DNA of 64,000 nucleotides from Brachymonas denitrificans (GTDB lineage Bacteria; Pseudomonadota; Gammaproteobacteria; Burkholderiales; Burkholderiaceae_C): contig NZ_CAJQUA010000001.1 of assembly GCF_907163135.1 (NCBI RefSeq), forward strand, positions 2,371,001 to 2,435,000. The letters are read 5' to 3'. The position numbers and the translations under genes are program-made. Below are positions 1 through 64,000 of this stretch, in pieces. The stretch's first letter is position 1. Each line of letters opens with the position of its first letter. The notes below the pieces were generated by a model. The model had not been told where the DNA came from. It did not search any database and saw only the letters and a program-made list of their open reading frames with translations.

Positions 1-44
1 CATGCTTACCACAACATACGGGACTTTGGCGACTTCCTTTCCGT

Positions 45-120
45 GCGACTGTAGCTCAGTGGATAGAGTATTGGCCTCCGAAGCCAAGGGTCGTGGGTTC
101 GATCCCCGCCAGTCGCGCCA
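45..120 (+). tRNA. tRNA-Arg (anticodon CCG)
   Basis: A complete 76-nt cloverleaf can be read. The acceptor arms GCGACTG (45-51) and CAGTCGC (110-116) pair, the anticodon stem TTGGC/GCCAA (71-75, 83-87) encloses the loop CTCCGAA with anticodon CCG at 78-80, and the T-arm carries GGTTCGATCC. The CCA end is encoded at 118-120. It is the likely integration target of the element that follows. Confidence 0.97.
103..113. other. candidate attL core in the tRNA-Arg 3' end
   Basis: The 11 bases TCCCCGCCAGT in the T-arm/acceptor region recur exactly at 13277-13287, about 60 bases beyond the right-hand integrase-arm repeats. P4-type integrases usually recombine within tRNA 3' ends. The identity is short for an att core, so the right copy may have diverged; this is inference. 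Confidence 0.45.
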
Positions 121-152
121 CAATTCAATCCAGCATAGTCCGATGAAGTCCG

Positions 153-187
153 AAAACCCGCATGTCTCCTAGGCTTGCGGGTTTTTT
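153..187 (+). terminator. Rho-independent terminator after tRNA-Arg
   Basis: AAAACCCGCA (153-162) pairs with TGCGGGTTTT (176-185), and the run of T continues to 187. It lies 33 bases after the tRNA CCA end and should end the tRNA transcript before the integrase gene. Confidence 0.85.
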
Positions 188-221
188 GTTGTCCGAAGTA
201 GTCCGGCAAGGGACAATGACA

Positions 222-293
222 TACCGTCACTTTGACGGTACTTTTGACGGTACCGGCCAGCAGGCGGCAGAAAAGTACCGTCAGATACCGTCA
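222..293. repeat. left integrase arm-type sites (TGACGGTA octamers)
   Basis: TTTGACGGTA occurs at 231-240 and 243-252 (12-base period). Inverted copies TACCGTCA lie at 222-229, 276-283 and 286-293. The same tandem pair with the same spacing is found at 13195-13216. Position between the tRNA core and the integrase start suggests integrase/excisionase binding and possibly autoregulation of the integrase gene. Confidence 0.65.
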
Positions 294-315
294 CCCAGAT
301 ACCGACAAAGGCACT

Positions 316-1536
316 ATGGCACTGACAGACACGGCAGTAAAAAACGCACGGCACAGCGGCAGCGCGGCAGGTGACAAGCTATCGGATGGCGGCGGCATGT
401 TCCTGCTGGTGAAGGCATCCGGCAAATACTGGCGCATGGACTACCGCTTTGCCGACAAGCGCAAGACGCTTGCGCTGGGTGTCTATCCGGCTGTATCGCT
501 GGGGCAGGCACGCAAGGCGCGGGAGAAGGCGCGGGAGCTGCTGGCGCAGGGCATAGACCCAAATCTGCACCGCAAGGCCGAGAAGCTGCAGCGGGCGGCT
601 ACGCTGGAAAACAGTTTTCAGTCTGTGGCTATGCGCTGGCTGGATCAGTGGAGCATTGGCAAGACACCCCACACCATTGATTACACGGTCAAGCGGCTGG
701 AGCGTGACGTGTTTCCTATCGTTGGTGCATTGCCCATTGGTGAGGTGACTGCACCCATGCTGATTGCCATCGTGAAGAAGGTAGAAGAACGGGGCGCACT
801 GGACATGGCGGCGCGTGCGCTATCGAACTGCGGGCAGATATTCCGGTATGCCGTGGCGCATGGCATCACGGACAGCAACCCGGCCAGCTTCATCAAGCCA
901 TCGGACGTGCTGCCGCAGCGCAAGGCCAAACACCACGCGCGGATCACGGCAAAAGACCTGCCCCAGCTACTGCGGGACATGGATGACTATCAGGGCAGCA
1001 TCCTGACGCGCATCGCCATGCAACTGATGGCCCTGACGTTTGTGCGTACTGGTGACTTGATCGGGGCACGCTGGGATGAATTCGACCTGGTGGGCAAGCG
1101 CTGGGACATACCGGCACACCGAATGAAGATGGATACCCCGCACATCGTCCCATTGGCACGGCAGGCGCTGGTGCTGTTGAGAGAGCTGCACACGATCACC
1201 GGGCGCAGTGAGTGGCTGTTTCCGCATGAGAGCAACCCACGCAAGCACATGAGCAACAACACGGTGCTGTATGCGCTGTACCGCATGGGCTACAAGGGCA
1301 CCATGACGGGACACGGCTTCAGGGGGCTGGCTTCCACGATCCTGCATGAGCAGGGGTTTGACCATGCCCACATCGAACTGCAACTGGCCCACTCTGACCG
1401 CGACGAAGTAAGCGCAGCGTACAACCATGCCACTTACCTGACCCAGCGCGGCAAGCTGATGCAATGGTGGGCCGACTACCTGCAGGCACGCCGGGCGGAT
1501 AACGTCATCGTGCTGCCCAAGCGCAAGGCGGGATGA
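316..1536 (+). CDS. int: P4-type tyrosine integrase
   Basis: This 406-residue site-specific recombinase should integrate and excise the element at the adjacent tRNA-Arg. The N-terminal part (about 1-90) is the DUF4102 arm-binding domain (GDKLSDGGGMFLLV, YPAVSLGQARKAR). A core-binding segment follows, then the catalytic domain with the first Arg in LTFVRTGDLIGARW, HIVPL, the H-x-x-R motif in GHGFRGLAST, His in LQLAHS and the Tyr nucleophile in AAYNHATYL. The ATG at 316 is preferred because AAAGG precedes it by six bases and family members start near MALTDTAVKN; the frame extends upstream to 232 without family similarity. No truncation is visible. Confidence 0.95.
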   Translation: MALTDTAVKNARHSGSAAGDKLSDGGGMFLLVKASGKYWRMDYRFADKRKTLALGVYPAVSLGQARKAREKARELLAQGIDPNLHRKAEKLQRAATLENSFQSVAMRWLDQWSIGKTPHTIDYTVKRLERDVFPIVGALPIGEVTAPMLIAIVKKVEERGALDMAARALSNCGQIFRYAVAHGITDSNPASFIKPSDVLPQRKAKHHARITAKDLPQLLRDMDDYQGSILTRIAMQLMALTFVRTGDLIGARWDEFDLVGKRWDIPAHRMKMDTPHIVPLARQALVLLRELHTITGRSEWLFPHESNPRKHMSNNTVLYALYRMGYKGTMTGHGFRGLASTILHEQGFDHAHIELQLAHSDRDEVSAAYNHATYLTQRGKLMQWWADYLQARRADNVIVLPKRKAG

Positions 1537-1569
1537 GCGCATGTTTGACCCCACCCCTCTTTGTTTTTC

Positions 1570-1685
1570 GGGGTTACACGGGTTACACGGGTTACAGCGT
1601 TGATTTTATTGATGTTTTCCTGTAACCCCATGGCAAAACGCTGGGGTTACAGGGGTTACACGCTGGGGTTACAGGCGGGGTTACA
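1570..1685 (-). repeat. GTAACCCC repeat element, left copy (inverted)
   Basis: This non-coding stretch holds GGGTTACA at 1571-1578, 1580-1587, 1589-1596, 1643-1650, 1652-1659, 1665-1672 and 1677-1684, and an opposite TGTAACCCC at 1621-1629. The opposed copies 1622-1629 and 1643-1650 can pair around a 13-base loop. Read on the minus strand it matches the plus-strand elements at 10328-10450 and 12985-13072, including the spacer that resembles TCAATGAAATCAACG. The role is unknown; an iteron-type replication site is one possibility. Confidence 0.8.
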
Positions 1686-1773
1686 GGGCGCTATCCATGG
1701 CGTGGTGTTGCTCCGCCAGCACGCCGCAGTAAATGGGTAAGATGCAAGCATCCATCCACCGTAGGGAGATGAA

Positions 1774-2598
1774 ATGTTTGGCTGGTTTTCGAGAAAGATA
1801 TTCGGAAGCAAACCAGTGGACGCCAGAGAAGCGAGTGAGCAAGAGCCAATGCTGCGGCAGCGCGCCAAAGAGTTGGCAATCGCGGCAGGCCCAAAGGTAA
1901 CGCTTCAACGCGAAGAAGCTGCGTTTACCTACACGATGAAGAGTGTGCAAGGCCTATCAGAGAGAGAAAAGAGCGAGATTTTCAGCATGGTGCAAAGCTG
2001 TGGAGGCTTTGGCTTGCCGCACAACTACATGGAGCCTGTTTTTCAGCGGTATTTTGCCGAACGGCCATGGGCATGGTTGGAGATTGCCGAGTGGCGAACC
2101 ATTTTTGACAAGGCCCGATTGTCTACTCCACTTGATTTCCCAGAAGTATGGGAGATAGACCCCGCCAAGGTTAGCGTGCAGGTGTCGCGCGAGGAAGCGC
2201 TGGAACAACGTACCGTGGCAGAGCTAAAGGAAACTCTTGCAAAAAATGCCATTCCCTTTCGTTCGGGGGCAAGAAAGGCTGAGTTGGTTCAGCTCTTGGC
2301 TGAATCTGGTTGCTCGGAAGTTGACCGTTTGTACTATCAGTTCCAAGAGCAAAAGCGGCGCTCTGGGGGCTACGGCCTCTATAAAAAATTGATGCGATGC
2401 ATAAATTTACGCGCCATGGGATTGGGTAGACGGAGCGCGGCAGGGAATACGTTCATCAAAGAGGAGTTAGTAGTTTTTGATACGACTTACGCTAATGTCA
2501 TAGAACGATATTTGGCAGGAAATCCTGACGCGATGCTGCCACTATTTCCCGGGGATCACAGCTTCTTCCATGTGCAACTGAATTTTCGTCAGAGGTGA
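1774..2598 (+). CDS. unknown protein with SAP-like motif
   Basis: The 274-residue product is not recognised as a whole. Residues about 148-182 (RTVAELKETLAKNAIPF, SGARKAELVQLL) look like a SAP helix-extended-helix motif, a fold that often binds DNA. The C-terminal part is rich in basic and aromatic residues. The start is supported by AGGGAG about six bases upstream of the ATG. Base composition is clearly more AT-rich than the chromosomal genes, which suggests separate acquisition as cargo next to the integrase, where satellites often carry defence genes. A defence role is only a guess from position. Confidence 0.7.
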   Translation: MFGWFSRKIFGSKPVDAREASEQEPMLRQRAKELAIAAGPKVTLQREEAAFTYTMKSVQGLSEREKSEIFSMVQSCGGFGLPHNYMEPVFQRYFAERPWAWLEIAEWRTIFDKARLSTPLDFPEVWEIDPAKVSVQVSREEALEQRTVAELKETLAKNAIPFRSGARKAELVQLLAESGCSEVDRLYYQFQEQKRRSGGYGLYKKLMRCINLRAMGLGRRSAAGNTFIKEELVVFDTTYANVIERYLAGNPDAMLPLFPGDHSFFHVQLNFRQR

Positions 2599-2795
2599 TG
2601 CTAAGGTGCGGCCACTTACGTGAGGCTTTTCCCCCGGCTTCCCAGCGAAATGCGAGGATGCGCTTGCCCAATCTTGCGCCTGCCTGTGCATCACCCCCGC
2701 TGGCTAAGTCGGTAAGCTAACCCACCAAAACTGCTCACCGAGGCGGTTCTTTCATGCCATGTCCAATGCCCTTTGACAGGCACGTGGGTGAAAGA

Positions 2796-3017
2796 TCAAT
2801 CTTTCGCCGGGCGCAGGTACGCGGCGTGCAGGCGCTCCACTTCCAGCAGCAGAGCCAGATGCTTGCCGACCCATTCCGGGATCGGCACGCCTTCAGTGCG
2901 CCAGCGGCTGGGCGTATTGCGATGCAGGCCAGTGGCGCGGCAGAAGTCAGAAACCTTCCAGCCCAAGGCGTGCAGGTGGGCGTCGAAGTCTTGAAGGGTG
3001 TAGGCGTGTTGCGTCAT
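2796..3017 (-). CDS. small HTH DNA-binding protein
   Basis: The 73-residue protein contains a helix-turn-helix-like segment (WKVSDFCRATGLHRNTPSRWR) followed by EGVPIPEWVGKHLALLLEVERL, a layout seen in small phage and island regulators and antitoxins. It reads leftward, away from GTTATGTG/CACATAAT repeats that lie just upstream (3045-3089) and could be its operator. No clear ribosome-binding site is seen. It could be an element repressor, but no target is known. Confidence 0.65.
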   Translation of the reverse strand: MTQHAYTLQDFDAHLHALGWKVSDFCRATGLHRNTPSRWRTEGVPIPEWVGKHLALLLEVERLHAAYLRPAKD

Positions 3018-3695
3018 GGTGTGATTCTAGGCTATTTTTTCCCGGTTATGTGCTTTATTTGACGATAGATTCACATAATTAAACATAACGCTCGTTGTAT
3101 CAAGTATGCAAAGTGGACAACTTTCTGCACACTATCGGGAATAGTCAATGCAGACGCGGGTTTACCGATGTTATGCACAATGCCCACCATTTAGGCACAT
3201 CAACGGGAAACCAAACGATCCGGCACCAGAGGCAGTTATCCACAGGGGCCCACCTACTGGAATCCCCGAAATGTGCGGTTTTTGATAGGTTGCGCCAATG
3301 GCGGCAAGAATCGACGCCAGCCTAAAACGTCAGGGCGTCATCGACCTGGTGCTGGCGGCGGGTTTCTTGAGTCCCTAAAAAGCGCAGTGCAGATTCTGGC
3401 GGCTCAATTTTGAGCCGCGAGATGCGGCAGGATCAGCAAAACGCAAAATTGCGCTCAGCCCAAAAATGGGCTTAGCACAGTCCAAAAGTGGACAGTCCCC
3501 AGCGCGGGGGCACCTTGGTACACCTGAATTTTTGGAGCCTATAAAAAGACCGATGCACAGATTTGAGCATCGGCAGGGCGATGTGCGAATCTGCATATCG
3601 GGAGCGGCACCATCCAGCCGAAGCTAGTCCCTGCACCTGGTGTTGCAGGCAAAAGAAAAGCCGCACGATGGCGGCTGCTGTGGGGCTGGGCGGGA
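3018..3695. other. gene-poor region with a cluster of short hairpins
   Basis: No convincing gene is seen in these 678 bases. From 3399 on there are four consecutive small palindromes: 3399-3418 (9-bp arms), 3442-3453 (CGCAA/TTGCG), 3458-3471 (GCCCA/TGGGC) and 3480-3493 (GTCCA/TGGAC), each with an A- or T-rich centre. A fifth, CCGATGC/GCATCGG, lies at 3550-3573. A 26-codon reading frame at 3298-3378 begins ATGGCGGCAAGA but is too short to call. TTTTGATAGG at 3280-3289 repeats the half-site found upstream of the toxin-antitoxin pair. A structured RNA, origin or regulatory region is possible. Confidence 0.5.
3045..3089. promoter_or_regulatory. candidate operator upstream of the small HTH gene
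   Basis: GTTATGTG (3045-3052) is opposed by CACATAAT (3072-3079), and a further ACATAAC lies at 3083-3089. The sites are in an AT-rich patch with promoter-like TTGACG at 3059-3064. Placement directly upstream of the leftward HTH gene suggests autoregulation; this is inference. Confidence 0.4.
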
Positions 3696-4157
3696 TCAGG
3701 CGGGCACTTGATCGCAATCTTCAATGGTGCTTTCCCAGCCCTTGCGCGATTCCTGGATGACGATCTTCTGGTTTACCAGCCGCTCCACTTGGTTGGTGCG
3801 CTCCATCACCCGCCGAATCGGCACGTTGCCTTCGGCATGAGCAGCGTAGAGCAGACGCAGCAGCTTGTCTGCCCAGCGCGGCACCTTGCAGTCCTTTTCC
3901 CAGCGGGCAACAGTCTGCGCGTCAACGTCCAGAAGGTGGCCCAATGCCGATTGCGAGGCCAGCATGCCAGCGCTGCGCACATAGCGAAATTCAGCACCAG
4001 TCATGTGGCTGGGCTTCTTGGTGAGCGCCAAACACACCGCTTTGGTCAGTCCTTCTTGATCGTGAATCGCCACGGCTTCGCCAAAGCGCGTCATACGCAC
4101 TTCATACCCATTTGCAAGCCATACATTGCGCAGGCCGCCGTCTTTGTACTGGATCAT
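3696..4157 (-). CDS. HTH antitoxin-like protein (second gene of TA pair)
   Basis: The 153-residue product carries an XRE/HigA-type helix-turn-helix at about residues 58-92 (GMLASQSALGHLLDVDAQTVARWEK), which explains likely DNA binding and autoregulation of the pair. It follows the DUF4258 gene on the same strand with two bases between stop and start, and AAGGA inside the upstream gene end serves as ribosome-binding site. Toxin-first order with an HTH partner is typical of higBA/mqsRA-like modules. Neutralisation of the upstream protein is inferred from this layout. Confidence 0.75.
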   Translation of the reverse strand: MIQYKDGGLRNVWLANGYEVRMTRFGEAVAIHDQEGLTKAVCLALTKKPSHMTGAEFRYVRSAGMLASQSALGHLLDVDAQTVARWEKDCKVPRWADKLLRLLYAAHAEGNVPIRRVMERTNQVERLVNQKIVIQESRKGWESTIEDCDQVPA

Positions 4158-4159
4158 GG

Positions 4160-4468
4160 CTATTCCTTCGTTATGTCAATCACGGTCACGATGACCAATT
4201 CCGGGGCGGGATACTCCACGTTCACCACTACCGCTACGTTCATGCCTGCCACATAGCGCACCATGCGGCAGTTGAGCCCCCCATGTCTGATGTCTGGTTC
4301 GGGCGGCAGATTCATGCGCCCCTGCAGCAGCACATCGAACACCATGGGGCGGTTGACGTGGCGCTGGCGCATTCGCACATCTGCATGATCAGTGAATGCC
4401 ACATTGGCACTGTCTGCGGCCATTCTGCGGATGTGTTTTTCAAGTTGGGGGATGCTTGGATCGGCCAC
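4160..4468 (-). CDS. DUF4258 domain toxin-like protein
   Basis: The 102-residue protein has the DUF4258 pattern: FTDHADVRMRQRHV with His and Arg residues spaced as in the family, an LLQGR segment and a hydrophobic C-terminal strand pair (AVVVNVEYP, VIVTVID). Family members are commonly paired with HTH antitoxins, and several are thought to be RelE-fold-like. The start is a GTG at 4468 with AGG six bases upstream. It sits directly after a perfect inverted-repeat operator and directly before the HTH gene. Toxicity is inferred, not shown. Confidence 0.7.
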   Translation of the reverse strand: MADPSIPQLEKHIRRMAADSANVAFTDHADVRMRQRHVNRPMVFDVLLQGRMNLPPEPDIRHGGLNCRMVRYVAGMNVAVVVNVEYPAPELVIVTVIDITKE

Positions 4469-4473
4469 GCTTA

Positions 4474-4520
4474 CCTATCATTTTGATAGGACATCATACT
4501 GAAAACGGTATGCCCTATCA
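4474..4520. promoter_or_regulatory. operator of the DUF4258/HTH pair
   Basis: CCTATCA (4474-4480) and TGATAGG (4484-4490) form a perfect inverted repeat with a TTT centre just upstream of the GTG start. A third CCTATCA lies at 4514-4520. TA antitoxins normally bind such repeats to repress their own promoter. A matching TGATAGG half-site also occurs far downstream at 3283-3289. Confidence 0.65.
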
Positions 4521-4693
4521 AACGTCCTTACATTCTGTTGGCCTTCTATTGTCAACCCGCTACACTGGACGCTTATACAGCCCACCATGGGCGAACGATT
4601 GCCAGCCCCTACCGTGGATTGATCCCCACGGCCAGACCTGCACACACCCCGGCAGGCGGGGGCTGGCACCTTGTGCGGGGTGTTGGGGTGAAT

Positions 4694-5347
4694 ATGGCGC
4701 ATCACAAGATCGACTTGGCGCACTTCCGAAGAACCAATATATGGGCGCAGCAGCAATTAGCGCTGACAGCGATAACTGACGGGGAAAACGGCGCGGAACA
4801 GCAGGCATTCCACATACTCGCGGGGCTGGTTCTGGATGACGGCGCAATCCATCCGCTTTTCCAGCAGGTAATGAATTTGCTGATGGTCGAAATCGTTCTA
4901 ACAGGGCGGCTGCCTTATTCCAAAGCGGGAAGGCCAAAGCACGATGACGCTCATATAGATAAAACCCTCATCGCGTGGGAATTTTTCGATATGCGCGATG
5001 ACGGGATGACATATCAGGAAACGATGGATGAGCTGGTAAAGCGTCACCATAAGGGTGAGCGTCACCTTGCGCGTATCGTCAAAGATCACAGCACACACTT
5101 GCCAAAAACTAAGGAGGAGAGAGACCAGCGGCGTGAATTTTTGCGAATGGGCGCCCGTTTTGATGCTGAGGCGAGAAAGGAGGCTGCAGAGCGTGGGGAG
5201 GTGTACGAAACCTTTTTAGAGCGAATGGGCCGGAGAATTGAAGAAATGCGGGCAGAGGCCATGAACCGCGATGTGTTGGCCGAACTGGATAAAAAAATGG
5301 ATGCCGCGCTTGATCGAATTGCCGAGATGACTGCTGACAAAAAGTAG
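4694..5347 (+). CDS. unknown protein with central HTH-like and C-terminal coiled-coil segments
   Basis: The 217-residue product is not recognised. A central segment (DDGMTYQETMDELVKRHHKG) has the look of a helix-turn-helix in a recombinase or replication-initiator-like context. From about residue 145 the protein is a long, highly charged helix (KEERDQRREFLRMG, RRIEEMRAEAMNRD) that probably forms a coiled coil. ATG 4694 is chosen because GGGGTG precedes it; the frame stays open upstream to 4538 without persuasive sequence. Lower GC than the chromosome suggests cargo acquired separately. Confidence 0.6.
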   Translation: MAHHKIDLAHFRRTNIWAQQQLALTAITDGENGAEQQAFHILAGLVLDDGAIHPLFQQVMNLLMVEIVLTGRLPYSKAGRPKHDDAHIDKTLIAWEFFDMRDDGMTYQETMDELVKRHHKGERHLARIVKDHSTHLPKTKEERDQRREFLRMGARFDAEARKEAAERGEVYETFLERMGRRIEEMRAEAMNRDVLAELDKKMDAALDRIAEMTADKK

Positions 5348-5442
5348 ACCTGTTTTATTGTCAGTGACATAGCGGAATCACTCTTAGAAACTGCATACCG
5401 TGCCTCATCGGGCGGTATTGCAGCAACTGGCACAACCTGCAA

Positions 5443-5473
5443 TGCCGTCCTTCCATGAAAGGATCAGACGGCA
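5443..5473 (+). promoter_or_regulatory. leader hairpin covering the AlpA-like gene ribosome-binding site
   Basis: TGCCGTC (5443-5449) pairs with GACGGCA (5467-5473), and an inner CCTT/AAGG pairing is also possible. The hairpin ends at the base before the ATG at 5474, and the only good ribosome-binding site (AAAGGA, 5458-5463) lies inside its loop side. It could reduce translation of the regulator; inference from pairing only. Confidence 0.4.
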
Positions 5474-5725
5474 ATGCAGAAAGCAGCCACCAAACCGATT
5501 CACGCGCCACAGCGTGAAGTCACCACCAGCCACGACACCCAGCCCCACTATGAGCGGGCGAAAGCAGCAGCGCGTTTCCTGAAGATCAGCGAAACGACGC
5601 TGTGGCATTGGGCGAAAACCCGTGACGATTTTCCCAAGCCGATCAAGGCCGGAACCCGCGTCACGCTGTTTGACCTGACGGCGATTCAAGCCTGGCTGCA
5701 AGGCCAGACGGAGGGTGCAGCATGA
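5474..5725 (+). CDS. AlpA/Vis-like transcriptional regulator or excisionase
   Basis: The 83-residue protein has the AlpA/MerR-like winged HTH plan: AKAAARFLKISETTLWHWAK, then DDFPKPIKAGTRVTLFDLTAIQAWLQ. In P4-type satellites and islands such proteins activate late or replication genes or help excision. It is the first gene of the rightward run of overlapping genes and overlaps the next gene by four bases (ATGA), so the two are probably translationally coupled. The hairpin ending at its ATG may control its expression. Confidence 0.85.
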   Translation: MQKAATKPIHAPQREVTTSHDTQPHYERAKAAARFLKISETTLWHWAKTRDDFPKPIKAGTRVTLFDLTAIQAWLQGQTEGAA

Positions 5726-6024
5726 GCAGCATTCCGCACCATCACACCACGCCGGAGAAACTGCAGGCGTTGGTGCAGATTCTCAAGTCCTACCCCAGCG
5801 GCAGCGCGGCAGCGCAGCGACAGCGCATCATGGCGGCGCTTGCGCTGTTTCCCTGCACCAGCAGCGAAATGCAACGCCACCTGGACTGCTACGACTGCAA
5901 TGCACGAATCAACGAGCTGCGCCACAAGGAAGGCCGCAAGATCGGCATGGCATGGGTGCAGCAGGAAACCGAAGCGGGCGAGTTGCACCGCGTGGGCCTG
6001 TTCTTTTTGGAGGCCACAGCATGA
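5722..6024 (+). CDS. small winged-helix-like island protein
   Basis: The 100-residue product has a probable helix-turn-helix in the middle (RIMAALALFPCTSSEMQRHL, then ARINELRHKEGRKIG) and a C-terminal strand segment ending LHRVGLFFLEA. Comparable small phage proteins regulate replication or lysogeny, but no specific homologue is recognised. Start and stop overlap the neighbouring genes by four bases each, which places it firmly in the operon. Confidence 0.75.
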   Translation: MSSIPHHHTTPEKLQALVQILKSYPSGSAAAQRQRIMAALALFPCTSSEMQRHLDCYDCNARINELRHKEGRKIGMAWVQQETEAGELHRVGLFFLEATA

Positions 6025-6440
6025 GGACCACCAAAAAGAAAACCGCCTGGAGCTGGGGAGCTGTGCAGGCGGCCATCGAATCGCATCTGGTACGGCATTC
6101 TGCCATCTACGGCTATGCCTGTACAGCAGCGGCAGCCATCGCGCTGGCGACTTGCACGAGCCTGCCCGTACATGCCACAATGACCCCGGCGCAGAAATGC
6201 GCTGGTGCTAGTCACACCAAATCTGTAGCGGTTGCTGCCCCCACCGTTAAGCGGGGTTTTGTCATGCCTGAACACCTGGCAGGACGTGGTGTATCCACGG
6301 CCAGCCGTCACGGTTACGGGCGTGGGAGCGCCTATCCGCAAGGACGGCGGCACGGCTACGGACGTGTGACTACACCCACGCCCACCCTATGCGCTAGTCA
6401 CGCAAAAGGGGGCTTCTTCAACGTTCCCGTAGGAGCCTGA
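6021..6440 (+). CDS. possible Ash/Icd-like phage protein
   Basis: The 139-residue frame overlaps the previous gene by four bases. The end ASHAKGGFFNVPVG and the low-complexity Arg/Gly-rich middle (RHGYGRGSAYPQGRRHGYGR) are reminiscent of Ash- or Icd-like frames of P4/P1-type immunity regions, which overlap regulatory RNAs. The frame contains GCTAGTCAC twice (6207-6215 and 6392-6400) and a CCCC/GGGG hairpin with TTTT at 6238-6259. The frame may therefore be partly a by-product of a regulatory RNA region. Protein function is unknown; I am unsure it is a real protein. Confidence 0.4.
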   Translation: MRTTKKKTAWSWGAVQAAIESHLVRHSAIYGYACTAAAAIALATCTSLPVHATMTPAQKCAGASHTKSVAVAAPTVKRGFVMPEHLAGRGVSTASRHGYGRGSAYPQGRRHGYGRVTTPTPTLCASHAKGGFFNVPVGA

Positions 6441-6443
6441 ACC

Positions 6444-6755
6444 ATGACAACCATCACCCGCGCCAACGGCGCAAGCATCCCCACGCCTGAAGGCGTCACT
6501 ATCGATCACGTATGGCTGACGCTGACCACCAGCAAAGCCGGTACCAGCATCAAGCGCCGTACCGACGCAATCGACATGCTGACAGAGCGTGCAACGCAAC
6601 TCCACGCGCTGCTGCTGCAGACGTGTGGCGCATCCCGCGACAACTTCACCGGCCAGCATGAAAGCATTCAGGAAGCCACGCTGTGGCTGGCCTGTTCTGT
6701 TGCTGAAGAAGTCAGTGCACTGGCCGAAGCGCTGGCAAGTGGAGGTGCAGCATGA
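6444..6755 (+). CDS. unknown small island protein
   Basis: The 103-residue product is not recognised. It is mostly helical, with a charged central helix (RRTDAIDMLTERATQLHALLLQT) and an acidic C-terminal half. Its stop overlaps the start of the next gene (ATGA). It belongs to a set of four consecutive small genes between the regulator genes and the replication genes, a place where satellites keep accessory control genes. Confidence 0.7.
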   Translation: MTTITRANGASIPTPEGVTIDHVWLTLTTSKAGTSIKRRTDAIDMLTERATQLHALLLQTCGASRDNFTGQHESIQEATLWLACSVAEEVSALAEALASGGAA

Positions 6756-7033
6756 AGGCGCCGACCACTTCCACGACCCCGGCCAGCAATGCCGAATTCT
6801 GGTGTGAGGAGCGTCAAGCCATCGCATTGGAAACGCTGTACCAGATCGAGCAGATGGCCGAGATGCTGAGGCTGCGCGCTGAATTTGGCGATATGGACGC
6901 ACTGCAATATGCAAGCCGTGCAGCAGCTAGGGCCATTGCAGAGCTGGCCTGCAACGCCATGGCGGCGATCAATGATGAGCTGACCACTATCAAGAGCATG
7001 GAATACCAACTCGGCAAGGGGGGCGCAGCATGA
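6752..7033 (+). CDS. unknown small island protein
   Basis: The 93-residue, largely helical product (ETLYQIEQMAEMLRLRAEFG, AAARAIAELACNAMAAI) is not recognised. It overlaps both neighbours by four bases and ends with GKGGAA, much as the previous protein ends with ASGGAA; this shared tail reflects the ribosome-binding site (GGGGCGCAGC / GGAGGTGCAGC) of the next gene being read as codons. Confidence 0.7.
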   Translation: MKAPTTSTTPASNAEFWCEERQAIALETLYQIEQMAEMLRLRAEFGDMDALQYASRAAARAIAELACNAMAAINDELTTIKSMEYQLGKGGAA

Positions 7034-7257
7034 GCAAAAGATCGGAATTCCGACTCAGCACCCTGGGCCTGGAGGGGCTGCAAATCGAGCTGAACACCGC
7101 CAAGGAGCGCATCGCCAGCCTGGTGTCCCTGTTGAATGATGAAATCGACAGCCACGCGATGGATGCCAGCGACAAGGCACGCATGTACGCGCTGGCTTGG
7201 GCCATCGAGCAGCAGGCGGGCGAGCTGCCGAAGCTGGTGCAGGAGGTGCAGACATGA
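7030..7257 (+). CDS. unknown small island protein
   Basis: The 75-residue product is not recognised. It is predicted to be helical with a heptad-like pattern (GLEGLQIELNTAKERIASLV), suggesting oligomerisation. Four-base overlaps on both sides fix its start and place it in the operon. GGAGG near its end is the ribosome-binding site for the next gene. Confidence 0.7.
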   Translation: MSKRSEFRLSTLGLEGLQIELNTAKERIASLVSLLNDEIDSHAMDASDKARMYALAWAIEQQAGELPKLVQEVQT

Positions 7258-7529
7258 CCTTCCGACTCGCCATCTACAGCGCATGGAGCAGCACCAATGC
7301 CGCGCTGCTGCGACGCCAGCGACTGCCCGGCACCTACCCCACGGCGGGCGACGCTGCAGCGGCTGGTGTGGTGCACCTGAAGGCCAATGCGCAGGCTGTG
7401 GGTTTTGAGGTGGAGGCGCCGGGGCTGGAAGCAGCGAACGACGCAGCGATGACAGCACGCACGATCTACCGGGCGCAAGCGGCGCGTCACAAGCGCCAGA
7501 AACGCACGGAGGTGCAGCATGACGCCTGA
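7254..7529 (+). CDS. unknown small island protein
   Basis: The 91-residue product is not recognised. It has an Ala-rich middle and a basic C-terminus (AQAARHKRQKRTEVQHD). AGGAGG lies nine bases upstream of its ATG inside the previous gene. It overlaps the start of the primase gene by 11 bases, so it is probably co-translated with it. Confidence 0.65.
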   Translation: MTFRLAIYSAWSSTNAALLRRQRLPGTYPTAGDAAAAGVVHLKANAQAVGFEVEAPGLEAANDAAMTARTIYRAQAARHKRQKRTEVQHDA

Positions 7530-8444
7530 CACCATCGTCAACGACTTCCGCGATGCGTTGCTGGGCGCCGGGTTGACGCCACCCGATCACATCGAGGCTG
7601 ACGGCAAGGTGCACCGCTTCAGTACCAACGGCAAGCGCAGCGACGCGGCGGGCTGGTACTGCCTGCATCTGGATGGCCTGCCTGCTGGCATCTTCGGAGA
7701 CTGGCGGCAGGGGCTGACTGTCACCTGGTGCAGCAAGAGCGACGAAGCCATGACACCGGCAGAGCGTGCAGCGATGCGCGAAACCATCCGGGCATTGCTG
7801 GTGCAGCGGCAGGCCGATCAGCAGCGCAGGCAGGAGCAAGCAAAAGCAAGCGCAATGCAGGCATGGGAGGCGGCAGGCGACTGTACCGGCCACCCCTACC
7901 TGCAGCGCAAGGGCGTGCACGGCTACGGGCTGCGGCAGTACGGCGGCTTGCTGATGATCCCGCTGCGCGACACCAGCGGCACCCTGCACAGCATCCAGAC
8001 GATCACGCCTGATGGTGACAAGCGCTTTCAGGCGGGCGGCAGGGTGCGCGGCTGCTATCACGCCATCGGCAAGCCTGCAGGCGTCATCGTGGTGTGCGAG
8101 GGCTACGCCACGGGCGCCAGCATCCACGAGGTGACCGGCCACGCTGTGGCTGTGGCCTTCAACGCAGGCAACCTGCAGGCAGTGGCACAGGCGCTGCACA
8201 GGCGCTGCACAGGCGCCACCCTGACCTGCAGATCATCGTGGCCGCTGACGACGATCACGCCACGCCGGGCAACCCCGGCATGGAGCAGGCACAGCAGGCC
8301 GCGCTATCCGTGGGCGGCACCGTGGCGGTACCGCTGTTCCACGCTGGCCGACCGGCTGGCGCTACCGACTTCAACGACCTGCACCAGTTGCAGGGGCTGG
8401 CGGCAGTGAAGGCCGCATTTGATGAATTGGAGGATTGCCCATGA
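7519..8444 (+). pseudogene. Toprim-domain primase, frameshifted by an 11-bp duplication
   Basis: The gene matches phage/plasmid Toprim primases: an N-terminal zinc-free wing (GWYCLHLDGLPAGIFGDWR), a helical linker, HPYLQRKGV, LLMIPLRD, and VVCEGYATGASI. At 8185-8216 the unit GCACAGGCGCT is tandemly repeated. Removing one 11-base copy restores ALHRRHPDLQIIVAADDDHA and GNPGMEQAQQAA, the second Toprim Asp motif, and an open frame to 8444. As read, translation leaves the Toprim frame near residue 230 and stops at 8409. The restored stop overlaps the helicase start (ATGA). Without the Asp motif, primase activity is probably lost, unless this is a read or assembly error. Confidence 0.85.
8185..8217 (+). 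repeat. 11-bp tandem duplication in the primase gene
   Basis: GCACAGGCGCT stands at 8185-8195 and 8196-8206, followed by GCACAGGCGCC at 8207-8217. Slipped-strand mispairing easily gains or loses one unit, and one unit fewer restores the primase frame. Confidence 0.9.
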
Positions 8445-10297
8445 CGGAAGCAATCACGGCACTGGCCGAAGTGCCAGCAGATACCCCTATCGGCCACCTG
8501 GTGCAGATCGAGGCGGACGGGCAGCAGGATCAGCAGCAGGCAGAACCCAGCCCCATCCCCGACCAAAAGGATCGTCCGCGCTACGTGGTGCTGAACGAGG
8601 CGGTAAAGGGCACTGACGGCAAGGTGACGCACCGTGCAGGCGTCTGGTATTTTGGCATCCGTGAGCGCAATAACGGCGAACCCGAGCTGACCCAAGTCTG
8701 GATTTGCGCACCGCTGTACATGGATGCAGTGACGCACGACCCGCAGGAAAACAACTTCGGGCGCCTGCTGCGGTTTCGCACCACGACCGGGAAATGGCGG
8801 GAGTGGGCCATGCCCATGGAGCTACTGAAGGCAGACGGCGCCGACTTGCGCGGGGCGCTGCTTTCCATGGGGCTGGAGCTGGACCCGGACAAGCGCAGCA
8901 GCCTGACGCGCTACCTGTTGAGCCTGGTGCCGAGAAAGCGGGTTCGCTGCTGCCTGCAGACCGGCTGGGCAGACGCCACCTTCCGGGCTTTCGTGCTGCC
9001 TGATACCGTCATCGGCGCCGGGGCTGGCGGCGTGGTGTTCCAGTCTGGTGAGGCAGATGGCAACGAGTACACCACGGGCGGCACACTGGACGGCTGGCGC
9101 GAGGGTGTGGCAATGCCTGCTGTGGGCAATCCCGTGCTGCTGCTGGCGCTTTGCGCTGCATTCGCTGGTGCACTGCTGGCAAGGTGCAATGCCGAATCGG
9201 GCGGGGTGCACTTCGTGGGCGATTCCAGCACCGGCAAAACCACGGCGCTGCAGGCAGCGTGCAGTGTGTGGGGCGGCGAGGGTTACCGCAGAAGCTGGCG
9301 GGCCACGGCCAACGGCATGGAGGGCGCAGCCAGCATGTTCAATGACAGCCTGCTGGCGCTGGACGAAATCAGCGAATGCGATCCGCGCGACATTGGCGCC
9401 ATCGTGTACAGCCTGGGCAACGGGCGCGGCAAGCAGCGGGCCAGCAGGACCGGCACCGTTCGCACCGTGACGCGCTGGCGCTGCTTCATTGTCTCCACCG
9501 GGGAAACCACCATCGAAACGTCCATGCAGGAAGGCGGCCAGAGGGTGAAGGCGGGGCAGGCCGTGCGGCTGCTGGATGTTCGTGTGCAGCGCAGGCATGG
9601 CGCATGGGATGAGCTGCACGGCTACGCCAGCGGTACCGTCTTCAGCGACAGCATCAAGCGGGCGGCGGCAACGCACTACGGCCACGCTGGGCGGGCTTTC
9701 CTGCAGCGATTGACCCGTGAGCAAGGCGAGGACTTCGCCGAGGCGCTGGCGGGCATTCAGGCGCTGCCTGCATTCGCTGTGCGGGGTGACGGGCAGGTGA
9801 AACGGGCGGCAGCCCGGTTTGCCATGCTCGCACTGGCCGGAGAGCTTGCTACCAGCTACGGCGTCACCGGCTGGCCGGAAGGGGCGGCGACTGCAGCGGC
9901 AGCGGAGATGTTCACCGCCTGGCAGCAGGATCGGGGCGGCAGCAACGCCAACAAGGAGCAAAGCCAGATCAGGCAGGCCGTGGCCGCATTCATCGAGCTG
10001 CACGGGGCAAGTCGGTTTCAGAACGAGGACAACCCGCAAGCCGTGGTGCACAACCGGGCAGGCTGGCGCGAGAACACCGGCAGCAGTGTGCGGTACCTGT
10101 TCACGGCTTCGGGCATGAAGGAGGCGCTGAAGGGCTTTGACCTGCAACGCTCGTTGGATGTGCTGGTGCAGTGCGGGGCGCTGCCAAAGCCTGGTGCTGA
10201 CGGCAGGCGCCAGACGCCCAAGCGACTGGATGGCGCCGTGCGCAAGGTGTACGAGATCAATCCCGAGCGATTGGAGGATGACCATGGGAGCGCTTAA
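8441..10297 (+). CDS. DUF927-family replicative helicase-like ATPase
   Basis: The 618-residue product has a DUF927 core: TGWADATFRAFVLPD, PVLLLALCAAFAGALL, a Walker A motif GDSSTGKTT near residue 268, SLLALDEI as Walker B, and SLGNGRGKQRASRTG, followed by sensor-like SSTGE-type FIVSTGET. Such proteins pair with Toprim primases in satellites and islands and probably unwind DNA for replication of the element. GGAGG precedes the ATG by seven bases, and the start overlaps the primase stop. The N-terminal 70 residues are Gln- and Pro-rich. No defect is visible, unlike its broken partner. Confidence 0.85.
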   Translation: MTEAITALAEVPADTPIGHLVQIEADGQQDQQQAEPSPIPDQKDRPRYVVLNEAVKGTDGKVTHRAGVWYFGIRERNNGEPELTQVWICAPLYMDAVTHDPQENNFGRLLRFRTTTGKWREWAMPMELLKADGADLRGALLSMGLELDPDKRSSLTRYLLSLVPRKRVRCCLQTGWADATFRAFVLPDTVIGAGAGGVVFQSGEADGNEYTTGGTLDGWREGVAMPAVGNPVLLLALCAAFAGALLARCNAESGGVHFVGDSSTGKTTALQAACSVWGGEGYRRSWRATANGMEGAASMFNDSLLALDEISECDPRDIGAIVYSLGNGRGKQRASRTGTVRTVTRWRCFIVSTGETTIETSMQEGGQRVKAGQAVRLLDVRVQRRHGAWDELHGYASGTVFSDSIKRAAATHYGHAGRAFLQRLTREQGEDFAEALAGIQALPAFAVRGDGQVKRAAARFAMLALAGELATSYGVTGWPEGAATAAAAEMFTAWQQDRGGSNANKEQSQIRQAVAAFIELHGASRFQNEDNPQAVVHNRAGWRENTGSSVRYLFTASGMKEALKGFDLQRSLDVLVQCGALPKPGADGRRQTPKRLDGAVRKVYEINPERLEDDHGSA

Positions 10298-10712
10298 AGC
10301 ACTGATTCAGCGGCTCCACGCACAGGCTGCAACCCCTGTAACCCGCGCTGTAACCCCGGCTGTAACTCCTGTAACCCCACAAAAAACGGCTGGGGTTACA
10401 GAAAAGTTCAATGAAATCAACGGTGTAACCCCTGTAACCCGTGTAACCCCGAAATTCGATAAGGGGCAGGGTTCAAACGCAAAACCACCGGCTGCGGCGC
10501 CGATTCCAGCCCCTGCAGTGCCTGGTGCAGAAGCGGCGAACGAAGCCGAGCTGTATGACTGGCACGAGCTGGACCGGGCCTATCTGGATCACCACATGCA
10601 ATGCACCCAATGCAAGACGGCAGGCAGGCGCCGGGGTGAGCGCTGCGCCATTGGTGCAGCACTGTGGCGCGACTATGAGCAAGCAATGCCCACGTGGGCG
10701 ACGAAAGTATGA
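10284..10712 (+). CDS. unknown protein encoded across the GTAACCCC repeat element
   Basis: The 142-residue product begins MGALKALIQRLHAQAATPVT. Residues about 16-57 are Val-Thr-Pro repeats (VTP, VTPVTP, GVTEKFNEINGVTPVTRVTP) encoded by the GTAACCCC units. A C-terminal Cys-containing segment (HHMQCTQCKTAGRRRGERC) could bind zinc. It overlaps the helicase gene by 14 bases; ATG 10284 has GGAGG seven bases upstream. The function is unknown. The repeat DNA also exists outside genes in this element, so the DNA itself may be what is selected. Confidence 0.65.
   Translation: MGALKALIQRLHAQAATPVTRAVTPAVTPVTPQKTAGVTEKFNEINGVTPVTRVTPKFDKGQGSNAKPPAAAPIPAPAVPGAEAANEAELYDWHELDRAYLDHHMQCTQCKTAGRRRGERCAIGAALWRDYEQAMPTWATKV
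10328..10450 (+). repeat. GTAACCCC repeat element, intragenic copy
   Basis: Units of GTAACCC(C) at about 10338, 10350, 10371, 10424, 10434 and 10443 surround the opposed pair GTAACCCC (10371-10378) and GGGGTTAC, with a 13-base loop, followed by TCAATGAAATCAACG. The order and spacing match the copies at 12985-13072 and, inverted, at 1570-1685. Confidence 0.8.
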
Positions 10713-10716
10713 CGCA

Positions 10717-11235
10717 ATGAGCAACAGGGAAACTTCACCACAGTTTGAAGCGGCCAACGAGCGGGCCAAACGCTTGGTGGAGGTGCACGGCGTGGATGCA
10801 CCACAGGCACAGGCTGCCATGCGGGAGGCGCTCGATCTTGCGCCCCAATGGGTCAAGGATGAGCTGAAGGCACAGCAGCAGCGGCACGAGCGCTTCCTGG
10901 CGGCAGTGGATGAAATGAATGCCGTGATTGCAGAGCATGGCGAGGATTCCCCAGAAGCGGGCATTGCCATCATGCAGGTGCACGAGCATCTGCCGGAGGA
11001 ACTGCAGCAGGCCATGATGGACAAGATGTGCGAGATGTTCCAGCTACCGGCGGCCACGCACTGCGATGATGACGGCAATCCGCTGTACAGCGTGGCCGAA
11101 GTGGGCGAGGCGCTGGGGCTGGATGAGCAGGAAGCAGAGCAGGCATTTGCCGAGATGCTCGCAGCAGCAGCCGACAAGGGGCTCGACATTGGCGGCATGG
11201 TGTCAGACGCCGGGCAGGTTCACCGCATCAACTGA
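10717..11235 (+). CDS. unknown island protein, paralogue of the next gene
   Basis: The 172-residue product is acidic and helical (RLVEVHGVDAPQAQAAMREAL) and ends with an HTH-like region (DDGNPLYSVAEVGEALGLDEQEAEQAFAEML). The same plan, including GxPxYSxxxxGxxLGxxExxx and the closing V-H-x-x-N, is found in the following gene, so the two are probably an old tandem duplication. The C-terminal part resembles a sigma-factor region 4-like HTH in layout. No function is known. Confidence 0.7.
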   Translation: MSNRETSPQFEAANERAKRLVEVHGVDAPQAQAAMREALDLAPQWVKDELKAQQQRHERFLAAVDEMNAVIAEHGEDSPEAGIAIMQVHEHLPEELQQAMMDKMCEMFQLPAATHCDDDGNPLYSVAEVGEALGLDEQEAEQAFAEMLAAAADKGLDIGGMVSDAGQVHRIN

Positions 11236-11245
11236 AGGGGCAGCA

Positions 11246-11782
11246 ATGAGCATTCAACAACACGCAGCACGCAAGCAGGCCAGCAAGCAGGCCAACGAGT
11301 ACCGCCAACGCTACGGCGCCAATCACCCGCTGACGCAGGCCATGCAGGGGCATGCCGATAGCCTGGTGTCCGATGGTGAGCTGTACGGCATGGAACCAGA
11401 AGATGCGCAGGCAGTCCGGTATGCAAGAGCGCGGGAGGAACTGCAGGCGGCTTTGCAGGAGAAGGGCGCACGCTCGATACAGGCCATGCTTGCAGCTATC
11501 GAGTGTGTGGGGTACGCACCAAAGGGACAGCAGGATCAGGTGCAGCAGGAAATGCAGGACCGCTTCGGCTTGCCGCAGCCTGGTGCATGGGCGGCAGATG
11601 GTAGGCCCATGTATTCCATGGAGCAAATCGGCGATGTGCTGGGCATGACAGAAAAGCATGTCCGCGCCACCGTGGAGGCATTGGGGCATGAGCGCTGCAA
11701 TGCCGGGGTGCCTGTGAATTTTCAGCTTGCCAAGGATGCGGAAGTGCACCAACTCAACAGCGATGAGGAAGACGATGATTGA
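11246..11782 (+). CDS. unknown island protein, paralogue of the previous gene
   Basis: The 178-residue product begins with a basic helix (SIQQHAARKQASKQANEYRQ), has a charged helical middle and an HTH-like C-terminal region (DGRPMYSMEQIGDVLGMTEK), and ends acidic (SDEEDDD). It shares its architecture and key C-terminal residues with the product of 10717-11235. GGGG and a short spacer precede the ATG. It overlaps the SSB-like gene by eight bases. A DNA-binding role is plausible but unproven. Confidence 0.7.
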   Translation: MSIQQHAARKQASKQANEYRQRYGANHPLTQAMQGHADSLVSDGELYGMEPEDAQAVRYARAREELQAALQEKGARSIQAMLAAIECVGYAPKGQQDQVQQEMQDRFGLPQPGAWAADGRPMYSMEQIGDVLGMTEKHVRATVEALGHERCNAGVPVNFQLAKDAEVHQLNSDEEDDD

Positions 11783-12119
11783 TGGATTGATTGCGGGCAA
11801 GGTGTACGGCCAGCCACAAAGCAGGACCGACAGCCACGGCAAGCAATACGCGCTGGGCAAGGTCAAGGCAGCAGCCGGTAACGGCGAGGTGCTGTTTGTC
11901 TCGTGCATTGTCTTTGGTGACGCTGCACGGCAGTTCCTGGTGCTGGGTGACGGCGACGCCGTGGCGCTGGCTGGCAGCATCAGCCCGAAGGCATGGACGG
12001 ACAAGGATGGGCAGGCGCGGCCAGCGCTGGATATGCAGGTGCAGCAGGTGCTGACGGCCTACCATGGCAGGAAGAAGCGCCAGCAGATGCAGGACGCAGA
12101 AAACCAGCAATTTGACTGA
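11775..12119 (+). CDS. SSB-like OB-fold protein
   Basis: The 114-residue product has the strand pattern of short single-stranded-DNA-binding or OB-fold proteins: IDGLIAGKVYGQPQ, EVLFVSCIVFGDAARQFLVL, DGDAVALAGSISPKAW, and ALDMQVQQVLTAY. The W-x-D-K-D-G-x-x-R-P-A-L-D segment is characteristic of phage and plasmid SSB-like proteins. It sits in the replication operon with the primase and helicase and overlaps the previous gene, so it probably protects single strands during replication of the element. Confidence 0.75.
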   Translation: MIDGLIAGKVYGQPQSRTDSHGKQYALGKVKAAAGNGEVLFVSCIVFGDAARQFLVLGDGDAVALAGSISPKAWTDKDGQARPALDMQVQQVLTAYHGRKKRQQMQDAENQQFD

Positions 12120-12149
12120 TGTTTTCGGAATATCTTTGAGAGGTGCGGC

Positions 12150-12785
12150 ATGGGCGGATACGGCAGCGGCAGGCACGGCGGGCGCAGCACCACATCGGAC
12201 ATGCGCAGTCTGGACGTGCGCCAGATGCAGCGTAATGGCTGGCTGGCGCCTGCTGCAGCAGGTGAAATCTATTGGAGCAGCAACGGGCAGCGGACAGCGA
12301 CGATCAATTACCGCATGGAGGGCAAGGGCGTGCGGCTGATATACCGATCACGGCGAACCGGCGAGGACTGGAAGGATCATGACTACGTGGTGCCGCTGAC
12401 CTACACCCCCTGCAACTATGGAGGAAGTCGGGTTTGGTTTCTGTGCCCCTGCTGCGGGCGCAGAGTGGCAAAGCTGTACGGCGGCGCGATCTATGCCTGC
12501 AGGCACTGCCACAAGCTGGCGTATCAGTCACAGCGGGAAACCCAAGACGGCAGGGCATTGCGCAAGGCCGACAAGATGCGGGATCGGCTGGGCTGGGTGC
12601 CGGGGATTCTCAACGGCGAGGGTGGCAAGCCCAAGGGGATGCACTGGGCGACCTATGGCCGGATGCTCGATCAGTACAGCAAAGCGTGTGAAGTCACCGT
12701 TATGGGGATGCACCGCAGGCTGGGATTGATACGGGGAAGGATTCGAGCTGCAGGCTTGCCCGATGAAGACCTGGACTTCCCATGA
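12150..12785 (+). CDS. zinc-ribbon island protein of unknown function
   Basis: The 211-residue product starts with GGYGSGRHGGRST, continues SLDVRQMQRNGWL, then a strand-rich part and a zinc ribbon (CPCCGRR ... CRHCHKLAY) around residues 98-120. A basic helical C-terminal region follows (LRKADKMRDRLG, MHRRLGLIRGRIRAAG). Proteins of this layout are common in proteobacterial prophages and islands, but no activity is known to me. It is the last gene before a strong terminator, and GAGAGGTG precedes its start. Confidence 0.75.
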   Translation: MGGYGSGRHGGRSTTSDMRSLDVRQMQRNGWLAPAAAGEIYWSSNGQRTATINYRMEGKGVRLIYRSRRTGEDWKDHDYVVPLTYTPCNYGGSRVWFLCPCCGRRVAKLYGGAIYACRHCHKLAYQSQRETQDGRALRKADKMRDRLGWVPGILNGEGGKPKGMHWATYGRMLDQYSKACEVTVMGMHRRLGLIRGRIRAAGLPDEDLDFP

Positions 12786-12816
12786 TGGATCGGCAGCACG
12801 GCAAGATCACAGTAAT

Positions 12817-12842
12817 GGGGTGTCAGAAGTGACACCCCTTTT
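12817..12842 (+). terminator. terminator of the island operon
   Basis: GGGGTGTCA (12817-12825), a GAAG loop and TGACACCCC (12830-12838) are followed by TTTT. The stem is perfect and begins 32 bases after the last gene of the rightward operon. Confidence 0.88.
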
Positions 12843-12984
12843 GCATGGGCGCCGCAGTAGTGGCGCGACCAAAGTTGCAGGCGTGGTTGCAGGTTGCAAC
12901 CCAAAAAAAAAGAGCGCCACATGCTGCCACCTGGTGCGCGACATTCGGCTCGACTTTGAGCCGATCACATCCAAACCCCGTGCT

Positions 12985-13072
12985 GTAACCCCTGTAACCC
13001 CATGGCAAAACGCTGGGGTTACAGAAAAAGTCAATGAAATCAACGGTGTAACCCCGTAACCCGTGTAACCCC
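12985..13072 (+). repeat. GTAACCCC repeat element, right copy
   Basis: GTAACCCC stands at 12985-12992, 12994-13001, 13048-13055, 13056-13062 (one C short) and 13065-13072. The opposed GGGGTTAC at 13015-13022 forms a hairpin with 12994-13001 around ATGGCAAAACGCT, the same loop as in the left copy. The spacer TCAATGAAATCAACG matches the intragenic copy. Confidence 0.85.
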
Positions 13073-13194
13073 ACAAAAAAGCAATGACGGGATGCATTGC
13101 ACGCTCTGCATGGTGCAATGTTGCGGCGATCAACACCATGGCTGTAGGGCATCGGCAACGGGCCAAATCGGCAGAAAAGGGGGCAGCAAATCAA

Positions 13195-13216
13195 TTTGAC
13201 GGTATTTTTGACGGTA
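13195..13216. repeat. right integrase arm-type sites
   Basis: TTTGACGGTA occurs at 13195-13204 and 13207-13216, with the same 12-base period as the left pair at 231-252. The two pairs in the same orientation near both ends fit integrase arm sites. Confidence 0.65.
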
Positions 13217-13276
13217 CTTTTCCGATTGGTATGTATTGGTGCTCAATGAAATCAATAGGTTATGACTTCAATGTGG

Positions 13277-13287
13277 TCCCCGCCAGT
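13277..13287. other. candidate attR core
   Basis: TCCCCGCCAGT repeats bases 103-113 of the tRNA-Arg end; the match stops after 11 bases, where the tRNA has CGCG and this site has GCCA. It lies 60 bases beyond the right arm sites. A diverged attR is the simplest reading. Confidence 0.45.
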
Positions 13288-13401
13288 GCCATCCTTCCTG
13301 CCCGCTCCCCTGCGGAGCCCGCCGCCAAGCCCGCGACATGGTGTCGAGCTGGCTTTTTCATGCCCGTCGCAGCATTGCGGTAGTGCACCGGACCGGCATG
13401 C

Positions 13402-13975
13402 TCACAGCGTTTCCCGCACATAGGCAATCCCTTCGTCGTCATAGATGGTGTAGATCAGCTGCAGCAGGTTGCGAAGGTCCTGCGAGTCGTCCAGCATGCG
13501 GATGGCCATGACGATGGGGGAAGTGACGCCCCGCTCGTCCAGCGGGAGGTAGGTGACGTCGGTGCGCTGCATGCCGTGCACGCTTTTCGGCACGATGGAC
13601 AGCCCGGCGCCGGCGGCGACGAGGCCGAGGGCGATCTGTAGTTCGCGCACTTCCTGCATGTTGGCGGGCTCGAGGCCGCGGTCGCGGAAGGCGGCGAGCA
13701 CCTGGTCGGCAAAGCTGGGGCGCGGGGCGCGCGGGAACAGGATAAGCGGTTCGTGCACGATCTGCTGCAGGCGCACCGGCTTGCCGGCCAGGCCCAGCGG
13801 ATGCTCGAACGGCACGGCGAGCATCATCACTTCCTCGCGCAGCACGATGCGGCGCACGTTGGCGTCGTCGATGCGCACGCGGCCGAAGCCGACATCGATG
13901 CGACCTTCCTTCAGCGCCTGGTTCTGCTCGACGGTGGCCATCTCGTGCAGGGTGAGCTCGATGCGCCGCATCCGC
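13402..13975 (-). pseudogene. BenM/CatM-like LysR regulator, C-terminal remnant
   Basis: About 190 residues of the effector-binding domain remain, from [20 protein letters not shown] through [19 protein letters not shown] and [20 protein letters not shown] to YVRETL. The wording is that of BenM/CatM regulators that respond to cis,cis-muconate and benzoate. The N-terminal winged HTH and about 115 residues in all are absent: the frame runs into antisense benA sequence at about 13960-13975. The protein cannot bind DNA in the usual way, so the ben genes have probably lost their activator. Confidence 0.88.
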
Positions 13976-14281
13976 CAGTATGAAGATTTCTTCAACGCCA
14001 GCGGCATGGCCACGCCGGACGATCTGGAAGAGTTCCGCGCCTGCCAGCAGGGCTACAACGGCATTGCGCTGGAGTGGAACGACCAGTCGCGCGGCAGCAA
14101 GCACTGGATCCGCGGTGCGGACGAAGCCGCCGATGCCATCGGCCTGAAGCCGCTGCTGTCGGGCGTGAAGACCGAGGACGAGGGACTGTACACGCTGCAG
14201 CACCACTACTGGATGGAAGTGATGCAGAAGGCCGTAGAAAAAGAAGGAGCAGCAGCAAGAGCGCGAACAACGATCTGGTGA
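13961..14281 (+). pseudogene. benA: benzoate 1,2-dioxygenase large subunit (BenA), C-terminal remnant
   Basis: Only about 100 residues remain, starting at [18 protein letters not shown] and continuing [29 protein letters not shown] and [15 protein letters not shown]. The Rieske centre and the catalytic iron ligands of this roughly 450-residue protein are missing. The sequence upstream is the LysR remnant on the other strand, so one deletion removed the regulator N-terminus, the divergent promoter and most of benA. The frame also reads past the expected stop into the benB start region. Confidence 0.9.
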
Positions 14282-14751
14282 ACCTGAAGGCTTTCCTGTA
14301 CAAGGAGGCGCGCCTGCTGGATGACGAACAGTGGGACGAGTGGCTGGAGTGTTATGACGAGAACGCGCAGTTCTGGGTGCCCTCGTGGGATGACGACGAC
14401 ACGCTGGTGAAGGATCCGCAGCGCGAAATCTCGTTGATCTATTACCCGAACCGCCAGGGTCTGGAAGACCGCGTGTTCCGCATCAAGACCGAGCGCTCCA
14501 GCGCCACCATGCCGGACACCCGCACCAGCCACAACATCAGCAATGTGGAGCTGGAAGTGCAGCAGGGCGACATCGTCACCGTGCGCTTCAACTGGCACAC
14601 GCTGAGCTTCCGCTACAAGACGATTTACCAGTACTTCGGCATGTCGCGCTATCGGATCGACGTCTCCGGCGCGCAGCCGAAGATCGTGGACAAGTACGTG
14701 GTGCTGAAGAACGACTACATCAACCAGGTGATCGACATTTTTCACATCTGA
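14278..14751 (+). CDS. benB: benzoate 1,2-dioxygenase small subunit (BenB), start codon apparently lost
   Basis: The reading frame matches BenB over essentially full length: [65 protein letters not shown] and the end [14 protein letters not shown]. Homology begins near 14251 ([14 protein letters not shown]), but no ATG exists there. The nearest usable codon is GTG at 14278, given here as start. AGAAGGAG at 14242-14248 stands where a ribosome-binding site is expected. A 9-base loss of ATGAGCAGC between AGCAGC repeats would explain both the missing start and the missing benA stop. Confidence 0.7.
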
Positions 14752-15777
<1,026 letters not shown>

Positions 15778-15778
15778 G

Positions 15779-16564
15779 ATGCAGGGACGTGAACGCTACG
15801 CCGGCAAGACGGTGATCGTGACGGGCGCGGCACAGGGCATTGGCCGCGGCGTGGCGCTGGCGCTGGCGCAGGAAGGGGCGCGCCTGCTGCTGGCCGACCG
15901 CTCCGAGTTGGTGCAGGAAACGGCCGATGAAGTGCGCGCGCTGGGCGTCGATGTGGTTGTGGAACTGGCCGACCTGGAAACCTGGGCCGGTGCCGAGAGT
16001 GTGGCCAAGGCGGCGATCAAGCGCTACAAGCGCATCGACGTGCTGGTGAACAACGTGGGTGGTTCGATCTGGTTCAAGCCCTACCAGGAATACCAGCCCG
16101 AAGAGGTGGAAGCCGAAGTGCGCCGCTCGCTGTTTCCCACCCTGTGGATGTGCCGCGCCGTGCTGCCGCAGATGCTCAAGCAGAAGGGCGGGGCGATCGT
16201 GAACGTGTCGTCGATTGCCACGCGCGGCATCTACCGCATTCCGTACTCTGCCTCGAAAGGCGGCGTGAATGCGCTGACGGCCAGCCTGGCGTTCGAGCAT
16301 GCACAGGACGGCATCCGCGTGAACGCGGTGGCCACCGGCGGCACCGAAGCGCCGCCGCGCCGTATCCCGCGCAACCCGAACAAGCTGAGCAAAAAGGAAA
16401 AAGCCTGGATGCAGGGCATCGTCGACCAGACGCTGTCCAGCAGCCTGATGCACCGCTACGGCACGATCGACGAGCAGGTCGGAGCCATCCTGTTCCTGGG
16501 ATCGGACGAGGCCTCGTACATCACCGGATCGGTGCTGCCCGTGGGCGGCGGCGACCAGGGCTGA
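15779..16564 (+). CDS. benD: benzoate diol dehydrogenase (BenD, SDR family)
   Basis: BenD oxidises 1,6-dihydroxycyclohexa-2,4-diene-1-carboxylate to catechol with release of CO2. The 261-residue short-chain dehydrogenase has the NAD motif TGAAQGIG, NNVGG, the catalytic Ser in NVSSIATRG and the Y-x-x-x-K motif YSASKGG. The closing segment SYITGSVLPVGGG is complete. The start lies one base after the benC stop, so the genes are coupled. It appears intact although the pathway's first enzyme is destroyed. Confidence 0.93.
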   Translation: MQGRERYAGKTVIVTGAAQGIGRGVALALAQEGARLLLADRSELVQETADEVRALGVDVVVELADLETWAGAESVAKAAIKRYKRIDVLVNNVGGSIWFKPYQEYQPEEVEAEVRRSLFPTLWMCRAVLPQMLKQKGGAIVNVSSIATRGIYRIPYSASKGGVNALTASLAFEHAQDGIRVNAVATGGTEAPPRRIPRNPNKLSKKEKAWMQGIVDQTLSSSLMHRYGTIDEQVGAILFLGSDEASYITGSVLPVGGGDQG

Positions 16565-16593
16565 ACCGAGCCCCACCCTTCAGGAAGTTCCTC

Positions 16594-17831
16594 ATGCGCA
16601 GTACCTCTGTTAGCGCGCCCGCAGCGCACGCCCATGGCCCGATGTCCGCCATCCTGGCCGGCCTGTTGGCCGTGGCGGTGTCCTATGCCGGCCCGCTGCT
16701 GATCTTCTTCCAGGCGGCGCACGCCGGCAACATGTCGCCGGAGATGACGACCTCCTGGGTCTGGGCCATCTCGGTCGGCGCGGGCGTTTCCGGCATTTTC
16801 CTGAGCTGGTTCCTGAAGGTGCCGGTGGTAACGGCCTGGTCGGCGCCAGGCACGGCGCTGCTGATCACGCTGTTTCCGGCCATCACCATGCCCGAGGTGG
16901 TCGGTGCCTATATCACCGCTGCGGTGCTGATTTTCCTGGTGGGGGTGAGCGGCTATTTCGACAAGCTGGTGCGCATGATCCGCGCGGGGTGGCGGCCGGC
17001 ATGATGGCCGGCATCCTGTTCCAGTTCGGGCTGAACGTGTTCCAGGCGACCGCGAGCATGCCGGAGATTGAGCTGAGCATGATCGTGGTCTATCTGCTGG
17101 CACGGCGCTTCTTTGCACGCTACGCGGTGTTGCTGGTGCTGCTGGCGGGGGTGCTGCTGTCCTGGTCGCTGGGGCAGACGCAGTTCCAGAGCGTGACGCT
17201 GGAGCTTGCCATGCCGGTGTTCACCATGCCCCAGTGGACCTGGCAGAGCACGCTCAGCTTTGCGCTGCCGTTGGTGCTGGTCAGCCTGACCGAGCAGTTC
17301 CTGCCGGGCATGGCAATCCTGCAGCTCTCGGGCTACCACACGCCGGCGCGGCCGATCATCATGGTGACCAGCCTGACCTCGCTCGCAGTGGCGGCGTTTG
17401 GCGGCATCACTACCGTGCTGGCGGCCATCACGGCCGCGCTATGCACGGGCAAGGATGCGCACGAGGACCCGGGCAAGCGCTATATCGCCGGCATTGCCAA
17501 TGGCGCGTTCTATCTGCTGGGGGCGCTGTTTGCCGGTTCCATCGTCACCCTGTTTGCCGCGCTGCCGCCGGCCTTCGTGGCGGCGCTGGCGGCGCTGGCG
17601 GCGCTGGCGGGGCTGGCGCTGATCGGCGCGATCACCAGCAATGTGGTGGCTGCGATGGAGCAGCCCGAACATCGCGAGTCCGCCATCGTGTGCTTTCTGG
17701 CGACGGCGTCCGGCATGACGTTCCTGGGGCTGGGTTCGGCCTTCTGGGGCATCGTGATCGGTTCGCTGGCGCATGCGGTGCTGAGCTGGCGCAAGGCAGC
17801 CCGGACGACCGCGCCAGCCAGCGCTTCTTGA
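16594..17831 (+). pseudogene. benE: benzoate transporter BenE, frameshifted
   Basis: The two frames together match BenE: ILAGLLAVAVSYAGPLLIFF, WSAPGTALLIT and FDKLVRMIRAG in the first frame (16594-17004), then AAGMMAGILFQFGLNVF, EQFLPGMAIL, GGITTVLAAITAALCTG and FLGLGSAFWGIVIGS in the second (16989-17831). Adding one G to the run at 16986-16989 joins them (MIRAG-VAAGMM) into a protein of about 412 residues. As read, translation stops at 17004 after 136 residues. The break is a -1 shift in a G run, either a mutation or a read error. Confidence 0.85.
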
Positions 17832-18222
17832 GGGCGCAAAGTATTCCCGTCGACCGTCGCAGGAGGTATACCGAATCAGTGATAGTTCCGTGAATCCCGC
17901 ATACCTTAGTAGGAAGGTTGGATTCTTGTCCAATTCAAGCCACATAGGTTGCCCCTGAAAGCCGTGATTTAGGAAAAACCCCTAAACCCGTGCCGGGGGC
18001 CTCCTTCTATCATTCGGCGCTGCAGTTAACGTAAACGTCAAACAACAAGAGCGTTGTCGTGGCTGCTGCTCCTTATCCGCAGTGTGCGGGGTGCTGTCAC
18101 TGTCCTGTCAGGCGAAATCAGCATGCTGTACCTGTTTGCCCTCGGCAATTTCGCCATAGATAGAGCCTGGTTCCACCAGGACGCCGGCCTGTGCAGACAG
18201 GCCGACAACTAGGAAGACAACC
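17832..18222. other. 391-base intergenic region before the benK-like gene
   Basis: No gene is seen. AGGTAT (17864-17869) is opposed by ATACCT (17901-17906), and GGTATACC overlaps the first arm; ATAC/GTAT half-sites are the kind bound by BenM/CatM-type regulators, so this may be a former regulator site. The ribosome-binding site of the transporter (AGGAAG, 18211-18216) closes the region. Confidence 0.45.
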
Positions 18223-19572
18223 ATGAGACACGTGGACCTGCATGCCCTGATAGACCATGCAAAATTTCAGCGCTTCCACTGGATCGTCCTGATCTGGTGC
18301 ACGCTGATCATCATCTTCGACGGCTACGACCTGGCCGTGGCCGGTGCGGCGCTGCCGTCCATCATGAAGGAAATGGGCGTGTCGCCCACCAACGCCGGCT
18401 TCATGATGAGCTCGGCCCTGTTCGGCATGATGTTCGGTGCGATTTTCCTCGGCACCATGGCTGACAAGGTCGGCCGCCGCTGGACCATCGCCATCTGTAT
18501 CGCGCTGTTCTCCATCTTCACCGCTGCAGCCGGCCTCACGCACGAGCCGATCTCCTTCAGCGTGATGCGTTTCCTGGCCGGCCTCGGCATTGGCGGCGTG
18601 CTGCCGAACGTGGTGGCGCACATGGCCGAATACTCCCCGCGCAAGATCCGCTCCACCATGGTGACGCTGATGTTCTCCGGCTACGCCGTGGGCGGCATGC
18701 TGGCCGCCGTGCTGGGCAAGGGCCTGATCGCCGACTATGGCTGGCAGGCCGTGTTCTTCGCCGCTGCCGCTCCGCTGGTGCTGGTGCCGTTCATGATGAT
18801 GTCGCTGCCCGAGTCGGCCACCTACCTGATCAAGAAAGGCCGCCACGAAGAGCTAAAGAAGATCGCGCACCGCATCGAACCCAGCTACGTGGCCCAGCAG
18901 GGTGACCACTTCGCACTGCCCGCTTCCGACAACAAGGACCAGTCCGTCAGCCTGGGCCGCCTGTTCCAGGATGGCCGCGGCTTCAGCACCATCATGTTCT
19001 GGATCGCCTTCTTCATGTGCCTGTTCATGGTGTACGCCCTGAGCTCCTGGCTTGCCAAGCTGATGGCCAACGCCGGCTACAGCCTGGGTTCCGCCCTGAC
19101 CTTCGTGCTGGTGCTGAACTTCGGAGCCATGATCGGCGCCATCGGTGGCGGCTGGCTGGCTGACCGCTTCAACATCAAGGTGGTGCAGATCGTGTTCTAT
19201 GCGCTGGCCGCCATCTCGATCACCTCGCTCGGCTACAAGCTGCCGCTGCCGCTGCTGTACTTCATGGTCGGCCTGGCAGGTGCTTCCACCATCGGCACGC
19301 AGATCGTGACCTACGCCTACGTGGGCCAGTTCTACCCCTACGACGTGCGCTCCACCGGTATCGGCTGGGCTTCCGGCGTGGGCCGTGCCGGCGCCATCCT
19401 GGCTCCGATCGTGATCGGCATCCTGGTGGCCATGGAACTGCCGCTGCAGATGAACTTCCTGGCCATCGCCCTGCCGGCCGTGGTGGCAGCCCTCGCGATT
19501 GCGTTCATCAACCCCAAGAAGTCGCACTCGCACCTGATCCACCTGCAGACGGCTGCGGCGCCTGCGCGCTGA
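18223..19572 (+). CDS. benK: aromatic acid:H+ symporter, BenK-like (MFS)
   Basis: The 449-residue protein has 12 predicted membrane segments and the AAHS-family signatures FDGYDLAVAGAALPSI in helix 1 and GTMADKVGRRW between helices 2 and 3, plus RFLAGLGIGGVLPN and YDVRSTGIGWASGVGR. Family members import benzoate, 4-hydroxybenzoate or related acids with protons. Position after benE suggests benzoate. It has a good ribosome-binding site and is complete, in contrast to its neighbours. A perfect terminator lies about 120 bases downstream. Confidence 0.85.
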   Translation: MRHVDLHALIDHAKFQRFHWIVLIWCTLIIIFDGYDLAVAGAALPSIMKEMGVSPTNAGFMMSSALFGMMFGAIFLGTMADKVGRRWTIAICIALFSIFTAAAGLTHEPISFSVMRFLAGLGIGGVLPNVVAHMAEYSPRKIRSTMVTLMFSGYAVGGMLAAVLGKGLIADYGWQAVFFAAAAPLVLVPFMMMSLPESATYLIKKGRHEELKKIAHRIEPSYVAQQGDHFALPASDNKDQSVSLGRLFQDGRGFSTIMFWIAFFMCLFMVYALSSWLAKLMANAGYSLGSALTFVLVLNFGAMIGAIGGGWLADRFNIKVVQIVFYALAAISITSLGYKLPLPLLYFMVGLAGASTIGTQIVTYAYVGQFYPYDVRSTGIGWASGVGRAGAILAPIVIGILVAMELPLQMNFLAIALPAVVAALAIAFINPKKSHSHLIHLQTAAAPAR

Positions 19573-19688
19573 GCCTGCCGGAACACTGGCTGATCCGCGT
19601 GTTGCCGATACGCGGACTGCCAGGAGCCGACAACCCCCTGCGGGCTGGCCAGCGCTCCGAAGGAGCCGGTGCCGGTCCTGCATTGCCC

Positions 19689-19719
19689 CCCATAGCTGGC
19701 AACCGCTATGGGTTTTTTT
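19689..19719 (+). terminator. terminator after benK
   Basis: CCCATAGC (19689-19696) and GCTATGGG (19705-19712) form an 8-bp stem followed by seven T. The stem also works in reverse for the convergent MaoC-like gene, though without a long T run. Confidence 0.9.
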
Positions 19720-19721
19720 CG

Positions 19722-20186
19722 TCAGGCCGAGGCGGGCTTGCGGAACACCAGCAGCTTGCTGGTCAGCTTCTGCAGACGCTCGCCGTGCTGGTTGGTGGTG
19801 ATGCTTTCCACCGTCACCATGCCGCGGTCGGCCTTGCTGCGCGAGGGCTGGATGTCCTTGATGGTGCTGGTGACGCGAAGCACGTCGCCGGGGCGCGTGG
19901 GCTGCGACCAGCTCAGTTCGGTGCCGGCGCCGATCAGTCCGTTGGCGACTGGCAGGCTGTGCACCATCAGGCGCATGGAGAGGGCGGCGGTCTGCCAGCC
20001 GCTGGCGGCCAGGCCCTGGAAGAATGAATCCCTGGCGGCCTCTTCATCCAGGTGAAATGGCTGTGGATCGTAGCGTGAGGCAAACTCCACGATCTGCTCC
20101 TTGTCCAGAGCGTGCGTATCGCTGACAAAGATGTCTCCGACCTTCAGGTCGTCGAGATAGAGCGGGCGTGCGGGGCTGGCGGGCAT
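19722..20186 (-). CDS. MaoC-like (R)-specific enoyl-CoA hydratase/dehydratase family protein
   Basis: The 154-residue hot-dog-fold protein carries the MaoC pattern: LYLDDLKVGDIFVSDTHALD, ASRYDPQPFHLDEEAA with the catalytic Asp and His, FFQGLAASGWQTAALSMRLM, and RPGDVLRVTSTI. Such proteins hydrate enoyl-CoA thioesters. It lies last in the leftward valine-degradation cluster, but the terminator after mmsB suggests its own transcript. ATG 20186 with GGAGA seven bases upstream is used; the frame extends further without family sequence. The substrate is unknown. Confidence 0.85.
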   Translation of the reverse strand: MPASPARPLYLDDLKVGDIFVSDTHALDKEQIVEFASRYDPQPFHLDEEAARDSFFQGLAASGWQTAALSMRLMVHSLPVANGLIGAGTELSWSQPTRPGDVLRVTSTIKDIQPSRSKADRGMVTVESITTNQHGERLQKLTSKLLVFRKPASA

Positions 20187-20389
20187 CGGGGGTCTCCATG
20201 AGAGTGTGGGAGGAGCGGATGGACCATTATCCGCGGCCTGCGCAATGTACTGTCGGCTGAGCAAGCTCGGGGATTGCGCGATGGGGAAGGCAGGAGCGGC
20301 AGTGCAACTCCAGGAATTGTGCGATGGCGGAGGCATGCGTCGACAGCGTGCCGGCGCAAGATCGGCACGGCAGAGGTGACCCCGCAAAC

Positions 20390-20422
20390 AAAAAAGGCGC
20401 GCGGCCCGAAAGCCAGCGCGCC
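20390..20422 (-). terminator. terminator after mmsB
   Basis: On the minus strand GGCGCGC (20422-20416) pairs with GCGCGCC (20402-20396), followed by six T (20395-20390). It lies about 40 bases beyond the mmsB stop. Confidence 0.85.
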
Positions 20423-20465
20423 TTGCCTGCGCGCACAAGGCCCGCAGAAGGAGACAGTCGAAGGA

Positions 20466-21359
20466 TCAGGCCTTCTGCAGCATCTGGATGATGGAGGAGA
20501 AATCCAGGCCGCCCTTGCCGGACAGGCTGTGCGCCGCGTACAGGCTGCGCGCCATGGCGCCCAGCGGGGTGCTGGCACGCACGTGCATGGCGTTTTCCTG
20601 CGCCAGGCCCAGGTCCTTGAGCATCAGGTCGGTGCCGAAGCCACCGGCGTAGCCCTTGCTGGCCGGGGTCGTTTCCATCACGCCGGGCACGGGGTTGTAT
20701 TTTTCCAGCGCCCAGTTGCCGCCGGAGCTGCGGCGCATGATCTCGGCCAGTGCTTTCGGATCGAGACCGTTGGCCAGACCCAGGGCCATGGCTTCGCTGG
20801 TGCCGATCATCAGGATGCCGAGCAGCATGTTGTTGCAGATCTTGGCCGTCTGGCCGGCGCCCACGCTGCCGGCGTGGAAGATGTTGGCGCCCATTTTCTC
20901 GAGCAGCGGACGGGCGCGGCCCAGTGCGGCATCGTCACCACCGACCATGAAGGTCAGCGTGCCGGCAGCAGCGCCAGCGGTGCCGCCGGACACGGGGGCG
21001 TCGATGAAGGCAAAGCCCTTGGCGGCGGCAGCAGCGCCCACCTTCTGCGCGCTGGCGGCGGCGATGGTGGAGCTGTCGATGATCAGTGCGCCGGCCGGCA
21101 GCACGTCGAGCAGGCCGGGCTGGCCGTCCTTGCCCAGGTACAGGGCTTCGACGTGGGCGCTGGCGGGCAGCATGCTGACGACGACTTCGGCGTCCCTGGC
21201 AGCATCGTTGGCGCTGGCGGCAACGGTCACGCCTTCGGCCTTGACGGCGTCACAGGCAGCCTGGGACAGGTCGAAGGCCTTGACCGTGTGGCCGGCCTTC
21301 TGCAGGTTGATGGCCATGGGGCCGCCCATGTTGCCGATGCCGATGAATGCGATGTTCAT
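20466..21359 (-). CDS. mmsB: 3-hydroxyisobutyrate dehydrogenase
   Basis: MmsB oxidises 3-hydroxyisobutyrate to methylmalonate semialdehyde in valine degradation. The 297-residue protein has the N-terminal NAD motif FIGIGNMGGPMA, the substrate-binding signature DAPVSGGTAGAAAG and the catalytic Lys in GQTAKICNN. The ribosome-binding site AAGGAGA precedes the ATG. It lies 28 bases after the acyl-CoA dehydrogenase gene on the same strand, so the two are co-transcribed. Confidence 0.95.
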   Translation of the reverse strand: MNIAFIGIGNMGGPMAINLQKAGHTVKAFDLSQAACDAVKAEGVTVAASANDAARDAEVVVSMLPASAHVEALYLGKDGQPGLLDVLPAGALIIDSSTIAAASAQKVGAAAAAKGFAFIDAPVSGGTAGAAAGTLTFMVGGDDAALGRARPLLEKMGANIFHAGSVGAGQTAKICNNMLLGILMIGTSEAMALGLANGLDPKALAEIMRRSSGGNWALEKYNPVPGVMETTPASKGYAGGFGTDLMLKDLGLAQENAMHVRASTPLGAMARSLYAAHSLSGKGGLDFSSIIQMLQKA

Positions 21360-21386
21360 GAATGTGTCTCCTTGTGGGTGAATGGG

Positions 21387-22547
21387 TTAGCGGATCGAAT
21401 CCAGGCCGCGGTCGCCCAACAGGCGGCGCGACACGATCACGCGCATGATCTCGTTGGTTCCTTCCAGGATCTGGTGCACGCGCACGTCGCGCAGCAGGCG
21501 CTCCAGCGGGAACTCGCGCAGGTAGCCGTAGCCGCCGTGCAGTTGCAGCGCCTCGTTCACGATGTTGAAGCAGGCGTCGGTGGCGAAACGCTTGGCCATG
21601 GCGCAGTAGGTGGTGGCGTCCGGGCTGCGTGTGTCCAGCTTGAACGCGGCCAGACGCACCATCTGGCGCGCGGCGACCAGCTCGGTCTGCATGTCGGCCA
21701 GCTTGAACTGCAGCGCCTGGAACGCGGCCAGCTTCTTGCCGAACTGGCTGCGCTCGTTCATGTACTGCTGCGCGGCATTGAGCGCGCCCTGGGCCGCGCC
21801 TACGGAGCAGGTGGCGATGTTGATACGGCCACCGTCCAGACCCTTCATGGCGATCTTGAAGCCTTCGCCTTCGGCACCCAGCAGGTGGCTGGCGGGCACG
21901 CGCACGTCGCTGAAGCTGATGGCACGCGTGGGCTGGCTGTGCCAGCCGAGTTTTTCCTCGTTCTTGCCGTACTGGATGCCCGGCAGGTTGGCCGGCACCA
22001 GCAGGGCGGAGATGCCGTCTGCACCCGGGCCGCCGGTGCGGGCCATCAGCACCAGCACGTCGGTGGCGCCAGCGCCGGAGATGAACATCTTCTCGCCGTT
22101 GATGACGTATTCGTCGCCTTCCAACTTGGCCGTGGTGCGCAGGCTGCCGGCATCGCTGCCGGCGCCGGGCTCGGTCAGGCAGTAGCTGGCGAGCTGGTCA
22201 CCCGCCGTCAGCGCCGGCGCGTACTGCTCGGCGATTTGGGGTTTGGCCCAGTTGGTGATCATCCACGTCGCCATGTTGTGGATGGTGATGAAGGCCGTGG
22301 TGGAAGGATCGACGGCCGCCAGTTCCTCGAACACCAGCGTGGCATCCAGGCGCGACAGGCCGAGGCCGCCGTATTCTTCGGAAGCGTACAGGCCGCAGAA
22401 GCCCAGCGCGCCGGCGGTGGAAATGGCCTGGCGCGGGAAGATGTGCTCGGCGTCCCACTTGGCGGCGTTGGGGGCGAGTTCGCCGGCGGCGTAGTCGCGC
22501 GCCACGCTGACGAACTGTTGCTGGTCGTCGGTCAGGTCGAAATACAT
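21387..22547 (-). CDS. isobutyryl-CoA dehydrogenase-like acyl-CoA dehydrogenase
   Basis: This flavoprotein of 386 residues should oxidise isobutyryl-CoA to methacrylyl-CoA. Family motifs are CLTEPGAGSDAGSL, EKMFISGAGATDVLVL, QFGKKLAAFQALQF, and ALQLHGGYGYLREFPLERLLRD with QILEGTNEIMR; the catalytic Glu is in the last of these. Placement between mmsA and mmsB points to the valine pathway rather than general fatty acid oxidation. ATG 22547 has GGAGGAGA upstream; the frame stays open to 22661 without family sequence. Confidence 0.92.
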   Translation of the reverse strand: MYFDLTDDQQQFVSVARDYAAGELAPNAAKWDAEHIFPRQAISTAGALGFCGLYASEEYGGLGLSRLDATLVFEELAAVDPSTTAFITIHNMATWMITNWAKPQIAEQYAPALTAGDQLASYCLTEPGAGSDAGSLRTTAKLEGDEYVINGEKMFISGAGATDVLVLMARTGGPGADGISALLVPANLPGIQYGKNEEKLGWHSQPTRAISFSDVRVPASHLLGAEGEGFKIAMKGLDGGRINIATCSVGAAQGALNAAQQYMNERSQFGKKLAAFQALQFKLADMQTELVAARQMVRLAAFKLDTRSPDATTYCAMAKRFATDACFNIVNEALQLHGGYGYLREFPLERLLRDVRVHQILEGTNEIMRVIVSRRLLGDRGLDSIR

Positions 22548-22848
22548 GGTTTGTCTCCTCCTTCCCTCGCTCGGAAAGGGGTCTCGATTCTTGTTGGCGC
22601 TGCCGGCGGGGGCAGCGTGTTCTTGCAGGGCGGTACGCGCGGACAGAGGACCAAGGCGCATCGTTTTCGACCGTTACGCGCTTGAACTGAGACAGGCGCG
22701 CTACGTCGGGACGCTGGACCGGGTCATGGTGCCGCGCTGACAAACGGAGCCGCAGCGGGGAGGCGACTCCGGGGAAAACAGCGATGGCCAGCCTGCGCAG
22801 GGCGGTTGTCTGGGCAACCGTCCCTGCCGGGTCAGGCCGCAGCCGGAA
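22548..22848. other. 301-base gap between mmsA and the acyl-CoA dehydrogenase gene
   Basis: No gene is seen. A hairpin GGGCGGTTG/CAACCGTCCC (22800-22824) lies just after the mmsA stop. It has no T run, so it may attenuate rather than end the transcript. A separate promoter for the downstream genes could lie here, but no clear one is visible. Confidence 0.45.
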
Positions 22849-24348
22849 TTACTTCAGGCTGATGGTGGTGTGCACGCCACCGGCGTTGGCTTCGTCGAAC
22901 CAGCGCTTGGTGATGGTCTTGGTCTGCGTGTAGAACGTGATGACCTGCTTGCCGTAGGGGCCCAGGTCGCCCAGCTTGGAGGCGCGCGAACCGGTGAAGG
23001 AGAACAGCGGGACCGGCACGGGAATCGGCACGTTGATGCCGACCTGACCGACGTCGATCTCTTCCTGGAACTTGTGCGCTGCAGCGCCGCTCTGGGTGAA
23101 CAGGGCGGTACCGTTGCCGTTCGGGTTGTCGTTGATGATCTGGATGGCTTCTTCCAGGGTCTCGGCGCCCATCACGCACATCACCGGGCCGAAGATTTCC
23201 TGCTTGTAGATGTCCATGTCGACGGTGACGTCCTTGAACAGGGTTGGGCCGACGAAGTTGCCGTTGGCTTCCGCGCCTTCCAGCTGTGGGTTGCGACCGT
23301 CCAGCACCAGGGTGGCGCCTTGCTCGACACCGGAAGCGATCAGGTTGTCCACACGGGCACGGGCGTTCTTGTTGATCAGCGGACCGACGTCCACGCCGGG
23401 GGTGGCGCCGTTGCCGACCTTCAGGCCCTTGGCGCGCTCGGCGATTTCGTCCACCCAGTTGCGGGCCTCGCCCACCAGGATCACGACCGGCAGGGCCATG
23501 CAGCGCTGGCCGGCAGCACCGAAGGAGGCGCCAGCCAGGGCGTTGAGGGTCTGCTCCTTGTTGCAGTCCGGCAGCACGATGGCGTGGTTCTTGGCGCCCA
23601 TCATGCACTGCACGCGCTTGCCGGCCAGGCTGGCGCGGTTGTACACGTGCGTGCCGACGCCGGTGGAACCGACGAAGCTGATGGCCTTGATGTCCTTGTG
23701 GTCGCAGATGCCGTTGACGACGTCAACGCCGCCGTGCACCACGTTCAGCACGCCGGCGGGGATGCCGGCTTCCAGCGCCAGTTCGCACAGGCGGATGGTG
23801 GACATCGGATCCTGCTCGGAGGGCTTGAGCACGAAGGTGTTGCCGGTGGCGATGGCCATCGGGAACATCCACAGCGGGATCATGGCCGGGAAGTTGAACG
23901 GGGTGATGCCGGCGCACACACCCAGCGGCTGCAGGATGGTGTAGGTGTCGACACCGCCGGCCACGTTGTTGGCGAATTCGCCCATTTGCAGCGTGCCGAT
24001 GTTGGCAGCGTGCTCGACCACTTCCAGGCCGCGGAACACGTCGCCTTCGGCGTCGGGCAGGGTCTTGCCCTGTTCACGTGTCAGGATGGCGGCCACTTCC
24101 TTGATGTTCTCGCGGATCAGCTGCTGCAGCTTCAGGAAAATGCGGGCGCGGGTGCCGATGGGGGTGTAGCGCCATGTCTTGAAGGCTTCCTTGGCAGCGG
24201 CAACGGCGGCGTCCAGTTCTTCCTGGGTGGCCATGGGCACGCGGGCAATCACTTCCTGCGTGGCGGGGTTGACGACGTCGCGCCATTCGGTGGTCTTGGA
24301 CTGGACGAATTGGCCGTTGATCAGCAGCGGGACGCTGGGAATGCTCAT
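22849..24348 (-). CDS. mmsA: CoA-acylating methylmalonate-semialdehyde dehydrogenase
   Basis: MmsA converts methylmalonate semialdehyde with CoA and NAD to propionyl-CoA and CO2, the end of the valine branch. The 499-residue aldehyde dehydrogenase-fold protein has [46 protein letters not shown] and the nucleophile C283 in [10 protein letters not shown]. It starts the leftward cluster, and its promoter region is shared with the divergent regulator, with TTTGCAAA sites in between. ATG 24348 with GGAGA upstream is used. Confidence 0.95.
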
Positions 24349-24406
24349 GGGGTGTCTCCTTCGGTAGTCGGCATGAAAAAGCGTTGGTCGGGCGCCTGGC
24401 CCGACC

Positions 24407-24532
24407 TTTGCAAAAATGGTATTCACAAGCTTTGCAAATCATCTACGTGTTTCCCCTAGGTTTTCGCTGTATCAGTGTGTAGGTGTGATACCTTTTGCAA
24501 TTCGGGACGCACTTTTGCAAATGTTGTGCAAA
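24407..24532. promoter_or_regulatory. TTTGCAAA operator array between mmsA and its regulator
   Basis: Exact TTTGCAAA lies at 24407-24414, 24431-24438 and 24514-24521. Close variants TTTGCAAT (24494-24501) and TGTGCAAA (24525-24532) complete the array. RamB of Corynebacterium, a relative of the adjacent regulator, is known to bind sites with a TTTGCAAA core. The array lies in the 215-base divergent promoter region, so control of both directions is likely. Confidence 0.8.
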
Positions 24533-24563
24533 GGGTTCCCGATCACGCCATTCCATTGCTTCC

Positions 24564-25991
24564 ATGTCACGCAAACTCCTGATGGGCCCGGCGCTGCGGC
24601 GCCTGCGCGAAAAAAACCAGCTCTCCCAGTCCGCCTTTGCCGAGCGGCTCGGGCTGTCGTTCAGCTATATCTGCCAGCTCGAGAACAACCAGCGGCCGGT
24701 GACGGCGTCGGTGCTGCTCAAGCTGACGCAGGTGTTCCAGGTGGACCTGAGCGATTTTTCCGAGGACCGCAACCGGCGCCTGCTGGGCGAGTTGGACGCC
24801 ATCTTCCGGGACCAGGGACTGGTGGGGGATGCCAGCGTGTCCCCCGCGGATATCGACCGCATGGTGCACACCGTGCCGGCACTGGCCGAGACGCTGGTAG
24901 CGCTGTACCAGAAGCAGTTGCATCTGCAGGAGGAGCTGCAGCAGCTGGTGGACCGTTTCTACGGCGATTCGCAGCAGGCGGCCCAGGCGCCGTTTCCGCA
25001 TGAGGCGGCGCGCGATTTCTTCAACCGGCATGACAACTATTTCGATGCGCTGGACCGGCAGGCCGAGCAGCTGGCGCGCGACTGGGCCCTGCAGCCGGGA
25101 CGCCGGGGGGCCGAGTTGCGCGAACGCCTGCAGCAGGAGCATGGCATCGAGGTGGTGGCCGGCGAGGCCAGCACGCTGGAACTGCGCCAGTACGACGCAC
25201 GCCGGCGCCGCCTGGTGCTCAAGCCGCAACTCGGCGATGCACAGCAGGCCTTTCAGATGGCGACGCAACTGTGCTTTCTGGCCTACGGCGACCTGCTGGA
25301 CCAGGCCTGCGCCGAAGAGACGGCGCTGGCCGACGCGCAAACGCGCACGCTGGCGCGGCAGGGGCTGGCGCATTACTTTGCCGGGGCGCTGCTGCTGCCC
25401 TATGGCGAATTCCTGCAGGCGGCGCGCAGCATGCGCTACGACGTGGAGCAGCTGCAGCGGCGCTTCCAGGTGAGTTTCGAGAGCGTGTGCCACCGCCTGA
25501 GCACGCTGCAGCGCAGCGGGGCGCGCGGCATTCCGATGTACCTGATCCGGGTGGATCAGGCCGGCAACGTGAGCAAACGGCAGAGCGCCAACTCGCTGCA
25601 TTTCGCACGCCATGGCGGCACCTGTCCGCTCTGGCATGTGTTCGAGGCGTTTGCCCAGCCGGGGCAGATTCTGACGCAGGTGGCCGAAATGCCGGACGGC
25701 ACGCGCTATTTCGGCATTGCGCGCAGCGTGCAGCGTGGCGGCGGCAGCTTTCACGCGCCGCGCAAGCGCTTTGCCTTCGGCATCGGCTGCGAACTGGCGC
25801 AGGCACGGGAACTGGTGTATGCCGATGGCTGGGATCTGCAGCAGCCGCGCGCCATCACGCCGATCGGGCCGGGCTGCCGCGTCTGCCCGCGCACCGATTG
25901 CGTGCAGCGCGCCTTCCCGCCGGCGGGCAAGCCTCTGCACAACGACGATTTCAGCGAGTCGCTGGTGTCGTACCGGCTGGAAGAGAGCTGA
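24564..25991 (+). CDS. RamB/ScfR-type short-chain fatty acyl regulator (XRE, ImmA/IrrE-like)
   Basis: The 475-residue protein has an N-terminal XRE helix-turn-helix (residues about 8-62: LRREKNQLSQSAFAERLGLS-like region, ICQLENNQRPVTASVLLKL). A central ImmA/IrrE-like part follows, and the C-terminal DUF2083 region has the conserved cysteines GCRVCPRTDC. This is the family of RamB, which senses short-chain acyl metabolism. It is divergent from mmsA with TTTGCAAA sites between, so it probably controls the valine cluster and itself. ATG 24564 is preferred over the in-frame upstream extension to 24495, which would overlap operator sites. Confidence 0.88.
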   Translation: MSRKLLMGPALRRLREKNQLSQSAFAERLGLSFSYICQLENNQRPVTASVLLKLTQVFQVDLSDFSEDRNRRLLGELDAIFRDQGLVGDASVSPADIDRMVHTVPALAETLVALYQKQLHLQEELQQLVDRFYGDSQQAAQAPFPHEAARDFFNRHDNYFDALDRQAEQLARDWALQPGRRGAELRERLQQEHGIEVVAGEASTLELRQYDARRRRLVLKPQLGDAQQAFQMATQLCFLAYGDLLDQACAEETALADAQTRTLARQGLAHYFAGALLLPYGEFLQAARSMRYDVEQLQRRFQVSFESVCHRLSTLQRSGARGIPMYLIRVDQAGNVSKRQSANSLHFARHGGTCPLWHVFEAFAQPGQILTQVAEMPDGTRYFGIARSVQRGGGSFHAPRKRFAFGIGCELAQARELVYADGWDLQQPRAITPIGPGCRVCPRTDCVQRAFPPAGKPLHNDDFSESLVSYRLEES

Positions 25992-27344
25992 TCAGCCCAG
26001 CAGGCCGTAGAGCATCACGGTCAGGATCAGCAACGGGGTGACCGTGGTCAGCACGATGTAGATGATCCGCAGCAGCGCTGCGTTGCCCAGCGTGCCGCCA
26101 TTGCTGTTGGCCGCCACGAAACCGGCGCGCTTCCAGCGCAGCAGCACGAACAGGCAGGTCAGCAGGCCGGTGATCGGCATCAGCAGCTTGCTGGAGAGGA
26201 AATCGAACAGATCGAACAGGTTCATGCCTGCAAGCTGCACCCCACTCAGCGTGCTGGAAGACAGGGCCGACAGGCTGCCCAGCGCGACCAGCAGCAGGGC
26301 GGTGAGCCAGGTGGCGCGGGCACGGCGCATGCGCAGGCGCTCGTGCAGGATGGCGACCGGCACTTCCACCAGCGACAGCATGGCGCCGATGGCGGCGAAG
26401 GTGGTCAGCACGAAGAAGGTGACCATCAGCAGGTGGCCGAAGGGCATGCCGGCGAATACGGCGGGAATGGTCTGGAACAGCAGGGCGGGCCCGCCGGCGG
26501 GGTTGAAGCCGAGCGCGAATACGGCGGGGAAGATGGCCAGGCCGGCCAGCATGGACACGGTCAGATCGGCCAGCATCACCGTGAGCGCGGTGCGCGGAAT
26601 GTTCTGCTCCTGGCGGAAGTAGCTCCCGTAGATGGTCATGCTGCCCACGCCCAGCGAGAGCTTGAAGAAGGCCAGGCCGAGCGCCTTGAGCAGCACCTGG
26701 CTGTCGATGCGGGAAAAGTCGGGCAGGAACAGGAAGCGCACGCCCTCCATGGCGCCCGGGAGCATCAGTGCGAAAGCCGCTACCAGCACCAGCAGGCCGA
26801 ACAGCAGCGGCATCAGTCGCTTGGTGACCGCCTCGATGCCGCGGCTGACGCCGAAGGTGATGATGGCGCCGACCAGCAGCAGCACCAGCCATTGCCAGCC
26901 CAGAGCGGCGACGGGATTGCTCACCAGGGCGCCGAAAGTCTGCTCCAGCACCCCGCGATCCTGCGTGAGGATGCCGCCGCCCACGCTCTTGCCCACGTAG
27001 GCAAAGACCCATCCGACCACGGCCGAGTAGAACGACATGATCAGCAGCACCGAGATGAGGCCGAGCACGCCGATGATCCACCACAGCGTGCCTGGCGCCA
27101 GCTTGCGATAGACCCCGACCGGATCGGTGCGTGCGGTGCGACCCAGGCTGATCTCCGCAATCATCAGCGGCAGGCCGGCCAGCAGCGTGGCGATGAGGTA
27201 AATCAGCAGAAAACCGGCACCGCCGTTGTTGCCGGTCTGGTAGGGAAACATCCAGATGTTGCCGAGACCGACGGCAGAACCCAGGGTGGCGGCGAGCACG
27301 CCGAAGCCGGAGCTGAAGCTGTCGCGGGTGGCGGGGGAGGTCAT
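25992..27344 (-). CDS. sodium-dependent transporter of the NSS/SNF family
   Basis: The roughly 450-residue membrane protein has the NSS signature in helix 1 (AATLGSAVGLGNIWMFPYQTG), GAGFLLIYLIATLLAGLPLM, LGRTARTDPV, and about 11-12 hydrophobic helices. Family members import amino acids or related solutes with sodium. The stop codon is directly adjacent to the stop of the convergent regulator. An alternative GTG start lies at 27386; neither start has a strong ribosome-binding site. The substrate cannot be told from the sequence. Confidence 0.88.
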   Translation of the reverse strand: MTSPATRDSFSSGFGVLAATLGSAVGLGNIWMFPYQTGNNGGAGFLLIYLIATLLAGLPLMIAEISLGRTARTDPVGVYRKLAPGTLWWIIGVLGLISVLLIMSFYSAVVGWVFAYVGKSVGGGILTQDRGVLEQTFGALVSNPVAALGWQWLVLLLVGAIITFGVSRGIEAVTKRLMPLLFGLLVLVAAFALMLPGAMEGVRFLFLPDFSRIDSQVLLKALGLAFFKLSLGVGSMTIYGSYFRQEQNIPRTALTVMLADLTVSMLAGLAIFPAVFALGFNPAGGPALLFQTIPAVFAGMPFGHLLMVTFFVLTTFAAIGAMLSLVEVPVAILHERLRMRRARATWLTALLLVALGSLSALSSSTLSGVQLAGMNLFDLFDFLSSKLLMPITGLLTCLFVLLRWKRAGFVAANSNGGTLGNAALLRIIYIVLTTVTPLLILTVMLYGLLG

Positions 27345-27685
27345 GTTTTCAGGGGCATGCGGCAGCGTATGCACGGACGATTGCACAGCCTGCCAAAGGG
27401 AGTTGCATTATAGGGGCGCTGGAACTGCGGCCCGTGGCATGCGAGGGGAATAGGCCCTCCCCGTTAAATACTCATTTTTGATGAATATTGAGGGTCAATT
27501 TCTGAGCCATATAGGATTGTCGCGTAATTGCTACGTGAGCAAGTGAGTAAAGATCTGCAACATCTGCTATCATCGAAACGGCGCACGTTTTGTGACAAAT
27601 GTCACGAAATGTGGGTCCAGTTTTCTGGTGGGGCACCCTTTTTCCTATAGGGGTTAGTTTCGATCAATGACAAGAGGAGAACGAC
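27345..27685. other. AT-rich promoter region of the YadA-like gene
   Basis: No gene is seen. A promoter-like TTGAGG (27488-27493) and TATAGG (27510-27515) pair is 16 bases apart. The CRP-like palindrome at 27591-27606 follows. The ribosome-binding site AGAGGAGA ends the region. Confidence 0.4.
27591..27606. promoter_or_regulatory. CRP/FNR-superfamily-like site upstream of the YadA-like gene
   Basis: TGTGA (27591-27595), six bases and TCACG (27602-27606) match the CRP-type consensus in nine of ten positions; the core GTGACA-AA-TGTCAC is a perfect inverted repeat. It lies 80 bases before the start codon. Confidence 0.5.
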
Positions 27686-28765
27686 TTGAAAACACGTAAA
27701 CACATGGACATGACTCGTAACACGCTGCTAGGCGCGCTGCTGGCTGGGGTGGGCGCTATGGTGCCATTGCAGTCGGCACAGGCGGCGGATGTCACAATTG
27801 GAGGCAAGGAAGTCACTGTTTGGAATTCATTCTTGGGCATTCCTTATCCGGATGGGAATAACGGCGGTGTTCTGAATGCGCCTGGTGGCATCACTACGAC
27901 TACGCTTGGCACTTCCGGCAATGCGACGGTGGGGGGGGCGCTCAGCGTGACTGGCGTTACGACCACCAAGGGCATCACCAATACCGGTTTGCTGACCAAC
28001 AATGGCAACGCAAAGATCGATGGCGATTTGGAGGTTACCGGCAAGGTAGACTCGGCGGAAGTGAACGCGGGCAAGGTGAACGCTGGCGAAGTGAACGCTG
28101 GTGAAGTGAACACCGACAAGGTGAACGCTGGTGAAGTGAACACCGACAAGGTGAACGCTGGTGAAGTGAACACCGCCAAGGTGAACGCTGGTGAAGTGAA
28201 CACCGACAAGGTGAACGCTGGTGAAGTGAACACCGCCAAGGTGAATGCTGGCGAAGTGAACACCGCCAAGGTGAACGCTGGTGAAGTGAACACCGACAAG
28301 GTGAACGCTGGTGAAGTGAATACTGCCAAGGTAAATGCAACTACTGGTAACTTTGGCACCCTGAACGTGGGTCAGGATGTCAATGTTGGTCGCAACCTGT
28401 CCGTGGAAGGCATGACCAATACCCACGGCATCAACAACAACGGCCAGCGTATCCAGAACGTTGGTGCTGCCGTTGCAGGCACCGATGCGGTCAACCTGAA
28501 CCAGCTCAATGAGCGCTTTGGCGAAGCGCAGAAGTACACCGACAACGGCGTTGCTGCGGCTCTCGCGATTCCCAGCATGCCGACGCTGGCTCCTGGCAAG
28601 GGATGGGCCGGCATGGCGGTTGGCAACTACGGCAGCGCCACTGCGGTCGGCTTGGCCGTGGGTTACCAGGTGAACGAACGCTGGAACTTGGGTCTGGGCG
28701 TGTCTCAAGCCACGCGCTCCGGCGGCAAGACTGCAGTGAAGGCACAGGCCGGCTTCTCCTGGTAA
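27686..28765 (+). CDS. short YadA-like trimeric autotransporter with decapeptide repeats
   Basis: The 359-residue protein has a signal peptide (1-33, ending AQA), a short N-terminal part and a repeat stalk of eight VNAGEVNT(D/A)K units (residues about 136-215). A YadA stalk motif follows (QRIQNVGAAVAGTDAVNLNQL), then a C-terminal membrane anchor of four strands (GKGWAGMAVGNYGSATAVGL to KAQAGFSW) ending in an aromatic residue, as outer-membrane anchors do. Such proteins form trimers on the cell surface and usually act in adhesion. The start is a TTG at 27686 with AGAGGAGA seven bases upstream; ATG 27704 is the alternative. Confidence 0.85.
   Translation: MKTRKHMDMTRNTLLGALLAGVGAMVPLQSAQAADVTIGGKEVTVWNSFLGIPYPDGNNGGVLNAPGGITTTTLGTSGNATVGGALSVTGVTTTKGITNTGLLTNNGNAKIDGDLEVTGKVDSAEVNAGKVNAGEVNAGEVNTDKVNAGEVNTDKVNAGEVNTAKVNAGEVNTDKVNAGEVNTAKVNAGEVNTAKVNAGEVNTDKVNAGEVNTAKVNATTGNFGTLNVGQDVNVGRNLSVEGMTNTHGINNNGQRIQNVGAAVAGTDAVNLNQLNERFGEAQKYTDNGVAAALAIPSMPTLAPGKGWAGMAVGNYGSATAVGLAVGYQVNERWNLGLGVSQATRSGGKTAVKAQAGFSW
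28091..28330 (+). repeat. eight 30-bp tandem repeats in the adhesin stalk
   Basis: Eight in-frame 30-base units begin GTGAACGCTGGTGAAGTGAA and encode VNAGEVNTDK or VNAGEVNTAK. The order is D, D, A, D, A, A, D, A. Two related 15-base half units precede them (28061-28090). Near identity at DNA level indicates recent expansion. Confidence 0.95.
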
Positions 28766-28843
28766 GCCAGCGGGAGAGCGTTCCATCCGTTGAAGGTGCT
28801 TGTGCCCTCCCTCAAGCATCCCGGCGACGGATGGGCTGAACAG

Positions 28844-28879
28844 AAAAATGGCGTCCAGATTTGCCTGGACGCCATTTTT
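28844..28879. terminator. bidirectional terminator between the adhesin and alcohol dehydrogenase genes
   Basis: AAAAATGGCGTCCAG (28844-28858) and CTGGACGCCATTTTT (28865-28879) form a perfect 15-bp stem around ATTTGC. It has T runs in both directions and lies between convergent genes. Confidence 0.93.
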
Positions 28880-28900
28880 CGCTTGGAACGATGATGGGAC

Positions 28901-30073
28901 TTACAGCGCAGCTTGCAGGATCTGCCTGCTGGTTTCCAGGTTGATATCCTGCTTTTCGCCCAGCTTGACCATCCCATGCTTGTCCAGTTGCGCGACCAGC
29001 GCGTTGATGGCGCTGGCGTCGAGCTGGTAGTCGGACAGGCGGGTGGGGACTTCCAGCGACTCGAAGAAGGCGCGCGTGCAGGCGATGGCCTGGTCGATGC
29101 GGGCCTCGGGCTCGCCATCGCGGATGTCCCAGACGCGCTCGGCGTATTGCAGCAGCTTGGCGCGCTTTTCCTCGCGGCGCACCTGCATCACCGCAGGCAG
29201 CACCACGGCCAGCGTGCGCGCATGGTCGATGCCGTGCAGCGCGGTGAGTTCGTGGCCGATCATGTGCGTGGCCCAGTCCTGCGGCACGCCGGCGCCGATC
29301 AGGCCGTTGAGGGCCATGGTGGCGGTCCACATCAGGTTGGCGCGGGTGTCGTAATCGTCCGGCTTCTCGATGGCGTCGTGGCCGATCTCCACCAGGGTGC
29401 GCAGCAGGCCTTCGGCAAAGCGGTCCTGCACGCGGGCGTTGACCGGGTAGGTGAGGTATTGCTCGGTGATGTGCACGAAGGCATCGACCACGCCGTTGGC
29501 GACCTGGCGCTTGGGCAGGGTGAAGGTTTTGGCGGGGTCGAGCACCGAGAACTGCGGATAGGTGCAGCGGCTGGAGAAGGGCAGCTTGTCGTGCGTGGCG
29601 GCCTTGGTGATGACGGCGCCGTTGTTCATTTCGGAGCCGGTGGCCGGCAGCGTCAGCACCGAGCCGAAGGGCAGGGCGGACTTGACCACGCGGCCGCCGG
29701 TGAGCAGGATGTTCCAGGGGTCTTCGCCCTCCGGCAGTGCGGCGGCAGCGGCGACGAACTTGGTGCCGTCGATGACCGAACCGCCGCCGACCGCCAGCAG
29801 GAAGTCGATCTGCTCGGCCTTGACCTGTTGCACGGCGCGCATCAGGGTTTCGAAGGTGGGGTTGGGCTCGATGCCGGCGAATTCGGTGATCTGGCGCGTG
29901 CCGCCTTCGGCCAGCGCGGCCTTCACTTCGTCCAGCGTGCCGTTCTGGATCACGCTGCCGCCGCCATACAGCAGCAGCACGCGGGCATTGGCCGGAACGG
30001 CCTTGGCCAGCTTGGCAATGCTGCCCTGGCCGAAGAGGATGCGGGTGGGGTTCTGGTAGTCGAAATTCTGCAT
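28901..30073 (-). CDS. iron-containing alcohol dehydrogenase (YqhD-like)
   Basis: The 390-residue group III alcohol dehydrogenase shows the NADP-binding GGGSVIDGTKFVA, LTLPATGSEMNNGAVI, and the metal-binding region MIGHELTALHGIDHARTLAVVLP. YqhD-type enzymes reduce a broad range of aldehydes with NADPH. MQNFDYQNPTRILFG is the typical start, giving ATG 30073; the frame extends upstream without family sequence and no strong ribosome-binding site is seen. It is a single gene, bounded by a strong terminator on its 3' side. Confidence 0.9.
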   Translation of the reverse strand: MQNFDYQNPTRILFGQGSIAKLAKAVPANARVLLLYGGGSVIQNGTLDEVKAALAEGGTRQITEFAGIEPNPTFETLMRAVQQVKAEQIDFLLAVGGGSVIDGTKFVAAAAALPEGEDPWNILLTGGRVVKSALPFGSVLTLPATGSEMNNGAVITKAATHDKLPFSSRCTYPQFSVLDPAKTFTLPKRQVANGVVDAFVHITEQYLTYPVNARVQDRFAEGLLRTLVEIGHDAIEKPDDYDTRANLMWTATMALNGLIGAGVPQDWATHMIGHELTALHGIDHARTLAVVLPAVMQVRREEKRAKLLQYAERVWDIRDGEPEARIDQAIACTRAFFESLEVPTRLSDYQLDASAINALVAQLDKHGMVKLGEKQDINLETSRQILQAAL

Positions 30074-30277
30074 GATAGAAGGCTGAGTGAAGGCGCTTGG
30101 AACCTGTGGCGGGAAGAGTTTGATGGTAGCGCGGCCCCATTGCCCTTGGAAGCGTAGCGGGATAGAAAGAACAGGGCACACTTTTTACAGGCGCGTTCAG
30201 GACGCCGCGGCACGGATCGGTGACGGCGCGTCGGGCGCGATCAAGGCAATGGTGACGATCAAACACAATGCCCCCGG

Positions 30278-30308
30278 CCCTTCAGGACACGGGGGCATGC
30301 TCAGCTTG
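30278..30308 (-). terminator. probable terminator after the 3HB-oligomer hydrolase gene
   Basis: ATGCCCCCG (30278-30286) pairs with CGGGGGCAT (30300-30308) in a strong GC stem. On the minus strand it is followed by TTGTGTTTG, a weak T tract. It begins a few bases beyond the hydrolase stop. Confidence 0.6.
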
Positions 30309-30313
30309 CGCGC

Positions 30314-32518
30314 TTACTGCGGGATGCGCAGCGTGTTCTGGCTGAAGGTAATGCGGTTGCCCGCTGCAGCCGCCTGCGCGATGGCCGGCAGGTTGGTGCT
30401 GGTGAGCGTACTGCCCGCCGCACGCGGCGTGGTGCGGATCACCTGGCTGTCAGGCAGCGGCTTCTGGTTGCGCAAATGGGCATACATGGCATCCATCGCC
30501 TGGTTGAAGTAGTAGTGCAGCGGCACGAAGCGCGTGTCATAGCCCAGCAGCGGGCCGAAGCCGAGGAAGCTGTCGAAATGCTGGGCGTTGGTGACCTCGA
30601 CGTAGCGCAGCGGCGCGCCGGCCTGCCCCATCAGGCCCTTGCCGATATAGGCGCGGCTGGCGTGGTTGGGCGGGATCAGCGCGTCATTGCGGCCGGCAAC
30701 CACCAGCGTGGGCTTGCCGCTGGCGGTGCCGGCGATCTGTACTTCGCTGATGCCCTTGCGCACTTTCCGGGCATCGGCATTCAGGGTGCCGGTGAGCGGC
30801 TGACCGCTGACCGGGTCGGTACCGGTGGCCATGGCACGCAGACACAGGGCGCCGTCCAGGGCGAAGTCGGCCCGGCGTGTGCTCGGCGACAGCGCGAGGA
30901 AATCCAGCACCGGCCCGGCGGCCGTGCCGTCCGCATTCACCGCCGGGTTGTAGACGATGTTCACGCCACTGGTCGGCGGTACCCCGTTGCCGCTGGCAAA
31001 CAGCCCCGCCAGGGTGGCCGGGGCCTGCGCGACCGGCTTGCCTGTGGCATCGGTATTGGCAAAGCTGAAGCCGCAGACCTGGTCCTGCACGCGGAAGCGG
31101 CCAGCGGCATTCACGTAGGTGACGGCGATGGCGTTGGTGGCGAGACGGTAGTGCGACTGGTGCAGGAAGTCATGCTCCGGGCCCCAGCCGTAGGCATGCA
31201 GGCGTTGCAACGCTTCGCTGGCCTGTGCCTCGAGCGTGGTCGCCGTCAGCAGGCCTTTTTCCTTCAGGCCGGTGCAGCGGTTCTGCGCAGCGGTGGTGAA
31301 AGCGGCTGGCCAGAACGCTGCAGACATGCTCAAGGGCTGGGCCAGTGCGGCACAGGGCTGGTACAGGTTGGCGTAGGTGAAATAGTCCACCAGCGAACTG
31401 CCGATGCGGCTGGCCGGCACATTCCCCTGCGTGATGGAAAGTCCGCCCACATCGCGCAGCTGCACCTGGGGTTCGGAGACCGCCACGCCGTCGATCAGGC
31501 CCTGGGTGTCCTGCTCGGCAGCGGCCAGCGCGGCGCCGGCGCCGTTGGAAACAGACGAGGCGATCACCAGCGTATTCTGTGGTGTGAACTTGCGCAGCGT
31601 CTGGCCGTTGGAGGCCTTGCCGGCGAGCTGTTCATTGAGCACATAGAGAGCGAATTCGACCGAGCGCAGCGTGTCGCGACCCCAGTCCTTCTCGGGGTTG
31701 TTCTGCGAATGCGCATGCTTGTAGGCCACATGGTGCGGATAGGTCTGCCTGAAATTGTCGAGATGCGGCTTGTCCGGATAGACCTGGAACAGCGCACGCT
31801 TGCCCAGCGCTGCCACCGTCTGCAGCACGCCGTCGATGCCGGTGACCTGGTCGGAGGCGAGCGCATGGATGCCATTGCCTGTGCCCTTGTCGGTGTAGGC
31901 TACGGCGCAGCCATGTTTCAGGCCCCAATCGCCCGAGGTGCCGATGGCGCCGTAGATGCCGCGTGAACCGGACGAGGTGCCGGTGACGATGCAGGGATTG
32001 GCGGCATCGAAGCGGTCCGGCAGCTGCACCATCAGCGTCACGTTCTCGTGGCCGCTGCCGGGGTCGGCGTAGACGATGTATTCGGTGCCCGGGATCTTGC
32101 CTTCGCCCAGCGTGGCCTGGCCCCGGACGTCAACCGCGGGGCCGAACACGGTGCCGAAGCCCCCTGCCGGCGTGGGATCGACGAGGGCGCGGTAATTGTT
32201 GTAGATCGCATTGCGGCGTAGCTCGGCCGCGGTGGGTGCCAGCGGGTTGGCATAGGCGGGAGCAGCGCCCGCCAGGCCGGTCTGGCCGAGTCCGGCGGTG
32301 AGCAGGTCGTCGGACTGGCCGTCGTAGTGTTGCTTGCCGATGTCGCCGAAGAGATAGGGCGGGCGCTGGTTGTAGGGGCCTTCTGCACTGCTTGCGCCGC
32401 CCCCACCGCCACCACAGGCAGCAAGCAGGACGGTGGCGGCAACAGCCGGGATGAGGGACGCGGACGAGCGGGCAGGCTGCAAGGGCAAATCTCCATCGGG
32501 TTGGGAAGGAAATGCCAT
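30314..32518 (-). CDS. D-(-)-3-hydroxybutyrate oligomer hydrolase
   Basis: The 734-residue protein matches the 3HB-oligomer hydrolase family that cleaves short 3-hydroxybutyrate oligomers from PHB breakdown: RPPYLFGDIGKQHYDG-like start region, CIVTGTSSGSRGIYGAIGT, CAVAYTDKGTGNG, the nucleophile Ser in VIASSVSNGAGAAL, and VVAGRNDALIPPNHASR. A lipobox (LLAACGGG) at about residues 32-39 suggests a lipoprotein at the outer face of the inner membrane or in the outer membrane. ATG 32518 is used; GTG 32530 is possible. The Gly run after the Cys is typical of such lipoprotein linkers. Confidence 0.9.
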   Translation of the reverse strand: MAFPSQPDGDLPLQPARSSASLIPAVAATVLLAACGGGGGGASSAEGPYNQRPPYLFGDIGKQHYDGQSDDLLTAGLGQTGLAGAAPAYANPLAPTAAELRRNAIYNNYRALVDPTPAGGFGTVFGPAVDVRGQATLGEGKIPGTEYIVYADPGSGHENVTLMVQLPDRFDAANPCIVTGTSSGSRGIYGAIGTSGDWGLKHGCAVAYTDKGTGNGIHALASDQVTGIDGVLQTVAALGKRALFQVYPDKPHLDNFRQTYPHHVAYKHAHSQNNPEKDWGRDTLRSVEFALYVLNEQLAGKASNGQTLRKFTPQNTLVIASSVSNGAGAALAAAEQDTQGLIDGVAVSEPQVQLRDVGGLSITQGNVPASRIGSSLVDYFTYANLYQPCAALAQPLSMSAAFWPAAFTTAAQNRCTGLKEKGLLTATTLEAQASEALQRLHAYGWGPEHDFLHQSHYRLATNAIAVTYVNAAGRFRVQDQVCGFSFANTDATGKPVAQAPATLAGLFASGNGVPPTSGVNIVYNPAVNADGTAAGPVLDFLALSPSTRRADFALDGALCLRAMATGTDPVSGQPLTGTLNADARKVRKGISEVQIAGTASGKPTLVVAGRNDALIPPNHASRAYIGKGLMGQAGAPLRYVEVTNAQHFDSFLGFGPLLGYDTRFVPLHYYFNQAMDAMYAHLRNQKPLPDSQVIRTTPRAAGSTLTSTNLPAIAQAAAAGNRITFSQNTLRIPQ

Positions 32519-32802
32519 GGTAGGAAGCACGGGACGGAGGACTTGGCAGGGGTTTCCATGGGCTGTGTGACCAATTGCAACGAGTGCGGGCAGAGAGGTG
32601 TTGCGTGCAACTGATTTTCGCGGGGGTCAATGGATGTTTGCCTTGCGTTCTGCTGCGGGGCTCTGCTTGATGCTTCTGCGCCTGTGCATCCATTGCCGGC
32701 ATGCGTCAAGACCTGCGTGGGGCCAGGGCGGCACATTGCCCCCGTCACATGCCGGCGCTATCATGAAGGGTTCTCCTTGCACCGCCCTCGAGCGGCCATT
32801 CC

Positions 32803-35799
<2,997 letters not shown>

Positions 35800-35979
35800 A
35801 GGGCGGGCCGACTGCTGCCATTTGCCCGTTGCGCAACCTGGGATCAGTTGTCCGGCGCGCAACGCGACGCTCCCGTTTGACCAGCTCGCCTGTGCCAGTG
35901 CGTGCGCATGTGGCAAATGGGATAGAAGTCATGCGAAGATGATGGTCTCTATAAACAGAACAATCCCGGAGACATCCCC

Positions 35980-36420
35980 ATGCCCATGTTCGTCGACACA
36001 ACGCCGCCCGGCCAGTGCATCTTCTGCAAGCTGGTCGCCGGCGAAATCCCGTCCGCCCGCGTCTACGAGGACGACTTGACTCTGGCCTTCATGGACTTGG
36101 GCCAGGTCAACCCCGGTCACGTGCTGGTGGCCACCAAGCGCCACGCCGCCACGCTGTTCGACATCACGCCCGAGGAAGCAGCCGCCGTCATGCAGACGGC
36201 GCAGAAGGTGGCGCAGGCGGTGCAGGCCGTGTTCGATCCGCCGGGCCTGACCCTGCTGCAGGCCAACGGCAGGGAAGGCGACCAGACCGTGTTCCACTTC
36301 CACATGCACGTGGTGCCGCGCCACGGCAACGACGGCATCGCCCTGTCCTGGCCGCGCAAGGAGCCGGGCGCAGAGGTGCTCCACGGTTATGCCGAGCGGT
36401 TGCGGGCCGCATTGAGCTGA
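35980..36420 (+). CDS. HIT-family hydrolase
   Basis: The 146-residue protein has the histidine-triad motif HFHMHVVPR near residue 107 and the N-terminal CIFCKLVAGEIPSARVYED. HIT proteins hydrolyse nucleoside phosphoramidates or similar nucleotide conjugates. It ends GYAERLRAAL and is complete. It follows uvrA by 180 bases with no visible terminator. The exact substrate is unknown. Confidence 0.92.
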   Translation: MPMFVDTTPPGQCIFCKLVAGEIPSARVYEDDLTLAFMDLGQVNPGHVLVATKRHAATLFDITPEEAAAVMQTAQKVAQAVQAVFDPPGLTLLQANGREGDQTVFHFHMHVVPRHGNDGIALSWPRKEPGAEVLHGYAERLRAALS

Positions 36421-36470
36421 ATGCCACCCGGCACGCTAAGCGCGTCGGTCACCAACCCCTGCCCGCGGCT

Positions 36471-37052
36471 TCAGATGCTGATCTGTGCCCCCAGCACTTT
36501 GGCAAACTGGGCCAGCCAGGCGGGATGCGCTGGCCAGGCCGGTGCCGTCACCAGATGGCCATCGGTCACCGCCTCGGTCACTGCAATCTCGGCATAGCTG
36601 CCACCCGCCGCACGCACTTCCGGCGCACAGGCCGGATAGGCCGAGCAGGTGCGCCCGCCCTGCAGGATGCCGGCGGCAGCCAGAATCTGCGCCCCATGGC
36701 AGACAGCCGCAATCGGCTTGCGCGCCTCGTCGAAATTGCGCACGATCTCGAGGATGCGCTCGTTCAGGCGCAGGTATTCCGGTGCGCGGCCGCCGGGAAT
36801 CAGCAGGCCGGCATAGTCGTCTTCGCGCACCGCGGCAAAGTCGTAGTTGAGCGTGAAGTTGTGGCCGCGCTTCTCGCTGTAGGTCTGGTCGCCCTCGAAG
36901 TCGTGGATGGCGGTTGCAACGGTGTCGCCGGCCTGCTTGTCCGGGCAGACGGCGTGCACGGTATAGCCCAGCGCCTGCAGGAACTGGAACGGCACCATGG
37001 TTTCGTAATCTTCGGCGTAGTCGCCCACCAGCATCAGAATCTGCTTGCTCAT
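36471..37052 (-). CDS. DJ-1/PfpI family protein (YhbO-like)
   Basis: The 193-residue protein has the DJ-1/PfpI fold signatures [31 protein letters not shown] and the nucleophile-elbow Cys in [10 protein letters not shown]. The family includes YhbO/PfpI glyoxalase or deglycase-like stress proteins. It converges with the HIT gene. GGAG lies before ATG 37052; the open frame continues upstream to 37103 without family sequence. It ends with the canonical type of FAKVLGAQI strand-helix. Confidence 0.9.
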
Positions 37053-37147
37053 CGGTCGTCTCCTCGCGTTTGCGGCGGCTGTGCCACCGGGGATGGAGGC
37101 CACAGACTAGCACCCAAGCGGTGACAGATGTCTGACGCCGGCCTGCC

Positions 37148-37936
37148 TCAGGACGCGGGGCGGGTCAGTCCTTCCAGCCAGGCATCCAGCATCGCCACGC
37201 TGTAATGGCTGGCCACCTGTTCGACGAAGCGCGTGAAATCGGTATGCGCGGCATCGTCGGCGCGGTCGGAAATGGTGCGCATGGCGACGAAGGGCAGATC
37301 GTAGTCATGGCAGACCTGGGCCACGGCGGCGCCTTCCATTTCAACGGCCAGACCGTCCGGCAGGCGCTGGCGCAGCGCCTCGCTTTCGGCGCTGGTGGCG
37401 ACGAAGCGGTCGCCACTCAGGATCAACCCCTCGTGCACGCGCGGTGCCTGCAGGCCGAACTCGGTCACGGCCGCGGCTCCCAGCGCCGCCTGCGGATCGG
37501 CCAGCACCTGGCGTGCCGCTGCCGCAAGCGAGTCGCTCATGCCGGCTTCAGTGTCGAAGCGCGCACGGCCGTAGAGCGGCACTTCGTGCTGGGCGAATAG
37601 CGGCGAGGCATTCATGTCATGCTGCAGAAAACTGCGCGCGACCACCACGTCGCCCACGTTCACACCCTCTGCCAGCCCGCCGGCCACGCCGGTGAACACG
37701 ATGGCATCCACCTGAAAGCGTTCGATCAGCGCCGTGGCCGTGGTCGCGGCGGCCACCTTGCCGATGCGCGACAGCACAGCCACCACCTCGCGCCCGTGCC
37801 AGTGGCCGCGCCAGAAGCTGCGGCCGGCCACGCGGGTCTTGTGTTCGTCGGGCATGCGGTCGAGCACGGCGGAGAGTTCGTCGCGCATGGCGGCAATGAT
37901 GCCGATGCGGCCGGTGGCGGGCAGGGGAAGTGTCAT
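37148..37936 (-). CDS. mtnN: 5'-methylthioadenosine/S-adenosylhomocysteine nucleosidase
   Basis: The 262-residue protein matches MTA/SAH nucleosidase: IGIIAAMRDELSAVL, the catalytic Glu at the end of this start region, VFTGVAGGLAEGVNVGDVVV, DMEG-like VEMEGAAVAQVC and MRTISDRADD with the catalytic Asp. It removes adenine from MTA and SAH, which accumulate from polyamine and methylation pathways. ATG 37936 is preferred over an in-frame TTG at 37945. It is a single gene in the same direction as the PfpI gene, 95 bases away. Confidence 0.93.
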   Translation of the reverse strand: MTLPLPATGRIGIIAAMRDELSAVLDRMPDEHKTRVAGRSFWRGHWHGREVVAVLSRIGKVAAATTATALIERFQVDAIVFTGVAGGLAEGVNVGDVVVARSFLQHDMNASPLFAQHEVPLYGRARFDTEAGMSDSLAAAARQVLADPQAALGAAAVTEFGLQAPRVHEGLILSGDRFVATSAESEALRQRLPDGLAVEMEGAAVAQVCHDYDLPFVAMRTISDRADDAAHTDFTRFVEQVASHYSVAMLDAWLEGLTRPAS

Positions 37937-38127
37937 GGCAGGCAACAGAGGTCGTCGAAAGTAGTGATTGTCCCACCCGGTGGCAATTGCGTGAAAAGGT
38001 AACAGGAGTTAAGAGGCGCTTGCAGGCAGACGGGTTTCGGTCATCATGGTCTAATTGGAACCAAGCTTCGTGATTGTGTAGCAAGATTCCGCTGAGGACT
38101 TCGAGTCTGGCGGCCGCAGGAATTGCC

Positions 38128-38613
38128 ATGTACACCTCTTTCCGCTCCCTGATTTCCCGCCCGATGCGCATGTTCGGCTTGGCATTTGCCGCCGGCGCCA
38201 TGCTGCTGGCCGGTTGCGGCAGCCCGCCGCCCGCATCGACATCCAAAAGCACCGTGCGCACCATGCCGCGCAGCGTGTCCAACGCCAACTTGGGCTGGGT
38301 CGGCAGCTACCGCACCAATGCACCTTGTCCCCAGACCGGCGCTCCCGGCTGCACCAGCCAGACGTTGATGCTGATGCTCAATCCGGACAATACCTACAGC
38401 CTGACCACCACCACCTACCGTCGCAGCGGGGCGCCCTACAGCTTCACCAGCCGTGCGCGCTTCCGCTGGGATGGCCGCGATATCGTGCTGGCCTCCAAGG
38501 ACGAAAATGCCCGCCTGCGCGTGGTGGGCAATGGCACGCTGGAGCGCATTGGCGCTGACGGGCTGACCCAGTCCGAGGCGGCGCGCACGCCGCTGGTATT
38601 CCGCAAGCTGTAA
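38128..38613 (+). CDS. NlpE-like outer-membrane lipoprotein
   Basis: The 161-residue product has a lipoprotein signal peptide with lipobox LLAGC at about residue 30. The rest resembles the NlpE N-terminal barrel: GWVGSYRTNAPCPQTGAPGC, LMLMLNPDNTYSLTTTTYRR, RARFRWDGRDIVLAS and VGNGTLERIGADG. NlpE proteins sense envelope stress and copper in enterobacteria. The C-x-x-C pair of NlpE is replaced by two Cys eight residues apart, so the redox or copper role may differ. AGGA precedes the ATG. Confidence 0.75.
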   Translation: MYTSFRSLISRPMRMFGLAFAAGAMLLAGCGSPPPASTSKSTVRTMPRSVSNANLGWVGSYRTNAPCPQTGAPGCTSQTLMLMLNPDNTYSLTTTTYRRSGAPYSFTSRARFRWDGRDIVLASKDENARLRVVGNGTLERIGADGLTQSEAARTPLVFRKL

Positions 38614-38635
38614 GGCGACAAGCCGGGCAGGCCGG

Positions 38636-38670
38636 CGGCTGACGGCTAACGGCTAACGGCTAACGAGCAA
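38636..38670. repeat. heptamer tandem repeat (CGGCTAA)
   Basis: Five 7-base units stand in a row: CGGCTGA, three CGGCTAA and CGAGCAA. The array lies between the convergent lipoprotein and thiE genes. No function is visible; it is a likely length polymorphism. Confidence 0.75.
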
Positions 38671-38720
38671 CGGCTCCGGCAGAGCATGCGGTATGCCGCA
38701 GCAAGTCCGCCCGGCCCTGG

Positions 38721-39959
38721 TCAATACATCGGCACGCAAGGCACCGGCCGCAGCGTGGGCTCCGGCCATTCCGGCGCAGGTGTGGCTCCGCGCTGCCCGT
38801 GCCCGCGCGCAATCGCCTCGCGCAACGCCTGTACGGCGTGCGCCGGATCGGCCGCGCCGGTAATGTCACTCACCACCGCCACCATGTCGGCGCCCGCGGC
38901 AGCCGCCGCCTCGGCGCGGTCCGGCTGCATGCCGCCGATAGCCACCAGCGGCAACGGCGGCTGGTGCGCGTCCCCCTCGCCATGCACCAGTTGCGCCCAC
39001 CAGCCCACATTGGCGCTGCCCAGCGGAATCCAGGGCATGTCCTTGGTGGTGGTCGCATGCACCGGTCCGCAGGCTACATGGCTGGGCCGGGTGCGCAGCG
39101 CGCGCGAAAGCTCCCACAGGCTGTGCGTGCTGAGCCCCAGGCGCAAGCCGGACAGCATCAGCCGATCCAGATCGGCATCCGAGAGGGTCTGCAGGTCTTC
39201 CTGCCCCATGTGCACGCCGTAGATGCCATGCCCGTTGCGGTGCAGCAGGTGGCGCAACGCGGCCTGCCAGTGGTCGTTGATGATGAGCAGGGCGCCATGG
39301 CGGCCCGCGGCTTCGGCGCAGCGCGCGATCTGCGCATCCAGCTCGCCGGGCGCAGGATCCTTCAGGCGCAGCTGCACCAGCTTCACGCCCATCTCCATGC
39401 AGCGGATCACCCAGTCCGCATCGCCCATCACGGCGTACAGCGCATGCGGATGGCCGGGCTGGAACAGCGCGCGCGGCATCGGCGAGAACGCCGCGGGGCG
39501 TGGCTCGCCCAGCAGCGGAAAATAACGGCGCTGCCGCGTGAATCCGGCCGAAACGGTACTGAGGGATTGATCCAGCGCCGCCAGCGCCGCCATCATGCCA
39601 AGCAGAGCGGCATCGGCGGCGCAGAAGCCGCGTTCGGCAGCCAGCACGGCCGCATCGGACAGCACTTCACCCGCCGCCGGTCGCCAGCGTGGCGCCTCCG
39701 CCAGCGGGCTGCGCAGCCAGCCCTGCACCTGCGGACTGGCCAGGTACAGGCGCGCCGCTTCCTCCACGTTGCCCGGCGTCGCCAGCACGGCATGCTGCTG
39801 GCCGGGCAGGGCGGTGCACAGGTCCTGCCAGCATTGCTGCGCCCAGTGCTCGATGGCGTGGTCGCGCGCGATGCCGGTGGCCACGCCCGGCAGCTCGGCC
39901 AAGGCCGGCTGCCAGTCGAGCACATGCACGGTGACGGGAGTGGGAGTCAGGGCAGTCAT
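38721..39959 (-). CDS. thiE: thiamine phosphate synthase with an extra N-terminal domain
   Basis: ThiE joins HMP-pyrophosphate and thiazole phosphate to thiamine phosphate. The C-terminal half (about residue 178 on) has the family motifs HALYAVMGD, KLVQLRLKDP, INDHWQAA, GVHMGQEDL, LGLSTHS, GPVHATTTKDM and VAIGGM. The first about 175 residues (WQPALAELPGVATGIARDHA; FCAADAALLGMMAALAALDQ) are an unrecognised helical, Ala-rich domain, so the protein is about twice the usual length. Its ATG overlaps the stop of the thioesterase gene (ATGA), so the two are translationally coupled. Confidence 0.85.
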   Translation of the reverse strand: MTALTPTPVTVHVLDWQPALAELPGVATGIARDHAIEHWAQQCWQDLCTALPGQQHAVLATPGNVEEAARLYLASPQVQGWLRSPLAEAPRWRPAAGEVLSDAAVLAAERGFCAADAALLGMMAALAALDQSLSTVSAGFTRQRRYFPLLGEPRPAAFSPMPRALFQPGHPHALYAVMGDADWVIRCMEMGVKLVQLRLKDPAPGELDAQIARCAEAAGRHGALLIINDHWQAALRHLLHRNGHGIYGVHMGQEDLQTLSDADLDRLMLSGLRLGLSTHSLWELSRALRTRPSHVACGPVHATTTKDMPWIPLGSANVGWWAQLVHGEGDAHQPPLPLVAIGGMQPDRAEAAAAAGADMVAVVSDITGAADPAHAVQALREAIARGHGQRGATPAPEWPEPTLRPVPCVPMY

Positions 39960-40384
39960 GTCGTTTCCTTGGCGTGCAGAAAGCGCGCGAATTGGGTGCG
40001 CAGGGCCGGTGCCATGGGAGCGGGGCGCAGGCTCTGGTAATCCACGTTCACCAGCCGCTGGCGGATGCGCACACGTACCTCGCCGGCGCAAGCCAGTTCC
40101 ATAACCAGCCGCAGCGAGGATTCGCCCAGATGCGTGATCCAGAGCGAACACTCCAGCGTTTCGCCATAGCGCGAGGGGCGCAGAAAATCCAGCTCCAGCG
40201 AAGCCGTGGGAAAGCCCTGGCCCCACACCTCGTGCAGGGTATGGAAGTCCACCTCCAGCGCCTCGCGGAACCACTCTTCCAGCAGCTCGTGACCGATCTC
40301 TGTATAGCGCGGATAGTAGACGATGCCGGCCGGATCGCACTGGCCAAAGCGCACCACGCGCGTCCTGCGGAAAACCTCGGCCAT
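39956..40384 (-). CDS. acyl-CoA thioesterase (4-hydroxybenzoyl-CoA thioesterase family)
   Basis: The 142-residue hot-dog protein has the 4HBT active-site motif FGQCDPAGIVYYPRY with the catalytic Asp, then LELDFLRPSRYGETL and RQRLVNVDY. It should hydrolyse an acyl- or aroyl-CoA. It begins directly downstream of the GST gene and overlaps thiE by four bases. ATG 40384 fits family members; the longer open frame is not supported. The link with thiamine synthesis is positional only. Confidence 0.88.
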   Translation of the reverse strand: MAEVFRRTRVVRFGQCDPAGIVYYPRYTEIGHELLEEWFREALEVDFHTLHEVWGQGFPTASLELDFLRPSRYGETLECSLWITHLGESSLRLVMELACAGEVRVRIRQRLVNVDYQSLRPAPMAPALRTQFARFLHAKETT

Positions 40385-40394
40385 GGCGACAGGC

Positions 40395-41057
40395 TCAGAC
40401 CAGCGGCTTGGCGCGCAGGCCGATGCGCTCGCGTTCCATGGCGCGCTGCACGGCGGGATGTGCGGCCACACGCTCGGCATAGTCCCACAACTGCGGCCAC
40501 TGCTGCTCGGGCTCCAGGCTGGCCAGCTGGGCCCAGCGGATCACGGTGAGCGCATAGGCATCGACCACGCCCGGTGCCGCGCCGTTGAGGAAATCGTTGC
40601 CGGCAGCACGCGCGGTCACCACCTTGTCCTGCAGCTGCTGCATCTGTGCGGCATAGGCCTGGCGTGCCTTTTCGCGCACCGCGGTCTGCATGGCGGCATC
40701 CTCCACCACCGCGTCGGGCTTGAATACGCGGTTGAACGTGGTGTGCACGGTGTTGTTCAGCCAGGCCAGCGTTTCGAGGGCGCGCGTGCGGGCCAGCGCT
40801 TCCTGCGGGAATAGGCCGGCCTGCGGATGCTGCGCTTCCAGATGCAGCGTGATCGCGATGATCTGGGTGATGGCGGCATCACCATCCTGCAGCACCGGCA
40901 CCTGGCCGGCCGGGTTGATGGCGAGGAATTCGGGGGAGCGGTGTTCGCCCTTGTGCATCTTCACCAGCTGCGCGTCGAACGGCTGGCCGATCAGTTCCAG
41001 GGCGATGTGCGGCACCAGCGAGCAGGCGCCGGGGGCAAAGTAGAGCTTCAGGGGCAT
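40395..41057 (-). CDS. glutathione S-transferase
   Basis: The 220-residue protein has a thioredoxin-fold N-terminal domain (LKLYFAPGACSLVPHIAL, EFLAINPAGQVPVLQDGD, ITQIIAITLHLE) and a helical C-terminal domain. YFAPGACS is typical of beta-class bacterial GSTs, where the Cys bonds with glutathione. GGAGA precedes ATG 41057. It is ten bases upstream of the thioesterase gene in the same direction, which suggests a three-gene transcript with thiE. Confidence 0.92.
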   Translation of the reverse strand: MPLKLYFAPGACSLVPHIALELIGQPFDAQLVKMHKGEHRSPEFLAINPAGQVPVLQDGDAAITQIIAITLHLEAQHPQAGLFPQEALARTRALETLAWLNNTVHTTFNRVFKPDAVVEDAAMQTAVREKARQAYAAQMQQLQDKVVTARAAGNDFLNGAAPGVVDAYALTVIRWAQLASLEPEQQWPQLWDYAERVAAHPAVQRAMERERIGLRAKPLV

Positions 41058-41231
41058 GGGTGTCTCCGTGTGGGTTTGCGCCCATTGTGCCGCATCAGGG
41101 CAAGCGCCGGTGAAGGAGAGCAATCCGCCTTTTTCCCGAGCGGGTCGGGCCGTGGGGACCGGGTGGTTCAGCGCCGCCATCCAAGTGCGGCAGAGCATGT
41201 GCCCGGATCCCATGGGATCGCGGAAGAACGC

Positions 41232-42047
41232 TCAGTCGACATGCCCCGGCATCGGGCGCACGCTCACCTCGTCGCTCAGCACGTCGCGCAGCCCGTAGGC
41301 CGTCTGCACCTGCAGCGCGCCCGAGGCGCTCACGCCCACGGCACGGCCCTGCGAGCCATCGGACAGCCACACATCCTGCCCCGCCAGCGCATCGCGCACC
41401 TGGAAGCGGCTGACCCAGGGCGCAAAGCCGTACTGGCTGAACTGGCGCAGCGCCAGCGCCAGCGGCTGCGCGACCTGGGCCAGCACCGCAGGCGCCGTGG
41501 CGGCCGGGTCCAGCTCCTGCATCCAGGCCGGCTGCATGGGGGCTGGCAAGGCAGGATCGACCTCGGGCAAGGGCGGCGGCTGGCTGATGTTCAGGCCTAC
41601 GCCCACTACCACAAAGCGCTGGCGCCCCAGCATGCACACCTCCACCAGGATGCCGCCGAGCTTGCGCTGGCGGTACCACAGGTCGTTCGGCCATTTCAGG
41701 CGCAGTTCATGCCGGTGCTGCGGATCCAGGCTGTGCGCCAGGCTGCAGCCCACCACCAGCGAGAGGCCGGACAGGTCGCAGTCCTCCATCGGCAGGCCGA
41801 GCGAGAAGGTGAGCGAGCCGCCCACCGGCTGCGTGCTGTGCCACTGCTTGCCCATGCGGCCACGCCCGGCCTTCTGCTGCTCGGCCACCAGCAGAATGGG
41901 CTGCAGATAGCCATCGCGGGCGCGCTTCATCAGCGTGGAATTGGTCGAGTCGAGCTGGGGCAGCACCTCCACGCTGAAGCCGGGCCAGGTCGGCTCGATG
42001 CTGTGCCACAGGGTTTCGGCGGGCCATTGCAGGGTCAGGGCGGGCAT
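41232..42047 (-). CDS. birA: biotin--[acetyl-CoA-carboxylase] ligase
   Basis: The ligase attaches biotin to the carrier domain of acetyl-CoA carboxylase. The 271-residue protein has the core motifs LDSTNSTLMK, AGRGRMGKQWHS, RLKWPNDLWY and GGILVEV, and a short C-terminal domain. The N-terminal winged HTH of E. coli BirA is absent, so it is an enzyme only and not a repressor. It lies about 150 bases from topB, divergently. Confidence 0.95.
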   Translation of the reverse strand: MPALTLQWPAETLWHSIEPTWPGFSVEVLPQLDSTNSTLMKRARDGYLQPILLVAEQQKAGRGRMGKQWHSTQPVGGSLTFSLGLPMEDCDLSGLSLVVGCSLAHSLDPQHRHELRLKWPNDLWYRQRKLGGILVEVCMLGRQRFVVVGVGLNISQPPPLPEVDPALPAPMQPAWMQELDPAATAPAVLAQVAQPLALALRQFSQYGFAPWVSRFQVRDALAGQDVWLSDGSQGRAVGVSASGALQVQTAYGLRDVLSDEVSVRPMPGHVD

Positions 42048-42201
42048 GGGAACAGGGCCTGCGGCCGGATACCGCAGAAGAATGTGCTAATTTATAAAAA
42101 GGGAGAAGGTCTAGCCGGGTAAGATGCAGTCCCGCATAGCCTGACGCATTGTAGAAGTCTTTACTCCCCGCGCCCACCCCGTATTCCAGTCAGAACACTC
42201 C

Positions 42202-45200
42202 ATGAGCAAAGCTCTCGTCATCGCAGAGAAACCTTCCGTCGCACAAGACATCGTGCGCGCCCTTACGCCCGTTTCCGGCCAGTTCGCCAAGCACGACGAA
42301 CACTTCGAGAACGAGCGCTACATCGTCACCAGCGCCGTCGGTCATCTGGTGGAAATCCAGGCGCCCGAGCAGTACGACGTCAAGCGCGGCAAGTGGAGCT
42401 TTGCCAACCTGCCGGTGATTCCGCCGCATTTCGACCTGAAACCGGTGGACAAGACCAGGACGCGCCTGAACGCGGTGGTGAAGCAGGCCAAGCGCAAGGA
42501 CGTGAGCGAACTCATCAACGCCTGTGACGCGGGGCGCGAAGGGGAGTTGATTTTCCGCCTGATCGAGCAATATGCGGGCGGTGCCAAGCCGCTGGGCAAG
42601 CCGGTGCGCCGCCTGTGGCTGCAGAGCATGACGCAGCAGGCCATCCGCGACGGTTTCGACAAGCTGCGCAGCGACCAGCAGATGCAGGGCCTGGCCGATG
42701 CGGCACGCTCGCGCTCCGAGGCGGACTGGCTGGTCGGCATCAACGGCACGCGCGCCATGACGGCCTTCAACTCGCGCGACGGCGGCTTCTTCCTGACCAC
42801 TGTCGGTCGCGTACAGACGCCAACATTGGCGATCGTCGTCGAACGTGAAGAGAAAATCCGCCAATTCGTCAGTCGCGACTACTGGGAGGTGCACGCCACC
42901 TTCGGTGCAGAGGCGGGCGAATACGCGGGCAAATGGTTTGATCCGGCCTGGAAGAAGGGCGACGATGCCGAGGCCAAGGCGGATCGCTTGTGGAACCAGG
43001 AGCAGGCACGCGCCATTGCCGCCGCCGTGCGCGGCAAGGCCGCCAGCGTCACCGAAGAGAGCAAGCCCACCACGCAGGCCTCGCCGCTGCTGTTCGACCT
43101 GACCAGCCTGCAGCGCGAGGCCAACGGCAAGTTCGGCTTTTCCGCCAAGACCACGCTGAGCCTGGCGCAAAGCCTGTACGAGCGCCACAAGGCGCTGACC
43201 TATCCGCGTACCGACGCGCGCCACCTGCCCGAGGATTACCTCGGCGTGGCGCACAAGACCTTCGCCATGCTGGCCGGCAGCGGCATGTCGCACCTCGCGC
43301 CGTATGCGCAGCAGGCCATTGACAAGGGCTACATCAAGCCGAGCCGCCGCATCTTCGACAATAGCAAGGTGAGCGATCACTTCGCCATCATCCCCACGCT
43401 GCAGGCTCCGGGCCAGCTGAGCGAGGCCGAGCGCAAGCTGTACGATCTGGTGGTGCGCCGTTTCATGGCGGTGTTCTACCCGAGCGCGGAATTTACCGTT
43501 ACCACGCGCATCAGCACCGTGTCGGTGCCGGCTGATACGCCGGCAGCCGGGGGCGAGCGCATCGGCACCAGCCACCACTTCCGTTCCGACGGCAAGGTGC
43601 TGGTCAAGCCGGGCTGGCTGGCGATCTACGGCAAGGAAGCCGCGGCGGAGTCGGGCGATGACAAGGACGGCAAGCACCTGGTGCCGGTCAAGCCGGGCGA
43701 GATGGTTCGCACCGAACACGCAGAGGCCAAGGGCCTGAAGACCAAGCCGCCGGCCCGCTTCAGCGAAGCCACGCTGCTGGGCGCCATGGAAGGCGCCGGC
43801 AAGTGGATCGAGGACGACGAACTGCGCGAAGCCATGCAGGAAAAGGGGCTGGGCACGCCGGCCACGCGCGCCGCCATCATCGAAGGCCTGCTGACGGAAA
43901 AATACCTGCTGCGCGAGGGGCGCGAGATGATCCCCACGGCCAAGGCCTTCCAGCTGATGACGCTGCTCCGCGGCCTGCAGGTGGAGGAGCTGAGCAAGCC
44001 CGAGCTCACCGGCAACTGGGAATACAAGCTGGCGCAGATCGAGCACGGCAAGCTCAGCCGCGCAGCCTTCATGCAGGACATCGCGGCCATGACCGAGCGC
44101 ATCGTGCGCAAAGCCAAGGAATACGACCGCGACACCGTGCCGGGCAACTACGCCACGCTGGCCACGCCCTGCCCGAACTGCGGTGGCGTGGTGAAGGAAA
44201 ACTATCGCCGCTACGCCTGCACCGGTGCACCGGGCGCGACCGAGGGCTGCGGCTTCTCCATCGGCAAGACGCCGGGCGGCCGCACCTTCGACCAGCCTGA
44301 AGTGGAGCAATTGCTGGCCGACAAGCGCATCGGCCCGCTGGAAGGCTTCCGCAGCAAGGCGGGCTGGCCGTTCACGGCCGAGCTGCAGTTGGTGCGCGAC
44401 GAGGAACTGAACAACTGGAAGCTGGAGTTCGACTTCGGCAACGAGGACGAGGCGGACAGCGGCGAACTGGCCGACTTTGCCGGCGCGCACGTGCTGGGCA
44501 AGTGCCCATCCTGCGGCAGCAATGTGGTGGAGCACGGCAGCAGCTACGTCTGCGAGAAGGCGGTGCCCACTGTGGCGCACCCGACGCCGAGTTGCAAGTT
44601 CAAGACCGGCACCATCATCCTGCAGCAGCCGATCAGCCACGAACAGCTGGCCAAACTGCTGGTGGATGGCAAGACGGATCTGCTGGACAAGTTCATCTCG
44701 AACAAGACGCGCCGTGCGTTCAAGGCCTTCCTGGTGTGGGATGCGTCCGCGGGCAAGGTCGGCTTCGAGTTCGAACCGCGTGCGGGGGGTAAGGGCGCTC
44801 CGGCAAGGCGTGGCGCGGCGGCTGCTGCGCCTGCGAAAGGCGGCAAAGCCGCGCGCGGTGCTGCTGCCGATGCAGACACCGGCAAGTCAGCCAGTACGAC
44901 ACGCAAAGCTGCACCCGCGAAGTCGGGGGCAGGCAAGGCGAGCACGACCAAGGCTGGTGCTGGCAAGACCAGCGCCACCAAGGCCACGGTGACCAAGAAG
45001 CCACGCGCCAGCGCCGCCGGCACGCTCAAGCCCAGCGCCGAACTGGCCGCCGTGATCGGCGACGAACTGGTGTCCCGTCCGCAGGCCATGAAGAAGATCT
45101 GGGATTACATCAAGGCGCAGAACCTGCAGGACCCGAAGGACAAGCGCACCATCGTCGCCGACACCAAGCTGCGCGCCGTGCTGGGTGCGGACAGCGTCAA

Positions 45201-45243
45201 CATGTTTGCGATTGCGGGCATCATCGGCAAGCATGTGAGCTGA
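42202..45243 (+). CDS. topB: DNA topoisomerase III with C-terminal SWIB domain
   Basis: Topoisomerase III decatenates DNA through a transient 5'-phosphotyrosine. The 1013-residue protein starts with a Toprim domain (ALVIAEKPSVAQ, CDAGREGELIFRL), then the type IA core with active-site Tyr near residue 334 (LTYPRTDARH). Zinc-finger-like cysteines follow (CPNCGGVV, CPSCGSNVVE) from about 657. A low-complexity Ala/Lys/Thr linker (about 860-940) leads to a SWIB/MDM2-like domain (about 940-1013: VSRPQAMKKIWDYIKAQNLQ). The enterobacterial enzyme is much shorter, near 650 residues. Confidence 0.95.
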   Translation: MSKALVIAEKPSVAQDIVRALTPVSGQFAKHDEHFENERYIVTSAVGHLVEIQAPEQYDVKRGKWSFANLPVIPPHFDLKPVDKTRTRLNAVVKQAKRKDVSELINACDAGREGELIFRLIEQYAGGAKPLGKPVRRLWLQSMTQQAIRDGFDKLRSDQQMQGLADAARSRSEADWLVGINGTRAMTAFNSRDGGFFLTTVGRVQTPTLAIVVEREEKIRQFVSRDYWEVHATFGAEAGEYAGKWFDPAWKKGDDAEAKADRLWNQEQARAIAAAVRGKAASVTEESKPTTQASPLLFDLTSLQREANGKFGFSAKTTLSLAQSLYERHKALTYPRTDARHLPEDYLGVAHKTFAMLAGSGMSHLAPYAQQAIDKGYIKPSRRIFDNSKVSDHFAIIPTLQAPGQLSEAERKLYDLVVRRFMAVFYPSAEFTVTTRISTVSVPADTPAAGGERIGTSHHFRSDGKVLVKPGWLAIYGKEAAAESGDDKDGKHLVPVKPGEMVRTEHAEAKGLKTKPPARFSEATLLGAMEGAGKWIEDDELREAMQEKGLGTPATRAAIIEGLLTEKYLLREGREMIPTAKAFQLMTLLRGLQVEELSKPELTGNWEYKLAQIEHGKLSRAAFMQDIAAMTERIVRKAKEYDRDTVPGNYATLATPCPNCGGVVKENYRRYACTGAPGATEGCGFSIGKTPGGRTFDQPEVEQLLADKRIGPLEGFRSKAGWPFTAELQLVRDEELNNWKLEFDFGNEDEADSGELADFAGAHVLGKCPSCGSNVVEHGSSYVCEKAVPTVAHPTPSCKFKTGTIILQQPISHEQLAKLLVDGKTDLLDKFISNKTRRAFKAFLVWDASAGKVGFEFEPRAGGKGAPARRGAAAAAPAKGGKAARGAAADADTGKSASTTRKAAPAKSGAGKASTTKAGAGKTSATKATVTKKPRASAAGTLKPSAELAAVIGDELVSRPQAMKKIWDYIKAQNLQDPKDKRTIVADTKLRAVLGADSVNMFAIAGIIGKHVS

Positions 45244-45366
45244 CAGCCGTAGCCACTTCAGCGTTGTCCGGCGAGGTGTTGTCGGCGATGTCCTGCACCA
45301 TGGAGGTGACTTTCACGTTGACGCGGCATTCGCTGCTGCGGCCGCCGGTGACTACGACCTGCTGGC

Positions 45367-45942
45367 TTAATCGTTACGCCGGCGGCGCAGCAGGGTGGTG
45401 ATGGGCATCTGGCGCGGTCCAGGTTCCAGCGTAGCCTGCTGGCCTGCCTGCAAGGTGCCGGATCGCTGCACCGCCAGATACCAGCCGCTGTAGCCGCTGC
45501 TGACCATGTCCTTCGCTGCCTGCGCATAATCCATGATGTGCACGAACTTGAAGCACGGCTGGCGCGGTTCGGTCACGCGCAGCGTGCAGTCGGGAAAGTG
45601 CAGCAGGTCGCCCACGTACACGTCCTGCTCCAGCAGGCCCTGCACGGTCAGGTTCTCGCCGAAAAATCCCGGTGGCAGCGCCTCGTCGAACAGGTCCACC
45701 TGCCGCTCGCGCCGGCGCTGTTCCCACCAGCCGTAGTGCTCGGCCGGATAGGCATACACCGCCTTGCCCACGCCGCCATGCCATTGCGGATCGGCCTGCT
45801 CGTCACCTTCCAGGCCGAGCGCCCCCACGGCGACTGCGCCTGCGCGGGGCCGCTTGCCGATGGCGGATAGCACTTTGCGGCCCTGGATCTGCAGGGGCTG
45901 GACGGTGGCGGTGTTGAAGCTGAGCAGGGTAATGGCAGTCAT
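45367..45942 (-). CDS. MOSC domain protein (YiiM-like)
   Basis: The 191-residue protein has MOSC-domain features: GLEGDEQADPQWHGG, AVYAYPAEHYGWWE, FGENLTVQGL and TEPRQPCFKF with the conserved Cys. YiiM/YcbX-type MOSC proteins take part in molybdenum-cofactor-dependent reduction of N-hydroxylated compounds. ATG 45942 is used although no ribosome-binding site is obvious. The 120 bases between its stop and topB are open on the minus strand with coding-like sequence but no gene I recognise. Confidence 0.9.
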   Translation of the reverse strand: MTAITLLSFNTATVQPLQIQGRKVLSAIGKRPRAGAVAVGALGLEGDEQADPQWHGGVGKAVYAYPAEHYGWWEQRRRERQVDLFDEALPPGFFGENLTVQGLLEQDVYVGDLLHFPDCTLRVTEPRQPCFKFVHIMDYAQAAKDMVSSGYSGWYLAVQRSGTLQAGQQATLEPGPRQMPITTLLRRRRND

Positions 45943-46229
45943 GAAAACAAAAGCGGCACCTGGTTGAGGTGCCGCCACTGTATCACTGAGATGGTCTGGC
46001 CTTGGACTGCCGGTGGGCGGTCATCCCGTTGCTCAGATTCCGTTGTGCAGAATCGCGGCAATCCCCTGGGGGCGGCGCCACGCAAAGATGCTGTGTGGGC
46101 CGGGGCCGGTGTGCCTTGTGCACATGGCTTCATCTTAGAAGTGCCCGTCGGGCGGATTATTGCCATGATTGCGGAGAAATGCCATCAATTTGGCAGAAAA
46201 TTGCCAGATGAAGAAAACGAGGGCAATTT

Positions 46230-46691
46230 ATGGAACTTGATCGCTATGATCGCGCCATTCTCGCCGCCTTGCAGCGCGATGGCCGCATGAGCAACCAGGA
46301 ACTGGCCGACCGCATCGGCCTGTCCCCCTCGCCCTGCCTGCGTCGCGTGCGCGCGCTGGAAGAAGCCGGCCTGATCGGCGGCTACCACGCGCTGGTGGAT
46401 GCGCGCAAGCTGGGCCTGAGCCTGATGGCGCTGCTCAGCGTCTCGATGGACAAGCACACGCCCGAGCGTTTCGCCAACTTCGAGGCGCTGGTGGGCGACA
46501 TCCCCGAGGTGCTGGAATGCCTGCTGATCACCGGCCAGAAATCCGACTACCAGCTCAAGATCGCCGTGCGCGACATGGACCACTACCAGCACCTGCTGCT
46601 CAACCGCATCACGCGCATCGAGGGCGTCACCGGCGTGGAGACGCACTTTGTGCTGCGGCGCATCTTCGAGCACCGGCCACTGCCGGTGTGA
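46230..46691 (+). CDS. Lrp/AsnC family transcriptional regulator
   Basis: The 153-residue protein has the N-terminal winged HTH (LDRYDRAILAALQRDGRMSN, ELADRIGLSPSPCLRRV) and the C-terminal RAM effector domain (YQLKIAVRDMDHYQHLLLN, VTGVETHFVLRRI). Such regulators respond to amino acids and often control an adjacent exporter or their own gene. The upstream region has repeated TGCCAT/TTGCCA elements at 46159-46207, possibly its sites. The target is unknown. Confidence 0.93.
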   Translation: MELDRYDRAILAALQRDGRMSNQELADRIGLSPSPCLRRVRALEEAGLIGGYHALVDARKLGLSLMALLSVSMDKHTPERFANFEALVGDIPEVLECLLITGQKSDYQLKIAVRDMDHYQHLLLNRITRIEGVTGVETHFVLRRIFEHRPLPV

Positions 46692-46763
46692 CTCCCGCCA
46701 CGCATCGGCCCGAGCAGGCAGTGCCCCAGCAACGCCAATGGCGTCCGCGCGGCGCCAGGACCC

Positions 46764-48164
46764 TCAGTCGCGCATCAGCGCCTCGATCTCGTCCGGCTCC
46801 ACCGGCACACCACGCGTGATCAGCTCGCAGCCTTCGGCGGTGACGATGGCATCGTCCTCGATGCGGATGCCGATGTTCCAGAACGCTTCCGGGACATCGT
46901 CCGCCGGGCGGATGTACAGCCCCGGCTCGATGGTGGTGACCATGCCCGGCTGCAGGATGCGGCTCGGCCGCTCCAGCACCGTCTTGCCGCTCAGCGGATC
47001 CACGCGCTCCACCGCCTGGTCGACCTCGGAGGGCTCCACATAGCTGCCGCAGTCATGCACGTCCATGCCCAGCCAGTGGCCGGTGCGGTGCATGTAGAAG
47101 CGGTGGTAGGCGCGCTGCGCAATCACGTCCTGCGCGTTGCCGACCTTGTTCGCGTCCAGCAGCCCCAGATCCAGCAGACCCTGCGCCAGCACGGCCACGG
47201 TGGCCTCGTGCGGATCGTTGAAGCGCGCTCCGGCGCGGGTGGCAGCAATGGCGGCCTTTTGTGAAGCCAGCACCAACTCGTACACCGCGCGCTGCGGGCC
47301 GCTGAAACGGCCATCGGCCGGGAAGGTGCGCGTGATGTCGCTGGCATAGCCGTCGAGCTCGCAGCCGGCATCGATCAGCACCAGCTCGCCCGCCTTGAGC
47401 GGAGCGGTATCGGCGCGGTAGTGCAGCACGCAGGCATTGGCACCCGCCGCGACGATGCTGGTGTACGCCGGATATTGCGAACCGTGCCAGCGGAAGGCGT
47501 GCAGCAGTTCGGCTTCCAGATGGTATTCGCGCGCATCCATGCCGGTCCGCAGCAGTCGGGCGCTGGCCTGCATGGCGCGCACATGGGCTTCGGCGCTGAT
47601 CTGCGCGGCGCGGCGCATGGTGTCCAGCTCGCCGGCGTCCTTGATCAGGCGCATCTCGTCCAGCAGTGCGCAGGCGTCGAGCTGACGCACCGGCACGAGC
47701 GCACCCTGACGCACGCGGGCGCGCAGGCTGTCCAGCCAGCCGGCGACGCGGGTTTCCAAACCGGTGTGCGTGGCAAAGGGATAGGCAACGACCTCGGCGC
47801 CATCAAGCAGACCAGGCAATTCCGCGTCGATGCGATCGCTGCTGCAGGCTGCATCCATCCCGAGTGCTGCGGGGGCGGCTTCCGGGCCCAGGCGATAGCC
47901 ATCCCAGATTTCGCGTTCCAGATCCTTGGGCTGGCAGAACAGCGTGGTCTGCGGGCGCGACTGTGCATCGGTGCGCAGCACCAGCGTGGCGCCGGGCTCG
48001 GCAAAACCGGTCAGATAGAAGAAGTAGCTGTCGTGCCGGTACGGAAAATCGCTGTCGCGGTTACGGGCGCGTTCGGGTGCGGTGGGAATCACGGCGACGG
48101 CATTCGGGCCGAGCAGGGCGGCAAAACGGGCGCGGCGTTGGGCGCAGAAGGAAAGATCGGTCAT
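46764..48164 (-). CDS. pepP: Xaa-Pro aminopeptidase
   Basis: The 466-residue metallopeptidase removes N-terminal residues before proline. The N-terminal creatinase-like domain (DFPYRHDSYFFYLTGF) is followed by the pita-bread catalytic domain with metal ligands in LIDAGCELDGYASDITRTF, HRTGHWLGMDVHD, TTIEPGLYI and GIRIEDD. It is complete and convergent with the Lrp-type gene. Length and motif order match PepP. Confidence 0.95.
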   Translation of the reverse strand: MTDLSFCAQRRARFAALLGPNAVAVIPTAPERARNRDSDFPYRHDSYFFYLTGFAEPGATLVLRTDAQSRPQTTLFCQPKDLEREIWDGYRLGPEAAPAALGMDAACSSDRIDAELPGLLDGAEVVAYPFATHTGLETRVAGWLDSLRARVRQGALVPVRQLDACALLDEMRLIKDAGELDTMRRAAQISAEAHVRAMQASARLLRTGMDAREYHLEAELLHAFRWHGSQYPAYTSIVAAGANACVLHYRADTAPLKAGELVLIDAGCELDGYASDITRTFPADGRFSGPQRAVYELVLASQKAAIAATRAGARFNDPHEATVAVLAQGLLDLGLLDANKVGNAQDVIAQRAYHRFYMHRTGHWLGMDVHDCGSYVEPSEVDQAVERVDPLSGKTVLERPSRILQPGMVTTIEPGLYIRPADDVPEAFWNIGIRIEDDAIVTAEGCELITRGVPVEPDEIEALMRD

Positions 48165-48393
48165 GGCGGGCGGGTAACTCCGGAAGAATCACGGCACGGC
48201 GGCACGTGCAAGCCCCCATTGTCGCTGCGAGCGGCGCCGTGTGGCGGGGACGTAGAGCCAGACCCCACTGCGGGGAATAGTTCACGCTTCGCGCGAATTT
48301 GCGATGCCGGGTGCTACCATGGACCGACAAGATTCGCTGCGGGCAGGCCGTTGGTGCCCGTTTTTGTCTCATGACTGCTTTCGGGAGACCCTC

Positions 48394-48951
48394 ATGAAAG
48401 AAACCGCGCAACGCCTGGCTCCAACCACCATCTTCCTGCACTGGGTAGTCGGCCTGTTCATCATCGTGCTGATGGCGGTCGGTTTCTACATGGATACCTT
48501 CGAGGTGTTCTCGCTTTACCCGCTGCACAAGTCCTTTGGCGTGATCGTGCTGGTGCTGGCTGCCGTGCGTCTGCTCTGGCGCCTGGCGAAGGGTTTTCCG
48601 CCCCCGGCTTCCAACTACGCTGCGTGGGAGCGCACGCTGGCGCGCATCGTGCAATGGGTGCTGCTGCTCGGCACCATCCTGTTCCCGCTGTCGGGCATCA
48701 TCATGTCTGCCATGGGCGGTAACGGCGTCGCAGTGTTTGGTGTCGAACTGTTTCCGATGAACCCCGACCCCGCCAATCCGGGCAAGAATACGCCCATCGA
48801 CAAGGCCATGGCCGGCAACGCACGCGCCATGCACGGCCTGCTGCTGTGGGTGATGCTGGTGGCGCTCGCGCTGCACGTGGCGGGCGCCTTGAAGCACCAC
48901 CTGCTGGACGGCGACGGCACCCTGCGCCGCATGCTGGGTCGTACCCTCTAA
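48394..48951 (+). CDS. cytochrome b561
   Basis: The 185-residue protein has four predicted membrane helices with heme-ligand histidines in TTIFLHWVVGLF, LYPLHKSFGVIV, NARAMHGLLLW and ALALHVAGALKHH. Family members are di-heme b-type cytochromes in the inner membrane that pass electrons between quinol and periplasmic acceptors, or remove superoxide. GGGAGA precedes ATG 48394. It is followed after 52 bases by a small lipoprotein gene in the same direction. Confidence 0.93.
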   Translation: MKETAQRLAPTTIFLHWVVGLFIIVLMAVGFYMDTFEVFSLYPLHKSFGVIVLVLAAVRLLWRLAKGFPPPASNYAAWERTLARIVQWVLLLGTILFPLSGIIMSAMGGNGVAVFGVELFPMNPDPANPGKNTPIDKAMAGNARAMHGLLLWVMLVALALHVAGALKHHLLDGDGTLRRMLGRTL

Positions 48952-49003
48952 TTCCGGAATGCCGTGCCGCCGGCAGGGCATTCCTTTCCGAGAAAGGACT
49001 GTC

Positions 49004-49363
49004 ATGCCGACAATCGAAACCCTGCCCAACACGCTACGCTGGCTGGCTTTTGCCGGGGTGATCGGACTGGCGGGCTGCGCTGCACCGAAGGCGACCCTGC
49101 CACCTCCACCGCCCCCCGGCGCCTCCTTGGAAGCGCCGCCTTTCGTGCCACCGGTCGAGACTTGCAACGCCACGGCCGCTTCAGTGCATGTGCTCGGCAA
49201 AGTGTCGACGCCCCAGCTGGAACAGCAGGCGCTGCGACTGGCCAGCGCCACTTCGGTGCGCACCCTGCTCGAAAATCAGCCGATTACCAAGGAATATGGT
49301 TTCGGACGCCTGAACCTCGTTGTCAATGCCCAGCGCGTCATCACGCGTGTGTATTGCGGCTGA
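49004..49363 (+). CDS. I78-family peptidase inhibitor-like lipoprotein
   Basis: The 119-residue product has a lipoprotein signal (VIGLAGCAAP) and a Pro-rich linker (PPPPPPGASLEAPPFVPP). A domain of about 70 residues with the I78 inhibitor pattern follows: Cys near the start, LGKVSTPQLEQQALRLASA, FGRLNLVVNAQRVITRVYCG with the closing C-G. I78 proteins inhibit serine peptidases. AAGGA precedes the ATG. It is probably co-transcribed with the cytochrome b561 gene. Confidence 0.82.
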   Translation: MPTIETLPNTLRWLAFAGVIGLAGCAAPKATLPPPPPPGASLEAPPFVPPVETCNATAASVHVLGKVSTPQLEQQALRLASATSVRTLLENQPITKEYGFGRLNLVVNAQRVITRVYCG

Positions 49364-49372
49364 GTTGCCGTT

Positions 49373-50143
49373 TCAGCGCGGGGTGGCGTTGAGTTCTGCG
49401 AGCCGCTCGGGCGTGCCCACATCCGTCCAGCGGCCCGTGTAGAGGCTGCCCGTGACCAGACCCTGCGCCATCGCGGCGCGCAGCAGGGGCGCGAGAGGGG
49501 CTACGGCACCCTGCGGGTTGCCCGGCGGGATGCTGCACCAGGGGGGTGCAAACAGGGCGTGGCGGAACAGGCCGATGGTGCTGTAGGTGTAGCGGGGAAG
49601 ATTGCCATCGTCTGCGGCTGTGGCATGCAGCAGCCCGTCCGGCGCGAGCGCAAAATCGCCGACGGCGTTGTGCGCAGGATTCGGCACCAGCCACAGATGG
49701 GCCAGTGCCGAAGAGGCCAGAAAGCGGACGCGTGCGTCGGCATCGAACACGAAATCCGGCGCATACACATCCCCGGCGGCGAGCCAGAAGCCGTCCTCCA
49801 GCCGGGGCAAGGCACGCGCAATGCCGCCAGCAGTCTCCAGAGCAAAGCCGAAGTCGGCCTCTTCCTCCGAATAGTGCAACTGCGTGGGTGGCAGGCCGCC
49901 ATCATGGCGGTAAAGCGCACCGAAGCGTGCCGGAATTTGCGCGCCCAGCCAGCCCGTATTGACCAGCACCCGGTTGACCCCCTGTGTCGCCAGCGCACGC
50001 ATCGGCCACTCGAGCAGAGGCCGGCCATGCACCTCCAGCAGGGGCTTGGGCGTGGCATCGGTGAGCGGGCGCATGCGATTGCCGCGGCCGGCGGCCAGCA
50101 ACATGGCCTGGGCGGGAGCGAGGGAAGGGGTCGAGGGCAGCAT
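49373..50143 (-). CDS. MurU-like nucleotidyltransferase
   Basis: The 256-residue protein has the sugar nucleotidyltransferase start [36 protein letters not shown], an Asp in [11 protein letters not shown] and [16 protein letters not shown]. The pattern fits MurU, N-acetylmuramate-1-phosphate uridylyltransferase of cell-wall recycling, or a mannose-1-phosphate guanylyltransferase. The usual partner kinase AmgK is not adjacent in this window. ATG 50143 is chosen; GTG 50173 is possible but overlaps the region upstream of tkt. Confidence 0.85.
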
Positions 50144-50283
50144 GCCGCGATTGTAATGAGGCCTATGTGACACATCACGGCCGCTTCAAGACGTCACCGG
50201 CACTGGGGAAACTCCCGAAAACGGAGAGGGAGGCTAAAATAACGGGTCTTTACCCCATCCCACTCCCTTCCGGAGCCCCGCCA

Positions 50284-53475
<3,192 letters not shown>

Positions 53476-53497
53476 GCGTTTTCCTGATCCGCTGAAG

Positions 53498-53528
53498 AAC
53501 CGGCCTTGCGCAAGCAGGCCGGTTTTTT
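53498..53528 (+). terminator. terminator after gap
   Basis: AACCGGCCT (53498-53506) pairs with AGGCCGGTT (53516-53524), and the T run continues to 53528. It lies 23 bases after the gap stop. Confidence 0.9.
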
Positions 53529-53578
53529 CATGCGCCGCTGGCTACACTGGAGGGCAGAACACGCTACGGAGTATTGCC

Positions 53579-54388
53579 ATGAAAGTCGCTGCCATCCAGA
53601 TGGTTTCGGGAATCGTTGTGGACGACAATCTGCTGGTTGCCCAGCGCCTGCTGGAGCAGGCCGCGGCGCAGGGTGCCGAGCTGGTGGCGTTGCCGGAATA
53701 CTTCTGCCTGATGGGACAGCGTGATGAGGACAAGATCGGCATTGCCGAGGCGCCGGGCGAAGGGCCGCTGCAGCGCTTCCTGAGCGAGCAGGCGCGCGCG
53801 CTGAAGATGTGGCTGGTGGGCGGCAGCATCCCCCTGCGAACGGCGGACGAGCGCCGCGTGACCAACACGCAACTGGTGTTCAACCCGCAGGGCGAGCAGG
53901 TGGCACGCTACGACAAGATCCACCTGTTTGCCTTCTCGCGCGGGGCCGAGAGCTACGACGAATCGCGCGTGCAGCAGGGTGGTTCTCAGCCGGTCACCTT
54001 CGACTTGTCCTCGGTCGATGGCAACACCTGGCGCATCGGCCTGAGCACCTGTTATGACTTGCGCTTTCCCGAACTGTACCGTCAGCTGGGCGCTGACCTG
54101 CTGCTGGTGCCGAGCGCCTTTACTTTTACCACCGGGCAGGCGCACTGGGAAATCCTATTACGCGCACGTGCCATCGAGAACCTGGCCTATGTGCTGGCAC
54201 CGGCACAGGGCGGCGACCACGAGAATGGCCGCCGCACCTGGGGCCAGAGCCTGATCATCAACCCCTGGGGCAAGGTGCTGAACCAGCTGGCCGAAGGCGA
54301 AGGCGTGGTGGTGGCGGATTGCGACTGGGCGCTGATGCAGGAAATGCGGCAGCAATTGCCGGCTTTGCAGCATCGGCAGTTCAGGTAA
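53579..54388 (+). CDS. carbon-nitrogen hydrolase (Nit1/deaminated glutathione amidase-like)
   Basis: The 269-residue nitrilase-superfamily protein has the catalytic triad in LVALPEYFCLMG (Glu), ARYDKIHLF (Lys) and LSTCYDLRFPELYR (Cys), and LLLVPSAFTFTTGQAHW, RARAIENLAYV. The STCYDLRFPELYR form is that of Nit1-like amidases that remove deaminated glutathione. The start follows the gap terminator by 50 bases. The substrate is inferred from family likeness only. Confidence 0.9.
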   Translation: MKVAAIQMVSGIVVDDNLLVAQRLLEQAAAQGAELVALPEYFCLMGQRDEDKIGIAEAPGEGPLQRFLSEQARALKMWLVGGSIPLRTADERRVTNTQLVFNPQGEQVARYDKIHLFAFSRGAESYDESRVQQGGSQPVTFDLSSVDGNTWRIGLSTCYDLRFPELYRQLGADLLLVPSAFTFTTGQAHWEILLRARAIENLAYVLAPAQGGDHENGRRTWGQSLIINPWGKVLNQLAEGEGVVVADCDWALMQEMRQQLPALQHRQFR

Positions 54389-54499
54389 TCGGCGCTGCTG
54401 CATTGCCTCTTGGTATGAGGAAACGGGGCCGACCATACGGAGCCCTGTTGTGCGGGCTTTGCGCGTCTTGCCCCTGGAGGGCCCTGCCGCGATGCCGGT

Positions 54500-55618
54500 T
54501 TATTCCGCCACCGCGACCGGTACCCGCTGTGCCAGCGCGCACATCAGCTCGTAGCCCAGCGTCCCCGCACTGGCCGCCACCTCGTCGATCGGCAGTACGG
54601 CCCCGCAGGAAGCAGTGCCCCACAGCGTGACCTCCGTGCCGACTCCCACGGTGCAATCCGCCGGAATCGCCGTACTCTCCGGACTCAGATCCACCGCCAG
54701 CATGTCCATGCTCACGCGCCCCAGCGTGCGGCTGCGATGCCCCGCCACCAGCACCGGCGTTCCCGTCGGTGCCACGCGCGGATAGCCATCGGCATAGCCG
54801 CAGGCCACCACCCCGATGCGCATCGGCCGCTCGGCGGTGAAGATCGCGCCATAGCCCACTTGGTCGCCCGGCTGCAGTTCGCGCACGCTGATCAGCTCGC
54901 TGCGCAGGCTCATGGCCGGTTTCAGGTCCCAGTGGGCGATGGAGTGGTCCGGATAGTCCGGGCTGCTGCCATACAGCGCAATGCCCGGGCGCACCCAGTC
55001 GGTCTGCTCGGCCAGCGCCGGATGGCGCAGCAGCGCCGCGCTGTTGCACACGCTGCGCTCGCCCGGCAGTTCGGCCGTGGCGGTCTGGAACACCTGCAGG
55101 GCGGCTGCGATGCCCGGCACTGCCACATCGGCCGTGGCAAAGTGCGTCATCAGCCCGATATCGTCCACCTGCGGCAGCGCCTGCAGGCGCGCGTAGGCCG
55201 CGCGCAGGCGCTCGGACGCAAAGCCCAGCCGCTGCATGCCGCTGTTGAGCTTGAGGAACACCTTGTGTGGCTGCAGCGTCTTGTGGCCGGCCAGCATGTC
55301 GAGCTGCTCGTCGCTGTGCACCGTGTGCCACAGGCCCAGGCGCGAGCACAGTTCCAGATCGCGCGGGTCGAATACGCCCTCCAGCAGCAGGATCGGCCCG
55401 CGCCAGCCCAGCGCGCGGATACGCTCGGCCTCGGCCAGGTCCAGCAGCGCAAAGCCGTCGGCGCCGCGCAGGCCCTCGTAGGCGCGCTCGATGCCATGGC
55501 CGTAGGCATTGGCCTTGACCACGGCCCACACCTTGCTGTCGCCCGCCGCCTGGCGGCAGCGCTGCAGGTTGTGGCTCAGGGCATCGGTATGGATCAGGGC
55601 TTGAATCGGACGTGGCAT
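54500..55618 (-). CDS. alr: alanine racemase
   Basis: Alr interconverts L- and D-alanine for peptidoglycan. The 372-residue protein has the PLP Lys35 in [45 protein letters not shown] with the catalytic Tyr and [13 protein letters not shown]. The start ATG 55618 at MPRPIQALI fits the family; the open frame upstream is long but unsupported. It is divergent from lplT with about 260 bases between. Confidence 0.96.
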
Positions 55619-55877
55619 GGCAACAGGCGGACAACGGGGAGAATGCTGCATTATCCGCCCCTGCAGCCACCGCTGCTGCCACACGTGAATTTCTGTGCGG
55701 CATCCGGAACTGCCATGCAAATAGCGGATACTATGGGCAGCCCCACAAGGGGATGGAGACGCAGTTTCCGGCCGGCCTACGTCCCGGCCGGCAATCCCAT
55801 ACGCACAGGATGCAGGCAGGACTGAGGTTGCCTTTGAGAGTTCAATCGATACCCGGCAGGATGGAGCAGACCCAGGC

Positions 55878-57167
55878 ATGAAACGCGGCTTCTACACCAT
55901 CATGGCCGCGCAATTCTTCAGTTCGCTGGCCGACAACGCGCTGTTCATCGGAGCGGTCGCCCTGCTCAAGAGCAGCGATGCCGCCGACTGGCAGAAGGCC
56001 GCGCTGGTGCCCATGTTCGCGCTGTTCTACGTGCTGCTGGCGCCGTTCGTGGGGGCCTTTGCCGACGCCCAGCCCAAAGGGCGCGTCATGTTCTACAGCA
56101 ATGCCATCAAGGTGATCGGCTGCCTGATGATGCTGTTCGGCTCGCATCCGCTGCTGTCCTACGCCGTGGTGGGTCTTGGCGCGGCCGCATATTCGCCGGC
56201 CAAGTACGGCATCCTGACCGAACTGCTGCCACCCTCGCAACTGGTCAAGGCCAATGGCTGGATCGAAGGGCTCACCATTGCCTCCATCATCCTGGGCGTG
56301 CTGCTCGGCGGCCAGCTGATCGGGCCGCACATCGCCCCCTGGCTGCTGGCCGTGGACGTCCCCCTGATCGAGACCGGCATCGACACCCCGCCCGAGGCTG
56401 CCATCAGCGTGCTGGTGCTGATCTACGCCATCGCCGCCTGGATCAACACGCGCATTCCACTCACCGGCGTGGCCATGCGGCCGCTGCCGCGCAATCTGTT
56501 CTCGCTGCTGCCCGATTTCCGCAGCTGCAACCGTCGCCTGTGGGACGACAAGCTGGGCCAGATCTCGCTGGCCACCACCACGCTGTTCTGGGGCGTGAGC
56601 GGCAATCTGCGTTACATCGTGCTGGCCTGGGCCGCCGCAGCGCTCGGCTATGGCGTGACGCAGGCCTCCAGCCTGGTCGGTGTGGTGGCCATCGGCACTG
56701 CCGCCGGCGCGGTGATCGCCTCCATGCGCATGCGTCTGGACATGGCGCCCAAGGTGATGCCGCTGGGCACCATCATGGGCCTGCTGGTGATCTGCCTGAT
56801 CTTCGTGCGCGACCTGTGGGTAGCCGTGCCTTTCCTGATCGTGCTGGGCGCCATTGGCGGTTTCATGGTGGTGCCGATGAATGCGCTGCTGCAGCACCGT
56901 GGCCACAATCTGATGGGCGCCGGCCGCTCCATCGCGGTGCAGAACTTCAACGAGCAGGCCTGTATCCTGGCCTTCGGCTTCCTCTACAGCCTGTCCACCA
57001 AGTGGGGGCTGACGGCCTTCGGTGCCATCACCGGCTTCGGTCTGATCGTGGCGACCACCATGTGGCTGATCCAGCGCTGGTACCGCAGCAATCTGCAGCG
57101 CTACCCAAAGGAAGTGGAAGCCCTGCTCACGCTGGCGCGCGAAGACAAGAGCCACCACCCCCACTAA
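55878..57167 (+). CDS. lplT: lysophospholipid transporter LplT
   Basis: The 429-residue MFS protein matches LplT, which flips lysophospholipids into the cytoplasm for re-acylation: [54 protein letters not shown] and [22 protein letters not shown]. The usual enterobacterial partner Aas is not adjacent. A clear MFS loop and 11-12 membrane segments are present. Next to alr is its usual place in Burkholderiales. Confidence 0.94.
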
Positions 57168-57219
57168 GCATGCCCTTCTCCCCGTGTGCAGCCATGCGTG
57201 GCTGAAACTTCCCGTTCCC

Positions 57220-58122
57220 ATGCGCCGCCATTCCCCCAGCCCGCTTCTTCCCTCCCTGGCGATTGCGCTCAATGCGCTGATCTGGGGGCTCTCGTGGTGG
57301 CCGCTGCACCAGTTGCAGGCGCGCGGCCTGCATCCGCTCTGGGCCACGGTGCTGATGTACAGCGTGCCGGTGCTGGCCATGCTGCTGTGGCGGCGCTGGC
57401 CGCTGAAGCTGCTGCTGGAGCGCGCCGACCTGTGGTGGCTGATGCTGGCCGCGGGGCTGACCAACACCTGCTTCAACTGGGCGGTGACGGTGGGCGACGT
57501 GATCCGCGTGGTGATCCTGTTCTACCTGATGCCGGTGTGGGCGGTGCTGCTGTCCTGGTGGTGGCTGGGCGAGCGGCCTACGCTGATGGCGGCGGTGCGC
57601 GTGGTGGTGGCGCTGGCGGGCGTGACGCTGGTGATGCAGCCCGAGGGCACGAACTGGGCCGACTGGCGCTTTCCGTGGCCGTCCAGCCTGGCCGATGTGC
57701 TGGCGCTGCTGGGCGGGCTGTTCTTTGCCGCCACCAATGTGCTGCTCAACCGCACGGCCGATACGCCGCCGGAATCGCGCGTCTATGCCATGTTCATCGG
57801 CGGCATTGTGCTGGGCACGGCCACCGCGGCCACGGCGCTGGCTACCGGGCAACTGGGGGTCTCGCCACTGCCGCCCCTGGCCTTTGGCTGGATGGCGCTG
57901 GTCGTCGTGTTCAGCATGGGTTTCGTCATCAGCAATACCGCGCTGCAATACGGTTCGGCGCGGTTGTCGGCGCACACCATGTCGCTGATCATGCTGCTGG
58001 AAGTGCTGTTTGCCGCCGTTTCAGCCGCCGCCATGGGCACGGCGCAACTGACGATGCAGGTCTTTGTGGGGGGTGCCCTGGTGATGTCGGCAGCGCTGAT
58101 GGCGGCGATCAGCAGCCACTGA
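57220..58122 (+). CDS. EamA/DMT-family exporter
   Basis: The 300-residue membrane protein has ten predicted helices in two EamA halves (ALIWGLSWWPLHQL, LMPVWAVLLSWWWLGERPT and AATNVLLNRTA, LLEVLFAAVSAAAMG). The ERP-type loop after helix 4 is typical. Such proteins often export amino acids or metabolites. ATG 57220 is used; a GTG at 57184 in the same frame is possible. No substrate can be assigned. Confidence 0.88.
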   Translation: MRRHSPSPLLPSLAIALNALIWGLSWWPLHQLQARGLHPLWATVLMYSVPVLAMLLWRRWPLKLLLERADLWWLMLAAGLTNTCFNWAVTVGDVIRVVILFYLMPVWAVLLSWWWLGERPTLMAAVRVVVALAGVTLVMQPEGTNWADWRFPWPSSLADVLALLGGLFFAATNVLLNRTADTPPESRVYAMFIGGIVLGTATAATALATGQLGVSPLPPLAFGWMALVVVFSMGFVISNTALQYGSARLSAHTMSLIMLLEVLFAAVSAAAMGTAQLTMQVFVGGALVMSAALMAAISSH

Positions 58123-58125
58123 GAC

Positions 58126-58317
58126 TCAGTCAGCCAGCGCCACGGCCTCTTCGCCCGCCAGATCCGGCGCGGCCAGACCTTGTGCAGCCATTGCGTGCAA
58201 CGCACTGGCGCTGTGCCTGTCTTCGAGCGTCAGCCACAGATAGGTGAAGGCGCTTGCCAGCACGACGGCCAGATACAGCAGCAGGGAAGAGAGGGAGGAA
58301 GTACGGCGCAGTGGCAT
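58126..58317 (-). CDS. small single-helix membrane protein, unknown
   Basis: The 63-residue product has an N-terminal membrane helix (SLLLYLAVVLASAFTYLWLT) preceded by two Arg, so the N-terminus is probably inside, and an acidic tail outside. GAGGTG precedes the ATG at a proper distance. It is convergent with the EamA gene, three bases apart. No homologue is recognised. Confidence 0.5.
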   Translation of the reverse strand: MPLRRTSSLSSLLLYLAVVLASAFTYLWLTLEDRHSASALHAMAAQGLAAPDLAGEEAVALAD

Positions 58318-58447
58318 GACGGCACCTCGCTGGGCAGAGGCAGGGCAGGAGGACCCTGCCGGTCAGGACAGCCGCATGCTGCCCTGGGTGTCATGTTCGC
58401 CGTGATGGATGCGCCGGCGTGTCAGACCACAGCGCATCCGTGCGTCA

Positions 58448-58564
58448 TCAGGCGCTGGCGGCCAGGGCCACGAACCAGGCGCTGGCCGTGGTGCGGAGGA
58501 TCTTGCCGATGCGCGCATCAAGGGCGCGCGTGGTGGGTGCAAATGCAAGCGTGCGAAGTTTCAT
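58448..58564 (-). CDS. possible 38-residue small protein
   Basis: The frame starts with ATG 58564, has GGAGA seven bases upstream, and encodes a short basic N-terminus (MKLRTLAFAPTTRALDAR) and a hydrophobic end (ASAWFVALAASA). It is in the same direction as the preceding 63-residue protein. Size and amphipathic character resemble small membrane-associated peptides. It could be chance. Confidence 0.35.
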   Translation of the reverse strand: MKLRTLAFAPTTRALDARIGKILRTTASAWFVALAASA

Positions 58565-58674
58565 GGGGTCTCCAGATCAGGTGTGCCACAACGCTGGTGG
58601 CTTCGTTGGCCGGCATTGTATGAACGATGTATGGCAATCATGTGTCAGACAAACCCTGAGATACGCACAATGAT

Positions 58675-59931
58675 TTACAAATCGGGCTGTCCTCCCAGTG
58701 CCGCATCCAGCACCTCGATCCAGTGGCGCACCGGCGTGGCTGTGCCCGATTGCAGATGCGTGATGCAGCCGATGTTGGAGGAAACGATCACGTCCCCGCG
58801 TCCCTGCAGCTGCCCCAGCTTGCGGTCGCGCAATTGCTGTGACAGTTCCGGTTGCGTTACCGAATAGGTGCCGGCCGAGCCGCAGCACAGGTGCGCCTCG
58901 CTGGCGGCGCGCTGCAGCGCGAAGCCCAGCCGCGGCAGCCAGGTTTCCACCGTATCGCGCACGCGCTGGCCATGCTGCAGCGTGCAGGGCGGGTGGTAGG
59001 CCAGCGAGCGCCCCCGGCCCAGGCCATCCGGGTGCGCGGCCAGCAGCGCTGGTGCCAGTTCCGGCAGCATTTCGCTCAGGTCGCGCAGCAGCGACGCCAT
59101 GCGAGCGGCCTTGTCCGCATAGGCCGGATCATGGCGCAGCACATGGGCGCTTTCCTTCAGCATCAGTCCGCAGCCCGAGACGTTGCTGACGATGGCCTCC
59201 ACACCGGCCTGCCCGTCACGACCCTCCACCAGCGGCCACCAGGCGTCGATCAGCGCGCGCAACTGGGCCCGGCCGCCGTCCTGGTCATTCATGTGAAAGC
59301 GCACCGCCCCGCAGCAGCCCTCGTTCGGCGCCAGCAGGGTCTGGATGCCGGCTGCATCGAGCACGCGCGCCGTGGCGGCGTTGATGCCGGGCTGCATGGC
59401 CGGCTGTACGCAGTTGGCATGCAGCAGGATCTTGCGTGCATGGTTGCGCACGGGCCAGTGGCCGGCCGGGCTGCGCTCGGGCACCTTGGCGCGCAGGCTG
59501 GCGGGCAGCAGGCCGCGCACCGTCTGGCCCAGGCGCATGGCCGGCGCAAACAGTGGCGAGGGCAGGCCTTCCTTCAGCGTCCAGCGCAGTGCGCGTTCGG
59601 CGGCCGGGCGCGGCACGCGCTCGTCCACGATCCTGCGGCCGATGTCGACCAGATGCCCGTACTGCACGCCGCTGGGGCAGGTGGTTTCGCAGTTGCGGCA
59701 GGTCAGGCAGCGGTCCAGGTGCAGTTGCGTGGCGCGGGTCGGCGTGCTGCCTTCCAGCACCTGCTTCATCAGGTAGATGCGGCCGCGCGGGCCGTCCAGC
59801 TCGTCGCCGAGCAGCTGGTAGGTGGGGCAGGTGGCGTTGCAGAAGCCGCAGTGCACGCACTTGCGCAGGATGGCTTCCGCCTCGCGGCCTTCGGGCGTGT
59901 TGGCAAATTCGGGCGCAAGCGTGGTCTGCAT
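58675..59931 (-). CDS. glcF: glycolate oxidase iron-sulfur subunit
   Basis: GlcF is the electron-transfer subunit of the membrane-associated glycolate oxidase. The 418-residue protein has two 4Fe-4S motifs [12 protein letters not shown] (near residue 25) and [12 protein letters not shown] (near 75), and two Cys-rich CCG domains ([20 protein letters not shown]). It is the last gene of a leftward operon that begins with glcE and has lrgA and lrgB between. glcD is not next to it in this window. Confidence 0.95.
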
Positions 59932-59935
59932 GGCG

Positions 59936-60652
59936 TCAGCGGAACAGGGTGTGGATCAGGGGGATGAGCAGCGAGCCGAGCAGGGCCTGCAGGCCCAGCG
60001 CCAGGCCGGCATAGGCGCCGGCCTCGGCATTGAGCTGCAGCGCCCGGGCGGTGCCGAAGCCGTGGGCCTGGGTGCCGAAGGCAAAGCCCTGCACCGGCCA
60101 CTGGTGTTCGCCGATCAGCTTGAAGACATAGCTTCCGAGGATGGCGCCGATCAGGCCGGTGGTCAGCACGAAAACCGCGGCCAGTTCGGGAATGCCCTGG
60201 ATGGATTGCGCAATGCCCATGGCCACCGGCGCCGTGATGGCCTTGGGTGCCAGCGACAGCAACACCGAGGGCGGCAGGCCGAGCAACCAGCCCATGCCGA
60301 CGGCAGCGCCCGATCCCACCGCGCCGCCGATCACCGCCGCCAGCAGCAGCGGCCGGGCATGGCGCGCCAGTACCTCGCGCCGCACCCACAGCGGCCAGGC
60401 CAGCGCGACCACGGCCGGTCCGAGCAGGAAGTGGATGAACTGCGCGCCGGAAAAGTAGCGCGGATAGGGGGTTTTCGTGATCAGCAGCAGGGCGATCAGC
60501 GTGACCACCGACCACAGCACCGGATTCGCCCAGGGGTTGTAGTTGAGCCGGGTGTAGATGGTCACCGCGAGAATGTAGGCGCTGAGCGTGGCCGCCAGGC
60601 CGAACAGCGGCGTACTCGACAGATAGGTGAAGAAGGCGACGAAATCACTCAT
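59936..60652 (-). CDS. lrgB: LrgB/CidB-family membrane protein
   Basis: The 238-residue protein has about seven membrane helices and the LrgB-family signatures [33 protein letters not shown] and [15 protein letters not shown]. The family was named for murein hydrolase control in Staphylococcus, but the plant plastid relative PLGG1 transports glycolate and glycerate. Its start overlaps the lrgA end by eight bases, and its stop is four bases before glcF. Location inside the glycolate oxidase operon favours a glycolate transport role. Confidence 0.9.
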
Positions 60653-61028
60653 GGCCGTTCTCCGCGGAGGCCTTGGCAGACGGGCGCAGCAGCAGGCGCA
60701 GCACCCAGGCGGTGGCGGCCAGGCCCAGCAGCGTGGACAGCACCAGCACCAGCGCAATGCGTGCCCCGTACTCCTGCAGCAGGGGCAGCTGGCTCACCAC
60801 GCCCACGCTGATCGGCACGAACAGCAGGGAGAGGTGCGACAGCAGGAATTCCGAGCAGACCTGCACCGGTTCGCGCAGCGGCTTCCAGGCCAGGCAGGGC
60901 AGCAGCAGGATCATGCCGATCACGGGCGCCGGCAGGGACAGGTGCAGCAGGCGCGCGATCATCTCGCCGGCGCCCTGCAGGATCAGCAGGATGGTGAAGC
61001 CTTGCAGGCCTTTCATGTGCGGCCCCAT
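60645..61028 (-). CDS. lrgA: LrgA/CidA-family membrane protein
   Basis: The 127-residue protein has four predicted helices (GFTILLILQGAGEMIARLL, LPAPVIGMILLLPCL, SLLFVPISVGVVSQLPLL) typical of LrgA. It forms a membrane pair with LrgB. The start overlaps the glcE stop by one base (TGATG) and the end overlaps lrgB, so all four genes are translationally linked. Confidence 0.9.
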   Translation of the reverse strand: MGPHMKGLQGFTILLILQGAGEMIARLLHLSLPAPVIGMILLLPCLAWKPLREPVQVCSEFLLSHLSLLFVPISVGVVSQLPLLQEYGARIALVLVLSTLLGLAATAWVLRLLLRPSAKASAENGHE

Positions 61029-62179
61029 CAGAATGCCTGGCCGTCGGCAAAAACGCCATGCGGATCGAAGGCCTGTTTCAGGCCCTGGTGGATGCGCTGC
61101 AGGGTAGCCGGCAGCGGCGCCTGGCGGGGCAGGCTGGCCGTGGCGATGTCACCGCTGCCCGCATGGCTTGCCGGCAACTGCCACAGCATGGCGTGGCCGC
61201 CGGCCGAATCGGCCAGGGCGTGCAGGGCGGTGGCCTGCCGTGCGTCGCAGGGAGCCCACAGCCAGCGCTGGCCGCCATGCCATTCGACCAGCGTGGGCCA
61301 GACATGGGCGAAGGCCGGTGTCACCTGCGGCACGGACAGGCGCCACAGGCCCCAGTCCGGCTGCGGTGGCCGGGCAAAGAAATCGAGCAGCTGGTCGCGG
61401 CAGGCAGTCCAGCCGTCGCGGGCGGCGTCGGCCTGCACCAGCGTGGCGCCATGCTGCCCGGTCATCATGCGCACGGCAGCGTCCACGGCGGCGCGGGCAC
61501 CGCGCAGGCGCAGATGCAGGCAGGGGCCGTGTTCCAGCTGTTGCCAGCGGCTGGCATCCAGCGGCAGCGGCTGCGCGCCCCAGGTGTGGAGCAGGTCCAG
61601 CGCCTGCTGTTGCGGCAGGGCAAAGGCCAGCGTCGCCTCGGCCGGCGCCAGCGGCAGCACCTTGAGGGAGATTTCGGTCAGCACGGCCAGATTGCCCCAG
61701 GAGCCGGCCAGCAGGCGGCTGATGTCATAGCCGGCCACGTTCTTCATGACCTGGCCGCCGAAGGTGAGTGCTTCGCCCTTGCCGTTGAGCGCCTGCACGC
61801 CCAGCACGAAATCGCGCAGCGCGCCGGCACTGGCGCGGGCCGGACCGCTCAGGCCGCTGGCAACAGCGCCGCCCAGCGTACCGGCGAGGCTGCTCCCCAG
61901 CCGGGGCGGCTCGAAGGCCAGAGCCTGCCCATGCTGCGCCAGCGCCGCTTCCACCTCGGCGAGCGGGGTGCCGGCGCGTGCCGTCAGCACCAGTTCGCCG
62001 GGTTCATGGCTGAGGATGCCGCTGTGTCCGCGCGTGTCGAGCGGGGCGGCAGCGGGCGTTGCCGGACACAGGCTGTCCTTGCTGCCACCGCCGCGGATGC
62101 GCAGGGTGGCGCCATCGGCCACGGCCGCCAGGATGCGATCGCGCAGCGCGTTCAGGGAGGGTTCGGGAAGCTGGGCCAT
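61028..62179 (-). CDS. glcE: glycolate oxidase FAD-binding subunit
   Basis: GlcE is the smaller FAD-binding subunit of glycolate oxidase. The 383-residue protein has a PCMH-type FAD domain: LRIRGGGSKDSL, RAGTPLAEVEAALAQHGQAL, GSSLAGTLGGAVASGLSG, GGQVMKNVAGYDISRLLAGS and GVFADGQ at the end. It is followed directly by lrgA. The catalytic GlcD gene is not in this window, which is unusual because glcD normally precedes glcE. Confidence 0.94.
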   Translation of the reverse strand: MAQLPEPSLNALRDRILAAVADGATLRIRGGGSKDSLCPATPAAAPLDTRGHSGILSHEPGELVLTARAGTPLAEVEAALAQHGQALAFEPPRLGSSLAGTLGGAVASGLSGPARASAGALRDFVLGVQALNGKGEALTFGGQVMKNVAGYDISRLLAGSWGNLAVLTEISLKVLPLAPAEATLAFALPQQQALDLLHTWGAQPLPLDASRWQQLEHGPCLHLRLRGARAAVDAAVRMMTGQHGATLVQADAARDGWTACRDQLLDFFARPPQPDWGLWRLSVPQVTPAFAHVWPTLVEWHGGQRWLWAPCDARQATALHALADSAGGHAMLWQLPASHAGSGDIATASLPRQAPLPATLQRIHQGLKQAFDPHGVFADGQAF

Positions 62180-62258
62180 GCCGCAATGCTAAGCCAGAGC
62201 GGCCTTGGCAGCAGCAGGGACTTTCGTGAATTTTTCAGACAGCGGCCGTGAGCGCGGC

Positions 62259-62702
62259 TCAGCTGCCCTTCTTCTCGGCGGCGTTGGGGCAGTCTGCCTT
62301 GCGGCAGTGGGCGTACAGGCTCAGCGCATGGTCGGCCAGCTCGAAGCCGCGCTCGCGGGCAATCACGTTCTGGCGCTGCTCGATCTTGGGATCGAAGAAC
62401 TCCTCGACATGGCCGCAGTCGAGGCAGACCAGATGGTCGTGGTGTTCGCCCTGGTTGAGTTCGTACACGGCCTTGCCGTTGTCGAAGCTGTTGCGCGTGA
62501 GCAGGCCGGCCTGCTCGAATTGGGTGAGCACGCGGTACACGGTGGCCAGGCCGATGTCGGAGCCTTCCGTCATCAGCTGGCGGAACACGTCCTCGGCGCT
62601 CATGTGGCGCTGCTGGGTGGTCTGGAAGATCTCCAGGATCTTCAGGCGCGGCCCGGTGGCTTTCAGGCCCGTGCTCTTGATTTCTTCGATGTTGCTGTCC
62701 AT
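62259..62702 (-). CDS. fur: ferric uptake regulator
   Basis: Fur represses iron-uptake genes when loaded with iron. The 147-residue protein has the winged HTH ([45 protein letters not shown]) and metal sites in [17 protein letters not shown] and HCRKADCP. It is divergent from bamE, an arrangement common in Burkholderiales. ATG 62702 matches the family; the frame upstream is unsupported. Confidence 0.96.
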
Positions 62703-62862
62703 GCGAGCTGCTGCGGAGGGTTCGGGGGCTGACGGGATGCCGGCGGAGGCGGGAAGCGGCAAAATGCTGTAACAGCAGCATGCCTGCACCCGGGGGCGCA
62801 CCCGCTACAATGTTCCGCAGGCCGAACCGCCATCATATTACTTTCCTTCAGGACGGATGACC

Positions 62863-63393
62863 ATGCCCGCACAAAACCCTGCACGCCTTCCCCGCCGCTG
62901 GCTCACCGCTGCCTCCGCCATTGCGCTGGGCACGGCCCTGCTGGCCGGGTGCGCTGTCTACAAACCCGAAGTGCTGCAGGGCAACTTCGTCTCGCGCGAG
63001 CAGGTTTCGGTGCTGCAGCCCGGCATGAGCCGCGAGCAGGTGCGCCAGGTGCTGGGCACTCCGCTGCTGACCGACATGTTCCGCGCCAACCGCTGGGATT
63101 ACGTGTTTACCGCGCAGCACCGCAAGGGCGTGGAGCCGCAGAAATACGCCGTCGCCGTGTTCTTCGAGGGCGATGCCCTGGCCCGCATCGAGGGTGCCGA
63201 GAACCTGCCCAGCGAAGCCGAGTTTGTCGAGCGCATGAGCGACGGCAAGGTCTACAAGCCGCGCAACCTCGAGGCCTCGTCCGACAAGCTGCAGAGCTTC
63301 ACCGACAGCCAGAAGGCCAAGGCCAAGGCCAAGCCGCAGCCCGAATTGCCGGCCGCACCGTCCACCACCAGCTATCCGGCCCTGCCGCAGTAA
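62863..63393 (+). CDS. bamE: outer membrane assembly lipoprotein BamE
   Basis: BamE is a lipoprotein of the Bam complex that inserts outer-membrane proteins. The 176-residue protein has a signal peptide with lipobox LLAGC, the SmpA/OmlA pattern YKPEVLQGNFVSREQVSVL, PGMSREQVRQVLGTPLL, NRWDYVF, and a Lys/Ala/Pro-rich tail. ATG 62863 has AGGA nine bases upstream; the alternative ATG 62857 is too close to it. dapB follows after 45 bases. Confidence 0.93.
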   Translation: MPAQNPARLPRRWLTAASAIALGTALLAGCAVYKPEVLQGNFVSREQVSVLQPGMSREQVRQVLGTPLLTDMFRANRWDYVFTAQHRKGVEPQKYAVAVFFEGDALARIEGAENLPSEAEFVERMSDGKVYKPRNLEASSDKLQSFTDSQKAKAKAKPQPELPAAPSTTSYPALPQ

Positions 63394-63438
63394 ACACCCC
63401 CATGGGCTGGCATGGCCGGCCTTTTCTTGCCGTATTCC

Positions 63439-64000
63439 ATGACTCCTTCCGATTCTCCTTCTTACGTGGCGGCTGTTCCGCATCGCGTGGCCATTGCCGG
63501 TGCCAGTGGCCGCATGGGCCACATGCTGATCGAGGCCGTGCAGGCGGCCGATGACTGCGTGCTCAGCGGTGCGCTCGACCACGCCACTTCCGCCGCGCTC
63601 GGCCTGGATGCCAGCGCCTTCACCGGCAAGCTGGCCAACGTGACCATCACGGCCGATCTGGCCCAGGGCCTGCAGGGAGCGGACGCGCTGATCGACTTCA
63701 CCCGGCCGGAAGGCACCATGGCGCACCTGGCAGCCTGCCGCGCCGCCAAGGTGAACCTGGTGATCGGCACCACCGGCTTCAGCGACGCGCAGAAGGCGCA
63801 GATCGCCGAAGCGGCCAGGGACATCGCCATCGTATTCGCGCCCAACATGAGCGTGGGCGTGAACGTCACCCTCAAGCTGCTGGAAATGGCAGCCAAGGCG
63901 CTGGACACCGGCTATGACATCGAGGTGATCGAGGCGCACCACCGCCACAAGGTGGACGCTCCGAGCGGCACCGCGCTCAAGATGGGCGAGGTGATTGCCG
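63439..64000 (+). CDS. dapB: 4-hydroxy-tetrahydrodipicolinate reductase, partial (runs off the window)
   Basis: DapB reduces 4-hydroxy-tetrahydrodipicolinate in lysine and diaminopimelate synthesis. The first 187 residues are present: NAD(P) motif [52 protein letters not shown], and the signature [22 protein letters not shown], which holds the catalytic His and Lys. The frame is open at the window end. Location after bamE is usual for the group. Confidence 0.96.

Follow-up and report, generated by a model that had tools for sequence, protein, structure and literature searches.

A LrgA/LrgB gene pair within a glycolate oxidase operon of Brachymonas: a candidate carrier for glycolate

The window analyzed, a stretch of 64,000 nucleotides, contains a run of four genes on the minus strand, glcE-lrgA-lrgB-glcF (62179-58675), which the initial annotation had described as a tight array and which is confirmed as such. 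Coordinates and supporting matches are reported in Table 1.

Table 1. Features of the glcE-lrgAB-glcF region; positions refer to the window.
Feature	Position	Strand	Support
glcE, glycolate oxidase FAD-binding subunit	61028..62179	-	NF008439 equivalog 410.6 bits, cut-off 284; PF01565
lrgA, small partner subunit	60645..61016	-	PF03788 87 bits; start inferred from B. denitrificans L008
lrgB, transporter subunit bearing the broken-helix motif PKAITAP	59936..60652	-	PF04172 235 bits; AlphaFold model
glcF, glycolate oxidase iron-sulfur subunit	58675..59931	-	NF008434 equivalog 640.5 bits, cut-off 333
fur-glcE gap, 79 nt; possible promoter/control region	62180..62258	-	sequence comparison, window versus B. 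denitrificans L008

The lrgA and lrgB genes overlap by 8 nt (ATGAGTGA), and 4 nt lie between the end of lrgB and the start of glcF; both spacings are as first described, while the reported one-base overlap of glcE and lrgA probably has to be revised. The longest lrgA reading frame begins at 61028, and a second methionine codon is found at 61016 (ATGAAAGGC). In the sister species B. denitrificans, locus L008 reads glcE-TGA-GGAG-ATGCAAGGC, matching this second methionine. Since the B. denitrificans ATG follows a GGAG just past the glcE stop, sequence comparison indicates that the true start of lrgA is probably 61016 and not 61028, and a gap of 11 nt would therefore probably separate glcE from lrgA. 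The same gene order is present in B. denitrificans (L008, L134) and in several other genera, and is thus no artefact of the window assembly; the LrgB of B. denitrificans (G134) shares 90% identity with that of the window. In the gap between fur and glcE, two short blocks are common to the window and L008, CTGTCTGAAAAATTCACG and CTCTGGCTTAGCATTGCGGCATGG, the latter extending into the start of glcE; no match to the sigma-70 consensus was found in a promoter scan of this gap.

Membership of the two proteins in the LrgB/CidB/GGT family (PF04172 plus PF03788) is clear: both match their Pfam models over the full length, LrgB covering positions 1-212 of 214 with a score far above the cut-off of 25 bits, and the LrgA/CidA-type partner gene adjoins and overlaps lrgB. 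The pair differs from other family members in lying within a glycolate oxidase operon, and in scoring below the CidB/LrgB equivalog cut-offs that define "autolysis modulators" (TIGR00659, 171 versus 249.7 bits; PRK10711, 142 versus 267; PRK04288, 101 versus 264). LrgB is 32% identical to E. coli YohK, with which it shares the invariant and nearly invariant residues of the alignment. The AlphaFold model of LrgB (pLDDT 90.4) features a break at 135-140, between helices 128-134 and 141-150, which falls at the conserved PKxxTAP region. This predicted broken helix would be compatible with a re-entrant core, which has been put forward for the family and is described for CPA/AT relatives (PMC8396727). 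A fold search of the PDB with the model gave no significant match (the top ones, ASBT-type symporters, had E > 1), and no homologue of solved structure was found by sequence search.

The initial annotation had remarked that neither glcD nor a glcA-type permease gene is present here. This holds within the window; elsewhere in the genome (2.75 Mb) both families are represented. A full-length, probable glcD is located at C1:2518681 (L004), about 85 kb beyond glcE: its product scores 778 bits with NF008408 and 504 bits with TIGR00387, by far the best-scoring models but each short of the curated cut-off (897 and 567.9), and is the same protein as the GlcD encoded in the glc operons of relatives. 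Its neighbours (L088) are purU and a gene for a GcvA-like LysR regulator. The single match to PF02652, the LldP/GlcA permease family, is at C1:109083, unlinked to glc or lactate genes; the glc operon of the window contains none. A second, divergent LrgB is encoded at C1:557676, also unlinked. Neither a RuBisCO large subunit nor a glyoxylate carboligase scoring over the family cut-off was found in the genome; salvage of phosphoglycolate from RuBisCO is ruled out for this organism by the absence of the enzyme.

Recurrence of the arrangement was evaluated in related genomes. An initial survey of public genomes covered the 80 LrgB loci nearest to that of the window. At more than half of them a GlcD-type gene, about 80% identical to the GlcD of the window genome, immediately precedes lrgAB, in genera including Polaromonas, Rhodoferax, Variovorax, Hydrogenophaga and Curvibacter; two loci from metagenome-assembled genomes read glcD-glcE-lrgA-lrgB, one of them complete through glcF. 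This set is biased toward close relatives, and two further samples were therefore taken: 121 genomes of the family to which the window belongs, about one per genus, and 110 genomes of the order. LrgB was defined as close at an identity of at least 55%, and as linked when no more than 8 kb separated it from glcD or glcF; locus coordinates for the family count were transcribed manually. The glycolate oxidase subunits are nearly universal in the family sample (GlcF in 116 of 121 genomes, GlcD in 116 of 121), while LrgB is found in 60 of 121.

Most close LrgB loci of the family, 26 out of 41, are linked (19 to glcD, 3 to glcF, 4 to both), against about 0.3 expected from random placement (binomial P ~5e-45, a value which ignores shared ancestry); chance adjacency is accordingly rejected. 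At 44-54% identity 3 out of 14 loci are linked, each following glcE-glcF; none of the 16 loci at lower identity is, and none of the 38 outside the family, though many genomes there carry both genes. The initial annotation had proposed such a count, and had regarded confinement of this gene position to a single strain as evidence against its reading. Instead, linkage occurs in about 28 genera, takes several gene orders and involves two or more LrgB lineages, and a strain-specific insertion is rejected as well. Most family genomes bearing GlcDEF have no close LrgAB, which is therefore not obligatory for glycolate use.

Linked loci show different ARRANGEMENTS: purU-LysR-glcD-lrgAB; (glcD-)glcE-lrgAB-glcF; glcE-glcF-lrgAB; and lrgAB divergent from glcDEF (L057). 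Gene joins are mostly shorter than 110 nt. In LrgB trees, whose branch support within the main clade is modest and whose change counts do not separate gains from losses, the glcE-lrgAB-glcF loci do not form one clade: a single origin of this order is rejected by the AU test (p 1.9e-5). The glcEF-lrgAB loci form part of a separate clade. Given several arrangements and separate LrgB clades, the link between lrgAB and glc arose or was re-established on more than one occasion, and such repeated linking is stronger evidence of function than an inherited gene order. At three loci (L145, L154, L170) lrgAB is still found beside purU, in L154 also beside a LysR gene, with no glcD there; glcD is located elsewhere (G174, G128) or is absent (G182).

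The LldP/GlcA permease resembles LrgAB in adjoining glc genes, and differs in belonging to an unrelated protein family (PF02652). An intact lldP is found near glc genes in 12 family genomes, mostly directly before glcD, and in 11 of them lrgAB is unlinked to glc. Among the 29 linked genomes, 21 encode GlcDEF yet lack any intact, full-length PF02652 gene; two of the 21 (G192, G213) retain broken or partial matches. The corresponding figure for unlinked GlcDEF genomes is 50 out of 87, and the contrast amounts to no more than a trend (Fisher p = 0.19; for adjacency, p = 0.29): a clean swap of one permease for the other is not supported at significance. In G192 the order LysR-lldP-glcD-glcE-lrgAB-glcF (L257) runs across the circular join of the contig; its lldP (1541-3256) is decayed to three pieces of 44-55% identity, versus 76-79% for lldP in other glc operons, while lrgAB is intact, although the decay could, less probably, reflect an assembly fault. 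In G119, lldP and lrgAB are both intact within one glc operon; the two, therefore, need not exclude each other.

Some close LrgB genes have other neighbourhoods, either lactate-type or unrelated. One lies after lutBC, with lldP nearby (L039), another after a fused FAD-FeS oxidase similar to GlcD/GlcF (L026), and in L139 lrgAB shares an operon with an oxidase of this fused type and with lldP. A class-V aminotransferase gene directly follows lrgAB in L028 (6821-8020) and L033, from Achromobacter aestuarii and Schauerella fraxinea; for the L028 product the nearest NCBIfam model is the aspartate-glyoxylate aminotransferase BhcA, with a score below the cut-off. Allofranklinella and its relatives (L009, L013, L018), which form the closest sister lineage, have lrgAB at an unrelated locus, inside the isc/hsc iron-sulfur cluster genes. 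LrgB is present without GlcD/GlcF in four genomes (G146, G154, G182, G222), and only the LrgB of G182 falls in the close identity class. These contexts point to the carriage of small hydroxyacids in general, with glycolate oxidase genes as the commonest partner.

Relatives studied by experiment are carriers of small carboxylates. PLGG1 of plant plastids, a fused LrgA-LrgB protein, carries glycolate and glycerate (PMC4368765, PMC6993116): the domain pair is the same, and the substrate class would be too, judging by analogy. The window proteins differ in being two polypeptides, in the context of a bacterial respiratory glycolate oxidase and in a genome without RuBisCO. Among bacterial pairs, PftAB (YsbAB) of B. 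subtilis is a facilitated, two-way, two-subunit pyruvate system (PMC5626966), and LrgAB of S. aureus has a role in pyruvate uptake for which both genes are required, action of the two proteins as one complex having been proposed (PMC8805020). Both are, similarly, two-gene carriers for a small carboxylate; in contrast to the window pair, neither has been described as belonging to a glc operon, and both are controlled by LytST/LytSR-type systems (PMC5626966, PMC8805020). E. coli YohJK, a proteobacterial homologue, is a putative exporter of 3-hydroxypropionate, again a small hydroxyacid (PMC7642389), but the stand-alone yohJK adjoins cdd and has no glc linkage. Rhodoferax ferrireducens grows with glycolate as its only source of carbon (PMC2755013), and other Rhodoferax loci carry glcD-lrgAB. 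The LrgB Pfam ranks 25th among those tied to the Calvin cycle in one paper, with no further mention there (PMC7895386). No description of a bacterial lrgAB in a glc operon was found in the literature searched, a body which leaves out many subscription journals. The LrgAB family and its plant glycolate link are already known; what may be new is the incorporation of an LrgAB pair into the glycolate oxidase operons of bacteria.

LrgAB is almost certainly coupled to glycolate oxidation. The recurrence of linkage, the variety of gene orders, the absence of intact LldP/GlcA from most linked genomes and the small carboxylates carried by the tested relatives together argue that the pair is probably a two-subunit carrier of glycolate, and likely of other small 2-hydroxymonocarboxylates, feeding GlcDEF, rather than a lysis device. 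LrgA and LrgB would be made together with GlcE and GlcF and would assemble into a membrane carrier, the formation of one complex being suggested by analogy with PftAB and S. aureus LrgAB; glycolate would enter the cell through it and be oxidized to glyoxylate by GlcDEF, with GlcD supplied from its separate locus and the electrons passed to the respiratory chain. Glycolate as the actual substrate and an inward net flux are inferences, since some relatives adjoin lactate-type oxidase genes and lldP, the G119 operon contains both LldP and LrgAB, and the window genome has an LldP-family gene elsewhere. Of the initial reading, a glycolate carrier in place of a lysis protein, the metabolic carrier role is thus strongly supported by context and tested relatives, while substrate and direction keep the status of a proposal.

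A part in cell lysis or in the control of murein hydrolases, with an incidental position in the glc operon, would agree with the family annotation and with the holin-like activity that CidA and LrgA show in S. aureus (PMC8805020). The same S. aureus study, however, reports the pyruvate uptake role, and repeated re-linkage to glc genes, in varied orders and in two LrgB lineages, is not expected for lysis control, which is very improbable here. The pair might instead be a general carrier of small monocarboxylates (lactate, pyruvate, glycolate) with no specificity for glycolate, glc being one of several hydroxyacid-oxidase contexts: the bacterial relatives so far tested carry pyruvate, and close relatives are found behind lutBC near lldP (L039) and behind fused FAD-FeS oxidases (L026, L139), in L139 together with lldP. 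Yet in the close clade no other neighbour comes near glycolate oxidase genes in frequency (26 of 41 loci), lactate-type cases being few, and such lack of specificity is considered rather unlikely.

A reversed flow also has to be weighed, in which LrgAB serves as an overflow or relief valve exporting excess glyoxylate, another 2-oxoacid or glycolate whenever oxidation outruns assimilation, with import left to LldP or a different permease. Two-way transport by PftAB (PMC5626966) and the exporter behaviour of YohJK (PMC7642389) are compatible with it, as are the joint presence of LldP and LrgAB in the G119 operon and in the oxidase operon of L139, the aminotransferase gene, nearest to BhcA though below the cut-off in L028, that follows lrgAB in L028 and L033, and the lack, in the window genome, of a glyoxylate carboligase with a score above that cut-off for its family. 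In the 21 linked genomes without an intact full-length LldP/GlcA gene, however, something else must import glycolate, and this export reading, like that of a general carrier, is a live but rather unlikely rival.

Returning to the preferred reading, uptake of glycolate through LrgAB, it is conceivable, at somewhat less than even chance, that across a broad set of Burkholderiales, many Comamonadaceae among them, this lineage has become the principal importer of glycolate and has replaced LldP/GlcA. Phytoplankton release glycolate on a very large scale, and glcD serves as a marker for bacteria taking it up. In many such bacteria the importer is not obvious, as in the linked genomes that combine GlcDEF with no intact LldP/GlcA, and a glc-linked LrgAB would fill this gap. 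If the reading is correct, the LrgAB fold transports glycolate not only in plant plastids but also in bacteria; the "holin/antiholin" label of these genes would need correction, and the glc-linked pair would offer a bacterial model for the photorespiratory carrier PLGG1.

Genes other than lrgAB are also found between glc genes. A gene for a SAM-dependent methyltransferase lies between glcE and glcF in several loci of a group comprising L197, L199, L203, L205 and L158; in L158 it is located between glcE and lrgA and matches PF13649. At six loci (L225, L226, L228, L241, L250, L252) the glcE-glcF slot is occupied by a gene for a DUF1275 protein with multiple transmembrane segments (PF06912, tested in L241), a possible second candidate for a membrane partner of glycolate oxidation.
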